Positions 1 to 64,000 of a stretch of DNA of 64,000 nt are shown in pieces. A model generated the notes under the pieces. That model did no database searches and was not told where the DNA came from. It saw nothing but the letters and a program-made list of their open reading frames with translations. The stretch lies in NCBI GenBank assembly GCA_002705055.1, contig PAHY01000022.1, positions 31,548-95,547 on the forward strand. Direction: 5' to 3'. Position 1 is the stretch's first letter. Every line of letters begins with the position of its first letter. The translations under genes and the position numbers were made by a program. This DNA comes from Planctomycetota bacterium. GTDB lineage: Bacteria > Planctomycetota > UBA1135.

Positions 1-438
1 GTCGGCGCCTGGGCCCCCAAGCCGGTGCAGGTCGCCGCGGCCGGCTGGCTCGACGACGTCGAGGCGGTCGACGCCTGGTCGCAGGATCTCAACGCTCGCG
101 CCCAGCACAGCCTGGAAGTGCTCGCGGACGGGATCTCAGCGCTGCAGGCCGACGGTCTGCCGGTCGAGATGATCCGACCGCAGGGCGCGATCTACCTCTC
201 GGTGCGCTTCGACCTGGTGGGCCGCAAGACTCCGGCGGGCGAGGTCCTCGCCGACAATGAGGCGGTCCGCTCCTATCTGCTCGAAGAAGCCGGCTTCGCG
301 ATCGTGCCCTTTGCCGCCTTCGGCGCCGACGAAGCCGATGCAGAAGGCTGGTCGCGCGCCAGCGTCGGGGCCGCCAGCGCCGACGAGCTGCGCGAGCGGA
401 TGCCGCACCTGCGGCGGGCCATCGAGGCGCTGGCTTAG
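1..438 (+). CDS. class I/II PLP aminotransferase, C-terminal part (5' end outside window)
   Basis: Open from the first base, so only the last 145 residues are visible. They match the small domain of fold-type I aminotransferases of the aspartate/aromatic group: an N-terminal 'GAWAPKPVQVA' stretch, the 'PQGAIYLSVR' strand typical of the small domain, and near the end 'WSRASVGAAS', whose Arg corresponds to the substrate carboxylate-binding Arg of the family. The PLP lysine lies upstream of the window, so substrate specificity cannot be judged. The TAG stop overlaps the convergent gene on the other strand by 4 bases. Family call is good; exact reaction unknown. Confidence 0.8.
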   Translation, partial: VGAWAPKPVQVAAAGWLDDVEAVDAWSQDLNARAQHSLEVLADGISALQADGLPVEMIRPQGAIYLSVRFDLVGRKTPAGEVLADNEAVRSYLLEEAGFAIVPFAAFGADEADAEGWSRASVGAASADELRERMPHLRRAIEALA

Positions 439-1091
439 GCCTCGCCCCCGCGACCGCTCGAGCGTCGCTCGCTCAGGGTGCGGATCTTGGCGTCCAGGGC
501 GTGGATCTCTTCCTGCTGCTGCTCATCCGGCACCTCGTCGTTGAGCACCAGATAGAGCGCCTCCTGATAGAGATCGAGCGCGCGTCGGGCGTCGCCTTTG
601 AACTCGTGCCGGCGGGCCTCCTCGACGATCGCCTCCAACCGAGCGACGTGGAGCAAGGCCTTCAGTTCGGCGACCGGCTGCGCCACCCGGCCCTCCGGTA
701 GCAGGCCTTCCCACTCCGCCGCCTTCTGCAGCGCCTTCTGAACGATCCCCACGCGCTTGTCGAGATCAGCCGCTTCCTGCGCGGCCACCGCCTTGCGCAC
801 GATGGTCTCGATCTCGGCGCGAATCAGCTCTTCACGCTGCTGTCGAAAAGCCGGCAGGATCTGACTCGGCGGCGGCGAGATCGTGGGTTCGCCCTGCAGC
901 TCAAAAGCCTGCAGCTCTTCGCTGGCACGAATCAGTTCGTCGAGCAGACTGAGCCGCGTCGTGGACGCTCGCGCCTTGTCCAGCTTGGGCACCCGCTCAT
1001 CGATCGCGACCGCGAGGCTCTCAATCCGCGCGCGCAGCTCGGCGGAGCGTCGGCGGCCGCCGCGCCCGAACCATCGACCCAGAAAGCTCAT
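435..1091 (-). CDS. helical protein of unknown function
   Basis: 218 residues, no recognised family. It has a basic N-terminus (WFGRGGRRR), then almost continuous charged amphipathic helix rich in Glu/Ala/Leu, and near residues 165-185 a segment (RRALDLYQEALYLVL) resembling a single TPR-type helix. No signal peptide or membrane segment, so probably cytoplasmic. Its start overlaps the stop of the upstream SRPBCC gene in an ATGA junction, so the two are translationally coupled. Reality of the gene rests on the coupling and codon pattern; function not assigned. Confidence 0.65.
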   Translation of the reverse strand: MSFLGRWFGRGGRRRSAELRARIESLAVAIDERVPKLDKARASTTRLSLLDELIRASEELQAFELQGEPTISPPPSQILPAFRQQREELIRAEIETIVRKAVAAQEAADLDKRVGIVQKALQKAAEWEGLLPEGRVAQPVAELKALLHVARLEAIVEEARRHEFKGDARRALDLYQEALYLVLNDEVPDEQQQEEIHALDAKIRTLSERRSSGRGGEA

Positions 1092-1534
1092 GCCGTTGCG
1101 CGCGACTCGACCAGCGCTTTCAGCCGTTCGAGATCCTCGGTGATGCGCTTGCTGATCGCCCCTCGCATCATGGGCATCATCAGCTTGAACAGAAAACTCC
1201 CGGCGTAGAAGCAGTTCGTGGAGCGGATGACCGTGGCGTCGCCCTCCGCGCTGAAGCGCATCTCGCAGGTGTTGCTCATGCCCTTGGTCGCGGCCTCGAA
1301 GGCGAAGCGCTCGTGCGGGTCGAAGGCAGTGACCGTCTCGATCATCTCGATCTGACGCTTGCCCTCCTGAAACAGCAGTCGGTGCTTCGAGCCGACGGTC
1401 TCCGGCTCGCCTTCGATCGTCTCAAGCGAGACGAAGCCCTTGCACCACTGCGGCATCAGCTCGACGTCGGTGAACATCGTCCATACCTGGGCGACGGGCC
1501 GGTCGATGCGCACTTCAATCTCGATCGGTTTCAT
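1088..1534 (-). CDS. SRPBCC (START-like) family protein
   Basis: 148 residues with the polyketide cyclase/Bet v1-like SRPBCC pattern: an opening strand 'EIEVRIDRPVAQVWTMFTD', then 'MPQWCKGF' (the usual 'LPQWWPGV' position), alternating strands in the middle and a long C-terminal amphipathic helix (residues 120-145) that closes the hydrophobic cavity. Members bind lipophilic ligands; the ligand here is unknown. A GGAG Shine-Dalgarno sits 8 nt before the ATG and a TGCTAGGCT extended -10-like element lies about 27 nt upstream. First gene of a two-gene unit with the helical protein downstream (ATGA overlap). Confidence 0.75.
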   Translation of the reverse strand: MKPIEIEVRIDRPVAQVWTMFTDVELMPQWCKGFVSLETIEGEPETVGSKHRLLFQEGKRQIEMIETVTAFDPHERFAFEAATKGMSNTCEMRFSAEGDATVIRSTNCFYAGSFLFKLMMPMMRGAISKRITEDLERLKALVESRATA

Positions 1535-1575
1535 GCGGGGGACTCCAAGGGATCGCGGTGCAGCCTAGCAGTCGC

Positions 1576-2715
1576 TCAGCGTTCGAGGGGAAAGCGCAGC
1601 TCGGCGAGCTGCTCGCCGTTGAGGAAGAACAGCGCTGCGCACTCGCCATCCAGCAGCTTGGCCGCCTTCCGGTCGAAGATCCGCTCGCGAATGTGGAAGC
1701 TGGAGGTGCAGAAGCCCGGGATCTCCACGGCCCCGGCCCGATACCGCTGCTTGCGCGGCCGACCGGCGACTTTGCCCGGGGTCTGAATCTCATAGACCAG
1801 GTCCGCCTTGGTGGCCTGATCGCGATTCTCGATCTCAAGCTCGAACACCAGGGCGGTGTTGGGCCTGACCGGCTGCTCGCTGCGCAGGCGGGCATGTGCC
1901 ACGACGTCGAGTCGACCAAAGCCGAGCAGCTGCAGCGCCCGCGGGTCGCCGCCCCGCGCCAGCCCGCGCAGCGCCTTCCGCACGATGTGCTCCTGCCACG
2001 GTCCGGCCTCGCCTTCCTCCTGCCAGCGCGCGCAGATCTCGAGCACCAGCTCCGCCTTCTTCTTGGCGATGTCGTTGAGCGCGTTGCCGACCGCGTTGGC
2101 GACGAAGCGCGAATGGTCGCCGCGCAGCTCCTCAAACAGCGGCGTCAGAAAGGCCGGGGATTCCACTGACCAGGCCAGGTGCTTCACCCAGACCCCGCGC
2201 GGCCGCACCGCCTCGACCGCGGCGCGACGGACGTACTCCGAAGGGTCGCGCGCCCAGTCAAGCAGCAGCTCCAGCACCTCGGGGCCGAGCGACTCCGCCT
2301 GCGGGCGCACCCCGAAAGCCTGCACCGCTTCCGCCACCATCGGGTCCTCGTCCTCGGCCAGCGGACGCAACTCGTGAAGCGCCGCCTCGGGCCGGTCGGC
2401 GAGCCAGCGCGCGATCACTCCGGGAACATGGAAGCGCAGCCGCGGCTCGCTCGAGGCGGCGAGGGCACGCAGCTGCCCCAAGGGGTCCTCCGCCTCGGCG
2501 ACGCGCTCGGCCAGACGCTCCTGCGTCAGCCGCCACTGCTGCACCACGCCTTCTGAAAAGTAGCCCGCGGCTTCGAGCTCCTGTTCGAGGCCCAGCGCCC
2601 GGGGCAGACCGACCGCCAGACAGGCGGCTTCCAGCAGAGGCAGACTGCTCGTCTCGCGCGCCTCGGCCGCCAGGCCCGAGCCGCGATTCGCACGACGACG
2701 CAGCTTGCCGGGCAT
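1576..2715 (-). CDS. AlkC/AlkD-like HEAT-repeat DNA alkylation repair protein
   Basis: 379 residues of paired helices. The middle holds the signature of the AlkC/AlkD superfamily: 'SEYVRRAAVEAVRPRGVWVKHL', 'SRFVANAVGNALNDIAKK' and 'VRKALRGLARGGDPRALQLLG'. The C-terminal ~90 residues are beta-rich ('PNTALVFELEIENRDQ'), like the C-terminal domain of COG4335 (AlkC)-type proteins. Family members remove N3/N7-alkylpurines without base flipping. The start is 5 nt from the upstream trmB stop, so they form one unit. Whether this copy is an active glycosylase cannot be told from the sequence alone. Confidence 0.75.
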   Translation of the reverse strand: MPGKLRRRANRGSGLAAEARETSSLPLLEAACLAVGLPRALGLEQELEAAGYFSEGVVQQWRLTQERLAERVAEAEDPLGQLRALAASSEPRLRFHVPGVIARWLADRPEAALHELRPLAEDEDPMVAEAVQAFGVRPQAESLGPEVLELLLDWARDPSEYVRRAAVEAVRPRGVWVKHLAWSVESPAFLTPLFEELRGDHSRFVANAVGNALNDIAKKKAELVLEICARWQEEGEAGPWQEHIVRKALRGLARGGDPRALQLLGFGRLDVVAHARLRSEQPVRPNTALVFELEIENRDQATKADLVYEIQTPGKVAGRPRKQRYRAGAVEIPGFCTSSFHIRERIFDRKAAKLLDGECAALFFLNGEQLAELRFPLER

Positions 2716-2720
2716 CGCCG

Positions 2721-3692
2721 CTAGCTCGCCGGAACCGCTTTGCCGAGTTCCGCCGCCAGGTCCTCGAGCGCGAAGCGCACCGCCGGGGTGTAGTACGGAC
2801 GCGGCCGGCCGTGCATCCGGAGCAGCACCCGACCGTCCTGCTTCTCGGTCAGCCGCATGTAGTAATGCTGAGAGAAGCTGTCATCGGAAGCCACGAGGTA
2901 GAGGAACCAGCCGTCCTCGGCGCGGAAGACCTCTTTCACTTCGTAAACCGCATCCCTTTGGGAACCGCGCCGACCCGTGAGTGCCTGCACGGCCGCGTCT
3001 TGGGGTGCATGAGGAAGACGAATGACTTTCATTTCTTCGGACAGGATGCGTCGGGGCGCGACGGCGGGTCGTTCCAGGCGGACCACCACACGATAGGTCT
3101 CACGGCCGAGCTCTTCCCACTTGCGCTCGTAGCGGGTGTGGAACGCGCGGACCGGGCCGGTCTCGCTGCTGACGATCGAGAAGGGACCGGCTGCGCCCAG
3201 CACCGCTTCGGTTTCGGCGGCGTACCAGGCCTGATCGGTCACCAGCTCAAACTCGCCGCCGGGGCGCAGGACATCGGCCAGAGTTGCCGCAAACTCGGGC
3301 GAGTAGACCCGGTGCTTGGCGTGCTTCTCCTTCGGCCAGGGCATCGGAAACTGCATCAGCACCCGCTCCAGCGAGCCGGTGCCGAATAGCTCGCGCAGCA
3401 GGTAGCGGGCATCGCCGCGCAGCAGCCGCACGTTGTCCAGCCCGGCGCGCGCAAACTGAGGAACAGCGCGCAGAACGCAGTCCTGCGGCAGCTCAATGCC
3501 GACGAAGTTCCAGTCCGGCTGCTGCTGCGCCCACCAGCACAGGTACTCGCCTCCGCCGTAGCCAATCTCGACCGCGAGCGGGGCGGAGCGGCCGAACACC
3601 GCCGTCCAGTCGATCGGAAACGGGCCCTGCTCGGCAGCCGCAAGCTCGTAGCGCTCCAGGAGTTCGGGGCGAGGCTTCATCGCAATGCGCAT
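2721..3692 (-). CDS. trmB: tRNA (guanine-N7-)-methyltransferase, C-terminally extended
   Basis: 323 residues; ordinary TrmB is about 210-240. The Rossmann core (residues ~15-200) has the SAM motif 'VEIGYGGGEYLCWWA', 'FVGIELPQDCVLRA', 'DARYLLREL' and the signature region 'FPMPWPKEKHAKHR', all TrmB hallmarks; it makes m7G46 in tRNA. Two oddities: the Asp of the usual FPDPWPK motif is Met here, and residues ~205-323 form an extra domain ('AVYEVKEVF', 'GWFLYLVASDD', 'FSQHYYMRL') like the distal extension described in TrmB of some thermophiles. Head of a unit with the alkylation-repair gene; divergent from the YdbC-like gene. Confidence 0.85.
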   Translation of the reverse strand: MRIAMKPRPELLERYELAAAEQGPFPIDWTAVFGRSAPLAVEIGYGGGEYLCWWAQQQPDWNFVGIELPQDCVLRAVPQFARAGLDNVRLLRGDARYLLRELFGTGSLERVLMQFPMPWPKEKHAKHRVYSPEFAATLADVLRPGGEFELVTDQAWYAAETEAVLGAAGPFSIVSSETGPVRAFHTRYERKWEELGRETYRVVVRLERPAVAPRRILSEEMKVIRLPHAPQDAAVQALTGRRGSQRDAVYEVKEVFRAEDGWFLYLVASDDSFSQHYYMRLTEKQDGRVLLRMHGRPRPYYTPAVRFALEDLAAELGKAVPAS

Positions 3693-3718
3693 TCTCGCAT
3701 CGCGGCCCCCTGCCGCGG

Positions 3719-3724
3719 TAGCAT
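3719..3724 (+). promoter_or_regulatory. -10-like element of the YdbC-like gene
   Basis: TAGCAT only 6 nt before the ATG at 3731, with no Shine-Dalgarno between. If used, transcription would begin at or very near the start codon (leaderless mRNA). No convincing -35 seen. Confidence 0.35.
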
Positions 3725-3730
3725 GGTTCC

Positions 3731-4402
3731 ATGCTCCTCAAGATGATTCGCTGCGATGTGGCAGCGGAGCGCCGCGAGGCCTTCGCCACAGGACAGCAGG
3801 CGTGGTCCGCGGTCGCCGAGCGCCCCGGTTTTCTGGGTCAGGCCGGCGGCTGGACGGAACGCCAGGCCTGCCTGGCCTCCTGGTGGACCGATTGGGCGGC
3901 CTACTCCGGCTTTCGCAAGGAGCTCCATGACCACCTGCTCGCGCGCAGCGGCCACGGCCTGGCCTGCGATCGGATCGAGGTCTCGTACTGGGAGGCCGTC
4001 CCGGAAGAGCAGGTCGACCGCCGCGGCAGCTCGGATGTACGAGAGGCTCCGGGTCTGCTCCAGGTCGAGCTGCTCGAACTGGCTCCCGGCTGCCTGCCCG
4101 AGTTCCGCGAGTTCCTGACCTGGCGCTGGCACAGCGCGCTCGCCGGGTCCACCGGTCTGCACGAAGCCCGCCTCTGCCGGCACCGCAAGCGCCCGGGTCG
4201 TTACCTCATCTGGTCGCTCTGGGCGGCCGGCGCCCGTCCGACCAGCTTTGCCGGTCTGCTCCAGCCGGGCTATCGCATTCCGCAACGTCGGCTCCAGTTG
4301 CTGCGCAGCCACGAGGCGATGCGCATGCCGCTCGAGACCACGTGGTCCGTCCCTCAAGCCGAAGCTGGAGAGACCAGCTTCCTCGTCCCAGAAGAATCCT
4401 GA
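3731..4402 (+). CDS. YdbC-like (DUF4937) protein
   Basis: 223 residues with two ferredoxin-fold-like halves. The first half matches the YdbC/DUF4937 pattern closely: 'MLLKMIRCDV', 'QQAWSAVAERPGFLGQAGGW', 'ACLASWWTDWAAYSGFRKELHD' and 'YDRIEV'-like 'CDRIEVSYWE'. The second half (from about residue 95, 'LLQVELLELAPGCLPEFREFL') repeats the monooxygenase-like layout. Biochemical role unknown; relatives resemble antibiotic-biosynthesis-monooxygenase folds. The stop codon overlaps the ATG of the next gene by one base (TGATG), so the two are translationally coupled. Confidence 0.75.
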   Translation: MLLKMIRCDVAAERREAFATGQQAWSAVAERPGFLGQAGGWTERQACLASWWTDWAAYSGFRKELHDHLLARSGHGLACDRIEVSYWEAVPEEQVDRRGSSDVREAPGLLQVELLELAPGCLPEFREFLTWRWHSALAGSTGLHEARLCRHRKRPGRYLIWSLWAAGARPTSFAGLLQPGYRIPQRRLQLLRSHEAMRMPLETTWSVPQAEAGETSFLVPEES

Positions 4403-5193
4403 TGCTCAGCACCCTCATCCTTGCCTTCAGCGCGCTGGCGCAGACGCCGGCCGCCCCCGCAGCTCCGGTTGCCCCGGTTCAAGAAGCTGCCCCCAGCTGG
4501 GAGGCGCAGACGATCTGCCCGGTGTCGGCAGAACCGCTCGACGGAGAGAAGAGTCACTTCGTCGACTTCGAAGGTCAGCGGATCTACGTCTGCTGCAAGA
4601 AGTGCGTGAAGAAGGCCGCCGCGGATCCCGAGCAGATGCTCTTCGTGCTCGCCCAGGCCGGGCAGGCCACAGAATCGACCAACACGATCTGCCCCGTCTC
4701 CGGCGAGAAGCTGGACGGACGTGACCACGTGGTCTGGGTCGGCAACAAGAGCTTTGCGGTCTGCTGCAAGAAGTGCCACCGCAAGGCCAGCGGCACTCCC
4801 GCGGTGTACCTCGACAAGCTCGAGGGTCGGACCAAGCAGACGCTCTGCCCGATCTCGGGCGAGAAGGTCGACCCGAAGGTCGCCACCGAGGTGAACGGCT
4901 TCCAGGTCAAAGCCTGCTGCGAGAAGTGCGTGGCCAAGATTGAAGCGGATCCGAACGCTGCCCTGGCCAAGCTGGCCAGCCAGAAAGTCGTGCTCGAGCC
5001 GATCGCCAAGACCTGCACGCTGAACCCGAAGGAGAAACGGGATGCCCAGGTCTTCGTGACCGTCGGCGCGCAGCGTCACTACTTCTGCTGCAATAAGTGC
5101 CGCGGCAAGTGGCTCGCCAAGCGGGCCGCGCCCAAGAAGACCGAAGCCGCGACCGCCGGCGCGCTCCAGTTCCTCGGCGGCGACGGCCGCTAG
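4402..5193 (+). CDS. secreted protein with four TRASH/YHS-like Cys repeats
   Basis: 263 residues. A short signal peptide (MLSTLILAFSALAQ) and Ala/Pro linker precede four copies of one module, at about residues 37-80, 95-140, 147-190 and 208-250. Each has 'CPxSxE-x(19-22)-CCxKC' (repeats 1-3: TICPVSAE, NTICPVSGE, QTLCPISGE; each then VCCKKC or ACCEKC); the fourth is degenerate at its first half (TCTLNPKE) but keeps CCNKC. The spacing resembles the metal-sensing TRASH/YHS modules, so soft-metal binding outside the cytoplasm is a fair inference. Translationally coupled to the YdbC-like gene. The ATG at 4402 is preferred because it begins the signal peptide. Confidence 0.75.
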   Translation: MLSTLILAFSALAQTPAAPAAPVAPVQEAAPSWEAQTICPVSAEPLDGEKSHFVDFEGQRIYVCCKKCVKKAAADPEQMLFVLAQAGQATESTNTICPVSGEKLDGRDHVVWVGNKSFAVCCKKCHRKASGTPAVYLDKLEGRTKQTLCPISGEKVDPKVATEVNGFQVKACCEKCVAKIEADPNAALAKLASQKVVLEPIAKTCTLNPKEKRDAQVFVTVGAQRHYFCCNKCRGKWLAKRAAPKKTEAATAGALQFLGGDGR

Positions 5194-5207
5194 TCCAGCG
5201 CTGCTCC

Positions 5208-5243
5208 AGGCAGGCCGGCTTCCCGCGCGGAGTCGGCCTGCCT
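5208..5243. terminator. hairpin between convergent genes
   Basis: A 10-bp perfect inverted repeat (AGGCAGGCCG / CGGCCTGCCT) with a 16-nt loop occupies the gap between the convergent Cys-repeat and dehydrogenase genes. No T-tract on either strand, so it could be a weak bidirectional terminator or an RNA 3'-end stabiliser. Confidence 0.45.
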
Positions 5244-6243
5244 ACGACCAGGCCGAATCCTGCAGGCTGTCGAGCACGCGGTACGCCACTTCCACCGCTG
5301 CTGCTCCCGCCTCGCCGCTGACCTCATAGGCTTCGCCTGCGCGCACCGCTGCGGCGAAGGCCTCCAGTTCCGCGCGCAGCGGCTCGGTGTCGTCAAGATG
5401 AAGCTCTTCGACTTCGAGCAGGCTGCGGAAGCCCTCGACCGGATTGCCGGAGGCCGCGGCCTCGGCCACTTTGTCGGGGCTGAAGCCTTCGGCCTTCTGC
5501 ACCAGGAGCGCATAGCGATCGCCGCTGTCGACCGAGACGTAGCTGTCCGGGCCGAAGAAGCGGAAGCGGCGCATCGGCTTGAGCGAAAGCCGGGAGGCGG
5601 TCAGGTTGGCCGCGCTGCCATCGGCGAAGCGCAGGCGCGCGGACACGATGTCTTCGGAGGGGCTGAGGGTCGCGCCCCCCACCGCGTCCACTTCGACGAC
5701 CTCCGAACCCGTCCAGGCTAGGCACAGATCGATGTCGTGAATCATCAGATCGAGAACCACGCCGACGTCGGTGCTGCGGAAGGTGTAGGGCGCGAGCCGG
5801 TGCGCTTCGATGAAGCGCGGACGGATGCCCAGCTCACGCGCCCGGCGGACCGCCGGATTGAAGCGCTCGACGTGGCCGACCCCGACCATGGCGCCGCCGG
5901 CCTGCGCCGCGGCGAGGATCCGCTGACAGGCCTCTGGATCGGGGGCCATCGGCTTCTCGATCAGGCAGGCCTTGCCCGCCGCAAGAAAGGGGGCGGCGCA
6001 GGCCTCGTGCGCCACGGTCGGGGTGGCGATCACAGCGAAGTCGACCTCGCCCGCGAGCTCCCCGACCTCGGCCTGCCAGCGGCAGGAGTAGCGGTCGGCG
6101 ATTTCCTGGCCACGGCTGGCATCTGCGTCGACCACGGCGACCAGCTCGACTCCTTCGAGCTCGGCCAGAATGCGAGCGTGGTGGCGGCCCAGGTGGCCGA
6201 CGCCGACCACGCAGGCGCGGAGGGTGCGGGAGGGATCCGACAT
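5242..6243 (-). CDS. Gfo/Idh/MocA-family NAD(P)-dependent oxidoreductase (GnnA candidate)
   Basis: 333 residues. An N-terminal Rossmann fold carries 'VVGVGHLGRHHARIL', then 'VIATPT', the family's 'IEKPMA' (catalytic-lysine loop, around residue 96) and 'VGHVERFNPA'. The C-terminal alpha/beta domain has 'DLMIHDIDL' with the substrate-binding His/Asp. It lies 11 nt downstream of lpxA in the same unit. In Leptospira and Acidithiobacillus a homologue in this setting, GnnA, oxidises UDP-GlcNAc at C3 before GnnB aminates it to give amide-linked lipid A. That is a plausible role, but no gnnB-type aminotransferase lies in this window, so the function is inferred from context only. Confidence 0.8.
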   Translation of the reverse strand: MSDPSRTLRACVVGVGHLGRHHARILAELEGVELVAVVDADASRGQEIADRYSCRWQAEVGELAGEVDFAVIATPTVAHEACAAPFLAAGKACLIEKPMAPDPEACQRILAAAQAGGAMVGVGHVERFNPAVRRARELGIRPRFIEAHRLAPYTFRSTDVGVVLDLMIHDIDLCLAWTGSEVVEVDAVGGATLSPSEDIVSARLRFADGSAANLTASRLSLKPMRRFRFFGPDSYVSVDSGDRYALLVQKAEGFSPDKVAEAAASGNPVEGFRSLLEVEELHLDDTEPLRAELEAFAAAVRAGEAYEVSGEAGAAAVEVAYRVLDSLQDSAWS

Positions 6244-6254
6244 CGCCGCAGAGT

Positions 6255-7073
6255 CTAGGCTTCCGGCTGCGGCGGGCGGCGCAAAGCCTCGCGATATCGG
6301 CCCTGGTAGCCGCGCTCCATGTCGCGCAGGAAGGAGACCAGGCGCAGCACCTCGGGCGTGAGGCTGGAGACCGACTCGAGCTCGTCGAGGACCAGCGCGA
6401 CCGGCGCCTCGTCCTGGTAGAGCTTGCGGTACGCGGCGCGCAGCTGGCGGATCGCCTCGTCGGCCTTGCCGCGTCGCTTCAGCCCGACCAGATTGACGCC
6501 ACGGACCCGCGCTGGGCTGCCTTCGATGGTCATGAACGGCGGCACATCCTTGACCACGCGGCTCATTCCGCCGACCATCGCCAGGCTGCCGATGGTCACG
6601 AAGTGATTGACCGCGGTGCCGCCGGAGATGATCGACTGATCTTCGATGCGGACGTGGCCAGCCAGCAGCACGTTGTTGCCGATGATGACCTCGTCTTCAA
6701 TGACGCAGTCATGGGCCACGTGCGCGCAGGCCATGATCAGGTTCTGATTGCCGACAGAGGTCACCCAGGACCCCGCCGCGGTGCCGATATTGATCGTCAC
6801 GAACTCGCGCACCACGTTGTCGTCGCCGATCACCAGCGCCGACTCCTCGCCGGTGTACTTGAGATCCTGCGGCTTGCCGCCGATCGCCGCCTGGCCCACG
6901 AAGTGATTGCGCTCGCCGATTGTGGTCTTGCCCTGCACCACGACGTGCGGACCCAGAATGGTGCCCGCGCCGATCCGTACCCGGCTGCCCACGTAGCAGA
7001 AGGGCCCGACGACCACCGAAGGGTCGAGTTCCGCGCCAGGGGCGACGAATGCGGTCGGGTGCACGCTGGTCAT
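6255..7073 (-). CDS. lpxA: acyl-ACP:UDP-GlcNAc O-acyltransferase
   Basis: 272 residues, near the usual ~262. The N-terminal two thirds is a left-handed beta-helix of hexapeptide repeats (e.g. 'VVVGPFCYVGSRVRIG'); 'MACAHVAHDCVI' holds the catalytic His of LpxA, and 'NNVLLAGHVRIED' with 'ISGGTAVNHFVTIG' are family hallmarks. The C-terminal helical domain follows ('RKADEAI'-like 'KRRGKADEAIRQL'). It transfers the 3-hydroxyacyl chain to UDP-GlcNAc, the first step of lipid A synthesis in the cytoplasm. Its ATG overlaps the lpxC/fabZ stop (ATGA). Confidence 0.95.
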   Translation of the reverse strand: MTSVHPTAFVAPGAELDPSVVVGPFCYVGSRVRIGAGTILGPHVVVQGKTTIGERNHFVGQAAIGGKPQDLKYTGEESALVIGDDNVVREFVTINIGTAAGSWVTSVGNQNLIMACAHVAHDCVIEDEVIIGNNVLLAGHVRIEDQSIISGGTAVNHFVTIGSLAMVGGMSRVVKDVPPFMTIEGSPARVRGVNLVGLKRRGKADEAIRQLRAAYRKLYQDEAPVALVLDELESVSSLTPEVLRLVSFLRDMERGYQGRYREALRRPPQPEA

Positions 7074-8368
7074 GAGGCCGGCTCGATCATGGCGAAGGAG
7101 AGCATGGCTTCGCTGGCGATGCGGCGCCCCACCTTGGCCTGCGCCTTGACCTGCGCGCGATTGCGCTGCAAGCGGAGGATCTCGACTTCCAGGCGCAGCT
7201 GATCCCCCGGCACCACCGTGCCGCGGAAGCGCACCTTGTCGATCGAGGCCAGCACCCCGAGCATGCCCGTCATCTCGAGCTTGCGCTGCAGCAGGAAGCC
7301 GGTGAGCTGGGCGAGCGCCTCCAGCTGCAGCACCCCGGGCATGATCGGCTGCCCGGGGAAGTGCCCCTGGAAGAAGGGCTCGTTGATCGTGACGTTCTTC
7401 AGGCCCACCGCGCGGCGGAAGCCTTCGACCTCGATGACCCGATCGACCAGCAGCAGCGGGTAGCGGTGCGGCAGACGCCGCAGCACCTGCTGGATGTCGT
7501 ACTGGATCCCGTAGCCCTCGCCGCGGATCTCTTCGGCGTCGAGTTCTTCGCGCAGGTGGCGCGCAACCACCTGGTTGAGGTTATGACCGCTGCGGTTGCA
7601 GATGAGATCGCCGCGCAGATCCGCGCCGACTAGGGCTAGGTCGCCGATGACGTCGAGCACCTTGTGGCGGGTCGGCTCGCGCTCGAGCCGCATCGACGGC
7701 TGCTCCTCGCCGCCGAGGACCAGAGTGTTCTCCGCGTTGGCCCCCTTGCCGAGGCCGGCTTCGAGCAGCTTGTCGATCTCGGCGGCCCGCACGAAGGTGC
7801 GCGCCGGGGCGATCTCCGAGAGGAAATCATCGCCCGCCAGATCGAAGAAGAAGGGGCTGGCGTCCACGCCTTCCGGGTACTCCGGGAAGTAGCGGATCTT
7901 GAGACCCTCGCCGGTCGGCGGCAGCAGGATGACCTCAGCGCCGTGCTCGTCCCGGAAGACCTCGGGCTGCTCCACCACGTATTCCTTGCGGTCCTCCTTC
8001 TGCTCGACGATGCCGGCGCTCTTCAGCGCTTCGGCATAGGGCAGCGAGGAGCCGTCCATGCCCGGCAGCTCGTCGCCGGAGACATGCACGCGCAGATTGT
8101 CGACCTGCAGGCCGTGACAGGCGGCGAGCAGGTGCTCGACCATGCCGATCATGTTGTTGCCCGCGCGCAGCACCGTGCGGCGCATCGACACCGTGAGGTT
8201 GCCCGCCAGCGCCGGAATATCGGCCGGGTCGTCCAGGTCGCTGCGGACGAAGACCACGCCGGTCCCCGGAGGGGCGGCATCCATGCGCACCTGCACCGTC
8301 TCGCCGGAGTGCAGAGCCACTCCTTCGAGTTCGATCGACTTCTTGATCGTGCGCTGGCGGCGCGGCAT
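7070..8368 (-). CDS. lpxC/fabZ: bifunctional UDP-3-O-acyl-GlcNAc deacetylase / 3-hydroxyacyl-ACP dehydratase (LpxC-FabZ fusion)
   Basis: 432 residues. Residues 1 to ~285 are LpxC: 'MVEHLLAA' with zinc-ligand His79, 'ELPGMDGSS', 'APARTF', 'HKVLDVIGDLAL' (second zinc His and Asp) and 'RSGHNLN' (catalytic His). Residues ~290-432 are FabZ: 'HRYPLLLVDRV', then 'FFQGHFPGQPIMPGVLQLEALAQL' split over the hot-dog helix, with catalytic His and Glu. One chain thus joins the committed lipid A step to fatty-acid dehydration, as in Bacteroidota/Chlorobi and some other phyla. Upstream of lpxA in an ATGA overlap; downstream of ompH. Confidence 0.95.
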   Translation of the reverse strand: MPRRQRTIKKSIELEGVALHSGETVQVRMDAAPPGTGVVFVRSDLDDPADIPALAGNLTVSMRRTVLRAGNNMIGMVEHLLAACHGLQVDNLRVHVSGDELPGMDGSSLPYAEALKSAGIVEQKEDRKEYVVEQPEVFRDEHGAEVILLPPTGEGLKIRYFPEYPEGVDASPFFFDLAGDDFLSEIAPARTFVRAAEIDKLLEAGLGKGANAENTLVLGGEEQPSMRLEREPTRHKVLDVIGDLALVGADLRGDLICNRSGHNLNQVVARHLREELDAEEIRGEGYGIQYDIQQVLRRLPHRYPLLLVDRVIEVEGFRRAVGLKNVTINEPFFQGHFPGQPIMPGVLQLEALAQLTGFLLQRKLEMTGMLGVLASIDKVRFRGTVVPGDQLRLEVEILRLQRNRAQVKAQAKVGRRIASEAMLSFAMIEPAS

Positions 8369-8377
8369 GGCCGGTCT

Positions 8378-8953
8378 CTAGCGGTTGAGGATCGCGGTCA
8401 CCTCGGCGGTGACGTCACGCTCGGGGTGAATCCAGAAGGTGGTGCGGTTGCGCAGCAGGTCGCGCGCCGCGTTGGGGTTCTCCCAGGGAATCACCGCGTT
8501 GGTCAGCGGGCTGATCACGATGTGCTCGTAGCCCTTCTCCTGCGCCAGGATCTCGACCGCATTCTGGATCATGCGCTGGGCCTCGAAGGCCAGACCTTCG
8601 TTGACCTGGCCCGCGGCTTCGGAGAGCAACTCGAACTCGGACTTCAGATTCTCTTCGCGGATCGCCAGGTTGACCTGCATCTTCCGATACTCGGCAGTCC
8701 CCTCTTCCAGCAGCTGGAAGGTGGCGTTGTCCTCGTCGAACTTCTCCTTGCGGGCATTCCAGTCATCGCCGAGCGCGCGGATCGGCCCCATGCGGTCCTG
8801 CCGCATCTGGTCGAAACGGGCGACCCCGACCAGCGCCTGGTCGATGTCGACGTAGTAGGTGCCGGCCGTGACTTCGGCGGTGCCGAGGCTGTAACCGGTG
8901 ACTCCCCCAGCGAAGGCGCCGAGGACGAGGATCAGAGAGTGTGGGATTCGCAT
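8378..8953 (-). CDS. OmpH/Skp-like periplasmic chaperone
   Basis: 191 residues with an N-terminal signal or anchor segment (residues 4-24), a short strand 'TYYVDIDQAL', then a long charged helical region (~45-130, two antiparallel coiled-coil arms as in Skp) and a closing strand 'GYEHIVISP'. Skp holds unfolded outer-membrane proteins after secretion. Identity is supported by its place directly after bamA and before lpxC, the classic bamA-ompH-lpx arrangement. Sequence similarity in this family is always low, so the context carries much weight. Confidence 0.8.
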   Translation of the reverse strand: MRIPHSLILVLGAFAGGVTGYSLGTAEVTAGTYYVDIDQALVGVARFDQMRQDRMGPIRALGDDWNARKEKFDEDNATFQLLEEGTAEYRKMQVNLAIREENLKSEFELLSEAAGQVNEGLAFEAQRMIQNAVEILAQEKGYEHIVISPLTNAVIPWENPNAARDLLRNRTTFWIHPERDVTAEVTAILNR

Positions 8954-11452
8954 CTAGAACTCGCCGAAGTTCAGGTGGAAGACGCGCTCGTCGTCGAAGC
9001 GCTCGTCTGCGAGCGGCCAGCCGAAGTCGAGCGCGATGGGGAATTGTGGCATCATCGGCAAACGGATGCGAATGCCGAATCCGGCCGAGACCCGGGTGGG
9101 GTCGAGATCGCCGAAGTCGTCGCCGTAAGTGCCGGCATCCACGAAGAATGCGCCGCGCACCCACTGGAACTCGTCGACCTCCTCGCGGACGCGGGCCGAC
9201 ATGATCGGGAAGCGCAGCTCGGCGGTGGCGTTGAGCGAGGCCTCACCACCCAGCGGGTAGCCGCCCTGCAGACGGCCGATGCCCCGGTAGTCGAAGCCGC
9301 GCACGGTGCGCGTGCCGCCCAGCCAGTAGCGCTCGGTGTAGGGCACCGTCTCGTCCGACCACGCCCGGCGGGCCCGGCCTTCGAGGGCGATGGTCCAGTC
9401 GCGACCGAGGGTGTCTTCCCAAATCCCCCAGTACTTGCCGAAGCGCACGTCCGCCTCGAAGTAGTCGAGGTCGCCCCCCATGAACTCGCCGTTCTGGCGC
9501 AGCTCGAGGCGGATCTCCTCGGAGTCGACCGGCGAGAACTGGTCCTCGATGGTCGAGTAGGACACGCCGGTGATCAGGCTGTGCTTCCACAGACGATACT
9601 CATCATCGAGGCCGATGCCGGCGGGCGCATCCGCATCAATGTCCGCCAGGCGGATCTTCTCGAAACGCGGTCCGGCGAAGATTGAGAAGTAGCGACCGAA
9701 ACGCCGGCTGAGGGTGACACCGAAGCCGGTGCGGTCCTCGTCGTGGGTCCGCAGGAAGCGGTAAGTCTTGTAGAGATCGAGGCGCAGCCCGAGCCGCGAG
9801 ATGTGCTCGCGCAGCAGGTCGGGCTCGTAGAAGCTCAGGCGATAGGTGCTGAACTGCGAGCCGGGCGCCAGGAACAAACGCAGCGTCTGCCCGCCGCCCG
9901 TGAAGGCCTCACCCCCCAGAATCTCGCCCGCGGCGCGTCCCCAGCTGGACGGCACGTCGGTGATGTCGAAGTTGGTCTTCTGCAGGTTGATCGAGATGAA
10001 CGGGCCGCTGTTCGAGGACAGACCGCCGCCGAACAGGATGTTTCCGGTCCCGCGCCCCTCGCGGACCTCGTACTCGAGGTCGACCAGCCCCGGCTCGTTG
10101 GTGGGCAGGAAGCGATAATCGACCCACGGCTGACCGGTGCGCTCGTCGAGGAAATAGGAGCTACCGAGCAGTCGACGGTGCGAGGACGCGGCCTCGGACA
10201 TGTCGGCGAGATCGCCGGGAGACAGGCTGATCTCGCGGCGGATGACGCGGTCCTGCGTCTGCCGGTTGCCGAGGATGAGCACGTCGCGGATCCGCTTGGG
10301 CTCGCCTTCCTGAATGCGGAAGATCACGTCGATCACCCCGCGCTCGGGATCCGCGAGCACGCGCTCGGTCTGCAGCCGGAAGAAGGTGCCGTCCTGCGCC
10401 ACGCCCGTGGCGCTGGTGTGACCGAGGCCGCCATAGAAGCGCCGAATCGCCCGCTCGTCGCGGCTGATCCGCGACTTCTCCAGCGCGTCGCCGGTGCTCA
10501 GCTGCAGCTCGGCCAAGAGCTCCTCGGCGGAGTACTGCAGCGCCGGCGCGCCCTCGATGGGCTCGACGCCGACCTTGCCGACCGTGAACAGCTTGCCTTC
10601 CTCGATGTGGTAGGTCAGCTTGACCCGCGAATCCGAGCGGTAGTACTCGGGCTCGCGCGCCGTGATCTTGGCTTCGAGATAGCCAAAATCGTGATAGAGG
10701 CGCTCGAGGGAGACGATGTCCAGCCGTTCGGTCTCGCCCTGGACATAGGGAGTGCCCGGGAAGATGAACCAGCCCGTGCCACTCTCGACGGTGCCTTCGA
10801 GGTCGGTGCCGACCCAGCGATCGGCCAGCAGCGCCTCGTTGCCGGTGAAGCGGATCTGGCCGACCCGCACCTTGGGGCCGCTCTCGATCCGGAAGATCAC
10901 CTCGTCGTCCTCGATGCTGGCCTCCGGCGTGACCTGCACGAAGTGGAAGCCCTTGGCGCGGAAGGCGCGCTCGATGTCGCCGACCACGCGCGGCAGCTGC
11001 AGCTCGTCGACGTACTGCGCGCCAGTCAGCCCAGTGGCTAGCAGCAGCTCGTCACGGGAGAGGTCCCCTTCGTCGTGGCCCAGGAACAGGACGCGACGGA
11101 AGGCCTGGACGGGCGCGCAGTTGATCACGACGCGGACCTTGTTGTCTCCCAGATCCTCGACTCCGATCCCCTCGAGGCGCACGCGCAGGCGCGACCAGAG
11201 GAAATCGACGTCCTGTCGCCAGCGCGACATCAGCTGCTCCCCGGTGAGCTCTTCCCCCACCCGCAGGCTCAGCGCCGCGCGGATCTGCGCCTCGCGTGCG
11301 CCCGCGCCCTGCAGCTCGATCTCGGCGATCGTGAAGGTCTCGTTTTCGGGTTCCTGCCAGCAGTCAGGAGCCGGAAGAGCCGCGAGCCGTCCCGTTGCAA
11401 GTGCAATGCAGGAGCACAGAATCAGCCCAAGAAGGATGCGGGGATGCGACAT
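8954..11452 (-). CDS. bamA: BamA/Omp85 outer membrane protein assembly factor
   Basis: 832 residues. A signal peptide (residues ~1-26) is followed by a series of POTRA domains to about residue 430 (repeated pattern such as 'VRVGQIRFTGNEALLADRWV' and 'RIRDVLILGNRQTQDRVI'). The C-terminal half is a 16-strand-type beta-barrel with the conserved L6 motif 'GGTRTVRGFDYRGIGR'. The chain ends in Phe ('HLNFGEF'), the outer-membrane sorting signal. It inserts beta-barrel proteins into the outer membrane. Starts one base before the ompH unit ends upstream spacing; dnaB ends 9 nt upstream. Confidence 0.93.
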   Translation of the reverse strand: MSHPRILLGLILCSCIALATGRLAALPAPDCWQEPENETFTIAEIELQGAGAREAQIRAALSLRVGEELTGEQLMSRWRQDVDFLWSRLRVRLEGIGVEDLGDNKVRVVINCAPVQAFRRVLFLGHDEGDLSRDELLLATGLTGAQYVDELQLPRVVGDIERAFRAKGFHFVQVTPEASIEDDEVIFRIESGPKVRVGQIRFTGNEALLADRWVGTDLEGTVESGTGWFIFPGTPYVQGETERLDIVSLERLYHDFGYLEAKITAREPEYYRSDSRVKLTYHIEEGKLFTVGKVGVEPIEGAPALQYSAEELLAELQLSTGDALEKSRISRDERAIRRFYGGLGHTSATGVAQDGTFFRLQTERVLADPERGVIDVIFRIQEGEPKRIRDVLILGNRQTQDRVIRREISLSPGDLADMSEAASSHRRLLGSSYFLDERTGQPWVDYRFLPTNEPGLVDLEYEVREGRGTGNILFGGGLSSNSGPFISINLQKTNFDITDVPSSWGRAAGEILGGEAFTGGGQTLRLFLAPGSQFSTYRLSFYEPDLLREHISRLGLRLDLYKTYRFLRTHDEDRTGFGVTLSRRFGRYFSIFAGPRFEKIRLADIDADAPAGIGLDDEYRLWKHSLITGVSYSTIEDQFSPVDSEEIRLELRQNGEFMGGDLDYFEADVRFGKYWGIWEDTLGRDWTIALEGRARRAWSDETVPYTERYWLGGTRTVRGFDYRGIGRLQGGYPLGGEASLNATAELRFPIMSARVREEVDEFQWVRGAFFVDAGTYGDDFGDLDPTRVSAGFGIRIRLPMMPQFPIALDFGWPLADERFDDERVFHLNFGEF

Positions 11453-11461
11453 CAGGGAAGA

Positions 11462-12790
11462 TCAGAGGACGGGGTCGCGCACCAGGTTCTCGAAGCGCAT
11501 GCACTCGGGGGTGAAGCGCAGGCGCACGTTGGTGGTCGACCCGTGGCGGTTCTTCGCCACGATCAGCTCGGCGACGCCGGCGTTCTCTTCGGTCGGCGTG
11601 TAGTACTCCTCGCGGAACAGCATCATGACGAGGTCAGCGTCCTGCTCGATGGCGCCTGATTCGCGGAGGTCCGACAGCATCGGACGGTGCGAGTCGCGCT
11701 TCTCTGCCGAGCGGTTGAGCTGAGCCAGCGCCATGACCGGAATGCGCAGCTCCTTGGCGATTGCCTTGAGAGTACGGGAGATCACCGTGACCTCCTGCTG
11801 GCGGCTCTCCGCGCGGGTGGTGAGCAGCTGCAGATAGTCGATCACGATGAAGTCGAGCTCGCCGTCGTTCTTGAGACGGCGTGCTTTGGCGCGAATCTCG
11901 GCCAGACTGGGCTGCGAGGAATCGTCGATGAACAGCTTCGACTGACTGAACTGCGAGGCCGACATCGTGATGCGCTGGCGCATGCCTGCATCGAGACGGC
12001 CGGTCCGCAGCGCGTCGTGCCGGACCCGCGCATGCGAGGACAACATACGCGTCATGAGCTGGTCCGACGGCATCTCGAGCGAGAACAGCAGCACTCCCTT
12101 GCCGTACTCCAGCGCCAGGCGCTCGAGCATGTTGAGCGCAAAAGCCGTCTTGCCCATCGCAGGACGCGCCGCCAGCACCACCAGGTCGCCGGGGCGGAAA
12201 CCCTGCAGCTCGTCGAGGTCGTTGTAGCCGGACTGCAAACCACGCGGCGAACCGTCGTGGTTGAGGATCTGGTCGAGGTACTTTTCGATCAGATCCTTGG
12301 CGCGGACCATGTTGCCGTCGACCAGCCGATCGCCGACGCCGAAGACCTGCTCCTCGGCGGCGTTGACCAGATCCTTGACGTCTTCGTGATCGCCGGATCC
12401 GACGAGGCGCTGGATGTTGCCCGCCGCCTGCAGCAGTCCGCGCTTGACCGCGGTGTCGTTGACGATGGCGACGTGGTTCTCGAGGAAGGCCAGGGAGGGC
12501 ACCGCCTCCATGAGCTCAATCAGATACTCACGTCCGCCCAGTTCCTCGACCTTGCCGACCCGTTCGAGTTCGTGTGCGACCGAGACGGCATCACAGGAAC
12601 CGGTCGCGCGCGCTTCGAGCTGCGACATGATCTGCATCAGCTCGCGGTGGCGCGGGGCGTAGAAATCTTCGGGGCGCAGCCGCGCGATGACATCCGGCGC
12701 GCAGCGTGGATCACGCAACACGCTGCCGAGCACGCTCTTCTCCGCGACGAGGTCGAACGGGAGCGTATCAGGGAACTCGGAGGCAGCCAT
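11462..12790 (-). CDS. dnaB: replicative DNA helicase
   Basis: 442 residues, usual length. The N-terminal domain opens 'DTLPFDLVAEKSVLGSVLRDP', typical of DnaB. The RecA-like C-terminal domain has Walker A 'AARPAMGKTAFALNM', 'LLFSLEMPSDQLMTRML', Walker B in 'DFIVIDYLQLL' and 'EIRVIPVMALAQLNRS'-type 'IPVMALAQLNRSAE' with the arginine-finger region after it. It unwinds DNA at the fork as a hexamer. Sits after the S6-S18-L9 ribosomal genes, as in many bacteria; an intrinsic terminator and a TATCCT -10 lie in the gap, so it likely has its own promoter. Confidence 0.96.
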   Translation of the reverse strand: MAASEFPDTLPFDLVAEKSVLGSVLRDPRCAPDVIARLRPEDFYAPRHRELMQIMSQLEARATGSCDAVSVAHELERVGKVEELGGREYLIELMEAVPSLAFLENHVAIVNDTAVKRGLLQAAGNIQRLVGSGDHEDVKDLVNAAEEQVFGVGDRLVDGNMVRAKDLIEKYLDQILNHDGSPRGLQSGYNDLDELQGFRPGDLVVLAARPAMGKTAFALNMLERLALEYGKGVLLFSLEMPSDQLMTRMLSSHARVRHDALRTGRLDAGMRQRITMSASQFSQSKLFIDDSSQPSLAEIRAKARRLKNDGELDFIVIDYLQLLTTRAESRQQEVTVISRTLKAIAKELRIPVMALAQLNRSAEKRDSHRPMLSDLRESGAIEQDADLVMMLFREEYYTPTEENAGVAELIVAKNRHGSTTNVRLRFTPECMRFENLVRDPVL

Positions 12791-12801
12791 CGGGACCGAC
12801 C

Positions 12802-12807
12802 AGGATA
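12802..12807 (-). promoter_or_regulatory. -10-like element of dnaB
   Basis: TATCCT on the minus strand, 11 nt before the dnaB ATG, immediately after the terminator hairpin of the ribosomal-protein operon. No Shine-Dalgarno is seen between it and the ATG, so the transcript may be leaderless. No clear -35. Confidence 0.4.
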
Positions 12808-12812
12808 CAAAG

Positions 12813-12843
12813 ACCGGCGGCCAGGTTTTCCCCAGCCGCCGGT
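12813..12843 (-). terminator. intrinsic terminator after rpsF-rpsR-rplI
   Basis: A 9-bp perfect GC-rich stem (ACCGGCGGC / GCCGCCGGT) with a 13-nt loop lies 18 nt past the rplI stop; on the minus strand it is followed by CTTTG, a short U-run. It separates the ribosomal genes from dnaB. Confidence 0.65.
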
Positions 12844-12861
12844 GGAATCGGAGCGAAAGCC

Positions 12862-13338
12862 CTAGGCTTCCGCTTCTTCTTCCTCGGTCGCCTCAGCGAC
12901 CACCCAGACCTTGATCTCGGTGTTCAGCTCGGCGTGGATGTGAATCGGCACCTCGTACTCGCCGACCGCGCGGATCGGCTCGGGCAGACGCACCTGGTTC
13001 TCAGCCAGCTCTAGGCCCTGTTCGGCCAGGCCGTCGGCGATGCGCTTGGCGGTGACGGCGCCGAACAGCTTGCCTTCCTCGCCGGTGCGCTCCTCGAAGG
13101 TGAGTTGCACCCCTTCCAGGCGCTTGGCGAGTGCTTCGTATTCCTTGGCCATCGCGGCGCGACGCTCTTCAGCTTCGACGCGGGCCTTCTCGATGCGCAG
13201 CATGCCGTCTTCCGAGTAGGGATAGGCCTTGCCGCGCGGGATCAGGAAGTTGCGGGCGTAGCCCACCGAAACCTCGATGACGTCGCCGACGTGGCCCAGC
13301 TCGGGCAGGTCCTCACGAAGGATCAGACGTGTCTTCAT
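12862..13338 (-). CDS. rplI: 50S ribosomal protein bL9
   Basis: 158 residues. The N-terminal domain shows the bL9 signature: 'LILREDLPELGHVGDVIEVSVGYARNFLIPRGKA' broken here as 'LGHVGDVIEV' and 'GYARNFLIPRGKAYPYSE'. A central long helix (residues ~45-75) and a C-terminal rRNA-binding domain ('KLFGAVTAKRIADGLAEQGLE') follow. It ends in an extra acidic tail (EATEEEEAEA). The start overlaps the rpsR stop by one base (TGATG), so translation is coupled. Confidence 0.97.
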   Translation of the reverse strand: MKTRLILREDLPELGHVGDVIEVSVGYARNFLIPRGKAYPYSEDGMLRIEKARVEAEERRAAMAKEYEALAKRLEGVQLTFEERTGEEGKLFGAVTAKRIADGLAEQGLELAENQVRLPEPIRAVGEYEVPIHIHAELNTEIKVWVVAEATEEEEAEA

Positions 13339-13529
13339 CAGTTCGCGTAGGGCAGGAGGGCCAACGTGCGGGCGTACTTGACCGCGCGCTTGAGTTGCCG
13401 CTGCTGACGCGCCGACAGACCGGTGCGCTTGGCGGAGTAAAGCTTGCCCTGCGAGTTCAGGTAGCGCTGCAAGGTCTCGATGTCCTTGAAGTCGAACTTC
13501 TGCGGGGTCTTCGGGGTGTCCTCAGTCAT
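13338..13529 (-). CDS. rpsR: 30S ribosomal protein bS18
   Basis: 63 residues, slightly shorter than the usual ~75. 'FDFKDIETLQRYLNSQGKL' and 'RTGLSARQQRQLKRAVKYAR' followed by 'LALLPYA' are the bS18 signature and rRNA-binding basic helix. It binds 16S rRNA as a heterodimer with bS6, whose gene ends 2 nt upstream. The stop overlaps the rplI ATG. Confidence 0.97.
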   Translation of the reverse strand: MTEDTPKTPQKFDFKDIETLQRYLNSQGKLYSAKRTGLSARQQRQLKRAVKYARTLALLPYAN

Positions 13530-13531
13530 GA

Positions 13532-14086
13532 CTAGGCCTCCTCCTTCTCGGTGCTCGCGGTGGCGGCTTCAGCCGGCTTCTCTTCCGACTCGCCTTCACC
13601 GTCCTTCTTAGTCTCGGCGTCGCCTTCTTCGGCATCGCCGCTCTCATCCGAGGACTTCTCCTCGGAGGAGTCGTCCGACTCTTCGTCTTCCTCGAAGAGG
13701 GCCTCGGCCACCGGAGTGTCGTCGAGGACCGTGATGTCCTCGTCCTTGACCTCTTCGATGCCGAAGGCGAGCTCCTCGGCGGGGATCTCCTCTTCCTTCA
13801 GGAACAGGTTGCGGAACACCGGACCGAGCAGATACATCTCGTGCTTGGTCGCCGAGACGGTCTTTTCGGTGCCCTGGATCCAGCCCAGGACGTAGGTGGC
13901 GCGGGCGCGGCCCTGGATCGGGTACGCGAGCGGACGCTCGCCCCAGAAGCGCAGAACCTTGACGGTGGCGCCGTGCTTCTCGAGGGTCGACTTGACCCAC
14001 TCGCGCACGGCATTGAAGCCCTGCTCACGGACTTCGCCGTTGTCGAGCAGGAACATTGCCTGGTAGATGTACTGGTTGTCGTTCAT
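13532..14086 (-). CDS. rpsF: 30S ribosomal protein bS6 with long acidic C-terminal tail
   Basis: 184 residues against the usual ~95-135. Residues 1-100 are bS6 ('YIYQAMFLLDNG', 'KVLRFWGERPLAYPIQGRARATY', 'VFRNLFLKEEE'). The last ~75 residues are a low-complexity Asp/Glu/Ser/Ala tail with some Lys, presumably disordered. E. coli S6 has a shorter acidic tail extended by RimK with glutamates; here acidity is genetically encoded. First gene of rpsF-rpsR-rplI; no ssb or priB gene between. An AAGG Shine-Dalgarno lies 5 nt before the ATG. Confidence 0.95.
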   Translation of the reverse strand: MNDNQYIYQAMFLLDNGEVREQGFNAVREWVKSTLEKHGATVKVLRFWGERPLAYPIQGRARATYVLGWIQGTEKTVSATKHEMYLLGPVFRNLFLKEEEIPAEELAFGIEEVKDEDITVLDDTPVAEALFEEDEESDDSSEEKSSDESGDAEEGDAETKKDGEGESEEKPAEAATASTEKEEA

Positions 14087-14134
14087 GGTGCCTTTCCGGT
14101 CATCCGGTTTGGCTGGCGGGGAATCCCGGCAGCA

Positions 14135-14752
14135 TCACGCCTGCGGCTTGCGGCGGTTGTAGCGGGCCTGGAGGTCTTCGACGGAAGCGCCTCGCGTGGC
14201 CCAGTCTTCCGCGGCCCAGGAACAGGTCTCGAGGGTCTCCTCGATGATCGGTTCTTCGGCGGCGCGGAAGGTGTCGAGCACGAAGTCCACCGTGCTGTCG
14301 CGCGGCTCACCCACTCCGATGCGAAGCCGGGCGTAATCACTGCTTCCCAGACACTCTTCGATGGAGCGCAGCCCGTTGTGGCCCCCGCAGGAGCCGGCCG
14401 CGCGGATGCGAAGAGCACCGAGCGCAAGGTGGAAGTCGTCCGTGACGACGAGGATTTGTGCCGGATCGGCTTCGAAGTAGCGCAGAGCCGCTACCACGGC
14501 GCGCCCGGAAAGGTTCATGTAGGTCAGCGGCCAGAGCAGGACGAAGCTCTCGTCCTTTGCGACGAGGGCATCCGCCAGGGTCTGACCAGCGACCGAGAAG
14601 CTCTCGGGTTCGCGTTGCAGTCGATGGGCGTAAAGATCAAGAACGTCGAAGCCGACGTTGTGGCGCGTCCCGGCGTACTGCGCCCCCGGATTCCCGAGGC
14701 CGACGACGAGGCGCGGACCGCGGGGCGCAGCAGGTTCAGGCTGTGCCTCCAC
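14135..14752 (-). CDS. pth: peptidyl-tRNA hydrolase
   Basis: 205 residues, usual length plus a short N-terminal extension (residues 1-13). Motifs 'LVVGLGNPGAQYAGTRHNVGFDVLD' hold the active-site Asn and catalytic His, 'LTYMNLSG' the second Asn, 'VTDDFHLALGALR' the catalytic Asp and 'GSCGGHNGLRSI' the third Asn. It frees tRNA from peptidyl-tRNA dropped by the ribosome. Sits 12 nt after rplY, the common rplY-pth pairing, and 48 nt ahead of rpsF. Confidence 0.96.
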   Translation of the reverse strand: MEAQPEPAAPRGPRLVVGLGNPGAQYAGTRHNVGFDVLDLYAHRLQREPESFSVAGQTLADALVAKDESFVLLWPLTYMNLSGRAVVAALRYFEADPAQILVVTDDFHLALGALRIRAAGSCGGHNGLRSIEECLGSSDYARLRIGVGEPRDSTVDFVLDTFRAAEEPIIEETLETCSWAAEDWATRGASVEDLQARYNRRKPQA

Positions 14753-14764
14753 GGGGTGCCGAGC

Positions 14765-15100
14765 CTAGTCTTCCTCGGCTTCGGCCTTCGCCTTGCGCTC
14801 GGCGAAGATGCTGCCGTCGGCGTCGCGCAGGAACTCGACGTGGAGGATGTCATCCCCCATCGAATCCCATTGCACTTCCTGCAGGCAGACGCGGGTCTTG
14901 GCCCCTTCAAGCTCGAGCTCGAAGGCGCGGAAGCCCTTGCGAACAGCCGCGTCAAACTCGCGGCGGTTCACGGTGATCACCTGGGTGGGCTGGCCCCCGC
15001 CGGTGATGTTGGCGGGCATGCCGCCTTCCTGGCGGACTTTCAGAGCCGCGCGGGTACCGGATTGGTCGCGCGCGGTGACAGTCAGGACGGTGGTTTCCAT
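14765..15100 (-). CDS. rplY: 50S ribosomal protein bL25 (short form)
   Basis: 111 residues. 'VLTVTARDQSGTRAALKVRQEGGMPANITGGG' pattern (general stress protein Ctc / L25 N-terminal domain, which binds 5S rRNA) is followed by 'QVITVNRREFDAAVRK' and 'DILHVEFLRD'; the long C-terminal Ctc domain is absent and the end is acidic (EAEED). The ATG at 15100 is chosen because it opens the conserved strand and because a TACAAT -10 lies 37 nt upstream, inside any longer reading frame. Co-oriented with pth downstream and prs upstream. Confidence 0.9.
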   Translation of the reverse strand: METTVLTVTARDQSGTRAALKVRQEGGMPANITGGGQPTQVITVNRREFDAAVRKGFRAFELELEGAKTRVCLQEVQWDSMGDDILHVEFLRDADGSIFAERKAKAEAEED

Positions 15101-15136
15101 CGGTTCGGATCGCTGGTCCCGAAATTCGGGCCGAGC

Positions 15137-15142
15137 ATTGTA
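15137..15142 (-). promoter_or_regulatory. -10 element of rplY-pth
   Basis: TACAAT on the minus strand, 36 nt before the rplY ATG. The predicted leader contains a 13-nt perfect palindrome, CCCGAAATTCGGG, at 15118-15130. It overlaps the gap after prs. No good -35. Confidence 0.45.
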
Positions 15143-15154
15143 GCGCCGCAATCC

Positions 15155-16099
15155 CTAACCGAACAGAGCCGAAACCGACTCCTCGCGGTGGATCCGGGTA
15201 ATCGCCCGGGCCAGCAGCGGAGCCACCGAAACCGCCCGCATCCGATCCGGGATGTCCCCCCGCAGCGGAATGGTGTTGGTGACCAGAATCTGCTCCGCAG
15301 GGCAGTTTTCGAGCCTTTCCCGGGCCGGACCGCACAGAACCGCGTGAGTCGCGGCGATGAAGACCCGGGCGGCGCCCTTGTCCTTGAGGATCCTGGCCGC
15401 CTCGGTAATCGTGCCGGCGGTCGAGATCATGTCGTCGGTCAGCAGCACATCGGCCCCGTCCACCTCGCCGATGATGTTCTCCATCACCACCGAGTCGCCG
15501 CCGGTGCGGCGCTTGTCGACGATCGCCAGGCCGCAGTCCAGCGCTTTGGCCCAGGCCCGGGCCAGCTTGACCCCGCCGACGTCCGGGCTGCAGATCACCA
15601 GGTTCTCGAGGCCGAACTGCTGGATCTCCTCCTGCAGCACCGGGCGAGCCCAGAGGTGATCCACCGGGATGTCAAAGAAGCCCTGAATCTGCTGGGCGTG
15701 CAGATCTACCGTGAGCACCCGATCCACCCCGGCCGAGACCAGCATGTTGGCCACAACCTTGGCCGAGATCGGCACCCGGCCCTCGTCCTTGCGATCCTTG
15801 CGGGCGTAGCCGAAGTAGGGCATCACCGCGGTGATCCGGCCGGCCGAAGCACGCCGCAGCGTGTCGACCAGCAGCATCATCTCCATGATGTACTCATTGA
15901 CCGGCGGCGAAGTGGGCTGGACCAGAAAGACGTCCGCCCCGCGCATGTCATCGTTGACCTTGATGTCAATCTCGCCGTCCGGGAAGCGGCCGACGTAGGC
16001 CGAAGCCAGCGGGACATCGAGATGCGCGCAGATCTCGTGAGCCAAATCCGGGTGCGCCGTCCCGGAGATGACTTTGAAGCGTTCGTAGCCGAAGGCCAT
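15155..16099 (-). CDS. prs: ribose-phosphate pyrophosphokinase
   Basis: 314 residues, standard. 'FKVISGTAHPDLAHEIC', 'RFPDGEIDIKVNDDMRGADVFLVQPT' and 'PYFGYARKDRKDEGRVPISAK' hold the ATP-binding loop; 'VLTVDLHAQQIQGFFDIPVDHL' is the family signature and 'DVLLTDDMISTAGTI' the PRPP-binding motif. It makes PRPP for nucleotide, His and Trp synthesis. The glmU-prs order, 43 nt apart, is a common bacterial arrangement. Confidence 0.97.
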   Translation of the reverse strand: MAFGYERFKVISGTAHPDLAHEICAHLDVPLASAYVGRFPDGEIDIKVNDDMRGADVFLVQPTSPPVNEYIMEMMLLVDTLRRASAGRITAVMPYFGYARKDRKDEGRVPISAKVVANMLVSAGVDRVLTVDLHAQQIQGFFDIPVDHLWARPVLQEEIQQFGLENLVICSPDVGGVKLARAWAKALDCGLAIVDKRRTGGDSVVMENIIGEVDGADVLLTDDMISTAGTITEAARILKDKGAARVFIAATHAVLCGPARERLENCPAEQILVTNTIPLRGDIPDRMRAVSVAPLLARAITRIHREESVSALFG

Positions 16100-16142
16100 G
16101 GGATGCTGGAGGGGGAATCGGGGGGATTGCCGAGGGGATCGG

Positions 16143-17420
16143 CTACTCGACCGGTTTGAGCGGACGAGCGGGGACGCCGGCGACGACGGAATCGTCTTCG
16201 ACGTGACGTCCCTTGAGGACCACCGACCCTGCGGCGGTCATGGCGCCGGCACCGACGCGCACCGGCGCCACCAGCACCGTGCCCGAACCGATGAAAGCGC
16301 GCGCACCGATCTCGGTGCGATGCTTGTTCTTGCCGTCGTAGTTGGCCGTGATCGTGCCGCAGCCGATGTTGGCGCGCTCCCCCACTTCGGCGTCGCCGAG
16401 ATAGGTCAGATGCTTGGCCTTGGCGCCGGCGGCTAGGGATGCGTTCTTGGTCTCGACGAAGTTGCCGATCACGCTGCCTTCCGCCATCTGGGTGCCGACG
16501 CGCAGCTGCGCGAAGGGGCCGATCTCGCAGCCCGCGCCCACCTGGACGCCGGCACGAATCACCGTACAGGGGTGGATGCGCGTGCCGGGCCCGATCTCGA
16601 CGTCGTACTCGATGAAGGTGGTGTTCGGATCGTCGATGATCACGCCCGCGGTCATCAGCTCGTCGAGGCGGCGCTCGCGCAGCAGATACTGCGCGGTGGC
16701 GTGCTGCTGCAGAGTGTTGACCCCGAGGATCTCGGCTTCGCCATCTTCGAGGCAGACGCAGACGCCCTCGTTGCTGCGCAAAATCTCGACCGCCGCGTCG
16801 GTGAGGTAGAACTCACCCTGCGCGTTGTCGTTGTCGGCTGCGGCCAGCGCCTTGCGCAGCGATGCGATGTCGAGCACGTAGACCCCCGCGTTGATCTCGC
16901 CGACCTGCTTGATCTCCTCGTCGGCGTCCGCTTCTTCGACGATGCGCAGGATGCGCCCGCTCTCCTCGTAGAGCACGCGGCCGTAACCGGTCGGGTCTTG
17001 GCACAGCGCGGTGAGCAGCGCGTCGCCGTCCTGGTCGGCGAGCGTCTGCAGCGTCTCGGGGCTGAGCAGCGGAGTGTCCCCGCAGAGGATCAGCAGCCGC
17101 CCTTCCTGGGGCAGGACTTCCAGGCCGCAGGCCACTGCGTCGCCGGTGCCCCGCGCTTCCGGCTGGATCGCGATGCTCCACTGCCCGCCCGCGTCGACGT
17201 GCCGCCCGGCCTTGTTCATCCAGGCCTCGATCGGCTCGCGGTGTTTGGGGCCGAGCACGATCGCGTGTTGCCCCGCGCCCAGCGGATCGACCGCGCGAAA
17301 GACGTGCTCAAGCAGCGGCAGCCCACACAGATCCAGCAAAGCCTTGGGCCCGCCGGTGCGAGTACGGGTGGAGTTTCCACCCGCGAGGACCAGGACGTGA
17401 AGTGCGGAGCTGTCGGCCAT
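16143..17420 (-). CDS. glmU: bifunctional GlcNAc-1-P uridyltransferase / GlcN-1-P acetyltransferase
   Basis: 425 residues, about 30 shorter than E. coli GlmU. The N-terminal uridyltransferase has 'VLVLAGGNSTRTRTGGPKALLDL' in two parts (a variant of LAAGxGTRM..PK that keeps the key Arg and Lys), 'ILCGDTPLL' and 'GEINAGVYV'. The left-handed beta-helix acetyltransferase has 'KAKHLTYLGDAEVG' with the catalytic His and 'GCGTITANYDGKNKHRTEIG'. It supplies UDP-GlcNAc for peptidoglycan and for the lipid A genes at 5-8 kb. A TATGAT -10 lies 11 nt before the ATG. Confidence 0.92.
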   Translation of the reverse strand: MADSSALHVLVLAGGNSTRTRTGGPKALLDLCGLPLLEHVFRAVDPLGAGQHAIVLGPKHREPIEAWMNKAGRHVDAGGQWSIAIQPEARGTGDAVACGLEVLPQEGRLLILCGDTPLLSPETLQTLADQDGDALLTALCQDPTGYGRVLYEESGRILRIVEEADADEEIKQVGEINAGVYVLDIASLRKALAAADNDNAQGEFYLTDAAVEILRSNEGVCVCLEDGEAEILGVNTLQQHATAQYLLRERRLDELMTAGVIIDDPNTTFIEYDVEIGPGTRIHPCTVIRAGVQVGAGCEIGPFAQLRVGTQMAEGSVIGNFVETKNASLAAGAKAKHLTYLGDAEVGERANIGCGTITANYDGKNKHRTEIGARAFIGSGTVLVAPVRVGAGAMTAAGSVVLKGRHVEDDSVVAGVPARPLKPVE

Positions 17421-17431
17421 CGCGCCGCCTG

Positions 17432-17437
17432 ATCATA
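17432..17437 (-). promoter_or_regulatory. -10 element of glmU-prs
   Basis: TATGAT on the minus strand, 11 nt upstream of the glmU ATG with no Shine-Dalgarno in the gap; predicted transcript start is about 5 nt before the ATG, so nearly leaderless. Confidence 0.5.
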
Positions 17438-17456
17438 GCGACGCTCGCGGCCGGAT

Positions 17457-18083
17457 TCAGCCGCGGCCTGCGCCGGGGCTGAACGCCAGCTGGGCCCCCA
17501 GCCAGGCCACCGCAGCCTGGACCAGGGCGGCTTGCTGCGGCCGCTGTTCCGGCTGCCGCGGCAGATGGAGAAAGCCCATCCAAGGGCGCGGCGCCCCGGA
17601 CATCGCCGCGCGGCGCGTGGCCAGCCAGAGCACCCCATTGCAGCAATGAGCCCCGGCATCCTGGCTCAGCTCGACCTGATGCCCCTGTGAGCGCAGATGT
17701 TCGGCCAGCGCGGCGGCCGGCCAATGAGCCTGGACCTGCTCCGGGCCGCCCGGCTCGAGTACGCCGGAAGCCGGTCCGCCGTCCGCCGCGGCGGCGTCCT
17801 CGCCCAGATCAAAGTGATTGCGGGCCACGGTCTCGAGCAGCGGGACGCCGTCTTCGCCCGCTTCGCCGACCGCCAACCAGAAGCGCGGCGCGGCAGCCAA
17901 CGCCTGTTCGACCCGAGCCTCCAGCTGCGGGAGGATCGCCGGCCAGAACTCGACCCGGCAGGCGGCGGGAAAATCCTCGCGGGCGGCGGCCAGCCGGACC
18001 ACCTCCTGACTCTGATTCTGCGGCCGACCCAGGAAGGGCTCATAGGCGGTCAGCAAAGCGGATCCGCGTGGCGAGGGCGACAT
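17457..18083 (-). CDS. pyroglutamyl-peptidase I (peptidase C15) homologue
   Basis: 208 residues, near the usual ~215. 'LLTAYEPFLGRPQNQSQEVVR' resembles the family's 'LLTGFEPFGG..xNPSxxV', 'VGEAGEDGVPLLETVARN' matches the G-(Q/E)-AGGR active-site Glu region, 'SQDAGAHCCNGVLWLA' the catalytic Cys motif (AGxxxCN) and 'MGFLHLP' the catalytic His strand (GFxHVP). The C15 triad Glu-Cys-His therefore appears complete. The family removes N-terminal pyroglutamate. Monocistronic, divergent from psd. A TAGGCT -10-like element lies 6 nt before the ATG. Confidence 0.75.
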   Translation of the reverse strand: MSPSPRGSALLTAYEPFLGRPQNQSQEVVRLAAAREDFPAACRVEFWPAILPQLEARVEQALAAAPRFWLAVGEAGEDGVPLLETVARNHFDLGEDAAAADGGPASGVLEPGGPEQVQAHWPAAALAEHLRSQGHQVELSQDAGAHCCNGVLWLATRRAAMSGAPRPWMGFLHLPRQPEQRPQQAALVQAAVAWLGAQLAFSPGAGRG

Positions 18084-18089
18084 GGCGGC

Positions 18090-18095
18090 AGCCTA
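18090..18095 (-). promoter_or_regulatory. -10-like element of the C15 peptidase gene
   Basis: TAGGCT within an extended TGCTAGGCT, minus strand, 6 nt before the ATG. The same TGCTAGGCT string precedes the SRPBCC gene and the selenoprotein-like gene. Confidence 0.35.
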
Positions 18096-18106
18096 GCAGG
18101 CGCCGC

Positions 18107-18112
18107 TACGAT
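18107..18112 (+). promoter_or_regulatory. -10-like element of psd
   Basis: TACGAT on the plus strand, 23 nt before the TTG start; a GAGG Shine-Dalgarno lies between. Shares the 52-nt divergent gap with the peptidase promoter. Confidence 0.35.
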
Positions 18113-18135
18113 GCCGCACAGCGCGAGGCACACTC

Positions 18136-18978
18136 TTGGATCTGCGTCAGGTCTTCACCGCTCCCGGCGTCCCGCGTCGGCTGATCTCTTCCGGCGCCGG
18201 CCTCCTCGGCCGCTGCCCGGTGCCGCGCTTTCTGCGCCGCGGCCTGTGGGGCTTCCTCGGGCGCCGGCTCGGCATCGACCTCGAGGAAGTGCCGGGCGAT
18301 CTTCGCGACTACCGCAACTTCCTGGCCCTCTTCACCCGCCCTCTTCCCGAGGGCGCGCGCCCGCTGCCCGAAGGCGATGCCTGGCTCTCGCCCGCCGACG
18401 GGCGCATCGTCGCAGCGACCCGTGTCTGTTCGGAAGGGACCTGGCTGATCAAGGGCACGCCGTACACCAGTCGCGAGCTGGTGCCAGGCGGCGATGTGCG
18501 GCTGCTCGCCGGCTATCAGGCGCTGCAGATCTACCTCGCGCCGTACAACTATCACCGCTACCACGCGCCGTGTGATCTGCAGATCCTCGAAGCAGTCACC
18601 GAGCCGGGCGATCTGCAGCCGGTGGACCCCAGCCTGGTGCGCCGCTCGATGCGCGTGCTCGCCACCAATAAGCGCATCCTGCTGCACTGTCGCACGCCGG
18701 ACGGCACCCCGCTGTCGCTGCTCTTCGTCGGCGCGCTCAACGTCGGTGGCATGCACTTCCTCCACGATCGCACCTTGGGCCAGAAGCCCTTCCTGGAGGG
18801 CCGGCGCGTTTACGAGCCCGCCCCCACCATCGAGCGCGGCGCCGAGCTGGGCTGGTTTGAGTTTGGCTCGACTGTCGTGCTGTTCGCACCGGGGCAGCGC
18901 ATTCCGCTCAAGGCGGAAGGCGAGGTCTGTCGGGCCCGGGAACCGCTGCTCGCCGGCACCCTCAGCGAACAGAACTAG
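18136..18978 (+). CDS. psd: phosphatidylserine decarboxylase proenzyme
   Basis: 280 residues. 'LSPADGRIVAATRV', 'YLAPYNYHRYHAPCD' (conserved catalytic His region), 'LLFVGALNVGGMHF' and, near the C-terminus, 'FEFGSTVVLFAPG' containing the Gly-Ser self-cleavage site that creates the pyruvoyl group. It makes phosphatidylethanolamine at the inner membrane. Start taken as TTG at 18136 with GAGG 7 nt upstream; no in-frame ATG is available. First of three tightly spaced genes with a CMD-family protein and an LplT-like carrier. Confidence 0.93.
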   Translation: MDLRQVFTAPGVPRRLISSGAGLLGRCPVPRFLRRGLWGFLGRRLGIDLEEVPGDLRDYRNFLALFTRPLPEGARPLPEGDAWLSPADGRIVAATRVCSEGTWLIKGTPYTSRELVPGGDVRLLAGYQALQIYLAPYNYHRYHAPCDLQILEAVTEPGDLQPVDPSLVRRSMRVLATNKRILLHCRTPDGTPLSLLFVGALNVGGMHFLHDRTLGQKPFLEGRRVYEPAPTIERGAELGWFEFGSTVVLFAPGQRIPLKAEGEVCRAREPLLAGTLSEQN

Positions 18979-18980
18979 CG

Positions 18981-19574
18981 ATGACGGCTTCCCTCGACAC
19001 GCTCTTCGCGCTCTGCGCCGCGGTGCACCGCGGCGAGATCGAAGCGATGCCCGCGGCCGCCGCGGCGGTCGAGCAGGAACATGGCCCCGGCGCCACGCGT
19101 GAGCTGCTGCGTCAGCTGCATCTCTACTTCGGTTTCCCGCGGATTGTTCAGGCGCTGAATGCCTGCGCCCCGGCGCTGGCGGCTCCGACAGCCGAGGACG
19201 CGGCCAGCGCTGCTCCCGCCCAGCCGCGCGAGGCCGGCGAGCAACTGTTCCGCACACTCTACGCGGAGGACGCGGACAAGGTGCTGCCCCATCTCGAGCG
19301 GCTCGACCCCTGCTTCCAGAGCTGGATCCTGGAGCACGCCTATGCGCGGGTGCTTGCCCGACCGCGCCTGGATCTGGCGACCAAAGAGCGCATCGCGATC
19401 GCCTGCCTGGCCGCGACGCGCTGCTGGAAGCAATGGGAGTCGCATCAGGCGATCGCCCGCCGCCACGGCGTCAGCCTCGCGGTGCTGCGGCAGGACCTGA
19501 GGGCCATCGAAGACTGGATTGGGCGCGCCAGCGTGCAGCAGGCCGAGCAGGCTCTGGACCGGCTGAGCTCATGA
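18981..19574 (+). CDS. carboxymuconolactone decarboxylase (CMD/AhpD-like) family protein
   Basis: 197 residues. The C-terminal part matches CMD proteins: 'GEQLFRTLYAEDADKV', 'DPCFQSWILEHAYARVLARPRLDLATKERIAIACLAAT' (broken here at the helix joint) and 'SHQAIARRHGVS'. AhpD's C-x-x-C-x3-H is C-W-K-Q-x3-H here: the first Cys and the His are kept, the second Cys is Gln, so a dithiol mechanism is unlikely. Residues 1-75 form a separate helical region of no known family. Its stop overlaps the next ATG (ATGA), and it begins 2 nt after psd. Confidence 0.75.
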   Translation: MTASLDTLFALCAAVHRGEIEAMPAAAAAVEQEHGPGATRELLRQLHLYFGFPRIVQALNACAPALAAPTAEDAASAAPAQPREAGEQLFRTLYAEDADKVLPHLERLDPCFQSWILEHAYARVLARPRLDLATKERIAIACLAATRCWKQWESHQAIARRHGVSLAVLRQDLRAIEDWIGRASVQQAEQALDRLSS

Positions 19575-20848
19575 AGCCCGGTCTGTCTCCGCGCGGCTTC
19601 TGGGCCCTGATGGTGACCCAGGCGCTGACGGTGCTGAACGACAACCTGTTCAAGCAGATCATGCTGCTGCTCGCGGTCAATCTGCAGTTCAGCGGCCGCG
19701 CCGATTTCTGCGAAGACATGCAGGCCTGCGTGGGCTTCGCCTTCGCGATCCCCTTTCTGCTCTTCGCGGCGATCGCCGGCGACCTGGCCGATGCGCGCAG
19801 CAAGCGCCAGCTCGTGCTGGCTTGCAAGCTGGCGGAAGTCGGCGTGATGCTGGGCGCGGCCGCTGCCTTCTTGACCGGCAGTCTTCCGCTGCTGATTGTC
19901 GTGCTCTTCCTGATGGGCATGCAGAGCGCCTTTCTCGGTCCGGCCAAGTACGGCGCGCTGGTCGAGATGCTGGAGGCCCGCGAGCTGGCGCGCGGCAATG
20001 GAGTCATGCAGGCCTTCCTGCTGTTCGCCCTGCTGTTCGGCATGGGCGCGGCCGGCAAGCTCTATGACTGGGCGGAAGCCCTCGGCCCGGATCAGCAGTT
20101 CGCCCGGCTCGGGGAACTCGGCCTGGTCTTTGCCCTGATCGCTGCCGCCGGGGCCTTCGTCGCCCGCGGCCTGCCGCGCCTGCCCGCGGCGCGCCCAGGC
20201 CGCGCGCTGCGCTTCAACCCCGTCGCCCCGACCCTGGCCGGCCTGCAGCTGGCGCGCGCGACCCGCGGCATGCTGCCCGCGGTGCTCGGCCACGCGCTGT
20301 ACTGGCTGCTCGGCGCGATCCTGGTCTTTGCCTGGAACGAGATGGGGAAGCTGCTCGGCATCGAAGAAGGCCCGTGGACGCAGCGCCTCGCCACGCTGTC
20401 GATCTCGACCGCGGTCGGCTGCGTCGTCGCCGGCAGACTCTCGAAGCGCAGCATTGCGCTGCGCATCCCCCTGCTGGGCGGGCTCGGACTTGCCGCGGCC
20501 TTTCTGCTGGTGGCCGCCGGGCCCCGCACGCCGGGCACGATCTGGGCGAGCCTCGTCGTCGGCAGCTTCTTCGCCGGGCTCTATCTGATCCCGCTGCGCA
20601 CCCTGGTCCAGCGCCTTCCTTCGACCCAGCACACCGGACGGGCGATCGGCTTCAGCCAGTTCTGTGACTGGGTCGGAATCGTCTGCGCCTCCTTCGCCCA
20701 GACCCTGATGAAGCTGGCGGGGCTCAGCGCCTTCGACGCCTTCTGGGTCCTGGGCATCGCCCTGGGGCTCGGCACGCTGGGAGTCTACGGCGCGCTACGG
20801 CGCGCGCTCGGGCCGGTGGCCACGCTGCGCGAAGTCCGCGCACCCTAG
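19571..20848 (+). CDS. MFS transporter, lysophospholipid transporter LplT-like
   Basis: 425 residues with 10-12 hydrophobic segments. It opens 'FWALMVTQALTVLNDNLFKQIMLLL', the LplT/Aas-type MFS beginning, and has 'DLADARSKRQLVL' at the loop 2-3 position and 'GMQSAFLGPAKYGALVEML', a strong LplT hallmark. LplT flips lyso-PE inward for re-acylation; being in one unit with psd (PE synthesis) supports a phospholipid role. No acyltransferase (Aas) domain is fused. The ATG at 19571 overlaps the CMD gene stop. The 3' end overlaps the convergent kinase gene by 4 nt. Confidence 0.85.
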   Translation: MKPGLSPRGFWALMVTQALTVLNDNLFKQIMLLLAVNLQFSGRADFCEDMQACVGFAFAIPFLLFAAIAGDLADARSKRQLVLACKLAEVGVMLGAAAAFLTGSLPLLIVVLFLMGMQSAFLGPAKYGALVEMLEARELARGNGVMQAFLLFALLFGMGAAGKLYDWAEALGPDQQFARLGELGLVFALIAAAGAFVARGLPRLPAARPGRALRFNPVAPTLAGLQLARATRGMLPAVLGHALYWLLGAILVFAWNEMGKLLGIEEGPWTQRLATLSISTAVGCVVAGRLSKRSIALRIPLLGGLGLAAAFLLVAAGPRTPGTIWASLVVGSFFAGLYLIPLRTLVQRLPSTQHTGRAIGFSQFCDWVGIVCASFAQTLMKLAGLSAFDAFWVLGIALGLGTLGVYGALRRALGPVATLREVRAP

Positions 20849-23411
20849 AGCCGCACGGGGCGCAGCACGACGCGCAGCGCGCGAACCGGCAGCGAAGAGC
20901 TGGCCTCGGCACGCAGCAGCAGACGGCGGCCGCTGGGCGGATCCCAGGGGCCAACGTCGAAGGCGTCAAAGCGCACCCGTTCGCCGTCCCAGCTCAGGCG
21001 CTGGCGCGCGCCCGGCACGAGCACGACCCCGGGGGTGCGCTGGCTGCCGACCCGCAGCTCCCAGGCATTCCCTTGCCGCCGGCAACGGACATCCCCCCAG
21101 AGCTGGAAGCGTTCCGGGGCGCGGGCGGTCAGCGGCAGCTCCCACTCCATCTGCCAGGAGGCGAGTTCCCAGCGCCGCGCATCCAGATCCCAGTTCTGCA
21201 GCCAGGAGGGGTGGGCGTCAAAGTCGGTCCAGAGGAGTTCGACCCCCTGCTCGACCACGTTGACCTGGGCACCAAGCAGCTCGGCCCGGAGCTCGGCGGC
21301 GTAGCGCTCCTGAGGACTCCCGGGCTCCTCGAGCTCGGCCGGCTCGGCATTCTCCTGCTTCGCTGAGGCTCCGCCCTCGGCGGCGACCGGCGGCGGCGAG
21401 GCCGGACGCAGGGCCAGCTCCCGTTCCCATTCTGCGGCCCAGAAGAAGGGATCGGACTCGGCCGACCAGGCGCGCAGCGCGAGCCGACGCATCGTGTCGA
21501 TCGCCCGCGCGACCTCGCCCTGCGCCCACCACAGCTGCGCCGCCAGCCAGTCGGCGTCGGCCGGATCCAGATCCAGCACGCTGCGCAGGGAGGAAGGGTC
21601 GAGGGCCATCAGATGCACTTCGATGCGCCCCCCCTGCTCGGGATCCAGGCGCCAGCGACGACCGCCTTCCGCGGGCAGCGAGACGCGGCCGCTGACTTCG
21701 CCGCCGCGCATCGGCACGGACCAGGGTCGGCCCAGGCGACTCGACATTTGCGCGGCGAGCGCGCGCTCCGCTTCGATAAGGCGCTCGATGCGCCAACCTT
21801 CCCGCCGCGCCAGCAGCGAGTGCTCCAGCAGACGCACGTCGATCTGCGTCCACAGCCCCCAGGCCTGCTCCAGCTCGCCCTGGCTGAGGAAGGCCGCGAG
21901 CCGCGCCCGCAGATCCGGCAGCAGCTTGTCCGCACGCGCCGACCAGGCTTCGCGGTTCTGCCGTTCGAGGGTGAGCTGGTAACTCTGCAGCAGCTCGTGG
22001 GGATTGTCACCCCCGGGATAGAGCGGCAGCTGCTGCGCCCGCGGCACCCGCCGATCCAACTCCGCCTGCGTCTCGCGCCGCCACAGTTCGACCCCGAAAT
22101 CCCCGGCGCGAATCTGCTCGCGGGCGCGGTCCGACTGCGCCTGCAGCACCTCCGCCACGTCGACGAAGACCTCGGCGGCGCGCTGCTCGAGGCGTGCGCG
22201 CTGGCGCACCAGCTCGGAGCGGCGCAGCTGCTCAAACAGGCCGGCGTCCGCCTGCCGCGGCAGCGGGCGCTGCTCGAACAGGTCCAGACTCTGCCAGGCG
22301 ATGCGGTAGGCCCCTTCCTCGTAGGCGCGCCGCGTGCGACGGAGGCTCTCCTCGGCCCAGCCTTCGTAGAGAGCCCGCTGCGCCTGGATTCCGCCCAAGC
22401 CTTCGGAGGCATCCTGGCCGCGACCGCGGTCGCTGGTCGCAGGGGCCGTCGCCTCCGTGGCGTCGGAGGACGTGGGGGTTTCCTCCGGGGACTGCAGCCA
22501 GAAGCTGCCGAGCTCGACCACCCCCCACAGCAGGAGCGGCGCGGTCACTAGCCCCACGGCCCACTGCCGACGCTGACGCCGACGGTGCGCGGTGTAGAGC
22601 CGCGGCGCGTGCCCGAGCAGCACGCGGCCGAGGTCCGCCGCGAGGTCCCGGGCGCGGGCATAACGGCGCTCGGGATCCTTGGCGAGCGCGGTGGCCAGCA
22701 CTCGCTCGAGCGGCTCGGGGACCGCGGCCGGCAGCGGCTCCGGATCCATGTGCAGCACGCGATGGATGACCTCCCCGACCCCTTTGCCGAGGAAGGGCGG
22801 CGCGCCGGAGAGTGCGTGGTGCAGCGTGGCTCCGAGCGAATAGACGTCGGCTTCCGGGCCGACTCCGCTGGGATCACGCGCCTGCTCCGGGCTCATGTAG
22901 GCGGGCGAGCCCAAGGCAGCGCCGTGCCGGGTCAGCTCCGGGTCCTCGTTGCGGCGCACCAGCCCGAGGTCGGCCAGGACCGCGCCGCGCTCGGCGTCGA
23001 TCAGCACGTTGTGCGGCTTGACGTCGCGGTGCAGGGCCCCGTGCCGGTGCAGCCGGTCCAGCGCGCGCGCCAACTGCACGCCGTAACGCGCCACCTGCTC
23101 CCAACCGAGCGGCCCCTGCTGGGCGGCCTCGCGCAGCGTCGGTCCGTCGATGTATTCGAGCAGCAGCCCGGGGCGCCCCTCGACCTGGATCGAGCCATGC
23201 CCCTGCACGAGGTTGGGATGATGCAGATCCTCGAGCAGCTGCGCTTCACGCTCGAAGCGCGTCAGCAGCCGCGGGTCGCGGCAGGCGCTTGCCCGCAGCA
23301 CCTTGAGCGCGCGCTCCTTGCCGTCCGGCGACCGAACGAGGAAGACCTCGCTCAGCGGCGAGCGCCCGAGCAGGCGCTCCAACCGAAAGCCGGGGGGCAG
23401 TTGGGGAGGGT

Positions 23412-23415
<4 letters not shown>
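20845..23415 (-). CDS. membrane-anchored serine/threonine protein kinase
   Basis: 856 residues. Kinase domain at residues ~8-270: a degenerate glycine loop 'LGRSPLSEVFLV', 'ERALKVL' with the ATP Lys, 'HRDVKPHNVL' catalytic loop, 'LADLGLV' (DLG instead of DFG) and 'GSPAYMSPEQA'. A single membrane segment follows at ~285-307. The remaining ~550 residues would be outside the cytoplasm: a long helical, Arg/Glu/Gln-rich part, then a beta-rich end ending 'LPVRALRVVLRPVRL' that looks like a laminin-G/jelly-roll-like layer. The start overlaps the upstream activator gene's stop (ATGA), so kinase and FHA-containing regulator are made together. Confidence 0.88.
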
Positions 23416-25316
<1,901 letters not shown>

Positions 25317-25345
25317 GCCCAGGATAGCCCGACCCCCCCCCCGCC

Positions 25346-25816
25346 GTGACACGAACTGAGCCCCGCAATCCCGCGCAGCCGGCGCCTGAAGCGCCGTGGT
25401 GGGCCGACGGCTTGCCGTTTTCCTGCCAGCAGAGCGGGAAGTGCTGTCATCAGCGCGGGGGCTACGGCTACGTCTACGTCAACGCCCGCGAGCGGCAGGC
25501 CCTGGCGGACCACCTGGGGCTGAGTCTGGGGCAGTTCAATCGCCGCTACACCCGCTCGGAAGAGGACGGGGCGCGGGTGCTGCGCTTTGTTGCCCGGGCC
25601 TGCATCTTCCTCGAGGACGGGCTCTGCTCGGTCCACGAGGCCAAACCGGTGCAGTGCCGCACCTGGCCCTTCTGGGAAGAGCTGCTCGCCAGCCCCGAGG
25701 TGTACGAGCGTGAGGTGCGCTCTTTCTGTCCCGGCAGCCGCACCGGCCCGACCGTCGACGCCGCGTCGATTCGCGCGCAGCTGGAAGAGACCGAAGCCGC
25801 ACTCTGGGAGGTGTGA
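25346..25816 (+). CDS. YkgJ-type cysteine-cluster protein
   Basis: 156 residues. 'FSCQQSGKCCHQRGGYGYVYV' and 'ACIFLEDGLCSVHEAKPVQCRTWPFW' carry the Cys pattern of the YkgJ/UPF0153 family (CxxxGxCC ... C...C..Y/H..RPxxCRxxP), thought to bind zinc or an Fe-S cluster. Function unknown. GTG start at 25346; its 5' end is only 29 nt from the divergent FHA activator start, so the promoters must overlap. Confidence 0.85.
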   Translation: MTRTEPRNPAQPAPEAPWWADGLPFSCQQSGKCCHQRGGYGYVYVNARERQALADHLGLSLGQFNRRYTRSEEDGARVLRFVARACIFLEDGLCSVHEAKPVQCRTWPFWEELLASPEVYEREVRSFCPGSRTGPTVDAASIRAQLEETEAALWEV

Positions 25817-25833
25817 GTTTGGGCGGTCGCGGG

Positions 25834-25839
25834 TACAAT
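25834..25839 (+). promoter_or_regulatory. -10 element of ettA
   Basis: TACAAT 13 nt before the ettA ATG with no Shine-Dalgarno between; predicted 5' leader about 7 nt or less. Confidence 0.5.
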
Positions 25840-25852
25840 CCGCGGTCGCACC

Positions 25853-27538
<1,686 letters not shown>

Positions 27539-27571
27539 TCGGTCGATAGGCTGGCAAGGACGCCTGCCGCC

Positions 27572-28273
27572 ATGAGCCACGACCTCTCCGAAATTCGCAC
27601 CCTCGCCGAGCAGGGCCACCCTGCCGCGCAGTTCAACTTCGGCATCTGCCACCTCCTGGGCGAGGGGGTGGAAAAGGATGCCGCAATCGCGATGGAGTGG
27701 TTCCGCGCCGCCGCCGAGCAGGGGCTCGCCGAGGCGGCCTACAACCTGGCGCTCGGCCATCACCACGGCGATGGCGTGCCGCAGGATCGCGGCGAATCAC
27801 TGCGCTGGCTGCGCGCGTCGGCCGCCGCCGGCTACCCGGACGCGCTGGTCAACCTAGGCATTCTGCTGCAGGAAGGCGACGGCGTCCCCCAGGATCTGGA
27901 GCGCGCGCGCGAGTGCTATCTCGCCGCCGCCGAGGAGAGCCATCCGATCGGGCAGTACAACCTCGCCGTGCTCTACGCCGACGGCATCGGCACCGAGGTG
28001 GATCATGCCAAGGCCTATCTGTGGTTCCACGCGGCCGCGGAGCAGGGGCATGCGCCGGCGCAGGAAGCGCTCGGGATCGCGCTGCTGCACGGCCACGGCA
28101 CCCCGATCGACGAGGCCGAGGCCGCCCACTGGATCCGCAAAGCCGCGGAGCAGGGCCTCGCCTCCGCTCAGCACAACCTGGCCGTGCTCTACGCGACCGG
28201 CCGGGGGCTGAGCCAGGACATGGATCAGGCCCACCACTGGGAAGCGCTCGCGCAGGGCGGCGAAGCCGTCTAG
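27572..28273 (+). CDS. Sel1-repeat protein
   Basis: 233 residues made almost entirely of six Sel1-like (TPR-related) repeats of 36 residues, each of the form 'A..LG..Y..G.GV..D..KA..W...AA..G' (e.g. 'AAYNLALGHHHGDGVPQD', 'GQYNLAVLYADGIGTEVD'). No signal peptide. Such proteins scaffold signalling complexes; the partner is unknown. Starts 33 nt after ettA with a TAGGCT -10-like hexamer in the gap. Convergent with the small zinc-ribbon gene (4-nt overlap). Confidence 0.88.
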   Translation: MSHDLSEIRTLAEQGHPAAQFNFGICHLLGEGVEKDAAIAMEWFRAAAEQGLAEAAYNLALGHHHGDGVPQDRGESLRWLRASAAAGYPDALVNLGILLQEGDGVPQDLERARECYLAAAEESHPIGQYNLAVLYADGIGTEVDHAKAYLWFHAAAEQGHAPAQEALGIALLHGHGTPIDEAEAAHWIRKAAEQGLASAQHNLAVLYATGRGLSQDMDQAHHWEALAQGGEAV

Positions 28274-28512
28274 GCCTGCTCCGCGCCGCAGCGTCGACAG
28301 GCAGGCGGATGCCCCCAGGGCAGAGCCGAGATGGGCAGACCGCAGCGCGGGCAGCGCCAGCTCAGCCGCTGGGCAAGCAGACAGCCGATCACGAAGACGG
28401 TGAGGCCGATCTGGATCTGCTGATCCTCCCACCACAGCAGCGCCAGGAGGCCAAGGCCAAGGCCGCTGACCGCGAGGCGGGCAACCCGGCGCCGTCGGGC
28501 GAACTCGCTCAT
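28270..28512 (-). CDS. small membrane protein with C-terminal zinc ribbon
   Basis: 80 residues: a basic N-terminus, one or two hydrophobic segments (residues ~12-45) and a C-terminal 'CPRCGLPI...CRRCG' zinc ribbon. The start at 28512 overlaps the upstream gene's stop in an ATGA junction; a longer frame upstream is only that gene's shadow. Function unknown. Confidence 0.7.
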   Translation of the reverse strand: MSEFARRRRVARLAVSGLGLGLLALLWWEDQQIQIGLTVFVIGCLLAQRLSWRCPRCGLPISALPWGHPPACRRCGAEQA

Positions 28513-28943
28513 GCGTCTTCCTTGCGGCGGGGAACCGGAATCGTGACCGGTTCGCGCTCGGCGCCGACTTTGTAGCGATAGGGAATCTCGGCGGGCCCGT
28601 GCCCCCCGCCCGGGTGATCCAGCACGCGCAGCCGATAGCGGCCCAGCGCCGGCAGCTGCAGCACAGCTTCGCCCAGATTGTTGGTGCGCATCCGGCCGGT
28701 GCTGCCGTCCGGGGCCTCCCACTCGACCGTCGCCCCGGAGACGGTGCGCCCGGAACCCTCGTGCGCGATCCGCACTGTCAGCGGAAACTGCAGACTGCCG
28801 GCCTCAGAGGGCTGGGTGCGGCGCTCGAGCAGATCCATCGCCGCGTTCTTGTTCGGCGACCAGAAGAAGAACCACACCCAGGCCGCGAAGGCCAGGAACA
28901 ACAGGCTGGTGAACCAGCGACCGTCGAGGTGCTTCTTGCTCAT
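28509..28943 (-). CDS. membrane-anchored protein with carboxypeptidase-regulatory-like domain
   Basis: 144 residues: one N-terminal membrane segment (~12-28), then a beta-sandwich-like region with 'GRTVSGATVEWEAPDGSTGRMRTNNLGEAVLQLPALGRYRL' (split over strands), the pattern of transthyretin-like/CarboxypepD_reg domains. Probably an envelope protein exposed outside the cytoplasm. Five nt after the enoyl-CoA hydratase gene and coupled (ATGA) to the zinc-ribbon gene. Role unknown. Confidence 0.65.
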   Translation of the reverse strand: MSKKHLDGRWFTSLLFLAFAAWVWFFFWSPNKNAAMDLLERRTQPSEAGSLQFPLTVRIAHEGSGRTVSGATVEWEAPDGSTGRMRTNNLGEAVLQLPALGRYRLRVLDHPGGGHGPAEIPYRYKVGAEREPVTIPVPRRKEDA

Positions 28944-28948
28944 GCGCC

Positions 28949-29734
28949 TTAACGGCCGGCGAAGCGCGGCGCTCTCTTCTCGGCGAAGGCCGCGAGCGCT
29001 TCCAGCCGATCTTCGGTCGGAATGATGCGCTGATAGCAGGCCGCTTCGTGCTCGAGCGCCGCTTCAATCGCGAGATCCAGGCCGCCGTCGATGGCGTCTT
29101 TGGCGGCGCGCAACGCGAGCGGACCGTTGTTCTGCAGCGCGGCGAGCATCGCCTCCGCGGTGGCTCGCGTCTGACCCGCCGGGGCGAGCTGATGCACTAG
29201 GCCGATCGACTCGGCTTCGGCTGCGGTCAGTCGACGCGCCAGCAGAATCAGCTCCTTCGCTTTCGCAGCGCCGACGAGGCGCGGCAGGCGAATGCAGCCG
29301 CCCGCGCCCGGGATGATCGCCAGGCTGGTCTCGGTCAGGCCGATGAGGGCCTCGGCGTCGAGGATGCGCAGATCGCAGGCCAGCGCCATCTCGCAGCCTC
29401 CGCCGAAGGCGTGGCCGTTCATGGCCGCGATGGTCGGCTGCGGCAGCGCCGCGATGTCGTCCATGGTCGCGCGGATCTGCCGCACGAACTGAGGTACCAT
29501 GTCCTCCGGCATGGTGCGGCGCTCCTTCAGATCGGCGCCGGCGCAGAAAGCCTTGTCGCCGGCCCCGGTCAGGACCACGGCCCAAACCGAGTCGTCCTCG
29601 CGCAGCTCGGCCAGCAGCTCGCGCAGCAGGTTGAGCGTCGGGAAGGACAGCGCGTTGCGCGCTTCCGGGCGGTTGATGGTCAGCCAGGCGGCGTGGCCAT
29701 CCCGTTCGAGAGTCACGAGAGGAGCTTCACTCAT
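28949..29734 (-). CDS. enoyl-CoA hydratase, methylglutaconyl-CoA hydratase-like
   Basis: 261 residues, crotonase fold. 'LTINRPEARNAL', oxyanion loop 'KAFCAGADLKER', 'HAFGGGCEMALACDLRI' with the first catalytic Glu, and 'LTETSLAIIPGAGGCIRLPRLVGAAKAKELILLARRL' (in parts) with the second. The 'IIPGAGG..RLPRLVG.AKAKELI' stretch is typical of the AUH/LiuC group that hydrates 3-methylglutaconyl-CoA in leucine breakdown. The HMG-CoA lyase gene 1.2 kb away performs the next step, which supports this reading. Substrate not proven. Confidence 0.82.
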   Translation of the reverse strand: MSEAPLVTLERDGHAAWLTINRPEARNALSFPTLNLLRELLAELREDDSVWAVVLTGAGDKAFCAGADLKERRTMPEDMVPQFVRQIRATMDDIAALPQPTIAAMNGHAFGGGCEMALACDLRILDAEALIGLTETSLAIIPGAGGCIRLPRLVGAAKAKELILLARRLTAAEAESIGLVHQLAPAGQTRATAEAMLAALQNNGPLALRAAKDAIDGGLDLAIEAALEHEAACYQRIIPTEDRLEALAAFAEKRAPRFAGR

Positions 29735-29764
29735 GGCGAGCCCCGGATTCTACTCCTGCGCCCC

Positions 29765-29770
29765 TAAACT
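29765..29770 (+). promoter_or_regulatory. -10-like element of the DUF2891 lipoprotein gene
   Basis: TAAACT 6 nt before the ATG at 29777; no Shine-Dalgarno, so a leaderless transcript is likely if this is used. Confidence 0.4.
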
Positions 29771-29776
29771 CGCGGC

Positions 29777-30910
29777 ATGGCCCGCCTGCTTCCCCTCGCC
29801 CTCCTCGGCCTGTTTCTGACCAGCTGCCAGGCTGCGCCTCCCGCGGCCCCCGAGCCGGCGCTGCCGCCGCTCACCGCTGAGCTCGCCGAGCGCTTTGCCG
29901 GCTTGGCCGTCGAGGGGATCGTCCGCGAGTACCCGAACAAGCCGGGCAATGTGATGGTCGACGCGGCCGGAGTGCGCAGCCCGCGCGCGATGCACCCGGC
30001 CTTCTACGGCAGCTTTGACTGGCACTCCTCGGTCCACGGCCACTGGATGCTGATCCGCCTGATGCGCGTGGGCCCGCCGCTGCCTCCCGAACTCCTGCAG
30101 GAGATCCGTCAGGCGCTGGATGCCCACCTGCAGGCAGATGCGATCGCTGCCGAGGTGGCCTACTTCCGTGAGCCGGGGCAGCGCAGCTTTGAGCGGATGT
30201 ACGGCTGGGCCTGGGCGCTGCGGCTCGCGGCCGAGCTGCATGCCTGGAGTGAATCGCAGCCCGATGACCCTGCGGTGCGGCGCTGGCGCGAGGCCGTGCG
30301 CCCGCTCGAGGACTATCTGGTCGAGCAGATCCCCCCGTACCTGGAACGCCTCGAGTGGCCGATCCGGATCGGCGAGCATCAGGACACCGGCTTTGCGCTG
30401 GGACAGATCTTGGACTACGCCGCGATCGTCGGGAATGAGGCGCTGGCCCGCACGGTGCGCCAGCGCGCCCGCGACTACTACCTGGCCGACCGTGCGTATC
30501 CGGCGGCCTACGAGCCCTCGGGCCAGGACTTCTTCTCGTCCGGGCTGAACGAGGCCGACCTGATGCGCCGCGTGCTGCCGCGCGAGGAGTACCGGCGCTG
30601 GCTGGACGAGTTTCTGCCGGGACTCGCGGAGGGTGCGGTGCCGCGCCTGCTCGAGCCGGTCGGCGTGAGCGATCTGAGTGACGGCAAGCTGGTGCACCTG
30701 GCCGGGCTGAACCTCTCGCGGGCCTGGTGCTGGCTAGGCATCGCGTCGGCGCTGGATCCGAACGACCCGCGCGCTCGTGTCGGTCGCGCCGCCGCCGCCG
30801 CGCACTATGAAGCCGGGCTCGGCTACGTCTTCTCCGGCGACTACGCCGGCGAGCACTGGCTGGCTTCCTTCGCGGTCTACCTGGTGACCGGTTCCGGTCG
30901 CTCGCGCTAG
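29777..30910 (+). CDS. DUF2891-family lipoprotein
   Basis: 377 residues. Lipoprotein signal 'LLGLFLTSC' with Cys at residue ~17, then a helical barrel-like domain with DUF2891 hallmarks: 'HPAFYGSFDWHSSVHGHWMLIRL', 'ERMYGWAWALRLAAEL', 'GEHQDTGFALGQILDYA', 'EPSGQDFFSSGLNEADLMRRVL', 'LVHLAGLNLSRAW' and 'YAGEHWLASFAVYLVTG'. The many conserved His, Trp and Asp suggest an enzyme, perhaps acting on sugars, but no activity is established. Convergent with the HMG-CoA lyase gene (4-nt overlap). Confidence 0.85.
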   Translation: MARLLPLALLGLFLTSCQAAPPAAPEPALPPLTAELAERFAGLAVEGIVREYPNKPGNVMVDAAGVRSPRAMHPAFYGSFDWHSSVHGHWMLIRLMRVGPPLPPELLQEIRQALDAHLQADAIAAEVAYFREPGQRSFERMYGWAWALRLAAELHAWSESQPDDPAVRRWREAVRPLEDYLVEQIPPYLERLEWPIRIGEHQDTGFALGQILDYAAIVGNEALARTVRQRARDYYLADRAYPAAYEPSGQDFFSSGLNEADLMRRVLPREEYRRWLDEFLPGLAEGAVPRLLEPVGVSDLSDGKLVHLAGLNLSRAWCWLGIASALDPNDPRARVGRAAAAAHYEAGLGYVFSGDYAGEHWLASFAVYLVTGSGRSR

Positions 30911-31818
30911 CCGCCGACTGGCTCGGCCTTCAGCAGCTCGGCGCCCAGCCACGCGGCGGTAGCCCGGATCTGCGGCAAATCGGTCGCGCAGGAGGTCCCC
31001 CACGCCGGCAGCGCTTCCAGCAGTTCCTCGCTGGCCAGATTGCCCTTCGCGCCCGGCGCGAAAGGACAGCCTCCGGTCCCACCGGTCGCAGCATCGAAAT
31101 CGGCGATGCCCAGCTGCCAGGCGGCCTGGCAATTGTCGACCGCGTGGCCGTACGTGTCGTGCATGTGCAGGCCGAGCCGCGCGGGATCGGCAAACTCGAG
31201 CGCACCCGCGACCAGCGATTCGACGTCGCCGCGCTCGGCGACTCCGAGCGTGTCCGACAGCAGGATGCGATCGGCTCCGGCTTCGTAAACCGCACGCGTG
31301 ATGTCGAGCACCTGCTGGGGATCGGTGCGCCCCTCGATCGGGCAGCGGAATGCCATCGAGATGTAGAGCCGCGAGTAGCGGCCCTGCTGCTTGGCGTCGC
31401 GGATCAGCCCGCAGGACTCCTCAAGAGCCTCGGCGACGGTCTTGTTGACGTTCGCCTTGCTGTGCGCATCGGTGGCCGAGACCAGCATCGTGATCTCTTC
31501 GAGCGAGGTCTCGAGAATGCGCTCGTAGCCACGCCGGTTGGGCACGAGGCCCGCGAAGCGCACCCCGGCGGCGCGCGCCTCGGCGACCCACGGCGCCTGC
31601 TCGAGCTGCTCGCACAGCGCCGGCGTATCCGCCATCTGCGGGAGCAGATCGGGGCGGACGAAGGAGCCGACTTCGATGCTCGCCGGGCGGGCCGCCGCTA
31701 GCCGACGGATCAGCTCCAGCTTGCGATCGGTCGCCAGAATGACCTTCTCGTTCTGCAGACCGTCGCGCGGCGCGACCTCGTGCAAGCGCACGCTACGGGG
31801 AGCCTCGTCCATCGTCAC
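30907..31818 (-). CDS. hydroxymethylglutaryl-CoA lyase
   Basis: 303 residues, standard. TIM barrel of the HMGL/LeuA group: 'EVAPRDGLQNEK' with the metal-binding Asp and catalytic Arg, 'IEVGSFVRPDLLPQMAD', 'HMHDTYGHAVDN' metal-ligand histidines and the family signature 'GGTGGCPFAPGAKGN' with the catalytic Cys. It splits HMG-CoA to acetyl-CoA and acetoacetate. With the hydratase nearby it fits leucine degradation rather than mevalonate synthesis (no mevalonate gene here; dxs is present). Confidence 0.93.
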   Translation of the reverse strand: MTMDEAPRSVRLHEVAPRDGLQNEKVILATDRKLELIRRLAAARPASIEVGSFVRPDLLPQMADTPALCEQLEQAPWVAEARAAGVRFAGLVPNRRGYERILETSLEEITMLVSATDAHSKANVNKTVAEALEESCGLIRDAKQQGRYSRLYISMAFRCPIEGRTDPQQVLDITRAVYEAGADRILLSDTLGVAERGDVESLVAGALEFADPARLGLHMHDTYGHAVDNCQAAWQLGIADFDAATGGTGGCPFAPGAKGNLASEELLEALPAWGTSCATDLPQIRATAAWLGAELLKAEPVGG

Positions 31819-31824
31819 GGGTGC

Positions 31825-32589
31825 CTAGGATACTGCGCCCGGTTTTTCGAGCACGAGCATGCCGAAGGCGAAGCGAGCCTCGGGATGACGCTTATCGAGG
31901 ACCTCGCGTTGACCGGCATCGTGGAAGGCCTGGGGTTCCGCCAGCTGCAGACCGGCGTCGGCCAGCAGCTCGATCATGCGCTGGAGCCGCTCCGCGTCTC
32001 GCCAGGGGGCCTCGCCAGGTGCCTCCTGACCGTATTCGAAGGTCAGCACCATGCGCCCGCCGGGGGCCAGCGCCCGCGCGAGCCGCGGCAGCAGACGCTC
32101 CTGCCCGGCGTACGGGATGTGCTCCAGCACGCAGTAGGAGTGCACCGCGTCGAAGCTGCCGACCGGCCAGCCGTCCGGCCAGACCTCCTGTTCGGCAGCC
32201 AGATCGGCGGTCGACGTGCGGATCGGCCAGGCGCGCGCGGCCGCCACCCGATCCGTAGCCGCGTTGAGCGCGGCGTCCGGGTCGAGCACGAAGACCTCGG
32301 CACCCCGCGCCGCCGCGAAACAGGGAGGCAGGGTGCCCCCACCCCCGAGGTCGAGCAGACGCTGCCCTGGGCCCACCGGCGCCGCGACCCAGCCACGGGC
32401 GTACTCCCAGAGCTTGAGATCGCGAATCCGCCAGCGAAAGCGCAGCACGCCGTTGATCGCGACCGGGGTCGCGCGCAGCGTGAAGGCGCGATGCAGGAAG
32501 CGCACCAGCTGGCGACGCGCCGCGGCGACCGGGGCCTCTTTCAGGTCGGCCCAGTCGTGCGTCTTCTGCGGAACGGCCAGCCGGCTCAC
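31825..32589 (-). CDS. class I SAM-dependent methyltransferase
   Basis: 254 residues. 'RLLDLGGGGTLPPCFAA' is the SAM motif I, 'VFVLDPDA' motif II, 'SFDAVHSYCVLEHI' and 'ALAPGGRMVLTFEYG' complete a methyltransferase_11-type core; the N-terminal ~80 residues are helical. Start assigned to the GTG at 32589, which overlaps the stop of the upstream kinase gene (GTGA); a longer frame reading back to 32835 is only that gene's shadow. Substrate unknown; pairing with a KdkA/WaaP-like kinase hints at an envelope glycolipid. Confidence 0.78.
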   Translation of the reverse strand: MSRLAVPQKTHDWADLKEAPVAAARRQLVRFLHRAFTLRATPVAINGVLRFRWRIRDLKLWEYARGWVAAPVGPGQRLLDLGGGGTLPPCFAAARGAEVFVLDPDAALNAATDRVAAARAWPIRTSTADLAAEQEVWPDGWPVGSFDAVHSYCVLEHIPYAGQERLLPRLARALAPGGRMVLTFEYGQEAPGEAPWRDAERLQRMIELLADAGLQLAEPQAFHDAGQREVLDKRHPEARFAFGMLVLEKPGAVS

Positions 32590-33440
32590 GGATACTTCGG
32601 CGTGTGGCGCGCCATGCGCTGCTGCTTGGCCGCGATCTCGCCCGCCCAGCGGCGCACCAGCGGATCCACCCGCAGCTTGCCCAGATAGACCATCAGAAAG
32701 CGCAGCTGATCGGTGCGGCTGACGTTGGGCGGCAGCGAATGCAGCAGCGCCGCCAGATCCTTGACCAGCCAGCGCTGGCGCGGCGGGAAACGCTGTTCGA
32801 CCCGCTGCAGATCGACGATGTAGGGACGCCCCCACCGCGGATCGTCGGCGACGATCAGATGGGCGCAGTAGAGATCGCGGTGAATGAAGCCGCCGCTGTG
32901 GAGGCGTCGCACCAGGCCCGCCAGGTCGCGGATCACCGCCTGCGCCAGGCTGGCCTCCCGCCGCCCCGGCTCGCCGGGCAGGCGGTCGCGCAGCATGTCG
33001 TGCAGATTGGGGCCGGGCACCTCGCGGGTGACCAGGTAGGACTCGGCGGGGACGGCAAAGGTGGCCCCGCTCTCGCCCACCGCGACCGGATCCGGCACGT
33101 CAAAGCCGCTGCGCCGCATCATCACGTGATTGTCGAACTCGATCCGGGCCGGGCTGGTGGCGCGGAGCCGGAACGGGAAATACCGCTCGGTGATCGAGAG
33201 GCCGCGATGCCGCTTGAGGAAGAACACGCTGCGCGGCCCCTCGATGCGGTGCGTGGTGCGGGTCCCGGCTTCGCGGATGAGTTGCCCACCACTGAAATCC
33301 ATCGCGCCCCGCACCGTGTCGAGGCCGAGTTCGACGAGCTCAGCCTGATCCTCGGCGGCGGCCACGACCCGTCCTTCGTCCAGCTCGACCATCGGCCGGC
33401 GCCGGGCTCGGTATTGCTCCGGGGTGCGCATCCCCTCCAT
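32586..33440 (-). CDS. KdkA/WaaP-type lipopolysaccharide kinase family protein
   Basis: About 284 residues. A eukaryotic-kinase-like fold: 'FFLKRHRG' with an ATP-binding Lys, '[17 protein letters not shown]', the catalytic loop '[14 protein letters not shown]' and metal-binding '[12 protein letters not shown]'. This is the Kdo/heptose-kinase (InaA/WaaP/KdkA) pattern, phosphorylating inner-core sugars of LPS on the cytoplasmic side; lipid A genes elsewhere in the window make this fitting. Start uncertain: ATG at 33440 or 33431; the frame stays open to 33581 but overlaps the divergent GDH promoter region. Confidence 0.8.
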
Positions 33441-33495
33441 GCCGGAATGGTCCCAAGAAGCAGGCCCCCGCTGCAAGGATTTCCCGGGGCAAGGG

Positions 33496-33525
33496 GTGAC
33501 GCGGCCCTTCGGAGCGGGATACAGT
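33496..33525 (+). promoter_or_regulatory. candidate sigma70 promoter of the GDH pair
   Basis: GTGACG (33496-33501) and TACAGT (33520-33525) separated by 18 nt, about 55 nt before the first GDH ATG, in the 139-nt divergent gap. Half-sites are imperfect. Confidence 0.35.
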
Positions 33526-33579
33526 TCTCCGATTCTCGCCAGCGGTCCCCCCGCGCGAAGGACGTCCCCCGTCAGAGTC

Positions 33580-34845
33580 ATGACAGCGATCCACGCGAGC
33601 GCCGAGTCGAACCCCTACGTCCAGATGACGCAGCGGCTCGATCAGGCGACCGGTCTCCTCGAACTCGACCCGGGCATGGCCGCGATTCTGGCTGAGCCCG
33701 CGCACGAGCTCACCGTTTCAATCCCGGTCCAGATGGACAACGGCACCGTTCGGGTGTTCACCGGCTACCGGGTGCAGCACTCGATCGCGCGCGGTCCGGC
33801 CAAGGGTGGCATCCGCTACGCGCCCGACGTCAGCCTCGACGAGGTCCGCGCCCTGGCGGCGTGGATGACCTGGAAGTGCGCCGTCGTCAACGTGCCCTTT
33901 GGCGGAGGCAAGGGCGGGATCATCTGCGACCCGCGCCGCATGTCCTCCGGCGAGGTCGAGCGCCTGACCCGCCGCTACACCGCGAACCTGCTCGACATCA
34001 TCGGGCCCGAGCGCGACGTCCCGGCCCCGGACATGAACACCAATGAACAGGTCATGGCCTGGTTCATGGACACCTATTCGCACCACGTGCGCGCGACCCA
34101 GACCGCCATCGTAACCGGCAAGCCGGTCGGCCTGGGCGGTTCGCTCGGACGCCGCGAAGCGACCGGCCTGGGCGTGGCCATTTCGGCGCGCGAAGCGCTG
34201 AAGCACGTCGGCATGCCGGACTCGGGCTGCCGCGTGGTGGTCCAGGGCTGCGGCAACGTCGGCGGCCTGGGCGCCCAGTTCATTCAGGAGATGGGCCACA
34301 AGATCACGGCGATCTCGGACATCTACGGCGCGATCCACAATGAGAACGGCCTGGACATGCCTGCCGTCCTCAGCTTTCTCGACGAGCACCGCACCCTCGA
34401 AGGCTTCCCGGGCGCCGAACGCATCGACGGCAAGGAGCTGCTCGAACTCGACTGCGATCTGCTGGTGCCCGCCGCGACCGAGAACCAGATCACCTCGGCC
34501 AACGCTGCGCGCATTCAGGCCAAGGTCATCGTCGAGGGTGCCAACGGCCCGACCACGGCCGATGCCGACAAGATTCTCGAGTCGAAAGGCGTCTTCATCG
34601 TGCCCGACATCCTCGCCAACGCTGGCGGGGTGACGGTCTCCTACTTCGAGTGGGTCCAGGACCGTATGGGCTACTTCTGGGAGAAGAAGGACGTCTTCGA
34701 TCGGATGGAACGCATCATGGTCGAGGCCTTCGACTCGGTGGTGGCTTCGGCCGAACGCCACAAGACCAGCCCTCGGATCGGCGCCTACTGCGTGGGCGTG
34801 GATCGGGTGGCCTACTGCCTGCAGATGCGAGGTCTCTATGCCTGA
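33580..34845 (+). CDS. glutamate dehydrogenase, catalytic-type subunit
   Basis: 421 residues, hexameric-type GDH. All substrate residues are present: 'GPAKGGIRY' (Lys75), 'MTWKCA' (Lys99), 'PFGGGKGGI' with catalytic Lys111, 'PAPDMNT' with Asp151, and '[12 protein letters not shown]' with the conserved Ser. The NAD(P) domain has '[11 protein letters not shown]'. It interconverts glutamate and 2-oxoglutarate. The ATG at 33580 is chosen by homology to the family N-terminus. Its last 8 nt overlap the start of a diverged paralogue, so the two proteins are probably made in fixed ratio. Confidence 0.95.
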
Positions 34846-36163
34846 TCCCACCCCTGAACAGCTCCGCGACCCGCTCGCCGGAGAAGGCCTCGAAGAGCAG
34901 CAGGCGCCGTCCCCCGCCCTCGACGAGGAAAACCCATTCTCGTCGATGATGGCGCGCTTCGACGAAGCGGCCGCGCATCTCGGCCTTTCCCCCGACGCCT
35001 ACGCGGTCCTCCGCCGCCCGGACCGCCAGTTCAAGTTTGCGATCCCGGTGCAGTACCCGGACGGCACCGTTCGCGTCCATAAGGGCTACCGCATTCGCCA
35101 CAACCTCTCGCTGGGTCCTTGCCTGGGCGGCCTGCGCCTGGAGAGCGACCTGAAGCGCGAAGAACTCGCCGCACTCGCTGGCTGGGCAACCTGGAAGAAC
35201 GCCGCCCTCGGCATTCCGTTTGGCGGCTCGGCAGGTGGGGTCGATTACGACCCGCGTGGCCAGGCCGAGGTAACGACCGAAGCCGTCGTCCGGCGCTACA
35301 CCGCTGGCCTGCAGGATCTGCTCGGCCCTGAGACCGACATCCTCTCCCCCGATCTGCACTGCAATGAGCAGATCATGGCCTGGTGCCTGGACACCTACTC
35401 CATGCACGTGCGCCATACCGAGAACGCGGTCGTGGTCGGCAAGCCGGAAGGCCTCGCCGGCACGCACGGGCGCGACTGCGCCGTGGGTCGCAGCGCGATC
35501 GTGCTGATGGAACGCCGCCTGGCCACGATGGACATCTCCGGCCCAGTCGACATCGTCGTCCAAGGCGCCGGCACGGTCGGCGCGCAAGTCATGCGCGAGG
35601 CCGTCGCCCGCGGTCACCGCGTCATTGCCGCCGGCGACTTCCGCGGCGCCGCCCACAATCAGGCCGGGCTCGACATCGAAGCTCTCCTCGCTCACCGCGC
35701 CGCCCACGGCTCCGTCGAAGGCTTCGCAGGCGGCGACGCCATCGACCCCTCCGAACTGCTCGCGCAACCCTGTGATGTCCTGATCCCGGCGGCCACTGCC
35801 GACCAGATTCACAGCCGCAACGCCGCCTCGATTCAGGCCAAGCTCATCGTCGAAGCCGCCAACGGCCCGACCAGCAAGCGCGCCGACGGCATCCTCTCAG
35901 ACCGCGGGATCCCGGTGGTCCCTGATCTCCTGGGGAACGCCGGGTCTGCTGTGATCGCCTACTTTGAGTGGGTGCAGAATCGGATGGGTTATCAGTGGAC
36001 TGAGGAGATGGTCTTCGAGCGCCTGGACCGGATGGTGATTGAGGCGTACGACAAGGCGCGGAAGATTGCGAAGGAGCATCAGGTGGGGCTGCGGCTTGCG
36101 GCTTGCATTCTTGGGGTGAAGCGGGTCGCTTACTTCGACAATATGCGCGGGTTATACGCCTGA
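34838..36163 (+). CDS. glutamate dehydrogenase paralogue lacking catalytic residues (probable regulatory subunit)
   Basis: 441 residues, collinear with the upstream GDH after a ~21-residue N-terminal extension. Substrate-site residues are lost: the first Lys is Leu96 ('GPCLGGLRL'), the catalytic Lys is Ala132 ('PFGGSAGGV'), and the Ser before YFEW is Ala ('[12 protein letters not shown]'). The middle Lys120 ('TWKNA'), Asp172 and the nucleotide-binding '[10 protein letters not shown]' remain. It is full length and uninterrupted, so it is not a pseudogene. Thermus thermophilus has a comparable GdhA/GdhB pair in which one subunit regulates the other; that is the best model. The TGA stop lies within the terminal repeat of the adjacent insertion sequence. 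Confidence 0.88.
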
Positions 36164-37201
36164 GGCTGGCCCCTTTGAGTGGCGTTGACTGGGCGACATC
36201 CAGCTCGGCCAGCGCCATTGGAATGCCTCGCGAAAGGTGAATGCTGCTTGGCAGACTCCGGCGCTTTGAGCTGGCGTTGTCCGCGTCGAGTTGGTGACTC
36301 CTCGCACGTAGTTTCGATAGACACACCAGATCCACGCGTGCCGCTGCAGCCCCGTTCGCCGCTTGCTGTGCCCCCAACTTCGGCGAACGAGGCACGACAT
36401 GCCATCGCGCATCATGGCAAGCGTGTGGTTGATCGGAAATAGTAGGTTCTTCTTGTTCCGCAGTGTCCTACTGCTCTCGGTGGAGTGAATGACCCGGCGG
36501 CGCGGCATGGCCTTTCGACATTCCACTGGATAGGTCGGCTTTCGATCAGTCTGGAGGTAGACAGCACAGCCGGGGCGAAGCAGCTGCGCAAGTGTTCGGA
36601 AACTACGCTGGACGCAAGCACTCGAATCCGATGCCCGGCGCCCTTCAAGCGCCTCCAATTCGATCGCCCTCTCTTCGTTGCGGCGATGCAATGGACGACG
36701 CGAGGCCAGCCTTCCCGCGCGCAGGTCCACGACGAAGTAACTTCGGCGCTCAATTAATACACTCATCGTGACCGGCTTGAGCAGACGGTGATGCTCGAAT
36801 GTCTCGAGTTCATCGAGCTGAAACACACCTGATATCCCGCCTTGCGCCCGAGAAGAACTCAGCTTCCACCGATGGAAGTCTCGCGCGATCTGAGCCATGC
36901 GAACAAATCGCCGCTCGACGGTCTTGCGATTCACTCCCAAGATGCGAGCGGCCTGGCGGCGCGTCACCTTCGAGCAGAGCAACGGCAGTAAGGCGAGGTG
37001 CAGCACAGGCTTCCGATAGCGGAAGCTACTTCGGTACGTTTGGGAACTGAAGCTCCGGTCGCAGGCCGAGCAATGAAAACGTGGGATCCACCGCCCATCG
37101 CATTGGCGGCGATAACGCCCACGGCGGATCCAACGAAATGCCCGTTCTCCGTATGCCGATGGGCATCCTATTCGCGGGCAGAAGAGTGGTATGAAACGCA
37201 A
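36152..37201 (-). CDS. DDE-type transposase with N-terminal zinc ribbon
   Basis: About 349 residues from a TTG at 37201. N-terminal 'FCPRIGCPSAYG' and 'FHCSACDRSFSSQTY' form a zinc ribbon; 'TRRQAARILGVNRKTVERRFVRMA' is a helix-turn-helix; 'FQLDELETFEHH' and 'LQTDRKPTYP' fit RNase-H-fold acidic residues; 'NKKNLLFPINHTLAMMRDGMSCLVRRSWGHSKR' in parts and 'WIWCVYRNYVRG' resemble a transposase group common in Acidobacteria, Myxococcota and Planctomycetes. The frame runs through the left terminal repeat and stops (TAA) in the tail of the GDH paralogue. TTG is preferred to the GTG at 37222 because AAGGAGG lies 4 nt before it. Confidence 0.75.
   Translation of the reverse strand: MRFIPLFCPRIGCPSAYGERAFRWIRRGRYRRQCDGRWIPRFHCSACDRSFSSQTYRSSFRYRKPVLHLALLPLLCSKVTRRQAARILGVNRKTVERRFVRMAQIARDFHRWKLSSSRAQGGISGVFQLDELETFEHHRLLKPVTMSVLIERRSYFVVDLRAGRLASRRPLHRRNEERAIELEALEGRRASDSSACVQRSFRTLAQLLRPGCAVYLQTDRKPTYPVECRKAMPRRRVIHSTESSRTLRNKKNLLFPINHTLAMMRDGMSCLVRRSWGHSKRRTGLQRHAWIWCVYRNYVRGVTNSTRTTPAQSAGVCQAAFTFREAFQWRWPSWMSPSQRHSKGPASGV
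36161..36187 (+). repeat. IS left terminal inverted repeat
   Basis: Begins TGAGGCTGGCCCCTTTGAGT and ends GGCGTTG; pairs with 37270-37296 (25/27). Its first three bases are the GDH paralogue stop codon. Confidence 0.85.
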
Positions 37202-37234
37202 TCGTCCTCCTTGTGCTGTCACAAGGAGGACGAT
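37201..37234 (-). promoter_or_regulatory. perfect hairpin sequestering the transposase ribosome-binding site
   Basis: Two perfectly complementary 15-nt arms (ATCGTCCTCCTTGTG / CACAAGGAGGACGAT) around a 4-nt loop. The 3' arm on the minus strand contains AAGGAGG, the only Shine-Dalgarno for the transposase TTG. In a transcript reading in from outside (for example from the thioredoxin-like gene, same strand) the whole hairpin forms and should hide the site, as known for IS10, IS50 and IS200. No T-run follows, so it is not an obvious terminator. Confidence 0.75.
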
Positions 37235-37269
37235 TTACCAGCGGCGAGGTGACACGATTTCAGATCACG

Positions 37270-37296
37270 CAGCGCCACTCAAAGGGGCCAGTCTCA
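37270..37296 (-). repeat. IS right terminal inverted repeat
   Basis: Read on the minus strand it begins TGAGACTGGCCCCTTTGAGT and ends GGCGCTG. Its first three bases are the stop codon of the thioredoxin-like gene. Confidence 0.85.
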
Positions 37297-38283
37297 TTCC
37301 CAGACCTTGTCGAGCCAAAACTCAGCCCGCTTCGCGACCTTCGTCGCCCCATGCTTCTCAACAAACTTCTCCAAAGCCCGGCGATGCTTACCCTTCGGAT
37401 CTTCGTAGAGCTTCTTCTCCAGCTTCCGCAGATCACTCGCCGCACTCAGCTCAGCCTGCATCGCATCTGACTTCAGATCCTCCTTCAGGGCTTCAATCCC
37501 TTCCTGCACGGCGTCGACACCCTTTGCGACTTTCACATAGTCCTTCAGGGCGTCTTCCGCTGCCTCGGCGTAACCGTTCTCGGCCATCCAGCGGATGCGA
37601 TCGAGGTGAGCTTGTGCGCGTTGCAGGAGCTCGGCGCGCACCTTGGTTGCTGCTTCCGCCGTGGCTGCGTCGCCACCGCTGGGCTTTTCGATCTGCTTGT
37701 CCAGAACTGCCAGCGCCTTGCTGTACTCGCCCTTGCGCAGGTCGACAAATGCCTTAGCGACCGGCTTGGGGAGATCTTCGGGCGCGTCCTTTCCAGCATC
37801 GACCAGTTCTTCGATCTTCTCCTCCATCTGCTTCATCAGACGAGTCGAGATCCCCTTCATGACCACACGGCCATCGGCGTCGAGCAGGGCGAAGTTGGGC
37901 AGACCACCCGAGCCCGTGGAGAACGGGTACTCATTGGTCCACATCGCGTTCGTCCCCAGCCACTTGCGTTCGAGCTGACGACGGACGATCTCTTGATCGG
38001 TCCCACGCTGGGAGTGCACGAAGATGACCTGGAGATCCTCTCCGTACTCTTGTTGGAGTTTCACGGCCGCCGGCACGGACGACCCATTGCAGGGGCCTCA
38101 GTTGATGCCCCAGAACTCGACCAGCACCGGCTTGCCGCGCAGATCGGCGAGGGTCTTGACGCCCATGCCGTTCTGCACCGGGGTGCGGAAGCTGTACTCC
38201 GGCGTATCGCCTTCCTTGACCTGCGCCGAGAGCGGCGCGGACGCGAGCAGAGCGCCCGCAACGAGGAGAGAGGTCCGTTTCAT
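37294..38283 (-). CDS. secreted thioredoxin-like (TlpA-type) selenoprotein, in-frame TGA = Sec62
   Basis: Read as one 329-residue protein with TGA at 38098-38100 as selenocysteine. Signal peptide 'MKRTSLLVAGALLASAPLSA'; the thioredoxin fold starts 'GDTPEYSF', 'LRGKPVLVEFWGIN', then U62-G-P-C65-N-G-S-S, 'VIFVHSQRG' and 'GGLPNFALLDADG' with cis-Pro129. Residues ~165-329 are a helical C-terminal domain. The frame is open for 61 codons before and 267 after the TGA, and the TGA falls exactly where the family has the first Cys of CGPC. A stem-loop follows directly. The stop codon lies in the IS terminal repeat. Alternatives are a nonsense mutation or sequencing error (TGC to TGA), less likely at this precise codon. 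No selA/B/C/D in the window. Confidence 0.82.
38065..38097 (-). promoter_or_regulatory. candidate bacterial SECIS element
   Basis: The 33 nt directly after the in-frame UGA fold as a hairpin: arms GGCCCCUGCAAUGG and CCGUGCCGGCGGCC, 11 pairs of 14 (two G-U) with one 2-nt and one 1-nt mismatch, and a 5-nt loop GUCGU. A GU at the start of the apical loop, a short upper stem and a position immediately after UGA are features of bacterial SECIS hairpins read by SelB. The loop G is 14 nt from the UGA, at the short end of the usual range. Folded by eye only. Confidence 0.6.
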
Positions 38284-38291
38284 GACTCCTC

Positions 38292-38297
38292 AGCCTA
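38292..38297 (-). promoter_or_regulatory. -10-like element of the thioredoxin-like gene
   Basis: TAGGCT (in TGCTAGGCT) 8 nt before the ATG; a GAGGAG overlaps the remaining gap, only 2 nt from the ATG, so start signals are ambiguous. Confidence 0.35.
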
Positions 38298-38371
38298 GCA
38301 CGCGGGCCGACGGAAGCGGAAGCCCTGGTTTTCGGGCAAATCGCGCCGACGCTGGCCGAAAGCTGAGGGGC

Positions 38372-39277
38372 CTAGGAGACCGGAGGAGCGCCCCAGTGCA
38401 ATTTTGAGCGCAGACGGGCGTAGAACAGCTGTTCTCGGTCGACGATGAGTTGAAAACGGCGTGAAGAAGGCGCCACGCGCACAACGTCGCCGGGCCGCAG
38501 CGAGCACTCTTCGTGCCCATCCGCGGTGAACATCGCGCGCTGGTGAACCCGCATATGCGCCGTTCGATGTCCGGGGAGGACCAGCGGACGCATCCCCAGC
38601 ATGTGGGGCGCGATCGGCGTGACGACCCAAGCATCCAGGCGCGGCGAGAGGATCGGCCCGTGCGCGGCCAGGTTGTAGGCCGTGGAACCGGTCGGCGTGC
38701 TGATGATCACCCCATCGCCGCGATAGGTGCAGACCGGTCGGCGATCGACCAGCAGGCCGCAGTCGATCAGGTTATGGCCGGGCGCGCGCGCCACGACCAC
38801 CTCGTTGAGGATGTGAGCGTCAATCAGCACCTGGCCGTCGCGCTTGACCGTGGCGTGCATCATCGCGCGGTCTTCGACCCAAGCCTTCCCGGCGAGCGTC
38901 TGCTCCAGCACGTTTGCAGCGCGCTCGCGCGAGACCGCCGCCAGAAAGCCCACGGTGCCAAAGTTGATCCCCATCACCGGAACACGGCGCTTGCCGAGCC
39001 GGCGCGAGGCCGCCAGCATGGCGCCGTCGCCACCGAGGACGACGACGAGATCCGGCTTCTGCCGAATCGGCTCGGCGCTGCGCTTGAGATCGACCCCGAG
39101 CACCTTGGCGCGCGCCGCCGCTCGAGGGTTGTCTTCCAGGAAGGAGACCAGCCGATCGGCGAGCTCGGGCACGTCAGACTTGGCGCGGTCGCCAAGAATC
39201 AGCACGCGCACCCGACGCGACTGGGGAAGCTGCAGCCGATCCGAGCGGACCGTGCGTGGGGTCGAGTTGGACGCCAT
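38372..39277 (-). CDS. nadK: NAD kinase
   Basis: 301 residues. 'DLVVVLGGDGAMLAASRRLG' carries the GGDG motif, 'GINFGTVGFLAAV' and 'ILNEVVVARAPG' the NE motif, and 'STPTGSTAYNLAAHGPILSP' the substrate loop. It phosphorylates NAD to NADP. The ATG at 39277 is preferred over a GTG 6 nt upstream. Last gene of the long pabB-to-nadK series, 67 nt after dxs. Confidence 0.95.
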   Translation of the reverse strand: MASNSTPRTVRSDRLQLPQSRRVRVLILGDRAKSDVPELADRLVSFLEDNPRAAARAKVLGVDLKRSAEPIRQKPDLVVVLGGDGAMLAASRRLGKRRVPVMGINFGTVGFLAAVSRERAANVLEQTLAGKAWVEDRAMMHATVKRDGQVLIDAHILNEVVVARAPGHNLIDCGLLVDRRPVCTYRGDGVIISTPTGSTAYNLAAHGPILSPRLDAWVVTPIAPHMLGMRPLVLPGHRTAHMRVHQRAMFTADGHEECSLRPGDVVRVAPSSRRFQLIVDREQLFYARLRSKLHWGAPPVS

Positions 39278-39344
39278 CGTCACCGAGACGGGGAACGGCC
39301 GCGCGAGGCCGCACGTAGCTGGGGAACTCCTCCCCTAGGAAACC

Positions 39345-41291
39345 CTATCGGCAACCCGAGGCCGGGTCAGCCGAAATCCCTGCCGGAGCCGCGGCCGCCG
39401 CGAGCTCGCGCCAGGCAGCGACCAGGCTGTCGGCGTCGAGCCCACAGTGAGCCAGCTGCTCGTCCCGCGACGACATGTGGTCGATGAATCGATCTGGCAC
39501 ACCGTGGCGCGAGATCGTGCAGCGCAGGCCGAGGTCGGCTGCCGATTCAGCTACCGCCGAGCCGAAGCCGCCGGCGAGGGCGTGTTCTTCGACCGTGGCG
39601 ATCCAGCGATGTCTCCGCCCTGCCGCCGCCAGCGCGCCGGTATCGAGCGGCTTGCAGAATCGGGCATCCCAGACCTCGAGTTCGATGCCTTCCTCTGCCA
39701 GGGTCGCCGCGGCATCGAGCGCGATCTCGACCATGGCCCCCAGCGCAAAGACGCAACCGTCGGCCCCGCTGCGGAGCCGCTCGGCCGTGCCCGGGCTGAG
39801 CTCCGGCCGGAATTCGGCCTCGGCACCGAGGCAAGGGTGCGCGTTGCCGCGCGGCCAACGCAGCGCCCACGAGCTGCTGCCGGCGATCCCGGCCTCCAGC
39901 ATCCGGCCCAGATCGACCTCATCACGAGGCGAAGCCAGCACGAGGTGCGGCAAGGTGCGCAGGAAGGCGAGGTCAAACACCCCGTGGTGCGTCGGGCCAT
40001 CCTGACCCACCAGACCGCCGCGGTCGAGCGCGAACACCACGCGCTCCTGTTGCAGCGCCACCTCCTGGAAGACCTGGTCGTACCCGCGCTGCAGGAAGGT
40101 GCTGTAGATCGCCGCGACGGGCCGCTTGCCCGCCGTCGCCAGCCCTCCGGCCAAGGCAACCCCATGCTGCTCGGCGATGCCGACATCGTGGAAGCGCTCG
40201 GGGAACTGCTCGGCGAACTTGCTCAACCCTGTGCCCGAAGGCATGCCCGCCGTGATCGCGTGCACCCGGTCATCGGCCGCGGCCAGGCGCAGCAGTTCGC
40301 GACTGAACAGGCCGGTGAAGGACTTGCGCTCGGGGGCCGCGGCGCGGGCCGCGACGTTGGCCGGCGAGGGAAGCTTGGCGGGAGGCTTGACCCCGTGGGC
40401 GCGCTCGGGATCGTCCGCCGCCGGCGCGTAGCCGCGCCCCTTCTCGGTGAGGAAGTGCAGCAGAATCGGCCCATCGAGGCGCTTGGCGCGCTCGAGCGAA
40501 TCCATGACCAGCTCCAGATCGTGTCCATCGAGCGGGCCGATGTAATTGACGCCCAGCTCCTCGAACACGTGGCCCGGGACCAGAACGTGACGGATCACCT
40601 CGCCCAGCTCGTCGATCCGCGGCCCCAGCTTGGGGATCTTGGCGGTGAGCGCCTGCATGCGCTCGTAGACCTTGTTCAGCGTGCGCGAGGAACGGATCCG
40701 CGACAGATAACGAGCCAGCGCACCGACCGACTTGGCGATCGACCACTCGTTGTCATTCAGAATGACGATCTGCCGGGCGTTCGCATCCGCCGCCTGGGTG
40801 AGCCCCTCAAACGAAACCCCGGCCGCGAAACCGGAGTCGCCGACGAAGGAAACCACCCACGGGTCCTCCCCATCGCGCGAGGAGCCGCGCAGGCCTTCGG
40901 CAATGCCGTGGCCAAAGGAGATCGCCGTGCCGGCATGTCCGGCGGTGAGCATGTCGTACTCCGACTCGGCCCGATTGCAGAATCCCGAGAGGCCGTCGGT
41001 CTGGCGCAGGCGATCGAAGCCGGCGTAGCGGCCGGTCAGCATCTTGTGCGGGTAGCACTGGTGGCTTACGTCGAAGACGATGCGATCGCGACGGAAGTCG
41101 AAAACCCGGTGCAGGCCGACCATCAGCTCGACCACGCCCAGGTTGGATCCCAGGTGCCCCCCCGTGCGGAAGACCTTGTCGATCAGGGCCAGCCGCATCT
41201 CCTCGCACAAAGCCTCGAGGGCCGGCAGGTCCATATCCCGAAGCACTTCGGGAGATTCGATCTGGTGCAAGCGGACGCGAGTCATCGGCAT
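39345..41291 (-). CDS. dxs: 1-deoxy-D-xylulose-5-phosphate synthase
   Basis: 648 residues, usual length. 'GGHLGSNLGVVELMVGLHRVF' with the catalytic His, TPP loop 'FVGDSGFAAGVSFEGL' (GDS in place of GDG) with 'ILNDNEWSIAKSVGAL', and a transketolase pyrimidine domain ('GIAEQHGVALAGGLA' and 'QDGPTHHGVFDLAFLR'), then the C-terminal domain ('IATVEEHALAGGFGSAV'). First step of the MEP isoprenoid pathway. Overlaps ispA's stop by 10 nt, the classic ispA-dxs pairing. Confidence 0.96.
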   Translation of the reverse strand: MPMTRVRLHQIESPEVLRDMDLPALEALCEEMRLALIDKVFRTGGHLGSNLGVVELMVGLHRVFDFRRDRIVFDVSHQCYPHKMLTGRYAGFDRLRQTDGLSGFCNRAESEYDMLTAGHAGTAISFGHGIAEGLRGSSRDGEDPWVVSFVGDSGFAAGVSFEGLTQAADANARQIVILNDNEWSIAKSVGALARYLSRIRSSRTLNKVYERMQALTAKIPKLGPRIDELGEVIRHVLVPGHVFEELGVNYIGPLDGHDLELVMDSLERAKRLDGPILLHFLTEKGRGYAPAADDPERAHGVKPPAKLPSPANVAARAAAPERKSFTGLFSRELLRLAAADDRVHAITAGMPSGTGLSKFAEQFPERFHDVGIAEQHGVALAGGLATAGKRPVAAIYSTFLQRGYDQVFQEVALQQERVVFALDRGGLVGQDGPTHHGVFDLAFLRTLPHLVLASPRDEVDLGRMLEAGIAGSSSWALRWPRGNAHPCLGAEAEFRPELSPGTAERLRSGADGCVFALGAMVEIALDAAATLAEEGIELEVWDARFCKPLDTGALAAAGRRHRWIATVEEHALAGGFGSAVAESAADLGLRCTISRHGVPDRFIDHMSSRDEQLAHCGLDADSLVAAWRELAAAAAPAGISADPASGCR

Positions 41292-42187
41292 CTCTCCAAC
41301 AAGTAGGCGGGCAGCCCGGCCAATTCGACCTGGTGTCGTTCGGCCGGCAGGCCCGCGAGCAGGCTCTGAGCTTGTGCCGCCAGGGCCTCAGCGTAACGCT
41401 GCGCCCCCTCCAGGCCGAGGACAGCCACCAGAGTGGCCTTCTCGACCGCATCATCCTTGCCCGCGGTCTTGCCGAGCTCTTCCGTGCTGCGCGTGGCGTC
41501 GAGGAGGTCGTCCGTCGCCTGGAACAGGCGGCCGATCACCAGCGCCCAGGGTTCCCAGGCGGCGGCATCGCCGGCCGCGGCCTCGATGCCCAGCAGGAAG
41601 GAGTGCGCGAGCAGGGCGCCGGTCTTGCCGGCGTGCACCTCCTCGACCTCCGCCAGGCTGGCGCGCGCGCCCATGCCTTCGAGTTCCATGTCGAGCTGCT
41701 GCCCGCCGACCATGCCTTGCGGCCCGGCGGCGGCGGCGAGGCGAAGCACCTGGCGCTGCACCAGCGCGGCATCGCGCTGCGTGGCCAGCAGCTCAAAGGC
41801 CAGGCTCTGGAGCGCATCCCCGACCAGCACGGCCGTCGCCTCGTCGAAGGCGGCATGCACGGTCGGTCGGCCCCGCCGCAGCAGGTCGTCGTCCATGCAG
41901 GGCAGGTCGTCGTGCACCAGCGAGTAGGCGTGCATCAGCTCGACGGCGACCGCCGCCGGCAGAGCGAGCGCACGATCCTGGCCGCAGGTCTCGGCCGCGA
42001 GCAGGCAGAGCGCGGGGCGTACGCGCTTTCCTCCGCCGAGCAGCGCGTGGGCCATGCCGTCGCGGAGGCGCGGGGGCGCAGCCGCAGCCGACGGCAGAGT
42101 CAGCGCCTGTTCCAGCGCCGCCTCGACCTCGGGGCCGACCGCTTCCAGCCAGGCCTGGAACTCAGTCCTCATCCCCGTCGTCGTCAT
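41282..42187 (-). CDS. ispA: farnesyl/geranylgeranyl diphosphate synthase
   Basis: 301 residues. All-helical prenyltransferase with the first Asp-rich motif 'YSLVHDDLPCMDDDLLRRGRPTVH' and the second 'FQATDDLLDATRSTEELGKTAGKD', plus 'GGGKRVRPALCLLAAE'. It condenses IPP with allylic diphosphates. Chain-length specificity (FPP or GGPP) not determinable by eye. Starts at 42187 or 42172 (both ATG), overlapping xseB by 26 or 11 nt. Confidence 0.93.
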   Translation of the reverse strand: MTTTGMRTEFQAWLEAVGPEVEAALEQALTLPSAAAAPPRLRDGMAHALLGGGKRVRPALCLLAAETCGQDRALALPAAVAVELMHAYSLVHDDLPCMDDDLLRRGRPTVHAAFDEATAVLVGDALQSLAFELLATQRDAALVQRQVLRLAAAAGPQGMVGGQQLDMELEGMGARASLAEVEEVHAGKTGALLAHSFLLGIEAAAGDAAAWEPWALVIGRLFQATDDLLDATRSTEELGKTAGKDDAVEKATLVAVLGLEGAQRYAEALAAQAQSLLAGLPAERHQVELAGLPAYLLERCR

Positions 42188-42425
42188 CCTCTTCCAGTTC
42201 GGCCAGGGTTTCCCGGAGCTGGCTCGTCAGGTCCTCGACGCGAGCCTCGGCGCCGGCGAGCTGCTGCTGCAGCACGGCAAGCAGTTCGACGCCTTCCTTG
42301 TAGTGATCGACGCCGTCCTCGAGGCCAAGTTCGCCGCTTTCGAGGGCCTCGACGAGTTCCTCCAGGCGGCCCAGCCCCTCTTCGAAGCTCGGCTTCTTCT
42401 TTCCGGCCTTCTTTGCCGCTGCCAT
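42162..42425 (-). CDS. xseB: exodeoxyribonuclease VII small subunit
   Basis: 87 residues. 'PSFEEGLGRLEELVEALESGELGLEDGVDHYKEGVELL' in two helices is the XseB signature; an acidic tail (EEDDDDGDED) ends it. Multiple copies cap the large subunit of the nuclease. Lies 41 nt after xseA and overlaps ispA, the standard xseA/xseB-ispA-dxs arrangement. Confidence 0.95.
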   Translation of the reverse strand: MAAAKKAGKKKPSFEEGLGRLEELVEALESGELGLEDGVDHYKEGVELLAVLQQQLAGAEARVEDLTSQLRETLAELEEDDDDGDED

Positions 42426-42466
42426 CCGGCCATTCTCGCAGATCGGACCCGGCAGCCGGATCGAAT

Positions 42467-43828
42467 TCAGGCCTCGGAGGGCTCGGAATCGGCCTGCTCG
42501 ACGCGTGCCCGCAGCGCTCCCTTCGCCAGGGTGATCTGCAGCGCCTGCCCCACCTCGACGGCTGCCGCGTCGCGCAGATAGGCCGTCCGCCCCTCGACCG
42601 TCACGAGGGCGTAGCCGCGCTGCAGGAGCGCCGTGGGCGAGCCGGCCTCAAGGCGGCCGCGATGCGCGAGCAGAGAGCCTCGGAGGGCGTCCAGCCGTTG
42701 CCGCAGGCCGGCCGCCTGCAGCCGCCGGGCCTGGCGCTGCAAACGCGCGCGGCGCCGGGCAAGCCCGGCTTCCCCGACCTGGAAGAAGCGCCACTCCGCC
42801 TCGGCCAGCCGTTGCTGCGCGCGCGCCAACCGACGATCCGGGCGCTGGCCCGACAGCTGCAGCCTCGCCTGTTCCCAGCGCCGCAGCGCCGTCCGTCGGT
42901 GCTCGCGCCAGGCGAGCGGCAGCGTGCCAGCGGCGATCGTCAGTCGCTCGGCCGCGAGCGCGACCAACTCGTCGCCGGATTGGTGCAGACGCTCTGCCCA
43001 GCGCAGCAGCTGCCGCGCGGCGCGAATCCAGCCATCGGCCAGCAAGGCGGCCCCGGCGGTCGGGGTCTTGCAGCGCTGATCGGCGGCAAAATCGCAGAGC
43101 GTGAAGTCGGTCTCGTGGCCGACCGCGCAGACCACTGGAACCGGCGAAGCCGCCACGGCTCGGACCAGGGCTTCTTCATTGAAGGCCCAGAGATCCTCGA
43201 GCGACCCGCCGCCGCGCGTCAGCAGGATGACATCGACCTGCTGATCCGCCGCCTGGCGGAGCGCGCGGATCAAATCCAGCTCCGCTCCCTGGCCCTGCAC
43301 CCGCGACGGGATGCGCACCACTTCGAAGGGTGCGCCAAGATCCTCCCAGGTCTGCTCGACATCGGCCGCCGCCGCGGAGGGAACCGCCGTGATTAGGCCG
43401 ACCCGACGCGGCCGCGCCGGCAGCGCGCGCTTGCGCCCTTCTTCGAACAGACCCTCGCGCAGCAGGCGCTGCTTGAGCTCTTCAAAGCGCCGGGCGAGAT
43501 CGCCCGCGCCGAGGTCGTGCACCTCTTCGAGCAGGAAGGACAGCATGCCCCGTTTCGGCCAAACGTCGAGCTTGCCGATGCCCAGCACCGCGCGGCCCTC
43601 CTCGAGCGCGCAGCGCAAGCCGCGGGCCGCGGTGCCGCGCCACATCTTGACGTCGATCGACGCCTCGCCGTCGCGCAGCTTGAAGTAGTAATGCCCCGAG
43701 CTGTGCGGGCCGCGGTACTCGAAGACCTCGCCCTCGACGGCGACCATGCCGACCGATCGATCCAGCGCCTGTCGGGCGCGTTCGATCAGCTCGCTGACCG
43801 AAACGACTTCGCCGTCAAAACGACTCAC
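42467..43828 (-). CDS. xseA: exodeoxyribonuclease VII large subunit
   Basis: 453 residues, usual. N-terminal OB fold ('VSVSELIERARQALD', 'HYYFKLRDGEASIDVKMWRG'), catalytic domain with 'RPRRVGLITAVPSAAAADV', 'DVILLTRGGGSLEDLWAFNEE' and 'CAVGHETDFTLCDFAADQR', then a long coiled-coil and a C-terminal 'LQRGYALVT' segment. Degrades single-stranded DNA. The start overlaps the preceding gene's stop (ATGA). Confidence 0.96.
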   Translation of the reverse strand: MSRFDGEVVSVSELIERARQALDRSVGMVAVEGEVFEYRGPHSSGHYYFKLRDGEASIDVKMWRGTAARGLRCALEEGRAVLGIGKLDVWPKRGMLSFLLEEVHDLGAGDLARRFEELKQRLLREGLFEEGRKRALPARPRRVGLITAVPSAAAADVEQTWEDLGAPFEVVRIPSRVQGQGAELDLIRALRQAADQQVDVILLTRGGGSLEDLWAFNEEALVRAVAASPVPVVCAVGHETDFTLCDFAADQRCKTPTAGAALLADGWIRAARQLLRWAERLHQSGDELVALAAERLTIAAGTLPLAWREHRRTALRRWEQARLQLSGQRPDRRLARAQQRLAEAEWRFFQVGEAGLARRRARLQRQARRLQAAGLRQRLDALRGSLLAHRGRLEAGSPTALLQRGYALVTVEGRTAYLRDAAAVEVGQALQITLAKGALRARVEQADSEPSEA

Positions 43829-45336
43829 GGCTGCGGCTCGAGGATCGGCGCGCCGGCTGCTCGCCAGGCTTCGAGGTCCTGGTCCGCCAGGTGCAGGCGA
43901 TACAGGCCACCCTGGAACGGCGTGAGCTTGTCCTGCCGGCGGAACGCGCCTTCGCGGAAGCGCAACTCGAGCCAGCCTTCACCTCGCGGCGCGATCTCGA
44001 GATGGTCGGCCTCGACGTACTGGAACAAACGACCGGTCGAGTCATACCAGGCGAGGCGCACGCCATGCAGACCGGAGTCATCAGCGGACTCGACGCGCTG
44101 CAGCTGGTAATGACCGGATGGGCGCGGCGTACTGATCAGGCCGTCAATCCCACGGCGCACCGACTCGACGCGGTCCGCGTCCCAGGCCTGAGGGGTGGTG
44201 GCAACTTCCGTTTCGGTCGTCGCCTCCGGTTCCGACGCAGGATCCGCGGCCGGAGCAGCCGCTTCGGTGCCGGCCGGCTGCGCTGGAGGATCGGGCGCAT
44301 CGCCCGCTGCCACCCCGGGCTGATTGCGCGCTTCGCGCAGGGCCGGGAAGTGCTCCAGCCAGGCGCGCACGTCCACTTCGCGCAGGACGACCCGCAGGCC
44401 CCCGCCGGTGAGCAGCGTCTTGCTCGCACCCCGGGTGCGCGTGCCATCAAAGAAGCGCATCTCCAGGGTCGACGCGGATTGCTGGAGATGGAACTCGACG
44501 CGATCCGCGCGCACCACCGAATCGATCAGCCCATCTTCGCCGAACATCAGGAAGAGCACGTTGCTCAGATGCGAGGTGCCCTCGATGCGGGTTCCCTTGC
44601 GGAAGCGAAACTCGGGGCTGCCGCCGAGCGCGATCAGGCCGTTGGTCGCGCCCAGCCAGACTTCGTCCGGGTCAACCGGATCGAGCGGCGGATCGGGCGG
44701 AATCGTCGCGGACTCGACCGCGCCGTTCTCAGGCGGAGGAGCCTCGCCGACCGCAGGCTGAGCCTGCGCGGCGCGGTCGCCCGCGGCGGCTTCCGCAGCT
44801 TCGGCGGCTTCCGCTTGCTCCATATCCTTGAGCATGCGCATGACCCCGAGCTCGCCGTCGACCAGCCGACCGCTGAGTTCCGCGATCAGCCGCCGGTCCT
44901 GCTCCTGGGTCGCGCCGATTTGCTCCATCCGCGTCACGAGCGCCTCCAGCAGCGCGGCATCGATCCCGTTGTCCGGCGCCTGCACCGTGACGGCCGGCGC
45001 CTCGACCGTGATGGGCTCGGCGGTCGGCGTCGTGAGCTGGACTTCCACTGGCGTCTGGGGCTGCTGCTGCTCGTACCAGAGCAGCCCGAAGGTCGCGAGC
45101 CCGGCCCCCAGCACCAGCGAACCCAGGGCCAGCGCGGGCAGCACCCAGCGTCGCGAGCGCGACTCTTCGATGCCATCGAGATGCTCGAGCAGGGCCTCCT
45201 GAACTTCGGCCATGCGGCGGAAGGATCGACTCAGGGCCTGCACATCGCGATTGCGCAGCAGCACCTCGGACTGGTCCGCGGATGGCTGCGGCAGCGAAGC
45301 CCGGGGTTCGATCGGCTCGGGGGGAAACTCACTCAT
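43825..45336 (-). CDS. single-pass membrane protein of unknown function
   Basis: 503 residues. A cytoplasmic-side helical start (~residues 20-60), one membrane segment at ~65-88, a Pro/Ala/Glu-rich linker, and two similar beta-rich blocks (~235-345 and ~390-500; 'DGLIDSVVRADRVEFHLQQSASTLEMRFFDGTRTRG' and 'GRLFQYVEADHLEIAPRGEGWLELRFREGAFRR', each quoted in part) that look like duplicated domains. No family recognised. The ATG at 45336 overlaps the upstream lipoprotein gene by 8 nt; its 3' end is coupled to xseA. Confidence 0.7.
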   Translation of the reverse strand: MSEFPPEPIEPRASLPQPSADQSEVLLRNRDVQALSRSFRRMAEVQEALLEHLDGIEESRSRRWVLPALALGSLVLGAGLATFGLLWYEQQQPQTPVEVQLTTPTAEPITVEAPAVTVQAPDNGIDAALLEALVTRMEQIGATQEQDRRLIAELSGRLVDGELGVMRMLKDMEQAEAAEAAEAAAGDRAAQAQPAVGEAPPPENGAVESATIPPDPPLDPVDPDEVWLGATNGLIALGGSPEFRFRKGTRIEGTSHLSNVLFLMFGEDGLIDSVVRADRVEFHLQQSASTLEMRFFDGTRTRGASKTLLTGGGLRVVLREVDVRAWLEHFPALREARNQPGVAAGDAPDPPAQPAGTEAAAPAADPASEPEATTETEVATTPQAWDADRVESVRRGIDGLISTPRPSGHYQLQRVESADDSGLHGVRLAWYDSTGRLFQYVEADHLEIAPRGEGWLELRFREGAFRRQDKLTPFQGGLYRLHLADQDLEAWRAAGAPILEPQP

Positions 45337-45955
45337 CGATCTCGGGGGGTTCAGCAACCGGCGTGAGCGCGGCATCCAGATGGTGGCGACGCGCGCCCAT
45401 GCTCCAATCCCGACGCCGCAGGCTGTGCTGGGTGGCCCCGGCGGACCAAGTGACGATCGCGCTGTCGCGGATCTCGGCCGCATCGACCGGACCATGCAAG
45501 ACCACGCTGCGGCGCACGCGCGGCGCGGCCGCTGGACTGGCTTCGGCTTCGGAGGTTGGCGCCGGAAGCCCCTGCAGGACGCTTTGCCACAGCAGCCGAT
45601 CGGCTGGACTCAGCTCGGCGGGTGGCGCGGCGAAGGGCTTCAGCTCGGCTTGCGAGAGCTGCACCTTGCCGGGATCACCGACTGCGCCTGCCGGCCCGAT
45701 CAGATGGAGCCGAAACAGCGCCTCCTGCGGATCCAGCGCGAGCCTTTCGCGCAGCATATTGGTCTCGGCGAAGCGCCGTTCCTTGGCCTCCTGGCGCAGG
45801 TCGACGGGCTCGAGCACCAGCTCGAGATCTTCGTCGCCGCCGATCCAGGCCCAGGTCTCGACCGGCACGGCCACGGTGATCTCGGCCGCGGGCTCTTCCC
45901 CGCAGCCGAGTGCGCCGAAACAAAGCCCGGCCAGGAGGCCTAGTCGTCGGACCAA
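45329..45955 (-). CDS. putative lipoprotein of unknown function
   Basis: 208 residues from a TTG at 45955 with AAGGAG 2 nt upstream: 'LGLLAGLCFGALGC' gives a hydrophobic signal and a possible lipobox (ALGC, atypical). The body has alternating strands and Ala/Pro linker ('PAPTSEAEASPAAAP'). It shares style and neighbourhood with the membrane protein downstream (8-nt overlap), so they may act together in the envelope. Start uncertain, no family recognised. Confidence 0.6.
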   Translation of the reverse strand: MVRRLGLLAGLCFGALGCGEEPAAEITVAVPVETWAWIGGDEDLELVLEPVDLRQEAKERRFAETNMLRERLALDPQEALFRLHLIGPAGAVGDPGKVQLSQAELKPFAAPPAELSPADRLLWQSVLQGLPAPTSEAEASPAAAPRVRRSVVLHGPVDAAEIRDSAIVTWSAGATQHSLRRRDWSMGARRHHLDAALTPVAEPPEIDE

Positions 45956-46752
45956 ATCTCCTTGTTCTTCTTGTTGTCGTTGTACCACTTGCGCCAGTCA
46001 AGCGGATCCTGGAAGGTCTGCCCGGTCATCTCGGAGAGCGCGTCGCTCATCGGACGGCCGACCATGCGATAGCGCTGGCGCGCCGTCGTGTCTTCCGGAT
46101 TGGAGGCGGCGTTGTAGTAACTGTTGAGGAAGTTCACCAGCTTGGCGCAGACCTCAAGCCGCACCTTGCCGGGCGCGCCGCGGTAGTTCTTCAGCGCGGT
46201 CGCCGACGCGGCGATGATCACGTCCTCGTGGTGGTCCAGCAGGTCGACGAGGTCTTCCCACTGATCCCAATCCTTGGTCATGCCGATCTGCTCGATGCAG
46301 GTCCCGCGGAAGCCGACCTCCTCGCGATCCTTGAACCGCTTGTCGCCGTAGACCTTCCACAGATGCTTGGCGCCGTGCGGTCCCATCTGCCCGAAGGAGA
46401 ACACCGCGGCCTTCCAGAGCCGACGATGGCCCTCGGTCATGCGCTTGCGCTCTTTGAAGGCCAGCCAGATGAGATCGGCGAGGTCCTCCTGCTCGTCGGC
46501 GATGTCCTTCGCTTCCTTCTTCAGCGCTTTGGCATCGCCTTCCTCGATCTCGAGCATGTCGGCGATCTCGACCAGGCGCTCGGAGTGGGCTGCGTAACGC
46601 GTCGTGAATGCGTCGATCAGCGCGATCGCTTCCGACTCGCGTTCGCGGTCGTCGAGGATCGACTTGTACTCCTTGACCTGTTCGGAAAGAGAATCCTGTG
46701 GCGCGGCCAGAGGCAACGCGGCCAGGGCGGAAAGGACGAGGCTGAGCATCAT
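45940..46752 (-). CDS. secreted helical (HEAT-like) protein
   Basis: 270 residues. Signal peptide 'MMLSLVLSALAALPLAA', then helical pairs ('LWKAAVFSFGQMGPHGAKHLWKV', 'WEDLVDLLDHHEDVIIAASATALKNY' in parts) resembling HEAT repeats, ending 'FQDPLDWRKWYNDNKKNKEIW', a motif I associate with HEAT-repeat proteins of Planctomycetes. No enzymatic motif. The start overlaps the pabC stop (ATGA). Function unknown. Confidence 0.68.
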   Translation of the reverse strand: MMLSLVLSALAALPLAAPQDSLSEQVKEYKSILDDRERESEAIALIDAFTTRYAAHSERLVEIADMLEIEEGDAKALKKEAKDIADEQEDLADLIWLAFKERKRMTEGHRRLWKAAVFSFGQMGPHGAKHLWKVYGDKRFKDREEVGFRGTCIEQIGMTKDWDQWEDLVDLLDHHEDVIIAASATALKNYRGAPGKVRLEVCAKLVNFLNSYYNAASNPEDTTARQRYRMVGRPMSDALSEMTGQTFQDPLDWRKWYNDNKKNKEIWSDD

Positions 46753-47618
46753 GAGTTCTCCTGCCGCGGAATCGGCGGCGGCGGATCGGGCAAGGCTGCG
46801 GGGTAGGCTGCGCGGAGACGCGGGAGCATGGCCCCGGAGCGGCCCGGATAGCCATCCTGCAACCCTTTGATCTTATCTACTGGAATTACGCCGATCACCG
46901 CATTGCTGATGAACACCTCTTCCGCTTCGCAAAGAAGTTTTTGCGAGATTTTTTGCTCGAAAGCCGGGATTCCGGCCTTCTGGCAGCCCTCCAGCAGCAG
47001 CGCCCGGGTGACCCCGGCGAGGATCCCGCGATCCAGGCCGGGCGTGCGCAGGGCGCCGTCGTGCCAGATCAGCAGATTGGCGGCGGTGCACTCCGAAACG
47101 TCGCCGTCGACCGTCGGCAGCAGCGCCTCCTGACAGCCGGCTTCGATCGCCTCGGCATGGGCGACCTGATACTTGGCGCGCGAAGTGGTCTTGGCCGCGC
47201 ACAAGGGGTCGCGGGGATCCTGGCGGTAGCGGGACCAGAGCAGCGAGACCTGATCGGGCGGCATCGACACCGGACCGGCCGTCCACATCCGCACTAGCCG
47301 CCGCTCGTGACCGCGCAGCACCGTATAGCGCACGCGCCAGCGTCCTTCCGGCGGCAGCGCCGCAAGCACCTGGTGCGCATCGGCCATCAGCCCCTGCTCA
47401 CCGAGCTCCATGCCCATGAGCTCGGCCGAGTGACGCAGGCGCGCTTCGTGCTGGGCCAGCAGGCGGGTGGGCTCGCCGTTGATGACCAGGAAGGTCTCGA
47501 AGATCCCCTCCCCGCGCAGGATGCCCGGCAGATTGGCGAGCAGCGCAGGCTGGCTTCCGTCCAGCTGCTGGCCGTCGATGATGAGGAGTTCAGCGGACTC
47601 GAAGCGATGCTGGCTCAT
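46749..47618 (-). CDS. pabC: class IV aminotransferase, probable aminodeoxychorismate lyase
   Basis: 289 residues. Fold-type IV PLP enzyme: 'LRGEGIFETFLVINGE', 'LRHSAELMG', 'AAKTTSRAKYQVAHAEA' with the PLP Lys region, 'DVSECTAANLLIW' with the conserved Glu, and 'AEEVFISNAVIGVIPV'. Overlap with pabB by 29 nt argues for PabC (4-amino-4-deoxychorismate to p-aminobenzoate, folate pathway) rather than a branched-chain aminotransferase. Confidence 0.85.
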   Translation of the reverse strand: MSQHRFESAELLIIDGQQLDGSQPALLANLPGILRGEGIFETFLVINGEPTRLLAQHEARLRHSAELMGMELGEQGLMADAHQVLAALPPEGRWRVRYTVLRGHERRLVRMWTAGPVSMPPDQVSLLWSRYRQDPRDPLCAAKTTSRAKYQVAHAEAIEAGCQEALLPTVDGDVSECTAANLLIWHDGALRTPGLDRGILAGVTRALLLEGCQKAGIPAFEQKISQKLLCEAEEVFISNAVIGVIPVDKIKGLQDGYPGRSGAMLPRLRAAYPAALPDPPPPIPRQENS

Positions 47619-48969
47619 GCAGGCTCTCCAGGTAGCGTGCCTTGACGAGGGTCTCTTCCCATTCCCGGCGTGGGTCGGAATCCCACACGATCCCGGCGCC
47701 GACCCGCAGATGCAAGCTTCCGGCCGCGCAGGATGCGGTGCGAATCAGAACCGAGAAATCGGCGCGGCGCTGGCCCGGTACCCAGATGCCCAGCGCTCCG
47801 CAGTAGGCGCCGCGCTGCTCCTGCTCCAGTTCCGCGATCGCCTGCAGCGCTCGCACCTTCGGGGCGCCGGTCACCGAGGCCGGAGGGAAGCTCGCGCGCA
47901 GGATCTCGGCCAGGCCCGCGCCGTCGCGCAGCCGCGCCTCAACCGTGGCGGTGCGATGGAACAAGGTCGGGTACGGCTCGACTTCACCCGGGCTGAGCAC
48001 CTGCACGCTTCCCGGCTGCGCGACCTGGCCCAGGTCGTTGCGGGCCATATCGACGATCATGGTGAGCTCCGCGCGCTCCTTCTCGCTCGCCTCCAATGCG
48101 GCTGCGAGGCGCGCGTCTTCCTGCCGATCCATGGCGCGCGGCGCCGTGCCCTTGATCGGGCGCGTCTGCAGCCGCTCACCGTGCCAGCTTAGGAAGCGCT
48201 CCGGCGACCAGGACAGCAGCGCGCGCCCCTGCTCATCCTCCCAGTAGGCGGACATTCGCGTCGGTTGGGCCGGCCGCAGCGCCGCATAGCTTGCGCGCGG
48301 GTCGCCGCGATGCGGGGCGGAGAGGCGGTGGGACAGATTAGCCTGAAAGAGCTCGCCCGCTCCGATCTGATCGCGAAGATGAGCGACGCCCTGCTGGAAC
48401 GCTTCGGCGCTGACGCTGCGCTCGAAGTTCAGCTCCGGGAGTCGAGGCGCAGGCAGCTGCTGCGCGGCGGCCACCACGCCGCGCGCTTCGGCCAGCCACG
48501 CGGCCGCCTCATCCTCGGTCCCTAGCACATAGGTCGCCTCCGGGGAGAACCACAAACTGCGCGGATAGCGCGCGAAGCTGGCGTGCGGGAGTCCGCTTGG
48601 CTCGGGCCGAGTCCACGGAAAGGGCAGGTAGGCATGGCCGGCCTCAAAGCCGAGAAAACCCAGCCAGCCGCCGAACCAGGGCAGGGACAGCTCGCAGCTC
48701 CAGGCTTCCTGCTCGGCCTCGCGCTGCCAGGCCAGCAACGGGTCCTCCGCGGCGATCGGCCAGCGCGCCGCAGGGCCGCCATGATCCTGCGCGGCCAGCC
48801 GCGGCAGAGTCCATTCGACCCGCCGATCCGGATGCCAAGCCAGCAGGCCCCCGCCCTGCGCCGAGTCGTCGAGCAATACCGGCGCGCTGCCCGCGGGCGT
48901 GGCGCGCAGCACCGCGGCTGGATCAGCCGGCGGCAGCTTGCCCAGCACCCGGATCCGGAACTCGCTCAT
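47590..48969 (-). CDS. pabB: aminodeoxychorismate synthase component I
   Basis: 459 residues. Chorismate-binding family: 'AGELFQANLSHRLSAP', 'RPIKGTAPRAMD', 'ERAELTMIVDMARNDLGQV', 'FPPASVTGAPKVRALQAI' and 'GALGIWVPGQRRADFSVLIRT'. The 'PIKGT' Lys is the nucleophilic Lys typical of PabB (Ala in TrpE), which separates it from anthranilate synthase. First gene of the co-oriented series to nadK; divergent from xerC across 25 nt. Confidence 0.93.
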   Translation of the reverse strand: MSEFRIRVLGKLPPADPAAVLRATPAGSAPVLLDDSAQGGGLLAWHPDRRVEWTLPRLAAQDHGGPAARWPIAAEDPLLAWQREAEQEAWSCELSLPWFGGWLGFLGFEAGHAYLPFPWTRPEPSGLPHASFARYPRSLWFSPEATYVLGTEDEAAAWLAEARGVVAAAQQLPAPRLPELNFERSVSAEAFQQGVAHLRDQIGAGELFQANLSHRLSAPHRGDPRASYAALRPAQPTRMSAYWEDEQGRALLSWSPERFLSWHGERLQTRPIKGTAPRAMDRQEDARLAAALEASEKERAELTMIVDMARNDLGQVAQPGSVQVLSPGEVEPYPTLFHRTATVEARLRDGAGLAEILRASFPPASVTGAPKVRALQAIAELEQEQRGAYCGALGIWVPGQRRADFSVLIRTASCAAGSLHLRVGAGIVWDSDPRREWEETLVKARYLESLHEPASLRVR

Positions 48970-48978
48970 CTCACCGCG

Positions 48979-48985
48979 TATGATA
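48979..48985. promoter_or_regulatory. symmetric bidirectional -10 element between pabB and xerC
   Basis: The string TATGATA reads TATGAT on the plus strand (10 nt before the xerC ATG) and TATCAT on the minus strand (10 nt before the pabB ATG). The whole gap is 25 nt, so one AT-rich unwinding site may serve both genes, with very short or no leaders. Confidence 0.5.
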
Positions 48986-48994
48986 GAGCCAGCG

Positions 48995-49897
48995 ATGGCG
49001 AAGCCTCTCGACGAGCTTCTCGAGGACTTCCTGCGCCACCTCGCCGAGGTGCGCCAGGCCTCGCCGCATACCCTGCGCGCCTACCGTCGGGATCTGGGAG
49101 AGCTGCTGGTCACGCTGACCGACGAGAACGAGGCCCCCGCCGCCCCGCCGCCGCGCGAAGTCCGCGCCACAGTGCTGCGGATTCATCTCGGCAGCCTCGC
49201 CGATCGCGGCCTGGGCACGACGACCCTTGCCCGCCATTTGTCGAGCATCCGCAGCTTCTTTCGCTGGCTGGAGGAGCGTGGGCTGATTGAGGCCAATCCC
49301 ACCGTGCAGCTGCGCGGCCCGCGCCAGAAGCGTCGGCTTCCGCGCTACCTCGAGGAGAACGAGGTGGAGGCCCTGCTGGCCGCCCCGCAGCAGGAGGATC
49401 GCGAGGGCGCGCGGGACCGGGCGATTCTTGAGGTCCTCTACTCGACCGGCTGCCGGGTCAGCGAACTGGTGGCGCTCGACGAGGCCCACCTGGATCTCCG
49501 GCGCGGAGTCGTGCTGCTTCAGGGCAAGGGCAAGAAGGAGCGCCTGGGCATGCTGGGCAAGCCCGCCATCGAAGCGCTGCAGCATTACCTGATGAGCAAG
49601 TCGGTGCGCCGCCTGGATCGTGAACCGCTGTTTCTGAATCGCTTCGAAACGCGCCTGACCGACCGTTCGGTGCGGCGCATTCTGAATCGCTGCCTCGCGC
49701 GCGCCGGCATCCATCGCGAATGCTCGCCGCACACGTTCCGCCACAGCTTCGCGACCCATCTGCTGCGCCGCGGCGCGGACTTGCGCACCGTGCAGGAGCT
49801 GCTCGGTCACGCCAGCCTGGGCAGCACCCAGATCTACACCCACGTTTCGCTGGAGCGCCTGCGCGCGCTCTATCGTCAGGCGCATCCGCTGGCCTAG
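48995..49897 (+). CDS. xerC: tyrosine recombinase XerC-type
   Basis: 300 residues, the XerC/D length. SAM-like N-terminal domain ('LLEDFLRHLAEVRQASPHTLRAYRRDL'), then catalytic residues Arg in 'YSTGCRVSELVAL', Lys in 'LQGKGKKERLGML', His-x-x-Arg in 'HTFRHSFATHLLRRG', and His plus Tyr nucleophile in 'LLGHASLGSTQIYTHVS'. It resolves chromosome dimers at dif. Length, ordinary base composition and lack of phage genes argue for the housekeeping enzyme despite the tRNA next door. Confidence 0.92.
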   Translation: MAKPLDELLEDFLRHLAEVRQASPHTLRAYRRDLGELLVTLTDENEAPAAPPPREVRATVLRIHLGSLADRGLGTTTLARHLSSIRSFFRWLEERGLIEANPTVQLRGPRQKRRLPRYLEENEVEALLAAPQQEDREGARDRAILEVLYSTGCRVSELVALDEAHLDLRRGVVLLQGKGKKERLGMLGKPAIEALQHYLMSKSVRRLDREPLFLNRFETRLTDRSVRRILNRCLARAGIHRECSPHTFRHSFATHLLRRGADLRTVQELLGHASLGSTQIYTHVSLERLRALYRQAHPLA

Positions 49898-49917
49898 GCT
49901 CGCCCCGGCCGGCCACG

Positions 49918-49945
49918 AAAAAACCCGCTGGCCGAAACCAGCGGG
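49918..49945 (-). terminator. intrinsic terminator after tRNA-Glu
   Basis: 8-bp perfect stem CCCGCTGG / CCAGCGGG with a 6-nt loop; on the minus strand it is followed by six T. It begins 6 nt after the encoded CCA end of the tRNA. Confidence 0.9.
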
Positions 49946-49951
49946 CTTGAT

Positions 49952-50029
<78 letters not shown>

Positions 50030-50064
50030 TGAGACGCGGTCGCGAGCGACCAACGTGGGCGGAA

Positions 50065-50093
50065 AGATTAGAGATCCGCCGCCACGGTGTCAA
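50065..50093 (-). promoter_or_regulatory. sigma70 promoter of tRNA-Glu
   Basis: Minus strand: perfect -35 TTGACA (50088-50093), 17-nt spacer, -10 TAATCT (50065-50070), about 35 nt before the tRNA 5' end. It overlaps the last codons of the EboE-like gene. The best consensus promoter in the window. Confidence 0.8.
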
Positions 50094-51279
50094 GACCGAT
50101 CTCCGCGGCGGTCGCGCGGAGCTCTGCGGCCATGATGTCCACCAGCGAGGCTGCTTGCGCTTGTGCTGCGGCTCGCGGCTGCGCGCTGAGCAAGCTCTCC
50201 GGAAGGACGGGCAGCGTGTAGGTCTCGACCTCGAAATCACGACAGCCTGCCGCGTAGGCGGCGCGCAGCATGCTCTGCCAATCAGTCGGAGCCCAGCCCG
50301 GCACCGGAGCACCCAGATCGAGCGGCACGTGGCAATGCACCCGCAGCTCGCCGCTGCCGTCGGCGAGCCCCAGGCGCTCGATCCAGTTCTCCTCGGCGAT
50401 CAGCGGCGGGAGGTCCGGCCAGGAGGCCTGCTGTTCCCCGGCGCTCCAGCGCGCCTGGTGGAAGTAACGATCACGCGCGAGTTCTTCGGTCAACGCGCGC
50501 GCCGCCGCGCCGAAGCCCGCCTCACTGCGCAGCGCTGCGGAGACCTGCACCTTGCCGAGCGCGACCTCTTCCCGCTGCAGCGCGGCGAGAACCTGATCCG
50601 CCGATTCCCCCACCACGGCGGCGTGACAAAGATCCCAGCAGATCCCAATCCTCGCGTGCCCGACCTCCGCGCGCAGCCAGGCGGCGAGGGTCTCGACGCG
50701 CTCCATGGCGCCGTCGGGTTCGGGCTCGATCGCCAAGGTCAGGGACACGCCGCTGTCCTCGAACAGCGCGTCGAGCTCCGCGCCCAGCGCGTGCAGCTGG
50801 GCTGCGCTGCGCGGATCGACGCGAGCGTCCGGACCGTAGCCCAGGGGGCAGGTCGAAAGACTGCCTTCCGTGCCTTCCGGGAGCAGCTCGCTCAGCAGCC
50901 GCGCCACGCCCAGGGTGTACTGCAGACGCTCCGGCGTGCGCCAGTCCGGCAGGAAGGCCTGCTCCTTGACGCGATCGCCGTGGAAGCCGCCAAAGGGGAA
51001 GGCATTGGCTGTCCAGACCGGCCACGCGGACTGCCGCCACGCGGCCAGGAAGGCCGCGCGCAGCTCGGCGTCGGCCTCCAGTTCGGCGACCGCCTGCGCC
51101 GCGAGGTACAGGCCGAAGCCTGGAGCTTCGCCGGCGCCGCCTGCCCGACGCCATGCCGCGTCCAGCTCGGGGACCCGCCGGTCGAGCACCTCCCGCGCCG
51201 CGCGCAGGTCTTCCGCGGGGAAGACGTTCCCGCACAGCGCGAGCCGTGCGGGACGATGCGGATCGAGCCCTATTGCCAA
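50068..51279 (-). CDS. EboE-like TIM-barrel protein
   Basis: 403 residues. It follows the pattern of EboE ('metabolite traffic protein'), a xylose-isomerase-like TIM barrel: 'LCGNVFPAEDLRAAREVL', 'VWTANAFPFGGFHGDRVKEQ', 'LPDWRTPERLQYTLGVARLLSELLP', 'GSLSTCPLGYG', 'LAIEPEPDG', 'ICWDLCHAAV' and 'HCHVPLDL'. The His/Glu/Asp set suits a metal site. EboE normally lies in an eboABCDEF cluster; no other ebo gene is in this window. Its start overlaps the end of the S8 peptidase gene by 10 nt. Biochemical function unknown. Confidence 0.78.
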   Translation of the reverse strand: MAIGLDPHRPARLALCGNVFPAEDLRAAREVLDRRVPELDAAWRRAGGAGEAPGFGLYLAAQAVAELEADAELRAAFLAAWRQSAWPVWTANAFPFGGFHGDRVKEQAFLPDWRTPERLQYTLGVARLLSELLPEGTEGSLSTCPLGYGPDARVDPRSAAQLHALGAELDALFEDSGVSLTLAIEPEPDGAMERVETLAAWLRAEVGHARIGICWDLCHAAVVGESADQVLAALQREEVALGKVQVSAALRSEAGFGAAARALTEELARDRYFHQARWSAGEQQASWPDLPPLIAEENWIERLGLADGSGELRVHCHVPLDLGAPVPGWAPTDWQSMLRAAYAAGCRDFEVETYTLPVLPESLLSAQPRAAAQAQAASLVDIMAAELRATAAEIGLDTVAADL

Positions 51280-54200
51280 CGGGCAGCGTGTTCGAGGAAC
51301 AACGCGACTTCGCGCGGGAAGCGCGTCAGGAAACCACGCGCGAGATGACGCGCCCGCTCCTTCAGCCCACCCTCGGCGAGCGAGTCGTAGATCGCCAGCT
51401 CGGCTTCCGCCGCGAAGGGCGCGAGCTTCTGCCAGGCGCGCGCTGCCGCCACCCGGTTGACCTTGCCCTCCGGCGTCCCCGCGACCATGCAGGCGTCCTG
51501 ATAGGCCTGGGCAGCCTCGGCGATCGGATCGGCGGCTTCGCTTGGCTCATCGGGCGCTCCTTCTTCCATCGAAGTCAGCGAAGCGGCGATGTCCTCGGCG
51601 GACTCCTCCGCGTCCGCGGCGGCCCCGGCATCCTGCTGTGCCACGACCAGGGACAGAGCCTGGAGCGGACGCTCGATCCGCAGAGCAGCCTGCCCGACCG
51701 TGGTTCCCGCAGCGCGCGCGGTGACGGTACCGAACCAGTACTCGCCCGCCGGACGGCGGGCCAGCGCGGGCGGAGTCAGCACCGCGAGGCGGGAGCCGCC
51801 GTACGGAATGCGCAGCCGCGCCCCGGTCTCGCCGGCGAGCGCCGCGTCGAGACTGTCCGCGACCTTGCAGGCTCCGCCGCCGGTCAGGAAACGGATCTCG
51901 GCGCCGGCGTAGGCCTGCTGCACCATGGCCGCACCCAGCGCGGGGAAGGTGAGTTCAAACTCGTAGCTGCCGGCATCGTGATGCCCCAGTTCGGTGTCGA
52001 TCTCGTAGGCGATGTGGCGATGCAGCACCTTGCCCTTCGCGTCGCGCACCACCAGCATCAGGTCCTCGCGGAGCTCGGTGGTCTGGATGGAATGCGGCAT
52101 GCGCAACACGAGATCACAGCCGCCTTCCGGCACTTCCACCGTCCAGCTGCGGACGCCCTGGAACATGCGCTTACCGAGACCCAACTCGGGGCGAATCGGA
52201 TCCGGCCGCATCTCGAGCGGCGCCGTGACCGGCTGCGCATAGCCCTGCACCGTCGCAGCGATCTGCACATCCTGGTCGGCCAGCAGGCTCTGCCAGGCCA
52301 CGTAGCCCAGATCCTGGCCAGCCGGGATCACCACCTCGGCCGCGTGCGGCAGGGCGCCGACAAACTGCACCTCGAGGCGGTACTTGGCCGTCGTGTTGGT
52401 CGCCCAGCGCGAAGCCATGGTGTACTCGAGGATCGTGCCCACTTCGACCGGCACCGTGGTCTCGTGGCTCTCGCCGTCTTCCAGGAAGTAGCGGCCGCGG
52501 GCCTGACGATCGCCCGCATAGCGAGTGCCGCTGACCGAGCCCGCGCCGGCGCGGATTTCGTTGCGTCCGCCGCCCTCCTGCACGATGCGCAGCTTCGCCG
52601 CGTGCGCGCCCGCGGGGACCTGGAGGAAGGTCCGTTCCAGCGCGCCCGGGCGCAGGCGGAACTGCTTGCTGAAGCGGTGATCGTCGGCCGCCGAGGTGTG
52701 CTCCGGCACGACAACCGTTACGGGCAACACGATCTCCGGGCCCAGTTCACGCGGCTGATCGACGTCGTAGAGCAGCACGCGCGTGGAGTGCAGACCGGGC
52801 TCGAGCATGCCGGGTTCGACGCGCACCGGCATCGGACGGCCGGCAGCGGTCACGTAGAGGAAGTCGGGGACGTCCACCCACTTGGCTTCGGCGACCGGCT
52901 GCAAAGTGCGCAGGAAGTCGGCCTTGACCGCGTTCGGCGCGTCCTCATCGAAGCGCGGAGTCAGCGAGACCTGCACCTCCTGGGCACGCTGCGACGCGAC
53001 GCCACGCAGATAGACACCCGCGCCATCGCCAAAGGGATTGCGCGCGCTGACCTCGTATTGCTGATCGAGGGAGCCGTGCTCGTGCAGCAGGCGCATCGCC
53101 TCGAGCGCGGCGCTCATCTCGATGAAGCCGTGGCCATGCTCGACCCAGGCGTGCTGCTTCATCGGCTTGGCCGAAAGCCGCAGGGCGCGGTCGATGCGCG
53201 CCGGCGTTCGGCCCAGTGACTCGGCGCGCGCGGCGCTGTGCAGCAACGCGATGCAGCCAGCCATCTGCGGCGCGGCCATCGAGGTACCGTTCCAGTTCTC
53301 GCCCTTGGTGATCCCCCACGAAGGGAGCGGAGCGAGCGCTGCGCCCGGCGCGGCGTAGTCGATGCCAAGGGCGCCGGTCGGCAGCGGGCCACGACTGGAG
53401 AAGTCGAACAGCACCGGGTCGGCCGGATCCAGCGAGGAGTAGTTGGCGCGCGCGGTGTCGGGCCAGATGGCGGCGGCGATCGAGAACGCGGCTTCGGTCG
53501 TGGCCGGAGCGCCGACCGTGGTCAACGTGGGGCCCTCGTTGCCGGCGGAGGTCACGACGCAGAGGCCGCGACGGGTGGCTTCCTCGACGGCCCAGCCGTC
53601 CGGCTCGTTGCCATCGGCAGCAAAGGACGGACCGCCGAAGCTCATGTTGACGACCTGACAGCCGGACTCGACTGCGTAATCCAGCGCCTTCGAGATGGCG
53701 TAGCCGCTGGTGCTTCCACCGAACTTGCCATCACCGATCTTGATCGAGACGAGCTCGACCCCCGGCGCGATGCCGTTGAGTCGCCCGCCTTCGCCCTCGT
53801 AAGCGCCGACGATGCCGGCGACGTGCGTGCCGTGACCGTGAGCGTCGAAATACACGACGATCTGATCCCCTTCAAAGCCGATCGCGTAGTTCATCAGCGC
53901 TTCGTCGCCGAGCGTCGCCCAATCGCCCGATTCCCGGAAGCTGCGCAGCGCCGGCTCCTCGTCGAGGTCGCCGTCGCGGTCGTTGTCGATCACCACCTTG
54001 CGCTGCCCTTCGTGCTCGAAGACCAGCAGGTCCCAGACCGGGCCGTCGTCCTCGAACTTGTCAAAATGACGCGCGGTCTCGGCGGCGGACAGATCCTTGG
54101 CCGGGTCGCCCAAGGCGCCCGCGGCCTGATCGTCGAGATAGTCCACCTTGTCCGCAGCCCATGCGCCGCGCCGCTCGGCCACGAGGCGCGCTTCGAGGTT

Positions 54201-54599
54201 GTCCGGCAGCCAGTCCAGATCGAGCCGGATCAGGCCATAGCTGGCCCCCGGCACATAGTGCCGCCCGAGCTCGAGCGTGCGCCCGGAGAGCGCCAGCAGT
54301 TGAGTTCCCTGCGGCTGCGCGGTGTGCTGCACCGTCAGCCGACCGTCCGTGGTCGCGTCGTACCAATCGACGATCTTGCGTCCGCCAGTCGTGCTGCGCT
54401 GCAGGTACGGGTGGCCCGGATCGATCCCGGTATCGAGGATCGCCACGCGAATCCCGCGACCGTCGTATTCGGGGTGGGCCTCAAGAAAGGCACGAACACC
54501 GAGATCCTCTTTGGGCAGCTGAGCCTGGAGAGGGTCCTGGGGCGCAGGTGCGGCCAGAATGAGCGAACAGAGGGCCAACATTTGGCCCAAGTCTACCAT
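51270..54599 (-). CDS. large secreted subtilisin-like serine peptidase (S8, tripeptidyl-peptidase II-like)
   Basis: 1109 residues. Signal peptide in the first ~20 residues (start at 54599, or the ATG six codons on), then the S8 domain with Asp in 'VAILDTGIDPGHPYL', His in 'GHGTHVAGIVGAYEG' and Ser in 'NGTSMAAPQMAGCIALL'; 'VNMSFGGPSF' and 'SAGNEGPTLTTVGAP' line the oxyanion site. A ~190-residue insertion between Asp and His and a long C-terminal beta-rich region (~600-1050) with Cys-poor sandwiches recall TPP II. The chain ends in a helical TPR-like part. Secreted or periplasmic protein degradation is inferred. Confidence 0.88.
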   Translation of the reverse strand: MVDLGQMLALCSLILAAPAPQDPLQAQLPKEDLGVRAFLEAHPEYDGRGIRVAILDTGIDPGHPYLQRSTTGGRKIVDWYDATTDGRLTVQHTAQPQGTQLLALSGRTLELGRHYVPGASYGLIRLDLDWLPDNLEARLVAERRGAWAADKVDYLDDQAAGALGDPAKDLSAAETARHFDKFEDDGPVWDLLVFEHEGQRKVVIDNDRDGDLDEEPALRSFRESGDWATLGDEALMNYAIGFEGDQIVVYFDAHGHGTHVAGIVGAYEGEGGRLNGIAPGVELVSIKIGDGKFGGSTSGYAISKALDYAVESGCQVVNMSFGGPSFAADGNEPDGWAVEEATRRGLCVVTSAGNEGPTLTTVGAPATTEAAFSIAAAIWPDTARANYSSLDPADPVLFDFSSRGPLPTGALGIDYAAPGAALAPLPSWGITKGENWNGTSMAAPQMAGCIALLHSAARAESLGRTPARIDRALRLSAKPMKQHAWVEHGHGFIEMSAALEAMRLLHEHGSLDQQYEVSARNPFGDGAGVYLRGVASQRAQEVQVSLTPRFDEDAPNAVKADFLRTLQPVAEAKWVDVPDFLYVTAAGRPMPVRVEPGMLEPGLHSTRVLLYDVDQPRELGPEIVLPVTVVVPEHTSAADDHRFSKQFRLRPGALERTFLQVPAGAHAAKLRIVQEGGGRNEIRAGAGSVSGTRYAGDRQARGRYFLEDGESHETTVPVEVGTILEYTMASRWATNTTAKYRLEVQFVGALPHAAEVVIPAGQDLGYVAWQSLLADQDVQIAATVQGYAQPVTAPLEMRPDPIRPELGLGKRMFQGVRSWTVEVPEGGCDLVLRMPHSIQTTELREDLMLVVRDAKGKVLHRHIAYEIDTELGHHDAGSYEFELTFPALGAAMVQQAYAGAEIRFLTGGGACKVADSLDAALAGETGARLRIPYGGSRLAVLTPPALARRPAGEYWFGTVTARAAGTTVGQAALRIERPLQALSLVVAQQDAGAAADAEESAEDIAASLTSMEEGAPDEPSEAADPIAEAAQAYQDACMVAGTPEGKVNRVAAARAWQKLAPFAAEAELAIYDSLAEGGLKERARHLARGFLTRFPREVALFLEHAARWQ

Positions 54600-54605
54600 G
54601 TTGGA

Positions 54606-55331
54606 CTACTCAGCCCCGGCAGCCCAAACCTCTTGCGGCACCAAAATCCGGCCACAGGAGCGACAAGGAAGGAGCGCGTTGGCCGCGCTGACCTTGACCT
54701 GCTCGTTCGGCGGAAGGTTTGAGCCACAACCCGAACAGCTGTTGCCGCGCATGACGGCAACCGCGCGCCCCTGGCGCGCGTCGGCAACACGCGCGTAGAG
54801 CTCGCGCGCTGCGGTCGAGAGCGGCTGTTCGAGCTCGGCACGCTCCCCCTGAAGCGCGGCGAGCGCTTCGCCGAGGCTAGCCTCATCGGAAACGACGACT
54901 TCGCGGAAGCTCTCGAGTTCCTTGCGCTGCTCCTCGACTTCGGCCCGGGCGGTGTCCCGGTCGGCGGAATAGCGGTCGGCTTCTTCGAGCAACTGCAGCG
55001 CCTCTTCCTGGGCCGCGGCGACCTTGGCCCGCAGGCCATCGGCTTCGTGCTGCGCCACCCCCACCGCGCCGGCGTCGCGGGCGCCGTGAATCTGCTCTTC
55101 GAGCTTCGTGATGCGCAGCTCGTGCTTGGCGACGTCGTTCTCTAGGTCCTGCGCCCGCGCCAGGCAGGACTTGCGCTCGGCTTCGAGCTGCTCGGCCGCG
55201 GCCTCGCGCGCGGAGAAAGCGGCTTCACGCTCCCCCAGCTCCTCGGGGATCGAGGCGAGCCGTTTCGTCTGCGTCCGAATCCTCTCGTCGAGGTGCTGCA
55301 GACGCACGAGGGAGACCAACTGTTCCTTCAC
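54606..55331 (-). CDS. coiled-coil protein with C4 zinc ribbon (CdsZ/zf-RING_7 type)
   Basis: About 241 residues from a GTG at 55331. Residues ~1-180 are an uninterrupted heptad-rich antiparallel coiled coil ('LVRLQHLDERIRTQTKRLASIPEEL' in part), followed by 'GNSCSGCGSNLPPNEQ' and 'LPCRSCGRILV', a C4 zinc ribbon. This layout matches the COG1579 family, often found near rpoD/dnaG or rnhA; its cellular role is not settled. Lies between rpoD (with a terminator) and the peptidase gene, 6 nt ahead of the latter. Confidence 0.85.
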   Translation of the reverse strand: MKEQLVSLVRLQHLDERIRTQTKRLASIPEELGEREAAFSAREAAAEQLEAERKSCLARAQDLENDVAKHELRITKLEEQIHGARDAGAVGVAQHEADGLRAKVAAAQEEALQLLEEADRYSADRDTARAEVEEQRKELESFREVVVSDEASLGEALAALQGERAELEQPLSTAARELYARVADARQGRAVAVMRGNSCSGCGSNLPPNEQVKVSAANALLPCRSCGRILVPQEVWAAGAE

Positions 55332-55344
55332 CCTGGAAAGGATG

Positions 55345-55384
55345 ACGCGCCGGACCGATCCGCACAAGGACCGATCCGGCGCGT
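55345..55384 (-). terminator. terminator hairpin after rpoD
   Basis: A stem of 10 perfect pairs (ACGCGCCGGA / TCCGGCGCGT) extended by 4 more with two mismatches, 20 nt after the rpoD stop. The minus strand then reads CATCCTTTCC, a weak U-run. Confidence 0.6.
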
Positions 55385-55404
55385 TTGCGGTTCGGGGTGT
55401 CGAC

Positions 55405-57219
55405 CTAGGAGACGCCGTCGATAAAGCCGGCCAGCTTGCGCGCCCGGATCGGGTGCTGCAGCTTGCGAATGGCCTTGGCTTCGATCTGGCGCACCCGCTC
55501 GCGGGTGACGCGGAAGATCCGGCCCACCTCTTCGAGGGTGTAGGTGTAGCCGTCGCCGATGCCGTAGCGCAGCTTGACGATCTCGCGCTCGCGGAAGGTG
55601 AGCGACTCCAGCACATCCGAGATGCGCTCTTTGAGCATGCCCTGCCCCGCCCGTTCGACCGGGTTCTCCGAGGACTCGTCCTCGATGAAGTCGCCAAAGT
55701 AGCTGTCCTCGCTGTCGCCGATCGGTCGATCGAGCGAGATCGGGTGCTTGGCGATCTTCATGACGCGCTGCGCCTCGTCGACCGAGATCTCGGCGGCTTC
55801 CGACATCTCTTCGATCGAAGGCTCGCGGCCCATGGTCTGCAGCAGGCGTTTCTGCACCGCGCGCAGCTTGGACATGGTCTCGATCATGTGCACCGGGATG
55901 CGGATCGTGCGCGCCTGGTCCGCGATCGAACGGGTGATCGCCTGGCGGATCCACCAGGTGGCATAGGTCGAGAACTTGTAGCCACGGCGGTACTCGTACT
56001 TCTCGACCGCCTTCATCAGGCCGGTGTTGCCCTCCTGAATCAGGTCGAGGAAGCTGAGTCCGCGGTTGCGGTACTTCTTGGCGATCGAGACCACCAGGCG
56101 CAGGTTGCCCGAGGACAGATCGCGCTTGGCCTGCTCGTAGGCATCGACCGAACGGTTGATCCGATCCATGCGCACTTCGAAAGAGCTCAGCGGCTCGAGC
56201 GCTTGCGACTCGATGCGATCGAGCCGCGCTTTCAGGGCCCCGAACTCTTCCTTCCCGGCCTTGGTGCGCTTCTTGTTCGAATCGAATGCATCCGCCTGGG
56301 TCTGCAGCGCCTGCCATTCGGCGAGGCGACCCTGCAGGATGGCGATGATGTCGACGACGTGGTTGACCTGCAGGTGCAGCTCTTCGAGCAGCACGGCAAT
56401 GCAGCGCTGACGTGCGCGCATTCCCCGCTGGAACACCGCGCGCTCGGCCTTGTTGAGCCGGCTGTCGAGGTGCAGCTCGTAACCAACCCGCGCGGCATCG
56501 CGCAGTTCCTCAAGCGACTGGATGTGTCCGCCCAGGCGCTGCTCGAGGTCCTGCTTGGTGAGCTCGTAGCCCGCACCCCCGTCGATGTTTGACGAGGCGC
56601 CTTCGGTGCCGTCCTCGCCGGCCTGCTTCTTGAGGCGGCGGTTGAAGTGGATGACGCCGAAGCTCGAGTTGGCCTGCGCCGAAGGGTTCACCTTCAGCGT
56701 GCGGTCAAAGGCGGCTTCGCCGTTCTTGACCTGGTGCAGCAAATCGAGAACCGGCTCGAGCGCGAGACCGGATTCCAGGACCAGACGACGGAAGATCTTG
56801 CGCGAGACTTCGGTCTTCTTGGCCAGCGAGATCTCCTCGTCGCGCGTCAGCAGCGGGATCTCGCCCATCTGCGTCAGGTACATCCGCACCGGGTCATCGA
56901 TCTTCTCGAGGACCGGCGTGGAGGCGCGCCCCGCGTTGCCGCGGACCGCGGCGACGGCCAGCGGCTTGGTCGCGACGGGCATCGGCGCGGTGAGCTGCGG
57001 AGCCTCCTGAGGCTCACCAGCATCGCCGACACGAATGCCGGCCACCTCGAGGCGGTCGAGCACCTCGGTGAGCGTCTCCAGGGCGTTCTTGCCCTGCGCA
57101 GCCACAGTCAGGGCTGCGTTGATTTCATCGAAGCCCAGACTTCCGCCAAGCTCGCGCCCTTTTTCAATGAGCGCTTCGATGGCTTGTTCTGTCTTCTTGT
57201 TCAGGGTCGATTTGGACAT
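55405..57219 (-). CDS. rpoD: RNA polymerase primary sigma factor (sigma70)
   Basis: 604 residues. Region 1.1-like start, region 1.2 '[27 protein letters not shown]' in part, a long non-conserved insert (~165-330), region 2 '[27 protein letters not shown]' and '[19 protein letters not shown]' (the -10-melting aromatic set), region 3 '[11 protein letters not shown]', and region 4 '[38 protein letters not shown]' in part, which reads the -35. Twelve nt after dnaG, the conserved dnaG-rpoD order. Confidence 0.97.
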
Positions 57220-57231
57220 GCGATGGACTGA

Positions 57232-59010
57232 TCAATCGATCTCGTCGAGCGGCGACCATCTTCCTGGTCGCAAGTAACGGCGAAGGTCATCGTCGCTGGA
57301 CCCGCTGGGCCGTCGCACCTTTTCCCGGTTCAGCGGGAGCGCTTCGAGCGCGGCTTCGAGCGCGCTGCGCGGTTGAGAGTGGCGACGGTAGCGGAGTTCG
57401 TCGAGCCAGGACTGCGCCGGATGGGCAGCAAAGGCCACCAGGGCCTGGTCGAGACTGCAGTCTTCTCCAGCAGTACGCTGCGAGAAGCACCACTTCAAGA
57501 CCTCGCGGGCGCAGGAGTCCTCGAGTTCCTGGGCAGCGAGTCGCTCGCTGTAGGCCGGGAACAGCGAGGGGTCGACCAGCAGGGGTTCAACGACTTCGCG
57601 TTCGTTCTGAATCAGGTTCTGCTCAGCGGGATCGGTATTCGAGTTCGAGTTGGGAGTGGGCGGACGGACGGGCAGCGCCGGCTCCGGGGCAGGGGAAGTA
57701 CCGGGGAGCAATCGCCGCAGCGCGTCCTCGGAGACCGCGAGCCGATCACAGATCCGACGCTGCCAAGCTTCCGCAAGCACTGGATTTGCCGTGGCTTGCA
57801 CCCACTGAGCGAGTTCCTGAGCTGCTTTCGACTTGACCTGCGGATCGCGGAGATCTTGCTCCTGGTCCCACGCGGACAAACGCCAATCGATTATATCCCA
57901 CGCTTTTGCAACGCGTTCACGGAGTTCTTCCACCCTTCCGTCGGCGACCAGATCGGCCGGATCGGCGCCTTCGGGCAGATCCACGGCCCGAACCTCGATC
58001 CCCTCGCGGACCAGGATCCAGGCGGCGCGCTTGGCCGCCTCGCGACCGGCCCGGTCGCCGTCCAGCAGCAGAGCCACCGGGCGCTTGGTCCGGCGCAATC
58101 GCCGGGCATTGTCCTCGGTGAAAGCGGTCCCCAGCGCGGCGACCGCGGTGGGCATGCCGGCCTGATGGAGCAGGATGACGTCCAGATAGCCCTCGGTGAG
58201 CAGAATGGGCAGGCGGTCGTCCTCGCGCAGCCCCTGGGCCAGCTTGTCCGCGCCGTAGAGCAGCCGGCGCTTCGGAAACAGCGGCCCCTCGGGCGAGTTG
58301 ATGTACTTGCCGCGCTTGTTCTCTTCCGCCCAGGATCCGGGCAGGTAGCGGCCGCCGAAGCCCACGGTGCGGTCGCCGGCCTCGACGACCGGGAACATCA
58401 GCCGCTCGCGGAAGCGGTCATTCCAGGAGCCGTCCCGCTGCGAGCGCATGGCCAGGCCGGCCATCTCGAGGACCTCGCCCTCGTAGCCCGCCTGCAGCAG
58501 GCGCTGCGACAGCCAGTTCGACTCATTCGGCGCCCAGCCGATCTGGAAGGCGCGGATCATCTCCACGCTGACCTGACGACCCTCCAGGTAGGCGCGCGCC
58601 TGCGCGCCCTCCGGGCCGGCCAGCGCCTCGTGGTAGAAACGACGCGCCCGGGCGAGGGCCTCGCGAGCGAGCTTCTTGCGGTCGCGCTCCTCGCGGTCGG
58701 CCTGGTGTCCCCCCGGGCGCTCGGGCATCTCGACCCCTGCGGAGTCGGCCAGCATGCGCACTGCCTCGATGAAGTCGAGGCCGTCGATCTCACGCACGAA
58801 GGTGATGACGTCGCCGCCCTTGCCGCAGCCGAAGCACTTGAAGAAGTCGCGGTCCGGGAGCACCGAAAAGGAGGGCGACTTCTCGGCGTGGAAGGGGCAC
58901 AAACCCCACAGCCGATTGCCCTTGCGACTGAGCTGCACCCGCTGCCCCACCACCTGCTCGATGGGCAGGTTCTGCTTGATGGCATCGATGGTCTGGCTGA
59001 GATCGCTCAT
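57232..59010 (-). CDS. dnaG: DNA primase
   Basis: 592 residues. N-terminal CHC2 zinc finger ('LCPFHAEKSPSFSVLPDRDFFKCFGCGKGGDV', metal ligands C-x2-H ... C-x2-C), then the Toprim core ('LTEGYLDVILLHQAG' with the catalytic Glu, 'LLLDGDRAGREAAKR' with DxD) and a less conserved C-terminal helicase-binding part. It lays RNA primers for the DnaB fork helicase also encoded here. 42 nt after ksgA. Confidence 0.96.
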   Translation of the reverse strand: MSDLSQTIDAIKQNLPIEQVVGQRVQLSRKGNRLWGLCPFHAEKSPSFSVLPDRDFFKCFGCGKGGDVITFVREIDGLDFIEAVRMLADSAGVEMPERPGGHQADREERDRKKLAREALARARRFYHEALAGPEGAQARAYLEGRQVSVEMIRAFQIGWAPNESNWLSQRLLQAGYEGEVLEMAGLAMRSQRDGSWNDRFRERLMFPVVEAGDRTVGFGGRYLPGSWAEENKRGKYINSPEGPLFPKRRLLYGADKLAQGLREDDRLPILLTEGYLDVILLHQAGMPTAVAALGTAFTEDNARRLRRTKRPVALLLDGDRAGREAAKRAAWILVREGIEVRAVDLPEGADPADLVADGRVEELRERVAKAWDIIDWRLSAWDQEQDLRDPQVKSKAAQELAQWVQATANPVLAEAWQRRICDRLAVSEDALRRLLPGTSPAPEPALPVRPPTPNSNSNTDPAEQNLIQNEREVVEPLLVDPSLFPAYSERLAAQELEDSCAREVLKWCFSQRTAGEDCSLDQALVAFAAHPAQSWLDELRYRRHSQPRSALEAALEALPLNREKVRRPSGSSDDDLRRYLRPGRWSPLDEID

Positions 59011-59052
59011 GGAGGGCTGCCTTGCAGTCTGGCAAAGACACCGGGGCGGCGT

Positions 59053-59898
59053 CTAGACGCAATCCTCGTGCCGAGCCAAATCTTCGGCGGCCGCGCGCCA
59101 GGTGGCGGGGTCGACCTCTTCGGCCCGCGCCGACTCGGCGACGCCCAGGCCTTGCAGGGCGACCGCGGCCTCGGGCCATTCCTTGCTGAGCAGGCCCAGG
59201 ACGCGCTTGCGCCGCTGGGCAAACCCGGCCCGAAGCATCCGGCGCAGGGCCGCGTCAGTGGCGGGGTCCGGCGCTACCGGGCGCGGCGTGAGATGCAGGA
59301 AGGCCGAGTCGATCTTGGGGCGCGGCCAGAACACCTGCGCCGGCACCCGGCGCCCGAGGCGCGCGTCGAAGTGCTGGGCGAGCCGAATCGGCAAGGGGCC
59401 GCGATCGGCCCGCTGCGCCGCCTTCTCGGCCACTTCCTTCTGCAGCAGCAGGCAGGCGCTGCGCAGCGGCCGCCCCGCCAGCCGGGCAAGAAACGGGCCG
59501 CTGATCGCATAAGGCAGATTGGCCACGACGCGCGGCGGCGGCCCGGCCTGCCACCAGTCCTCGACCTCCGGGTGGAAGCTCTCGTCCGGCCCGAGCACGT
59601 CGGAGTGGAGCAGCTGCAGCCGCCCTTCCGCGAGCTCGTCCGCGAAGCGCTCCCGCAGCAGCTTGACCAGCCCCGCGTCGATCTCCACGGCCAGGACGAG
59701 CGTGCCGGCATCCAGCAGTTCACGCGTCAGGGAGCCCGCTCCTGGTCCGACCTCAAGCACCCGGTCCCCCGGCTGGACCTCGGCATCCCCGGGGATGGCG
59801 GCGAGCAGCGCCGGGTCGATCAGGAAGTTCTGACCGAACATCTGTCGCGGGCTGAGCCCATGCTCCTCCAGCAGAGCGCGGAGTTCGCCGCGCTTCAC
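59053..59898 (-). CDS. ksgA: 16S rRNA (adenine1518-N6/adenine1519-N6)-dimethyltransferase
   Basis: 281 residues. 'GLSPRQMFGQNFLIDPALL' start, SAM motif 'VLEVGPGAGSLTRELL', 'VLAVEIDAGLVKLL', and the catalytic 'VVANLPYAISGPFLARL' (NLPY), with 'WPRPKIDSAFLHLTPR' further on. It dimethylates two adenines near the 3' end of 16S rRNA. The start overlaps the SUMF1-like gene's stop (ATGA). Confidence 0.96.
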   Translation of the reverse strand: MKRGELRALLEEHGLSPRQMFGQNFLIDPALLAAIPGDAEVQPGDRVLEVGPGAGSLTRELLDAGTLVLAVEIDAGLVKLLRERFADELAEGRLQLLHSDVLGPDESFHPEVEDWWQAGPPPRVVANLPYAISGPFLARLAGRPLRSACLLLQKEVAEKAAQRADRGPLPIRLAQHFDARLGRRVPAQVFWPRPKIDSAFLHLTPRPVAPDPATDAALRRMLRAGFAQRRKRVLGLLSKEWPEAAVALQGLGVAESARAEEVDPATWRAAAEDLARHEDCV

Positions 59899-60698
59899 TC
59901 GCTCTCTCCGTCGCCGGCGAGAAAGTCCGCGAAGGCGGTCTCCTGCGGATAGGCCTGGCGCCAGCGCCGAACGAGCGCGAGGCGCAGCTCGGGCCCCCAG
60001 TCGGCGAGCGCCTGCTGCATCCGCGCGAGCTCCTCGTCATCCGCGCTTCGCCAGCGCGGCAGCGTCTTCTGCTCGAGCCATTCCAAGGCCTCGACCACCG
60101 GGCGGAAGCCGACGTCCGAGGCCCGGTCATCCGGGCGCACCTGGCGCAGCGCCGCATCGCGCGGCCCCAAGCGGTAGTTGGCGAAGGAGCCACCCGCCTG
60201 AAAAGCCGACTGCTCCGAGCCATCCACGGCGTCGTCCGCCAGCCACTCCCAAACGTTGCCCTCGAAGTCGTAGCCACCCAGACCGGTACGCCCGCTCTGG
60301 ATCGCCCCGACCGGCAGCGCCTTGCCCAGATTGAGCTCCAGGGTGTTGGCGCGGTCCACCTCGCGGGAGACCTGGCCGCCGGCGATCCGCAGGTGCATCC
60401 ACTCGATCCGAGTCGGCAGGCGTAGGCCGCGTTCCGCGCACCAGGCCTGCGCCTCGGACCGGGTCATGCCGACGGCCGGCAGCTCCGCGAGCGAGCGGTC
60501 GGTCTCGGCCGCGTATTCAGCGCGCGTGACCTCGAAGCGCGAGACCAGCAGCATCGGCCCCACCGCGTTGGCGGCCGGAGCCAGGAAGAACTGAGCCAGA
60601 GGTTCGCTCTGCTGAGGAACCTGAACCGGATCACCGCAGGCCGCGAGCGCGAGCGCCACGCAGGCGCACCAGCCCGAAGCCATGCGCCCGATCCTCAT
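59895..60698 (-). CDS. lipoprotein with formylglycine-generating-enzyme-like (SUMF1) domain
   Basis: 267 residues. Lipoprotein signal ending 'ALALAACGD'. The middle has the FGE-sulfatase fold pattern: 'VSRFEVTRAEYAA', 'AVGMTRSEAQAWCAERGLRLPTRIEWMHL', 'GGYDFEGNVWEWLADD' and 'AGGSFANY...DVGFRPV'. FGE's active-site Cys pair is not seen, so it is more likely a binding or structural SUMF1-fold protein than an oxidase. A helical tail (~200-267) follows. Coupled to ksgA and to the OmpA-like gene by ATGA overlaps. Confidence 0.82.
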   Translation of the reverse strand: MRIGRMASGWCACVALALAACGDPVQVPQQSEPLAQFFLAPAANAVGPMLLVSRFEVTRAEYAAETDRSLAELPAVGMTRSEAQAWCAERGLRLPTRIEWMHLRIAGGQVSREVDRANTLELNLGKALPVGAIQSGRTGLGGYDFEGNVWEWLADDAVDGSEQSAFQAGGSFANYRLGPRDAALRQVRPDDRASDVGFRPVVEALEWLEQKTLPRWRSADDEELARMQQALADWGPELRLALVRRWRQAYPQETAFADFLAGDGESE

Positions 60699-61741
60699 CG
60701 CAGCCCGGGCTCAAGTTCGATCGAGTCTTCGTCCTGCGAAGCTTCCGCCTCGCCGCCGACGGCGGTGACAGCCGGCATGCGGAGCAGGATCTCCACCCGC
60801 CGGTTGCGCGCGCGGTGCTCTTCGGTGTCGTTCGGCAGCAGCGGCTGCAGCGGACCCATGCCGCTGACCGTCAGCGACTCGCGCGCCACGCCGGCATCCG
60901 CGAGCGCCTCGGCGACGACGAGCGCGCGTTGGCAGCTGAGCTGCACGTTGCCCAGCGGGAATCGTTCGGCCTGCTGACGAATCGGCTGATCATCGGTGTG
61001 TCCGACGACCTGGATCTGGGCACCCGACTCAGCGAGCGGCGCCAGGTCGGCCGCGAGCTTCGCCAGCAGCGCCGCGCCCTCTTCGTCCAGCTCGGTGTGG
61101 CCGCTCGGGAAGAGGATCTTGCCGCTCAGCCGCAGCCCGGGATCGCCCCCGGCGGTGAAGAACTCCAGCCCATCGCCGGCGCCCTGCTCGGCGAGCGCGT
61201 ACTGCACGGCGCGCAGCGCATCGCTGAGGTCGAGTCCCTCGACCGTGGGCTCGTAGACCCGCGCTTCGTAGAGCTCGAGCTCAAGCTGCTCGAGTCGCCC
61301 CTGCAGCGCGGCCATCTCGGCAGACTCCGCTTCGGCTTCGAGCAGCTGATCCTGGACTTCGCCGATCTGACGCAGCAGAAACTCGCGCTCCTGCTCGAGC
61401 TCGGCGCGCGCCGAACGTTCGTGCTGCAGCGCGGCCTGCGCAGTGAGCAGCTCCTGCTCGGCCGCCGCCTTGGCCTCCTCAGCCTCCAGCGCCAACTTGC
61501 GCAGACGATCCGCTTCTTCCCGCGCCTCGGTGGCGCGCGCCGCCTGCTCGGCGAGACGCAAGGCCAGCGCTTCTTCGACCGTGGCCGAAGGCGCACCGAC
61601 CTCGGCGACCGGATGGGTCGCCGAGGGCGCACGGGTCTCGCTCTCTTGCGCAGTCGGCAGCAGTTCCACCTCGCGGTCGGCGGCACCAAACTGGCAGGAG
61701 CTCAAGACCACCAGCAGCACTGGTGACCAGAGACGCAACAT
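60695..61741 (-). CDS. OmpA-like peptidoglycan-binding lipoprotein with coiled coil
   Basis: 348 residues. Lipoprotein signal 'LLVVLSSCQF'; a long Ala/Glu/Leu coiled coil (~60-160); then an OmpA/MotB C-terminal domain: 'KILFPSGHTELDEEGAALL', 'IQVVGHTDDQPI', 'NVQLSCQRALVVAEAL' and 'NRRVEILL' with the conserved Asp and Arg that bind diaminopimelate. Likely ties the outer membrane to peptidoglycan. Ends 4 nt into the SUMF1-like gene. Confidence 0.88.
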   Translation of the reverse strand: MLRLWSPVLLVVLSSCQFGAADREVELLPTAQESETRAPSATHPVAEVGAPSATVEEALALRLAEQAARATEAREEADRLRKLALEAEEAKAAAEQELLTAQAALQHERSARAELEQEREFLLRQIGEVQDQLLEAEAESAEMAALQGRLEQLELELYEARVYEPTVEGLDLSDALRAVQYALAEQGAGDGLEFFTAGGDPGLRLSGKILFPSGHTELDEEGAALLAKLAADLAPLAESGAQIQVVGHTDDQPIRQQAERFPLGNVQLSCQRALVVAEALADAGVARESLTVSGMGPLQPLLPNDTEEHRARNRRVEILLRMPAVTAVGGEAEASQDEDSIELEPGLR

Positions 61742-61749
61742 GCTTGCGT

Positions 61750-62307
61750 CTACTTGGCGACCATGTCGACGATGCCCTGGGTGAGCCCGGTGGAGCGAGC
61801 TTCCAGCGCAGCGAACACGAAGGCGATGCCGTAGACCATCACCGCAGTGGTGATGACGGCCATGGCCAGCATGCCGGTCGACTCCTGCTCGGCTTCGGCT
61901 GCCGGAGCAGCGGCGGCCGAAGCGCGACCCGAGCCGCGCCCCGAACTGCGAGAGGAACGCGCACCGCGCGCAGGCGCTGCGGCGACCGGCTCGTCTTCCA
62001 TCTCGACTTCCTCGAGATCGAAGCCGTCGTCCAGCAGGGTGTCCTCTTCGGAGAGTTGGGTGGTCACCATGCCGTCGTCGCCATCGAAGCCGACTTCCTC
62101 GACTTCAAGGACCTCGCCGGCGTCGGCTTCGCCGACGGCACCGAGGTCGGTGGCCACGCGATCGACGTCCTCGGCGCGCAGGCGCATTTTCGAGCCATCG
62201 CGGAAGGCACGAATTTCGCCGGCGGAGATCAGCCGCTTGAGATCTTCCTCATCGAGGGAGAGCTTCTCAAGGGCCTTGTCGAAGGAGAAGAAGTCGCTGT
62301 CGCTCAC
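61750..62307 (-). CDS. excisionase-like HTH protein with C-terminal membrane anchor
   Basis: 185 residues from a GTG at 62307. Residues ~5-50 ('FFSFDKALEKLSLDEEDLKRLISAGEIRAFRDGSKMRL' in part, then 'RAEDVDRV') are a MerR/excisionase-like winged helix. An acidic stretch (~65-105), an Ala/Arg/Ser linker and one membrane segment ('GMLAMAVITTAVMVYGIAFVFAAL', ~145-168) follow. A DNA-binding-type domain on a membrane tail is unusual; it might instead bind protein. 82-nt gap upstream. Function unknown. Confidence 0.68.
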   Translation of the reverse strand: MSDSDFFSFDKALEKLSLDEEDLKRLISAGEIRAFRDGSKMRLRAEDVDRVATDLGAVGEADAGEVLEVEEVGFDGDDGMVTTQLSEEDTLLDDGFDLEEVEMEDEPVAAAPARGARSSRSSGRGSGRASAAAAPAAEAEQESTGMLAMAVITTAVMVYGIAFVFAALEARSTGLTQGIVDMVAK

Positions 62308-62389
62308 GGTAATCTTTGGGTTCGCGCGGGGGGCCGCGGAGGGGAACAGCCAGGATACGGAATGCCGCCCTGGGACGCCAGAGGCCGGT

Positions 62390-62752
62390 TTAGTCCTCGA
62401 TCGGGACGCCGCGGCGCTCGAGGAGCTCTTCGAGCTCCTTGAAGGAGTAATCGGATTCGTCGTTGAAGCCGTCCAGCTGGGTATCGAGGCCCACATTGCG
62501 GACCCCCACCAGGGCCAGACGGTGCGAGTTGGAGGCCCCGCCGCGCGCCTCGTAGACCGCCAGACGCTCGGTCTGCTGGTCGAGCACATAGAGCAGGGAC
62601 ACCCCGGTCTGATATTCGGCGGCGACCGCCACGTAACGGCGATCTCCGTCGGCGGACTGCGCCTGGACCGGCGCGGGCGCCAGGAAGCGAGTCGCCATCG
62701 CGCCCAGCAGGGCGGCGAGAGCGAGTGGCAGAATCAGGGAGCGGTCAGACAT
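62390..62752 (-). CDS. small secreted protein of unknown function
   Basis: 120 residues: signal peptide 'LILPLALAALLGAMATRFLAPAPVQAQ' (cleavage after AQA-like site), then two predicted beta-hairpins ('RYVAVAAEYQTGVSLLYVLDQQTERLAVYEA') and an acidic end ('YSFKELEELLERRGVPIED'). The ATG at 62752 overlaps the upstream CNNM gene by 8 nt. No family recognised. Confidence 0.65.
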   Translation of the reverse strand: MSDRSLILPLALAALLGAMATRFLAPAPVQAQSADGDRRYVAVAAEYQTGVSLLYVLDQQTERLAVYEARGGASNSHRLALVGVRNVGLDTQLDGFNDESDYSFKELEELLERRGVPIED

Positions 62753-63686
62753 GGGCGGATCGGATCTCCGGGCGGAGAAGCAAGGATAGCGCGTGCTCGA
62801 GGTCGAGTACCCCATCCCATGCCTGTTCCGTGCCGACCAGCGCGAAAGAGACCCCCTCCGCGCGCAGCTGGGCCAGGGCGTCGGCGAGGTCCAGCTCCGG
62901 GCTGAGCAACGGCAGATCCACGGCAAGGGGCTCGAGCGGCACGGTGGGCGCCTCGTGAACGAGCCGGGTTCCCAGCAGCAGCCCAGGCAGGCGGCCGCGC
63001 CGTTCGAGCAGAGCCAGCGTGTCGGAGGTGCGCGCCAGCGCCACCCGCGCGTCGCTCAGGGGCATCCCGGCGTAGAGCAGCGGCAGGTCCGTGCGCAGGA
63101 AGGGCCCCAGGCCACGGCCTTCCGATTCCAGCGCGCGCAGAGCGGCCTGCAGCACCGGCGCCTCGCCGTGGCCGGCGCGCCCCCCTTCCAGCAGCAGCGC
63201 CGCCAGATGCCGGCGGCCGGCGATGGCCTCGGCATCCTCGCGGGCGAGCAGCTTGCCGAGGACGCCGATCAGGAAGGTCAGCGGCGCGAGCAGCACCCGC
63301 TGCACCACCAAGAGCGGGGTGACCCGCAGCAGGATGCCGAGCGGATTGTGCAGCACAAACTGCTTCGGGCCGACCTCGCCCAGGAGGAAGGTGACCGGGG
63401 TCAGCACCAGCGTCGCGATCAGCTCGGGTTGCGGCACCGTCCACGCCGCGAGCAGCGCCACCCCGGCGCTGACGGTCAAGTAGTTGGCGACGTTGTTGCC
63501 GATCAGCAGCATCGTCAGGAAGGCGTGCGGCGGACGCGTGAGCCGAAGCAGCAGCGCCGCCAGGCGCGAGCTGGCCGCGCGGACCCGCAGCTTGAGCGGG
63601 TTCAGCGCGTAGTAGCCGGTCTCGGTTCCGGCGCACAGCGCCGAGCCGGCGAGGCCCGCGATCAGCAGCAGCAGCGAGGCGGTCAT
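62745..63686 (-). CDS. CNNM/CorC-type (DUF21) membrane protein
   Basis: 313 residues from the ATG at 63686. The first ~135 residues are a DUF21/CNNM transmembrane domain: 'AGLAGSALCAGTETGYYALNPLKLR' in part, 'FLTMLLIGNNVANYL', 'TLVLTPVTFLLGEVGPKQFVLHNP'. After it a CBS-like region is weak and no CorC_HlyC domain is seen, so it may be a shortened CorC. The family moves Mg2+ or other divalent ions. Coupled (ATGA) to a second gene of the same kind upstream. Confidence 0.8.
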   Translation of the reverse strand: MTASLLLLIAGLAGSALCAGTETGYYALNPLKLRVRAASSRLAALLLRLTRPPHAFLTMLLIGNNVANYLTVSAGVALLAAWTVPQPELIATLVLTPVTFLLGEVGPKQFVLHNPLGILLRVTPLLVVQRVLLAPLTFLIGVLGKLLAREDAEAIAGRRHLAALLLEGGRAGHGEAPVLQAALRALESEGRGLGPFLRTDLPLLYAGMPLSDARVALARTSDTLALLERRGRLPGLLLGTRLVHEAPTVPLEPLAVDLPLLSPELDLADALAQLRAEGVSFALVGTEQAWDGVLDLEHALSLLLRPEIRSAHV

Positions 63687-64000
63687 TCCGGCGCCTCCGT
63701 CTCCTCGGGCAGCGGGTCGTGGCACTGCAACTCGAAACGCGCCGGTCGCCCTTCCTCGGAGCGCACCACCTTGAGGTCGTAACGTCCGCCGGGCCCGACC
63801 ACACCGAAGGCATCGCTTGGGCCCAGGACCCGCCCTAGGCGTTCCTGGGCAAAACCGAGCACCGTCTCGGTCATCGGATCGGCCTCGCCGAGCTCACCGA
63901 AGCGATCCCGGAAGTCGTGAAGCGGCAGGTTCGCGGCGACCAGGAAGCGCCCCTCTCCTAGCTCGAGAATCGCCGGACCGAACTCGTGCAGCGGTGTCTG
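63683..64000 (-). CDS. CorC/HlyC-family transporter-associated domain protein, C-terminal part (5' end outside window)
   Basis: Open to the window edge; the last 105 residues are visible. 'PAILELGEGRFLVAANLPLHDFRDRFGEL' (in part), 'MTETVLGFAQERLGRVLGPSD' and 'GGRYDLKVVRSEEG' match the CorC_HlyC C-terminal domain that follows a CNNM-CBS module. A tandem paralogue lies directly downstream with a 4-nt overlap. Family call moderate because the membrane part is not visible. Confidence 0.7.
   Translation of the reverse strand, partial: QTPLHEFGPAILELGEGRFLVAANLPLHDFRDRFGELGEADPMTETVLGFAQERLGRVLGPSDAFGVVGPGGRYDLKVVRSEEGRPARFELQCHDPLPEETEAPE

Follow-up and report, generated by a model that had tools for sequence, protein, structure and literature searches.

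The locus studied here raises the question whether a TGA codon inside a minus-strand reading frame is read as selenocysteine (Sec) or simply breaks a gene. The frame lies in a window of 64,000 nucleotides, by which we mean the whole stretch of DNA analyzed, and extends from 38283 to 37297 over 329 codons with a single interruption, the TGA at 38098-38100. The motif around codon 62 reads WGIN-TGA-GPCNGSS, so that the TGA takes the place of the codon for the first Cys in a CxxC site. We conclude with high confidence that this TGA stands for selenocysteine. The product would be a thiol-disulfide oxidoreductase of the TlpA/ResA type, predicted to be exported and modelled with a helical C-terminal domain, and its host is likely a planctomycete. 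The analysis shows that the codon is conserved as TGA, the Sec machinery genes are present, a covarying hairpin follows, some copies carry Cys at the site and a thioredoxin fold is modelled. The gene and its central codons are:

37294-38283, minus strand: whole gene of the predicted selenoprotein, ATG 38281-38283, terminal TGA 37294-37296, 329 residues with TGA 38098-38100 as Sec (supported by homologues)
38098-38100, minus strand: in-frame TGA, predicted selenocysteine 62, first position of U-G-P-C (frame reading and homologue alignment)
38089-38091, minus strand: TGC, Cys65 of UxxC, predicted resolving residue (column invariant in a 36-row alignment)

Conservation of the codon and its database annotation

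The coordinates and the TGA at the first Cys of the active site, both given in an initial annotation made from the sequence, proved exact on re-reading. The split that it predicted for annotation pipelines was also borne out, as a standard ORF list yields only a 260-codon GTG ORF (37294-38076) for the minus-strand frame, and the database protein P0002, which is 99% identical to the part downstream of the TGA, begins at the same GTG. In detail, 27 of the first 32 of 37 database clusters (P0002-P0033) start after the TGA, and 25 of them do so at (M/V)P.. matching the GTG of the hairpin loop described below, while three are full-length Cys proteins (P0017-P0019) and P0022 has an unrelated N-terminus. 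The remaining cluster, P0032, is a homologue of full length in which the site is occupied by neither Sec nor Cys (WGHTTWADA); it may be a redox-dead member of the family. A redox subfamily that is likely exported is therefore mostly stored in databases without its signal peptide and its catalytic residue, and its recognition would give a corrected annotation for Planctomycetota together with a covarying bSECIS alignment.

A translated search of 61 genomes, the own genome and 60 relatives, returned matches in 59 of them. Among the matches listed at E <= 1e-40 (31, own genome included), 29 contain exactly one in-frame TGA and two contain none. At codon level we read 34 orthologous loci (L018-L047 and L052-L055, with the own locus among them) and found TGA at the site in 32 and TGC in two (L034, L053). 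This is the Cys/Sec exchange at residue 62 that the initial annotation had proposed to look for. The frames of the orthologues keep coding on both sides of the TGA, and neither broken frames nor unrelated residues, named there as arguments against Sec, were found in these relatives. A Cys always follows three residues after the site codon, and the two residues in between vary widely (GP, GG, PG, PS, PY, PT, PN, GS, GT, GA; AP and SG in the Cys copies). Furthermore, in a sample of 294 genomes of the phylum, 25 genomes had matches at E <= 1e-20; of these 27 matches, 22 contain one TGA and five contain none. In 34 lower-scoring loci chosen from the match list of the 61 genomes (L056-L071, L082-L099) the site is TGA in 29, mostly in ATWUGPC or similar, and Cys in five.

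The hairpin, the Sec machinery and competing explanations

Downstream of the TGA two further features were recognized:

38065-38084, minus strand: bSECIS-type hairpin, consensus 7-bp stem 38078-38084 / 38065-38071, loop CGUGCC 38072-38077
38074-38076, minus strand: GTG (Val70) in the hairpin loop, start codon of database proteins (ORF list and database protein starts)

In an alignment of the 32 Sec orthologues that starts at the TGA, columns 17-23 form the stem with columns 30-36. Changes on both sides occur at 7/7 stem pairs (mean of column shuffles 4.1; 3/500 shuffles as high), 87.1% of the cells pair compared with 68.7% after shuffling, stem covariation is 0.446 versus 0.143 (0/500) and further pair types number 13 versus 9.7 (23/500), all of these being statistics in which the relatedness of the rows remains. 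Sliding the partner columns by 1 to 3 lowered pairing to 24-65%, and RNAalifold recovered six of the seven stem pairs untold. Since the hairpin stretch is coding, we also used a synonymous-codon null with 2000 resamplings from each gene's own codon usage. Against this null, 195 of 224 possible pairs are formed (102 +/- 6 under the null), the hairpin is complete in 20/32 Sec genes (0.1) and the loop CCGUGCC is found in 29/32 (4.1, maximum 12). The shorter loop CGUGCC is present in 31/32 Sec genes and in six of seven further Sec orthologues (L110-L116, with L110 lacking it), and absent from the three Cys copies examined (L034, L053, L111). In L020-L023, L047 and L055 just 3-4 of the 7 pairs form in the fixed register, and by eye the hairpin is shifted or interrupted there.

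Folding of the 22-nt hairpin of the window gave -11.2 kcal/mol for a form in which one U is bulged and the loop is UGC (z -1.56); the four 22-nt hairpins folded had z-scores of -1.56, -1.69, -2.30 and -0.40. Speaking against the hairpin, unaligned folds of 50, 70 and 100 nt from this region of the window did not exceed shuffled sequences in stability (z -0.18, 0.36 and -0.11). The bSECIS rule in the available text of PMC13188914 requires a hairpin 16-37 nt after the UGA and a G in the first two loop positions, and the consensus hairpin of the family agrees with the rules as given there.

The genome that holds the window (3.85 Mb, 64 contigs, 85% complete) contains SelA, SelB, SelD and tRNA-Sec, each above the curated family cut-off; the tRNA-Sec scores 72.9 bits and has the anticodon TCA, and the next-best SelB and tRNA-Sec matches are below the cut-offs. 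The search for selA, selB, selC and selD suggested in the initial annotation, where a lack of selB/selC was named as an argument against Sec, was thus positive. The sel genes are located on contigs C19 and C64 and the selenoprotein gene on C24, which means that the link between gene and machinery rests on assembly binning. SelA was found in 59 of the 61 genomes, and its co-occurrence with Sec copies therefore discriminates little; in G015, which is 90% complete and has a Sec copy, SelA was looked for and not found, likely due to an assembly gap.

Two more candidates were noticed in the same genome. The SelD frame (C19:46289-47215) has one in-frame TGA in SGUAAK, a UxxK motif, and SelD is likely itself a selenoprotein; the UxxK form of SelD is in the list of PMC13188914, as far as this list is available. 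A second TlpA-like gene (L080, C35:73000-75300) with a TGA in WGDWUGPC is likely another selenoprotein.

Three other explanations of the TGA have to be weighed against selenocysteine. A nonsense mutation or an assembly error, by which a broken gene makes just a 61-residue or a 260-residue fragment, would be in line with an ORF list that shows only the 260-aa ORF and with such proteins in the database, but it is very hard to reconcile with the same TGA in 32/34 loci coding on both sides, with a covarying hairpin and with P0002, the 99%-identical database protein that also begins at the GTG. The Cys found at the site in non-TGA copies could point to an altered code or to a suppressor tRNA by which UGA would be translated as Cys, Trp or some other standard amino acid. 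We regard this as highly improbable, as the gene itself terminates with TGA, as do 13 of 33 other loci, so that TGA also serves as stop, the genome has a full Sec set including the tRNA, and the SECIS-type loop goes with the TGA copies and not with the Cys copies.

Two proteins might also be made by design, with a programmed stop at codon 61 and an internal GTG start in the hairpin that yields a thioredoxin domain lacking the catalytic residue, and the conservation of this codon as GTG in 32/32 Sec genes fits such a scheme. However, the hairpin loop accounts for the GTG, the split would cut a thioredoxin fold modelled as one domain, the N-terminal 61 residues contain the invariant G50, P52, W58 and G59, and the Cys copies are single full-length ORFs, leaving very little room for this arrangement. 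Judged from the sequences, the in-frame TGA is neither chance nor a local error, and the case for Sec at residue 62 is as strong as sequence evidence can be.

The predicted protein and its place among known families

The protein can be divided into three parts:

38224-38283, minus strand: likely signal peptide MKRTSLLVAGALLASAPLSA (N-terminal sequence; cleavage site by eye)
37786-38214, minus strand: TlpA/ResA-type thioredoxin domain, about residues 24-166 (alignment and model; cis-Pro candidate Pro129 invariant)
37297-37785, minus strand: helical C-terminal domain, residues 167-329 (model; weak TPR-like resemblance only)

Export via the Sec pathway is predicted, and a stretch of 11 residues with a mean hydropathy above 1.6 is present in 41/41 N-termini according to a hydropathy scan. 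The continuation of the thioredoxin fold after the TGA, with Pro129 as cis-Pro, and the helical C-terminal domain had both been proposed at the outset and appear in the structure model; the fold is indicated by a redox pair spaced by two residues together with the cis-Pro candidate, and a fold comparison of the helical domain gave no clear match. We assume that SelB with Sec-tRNA would bind the hairpin, with its loop CGUGCC from 20 nt past the UGA, so that Sec62 is inserted, and that the signal peptide would then direct export of the protein. Outside, Sec62 may attack disulfides or, alternatively, peroxides or other substrates with oxidised sulfur, and could form a selenenylsulfide with Cys65 that would be reduced by a partner, while the helical domain probably binds this partner or the substrate.

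Relatives of DsbA-like, DsbG-like and thiol:disulfide interchange proteins are periplasmic. The idea of an unusual exported selenoenzyme was overstated, as the table of PMC13188914, in its available part, contains Sec forms of all three. Likewise, "probable new selenoprotein" holds for the selenoprotein and goes too far in its novelty: the family is a new subfamily of an already known kind, the UxxC TlpA/redoxin-like selenoproteins. UxxC thioredoxin-fold selenoproteins are described in the available parts of PMC1088965, PMC2398784 and PMC13188914, the last being a 2026 review that includes redoxin-like and thiol-disulfide-isomerase-like UxxC types. What appears to be new is the two-domain subfamily and its Sec/Cys history.

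The closest described types are Redoxin (PF08534) UxxC and Prx-like 3 (pfam08534, UxxC) in the accessible text of PMC13188914 and PMC2398784, which share the redoxin-like thioredoxin fold and Sec as first residue of UxxC and differ from our family, in a comparison by names and motifs alone that leaves room for overlap, by the helical C-terminal domain found here. The window protein scores 25.9 bits against PF08534, just under the cut-off of 26.6, and the model matches 23 of 36 family rows at E 1e-3. The thiol-disulfide isomerase-like proteins (cd02966, UxxC) and the UGC-containing TlpA selenoproteins share the TlpA-like fold class and Sec in the redox motif, going by the accessible descriptions in PMC13188914 and PMC1088965; the latter have UGC in contrast to UxxC, and for the four Sargasso Sea UxxC sequences any likeness is taken from the description. 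Compared with the extracytoplasmic oxidoreductases ResA, TlpA and DsbE (CcmG), the family has Sec for the first Cys and an extra helical domain.

The model of the VPGUxxT family thioredoxin-like (seleno)protein, type 1 (NF041382), matches 7 of 36 family rows through the C-terminal region (best E 1.2e-9), and P0018, the best-matching row named among the Cys orthologues, scores 38 bits where the cut-off is 350; the window protein has no match to it at E 0.01 and shows UGPC in place of the VPGU motif. ResA proper (NF002854; 25 bits, cut-off 170) and TlpA proper (NF047696; 28.5 bits, cut-off 230) were rejected, as was the Omp28-related selenoprotein / GOS_C (NF045500), which has no match to the window protein at E 0.01 and matches one of 36 family rows (E 1.2e-4).

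Sec and Cys copies and the gene neighbourhood

A tree calculated with IQ-TREE under careful settings from 81 rows (68 Sec, 12 Cys, one neither) contains eight Sec/Cys switches forced by well-supported branches. When both directions cost the same, Sec comes out at the root (9 steps versus 11 for a Cys root), with seven changes from Sec to Cys and one from Cys to Sec. A twofold penalty on the change from Sec to Cys results in a tie of both roots at 15 each, and a threefold penalty turns the root to Cys with 15 Sec gains; the sampling is biased, as the query was a Sec protein. Furthermore, both forms can be direct neighbours:

L117, L118, L120 (same strand) and L111 (divergent), in genomes G190, G204, G315 and G217: adjacent Sec/Cys pairs

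In the three same-strand pairs the Sec copy is upstream, and its stop is separated from the next start, as chosen by script, by 87, 90 and 138 nt, respectively. G026 and G051 likewise hold both forms. The Sec and Cys forms of FmdB are differentially expressed in M. kandleri, as stated in the available part of PMC4807772, and are a precedent for a selenium switch. It seems possible, though we are somewhat inclined to doubt it, that Sec is ancestral in this Planctomycetota family and gave way to Cys on some seven occasions, in many cases in a duplicated copy that stayed next to the Sec gene (Sec first, 87-138 nt), giving a selenium-responsive two-enzyme switch outside the cytoplasm. If true, this would run counter to the rarity of Sec-to-Cys replacement in bacteria reported in the available text of PMC13188914. 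The repeated switching and the adjacent pairs are more surprising than the kind of selenoprotein itself, and the natural Sec/Cys series, sometimes side by side in one genome, makes it possible to test directly what Sec offers over Cys in a setting beyond the cytoplasm.

A transposase-like ORF (36152-37222, minus strand) is located between the selenoprotein gene and the downstream glutamate dehydrogenase gene; it scores 27.5 bits against an IS1 model (cut-off 100), and none of the 36 other loci tested contains a match to it. Upstream of the selenoprotein gene are genes for NAD kinase and dxs, and a comparison with these 36 loci, with flanks of at most about 1.5 kb, revealed that the gene order is retained in L023 and L026 and partly in L019, which is at a contig end. 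The relatives of Dxs are by name nearly all from Planctomycetota.
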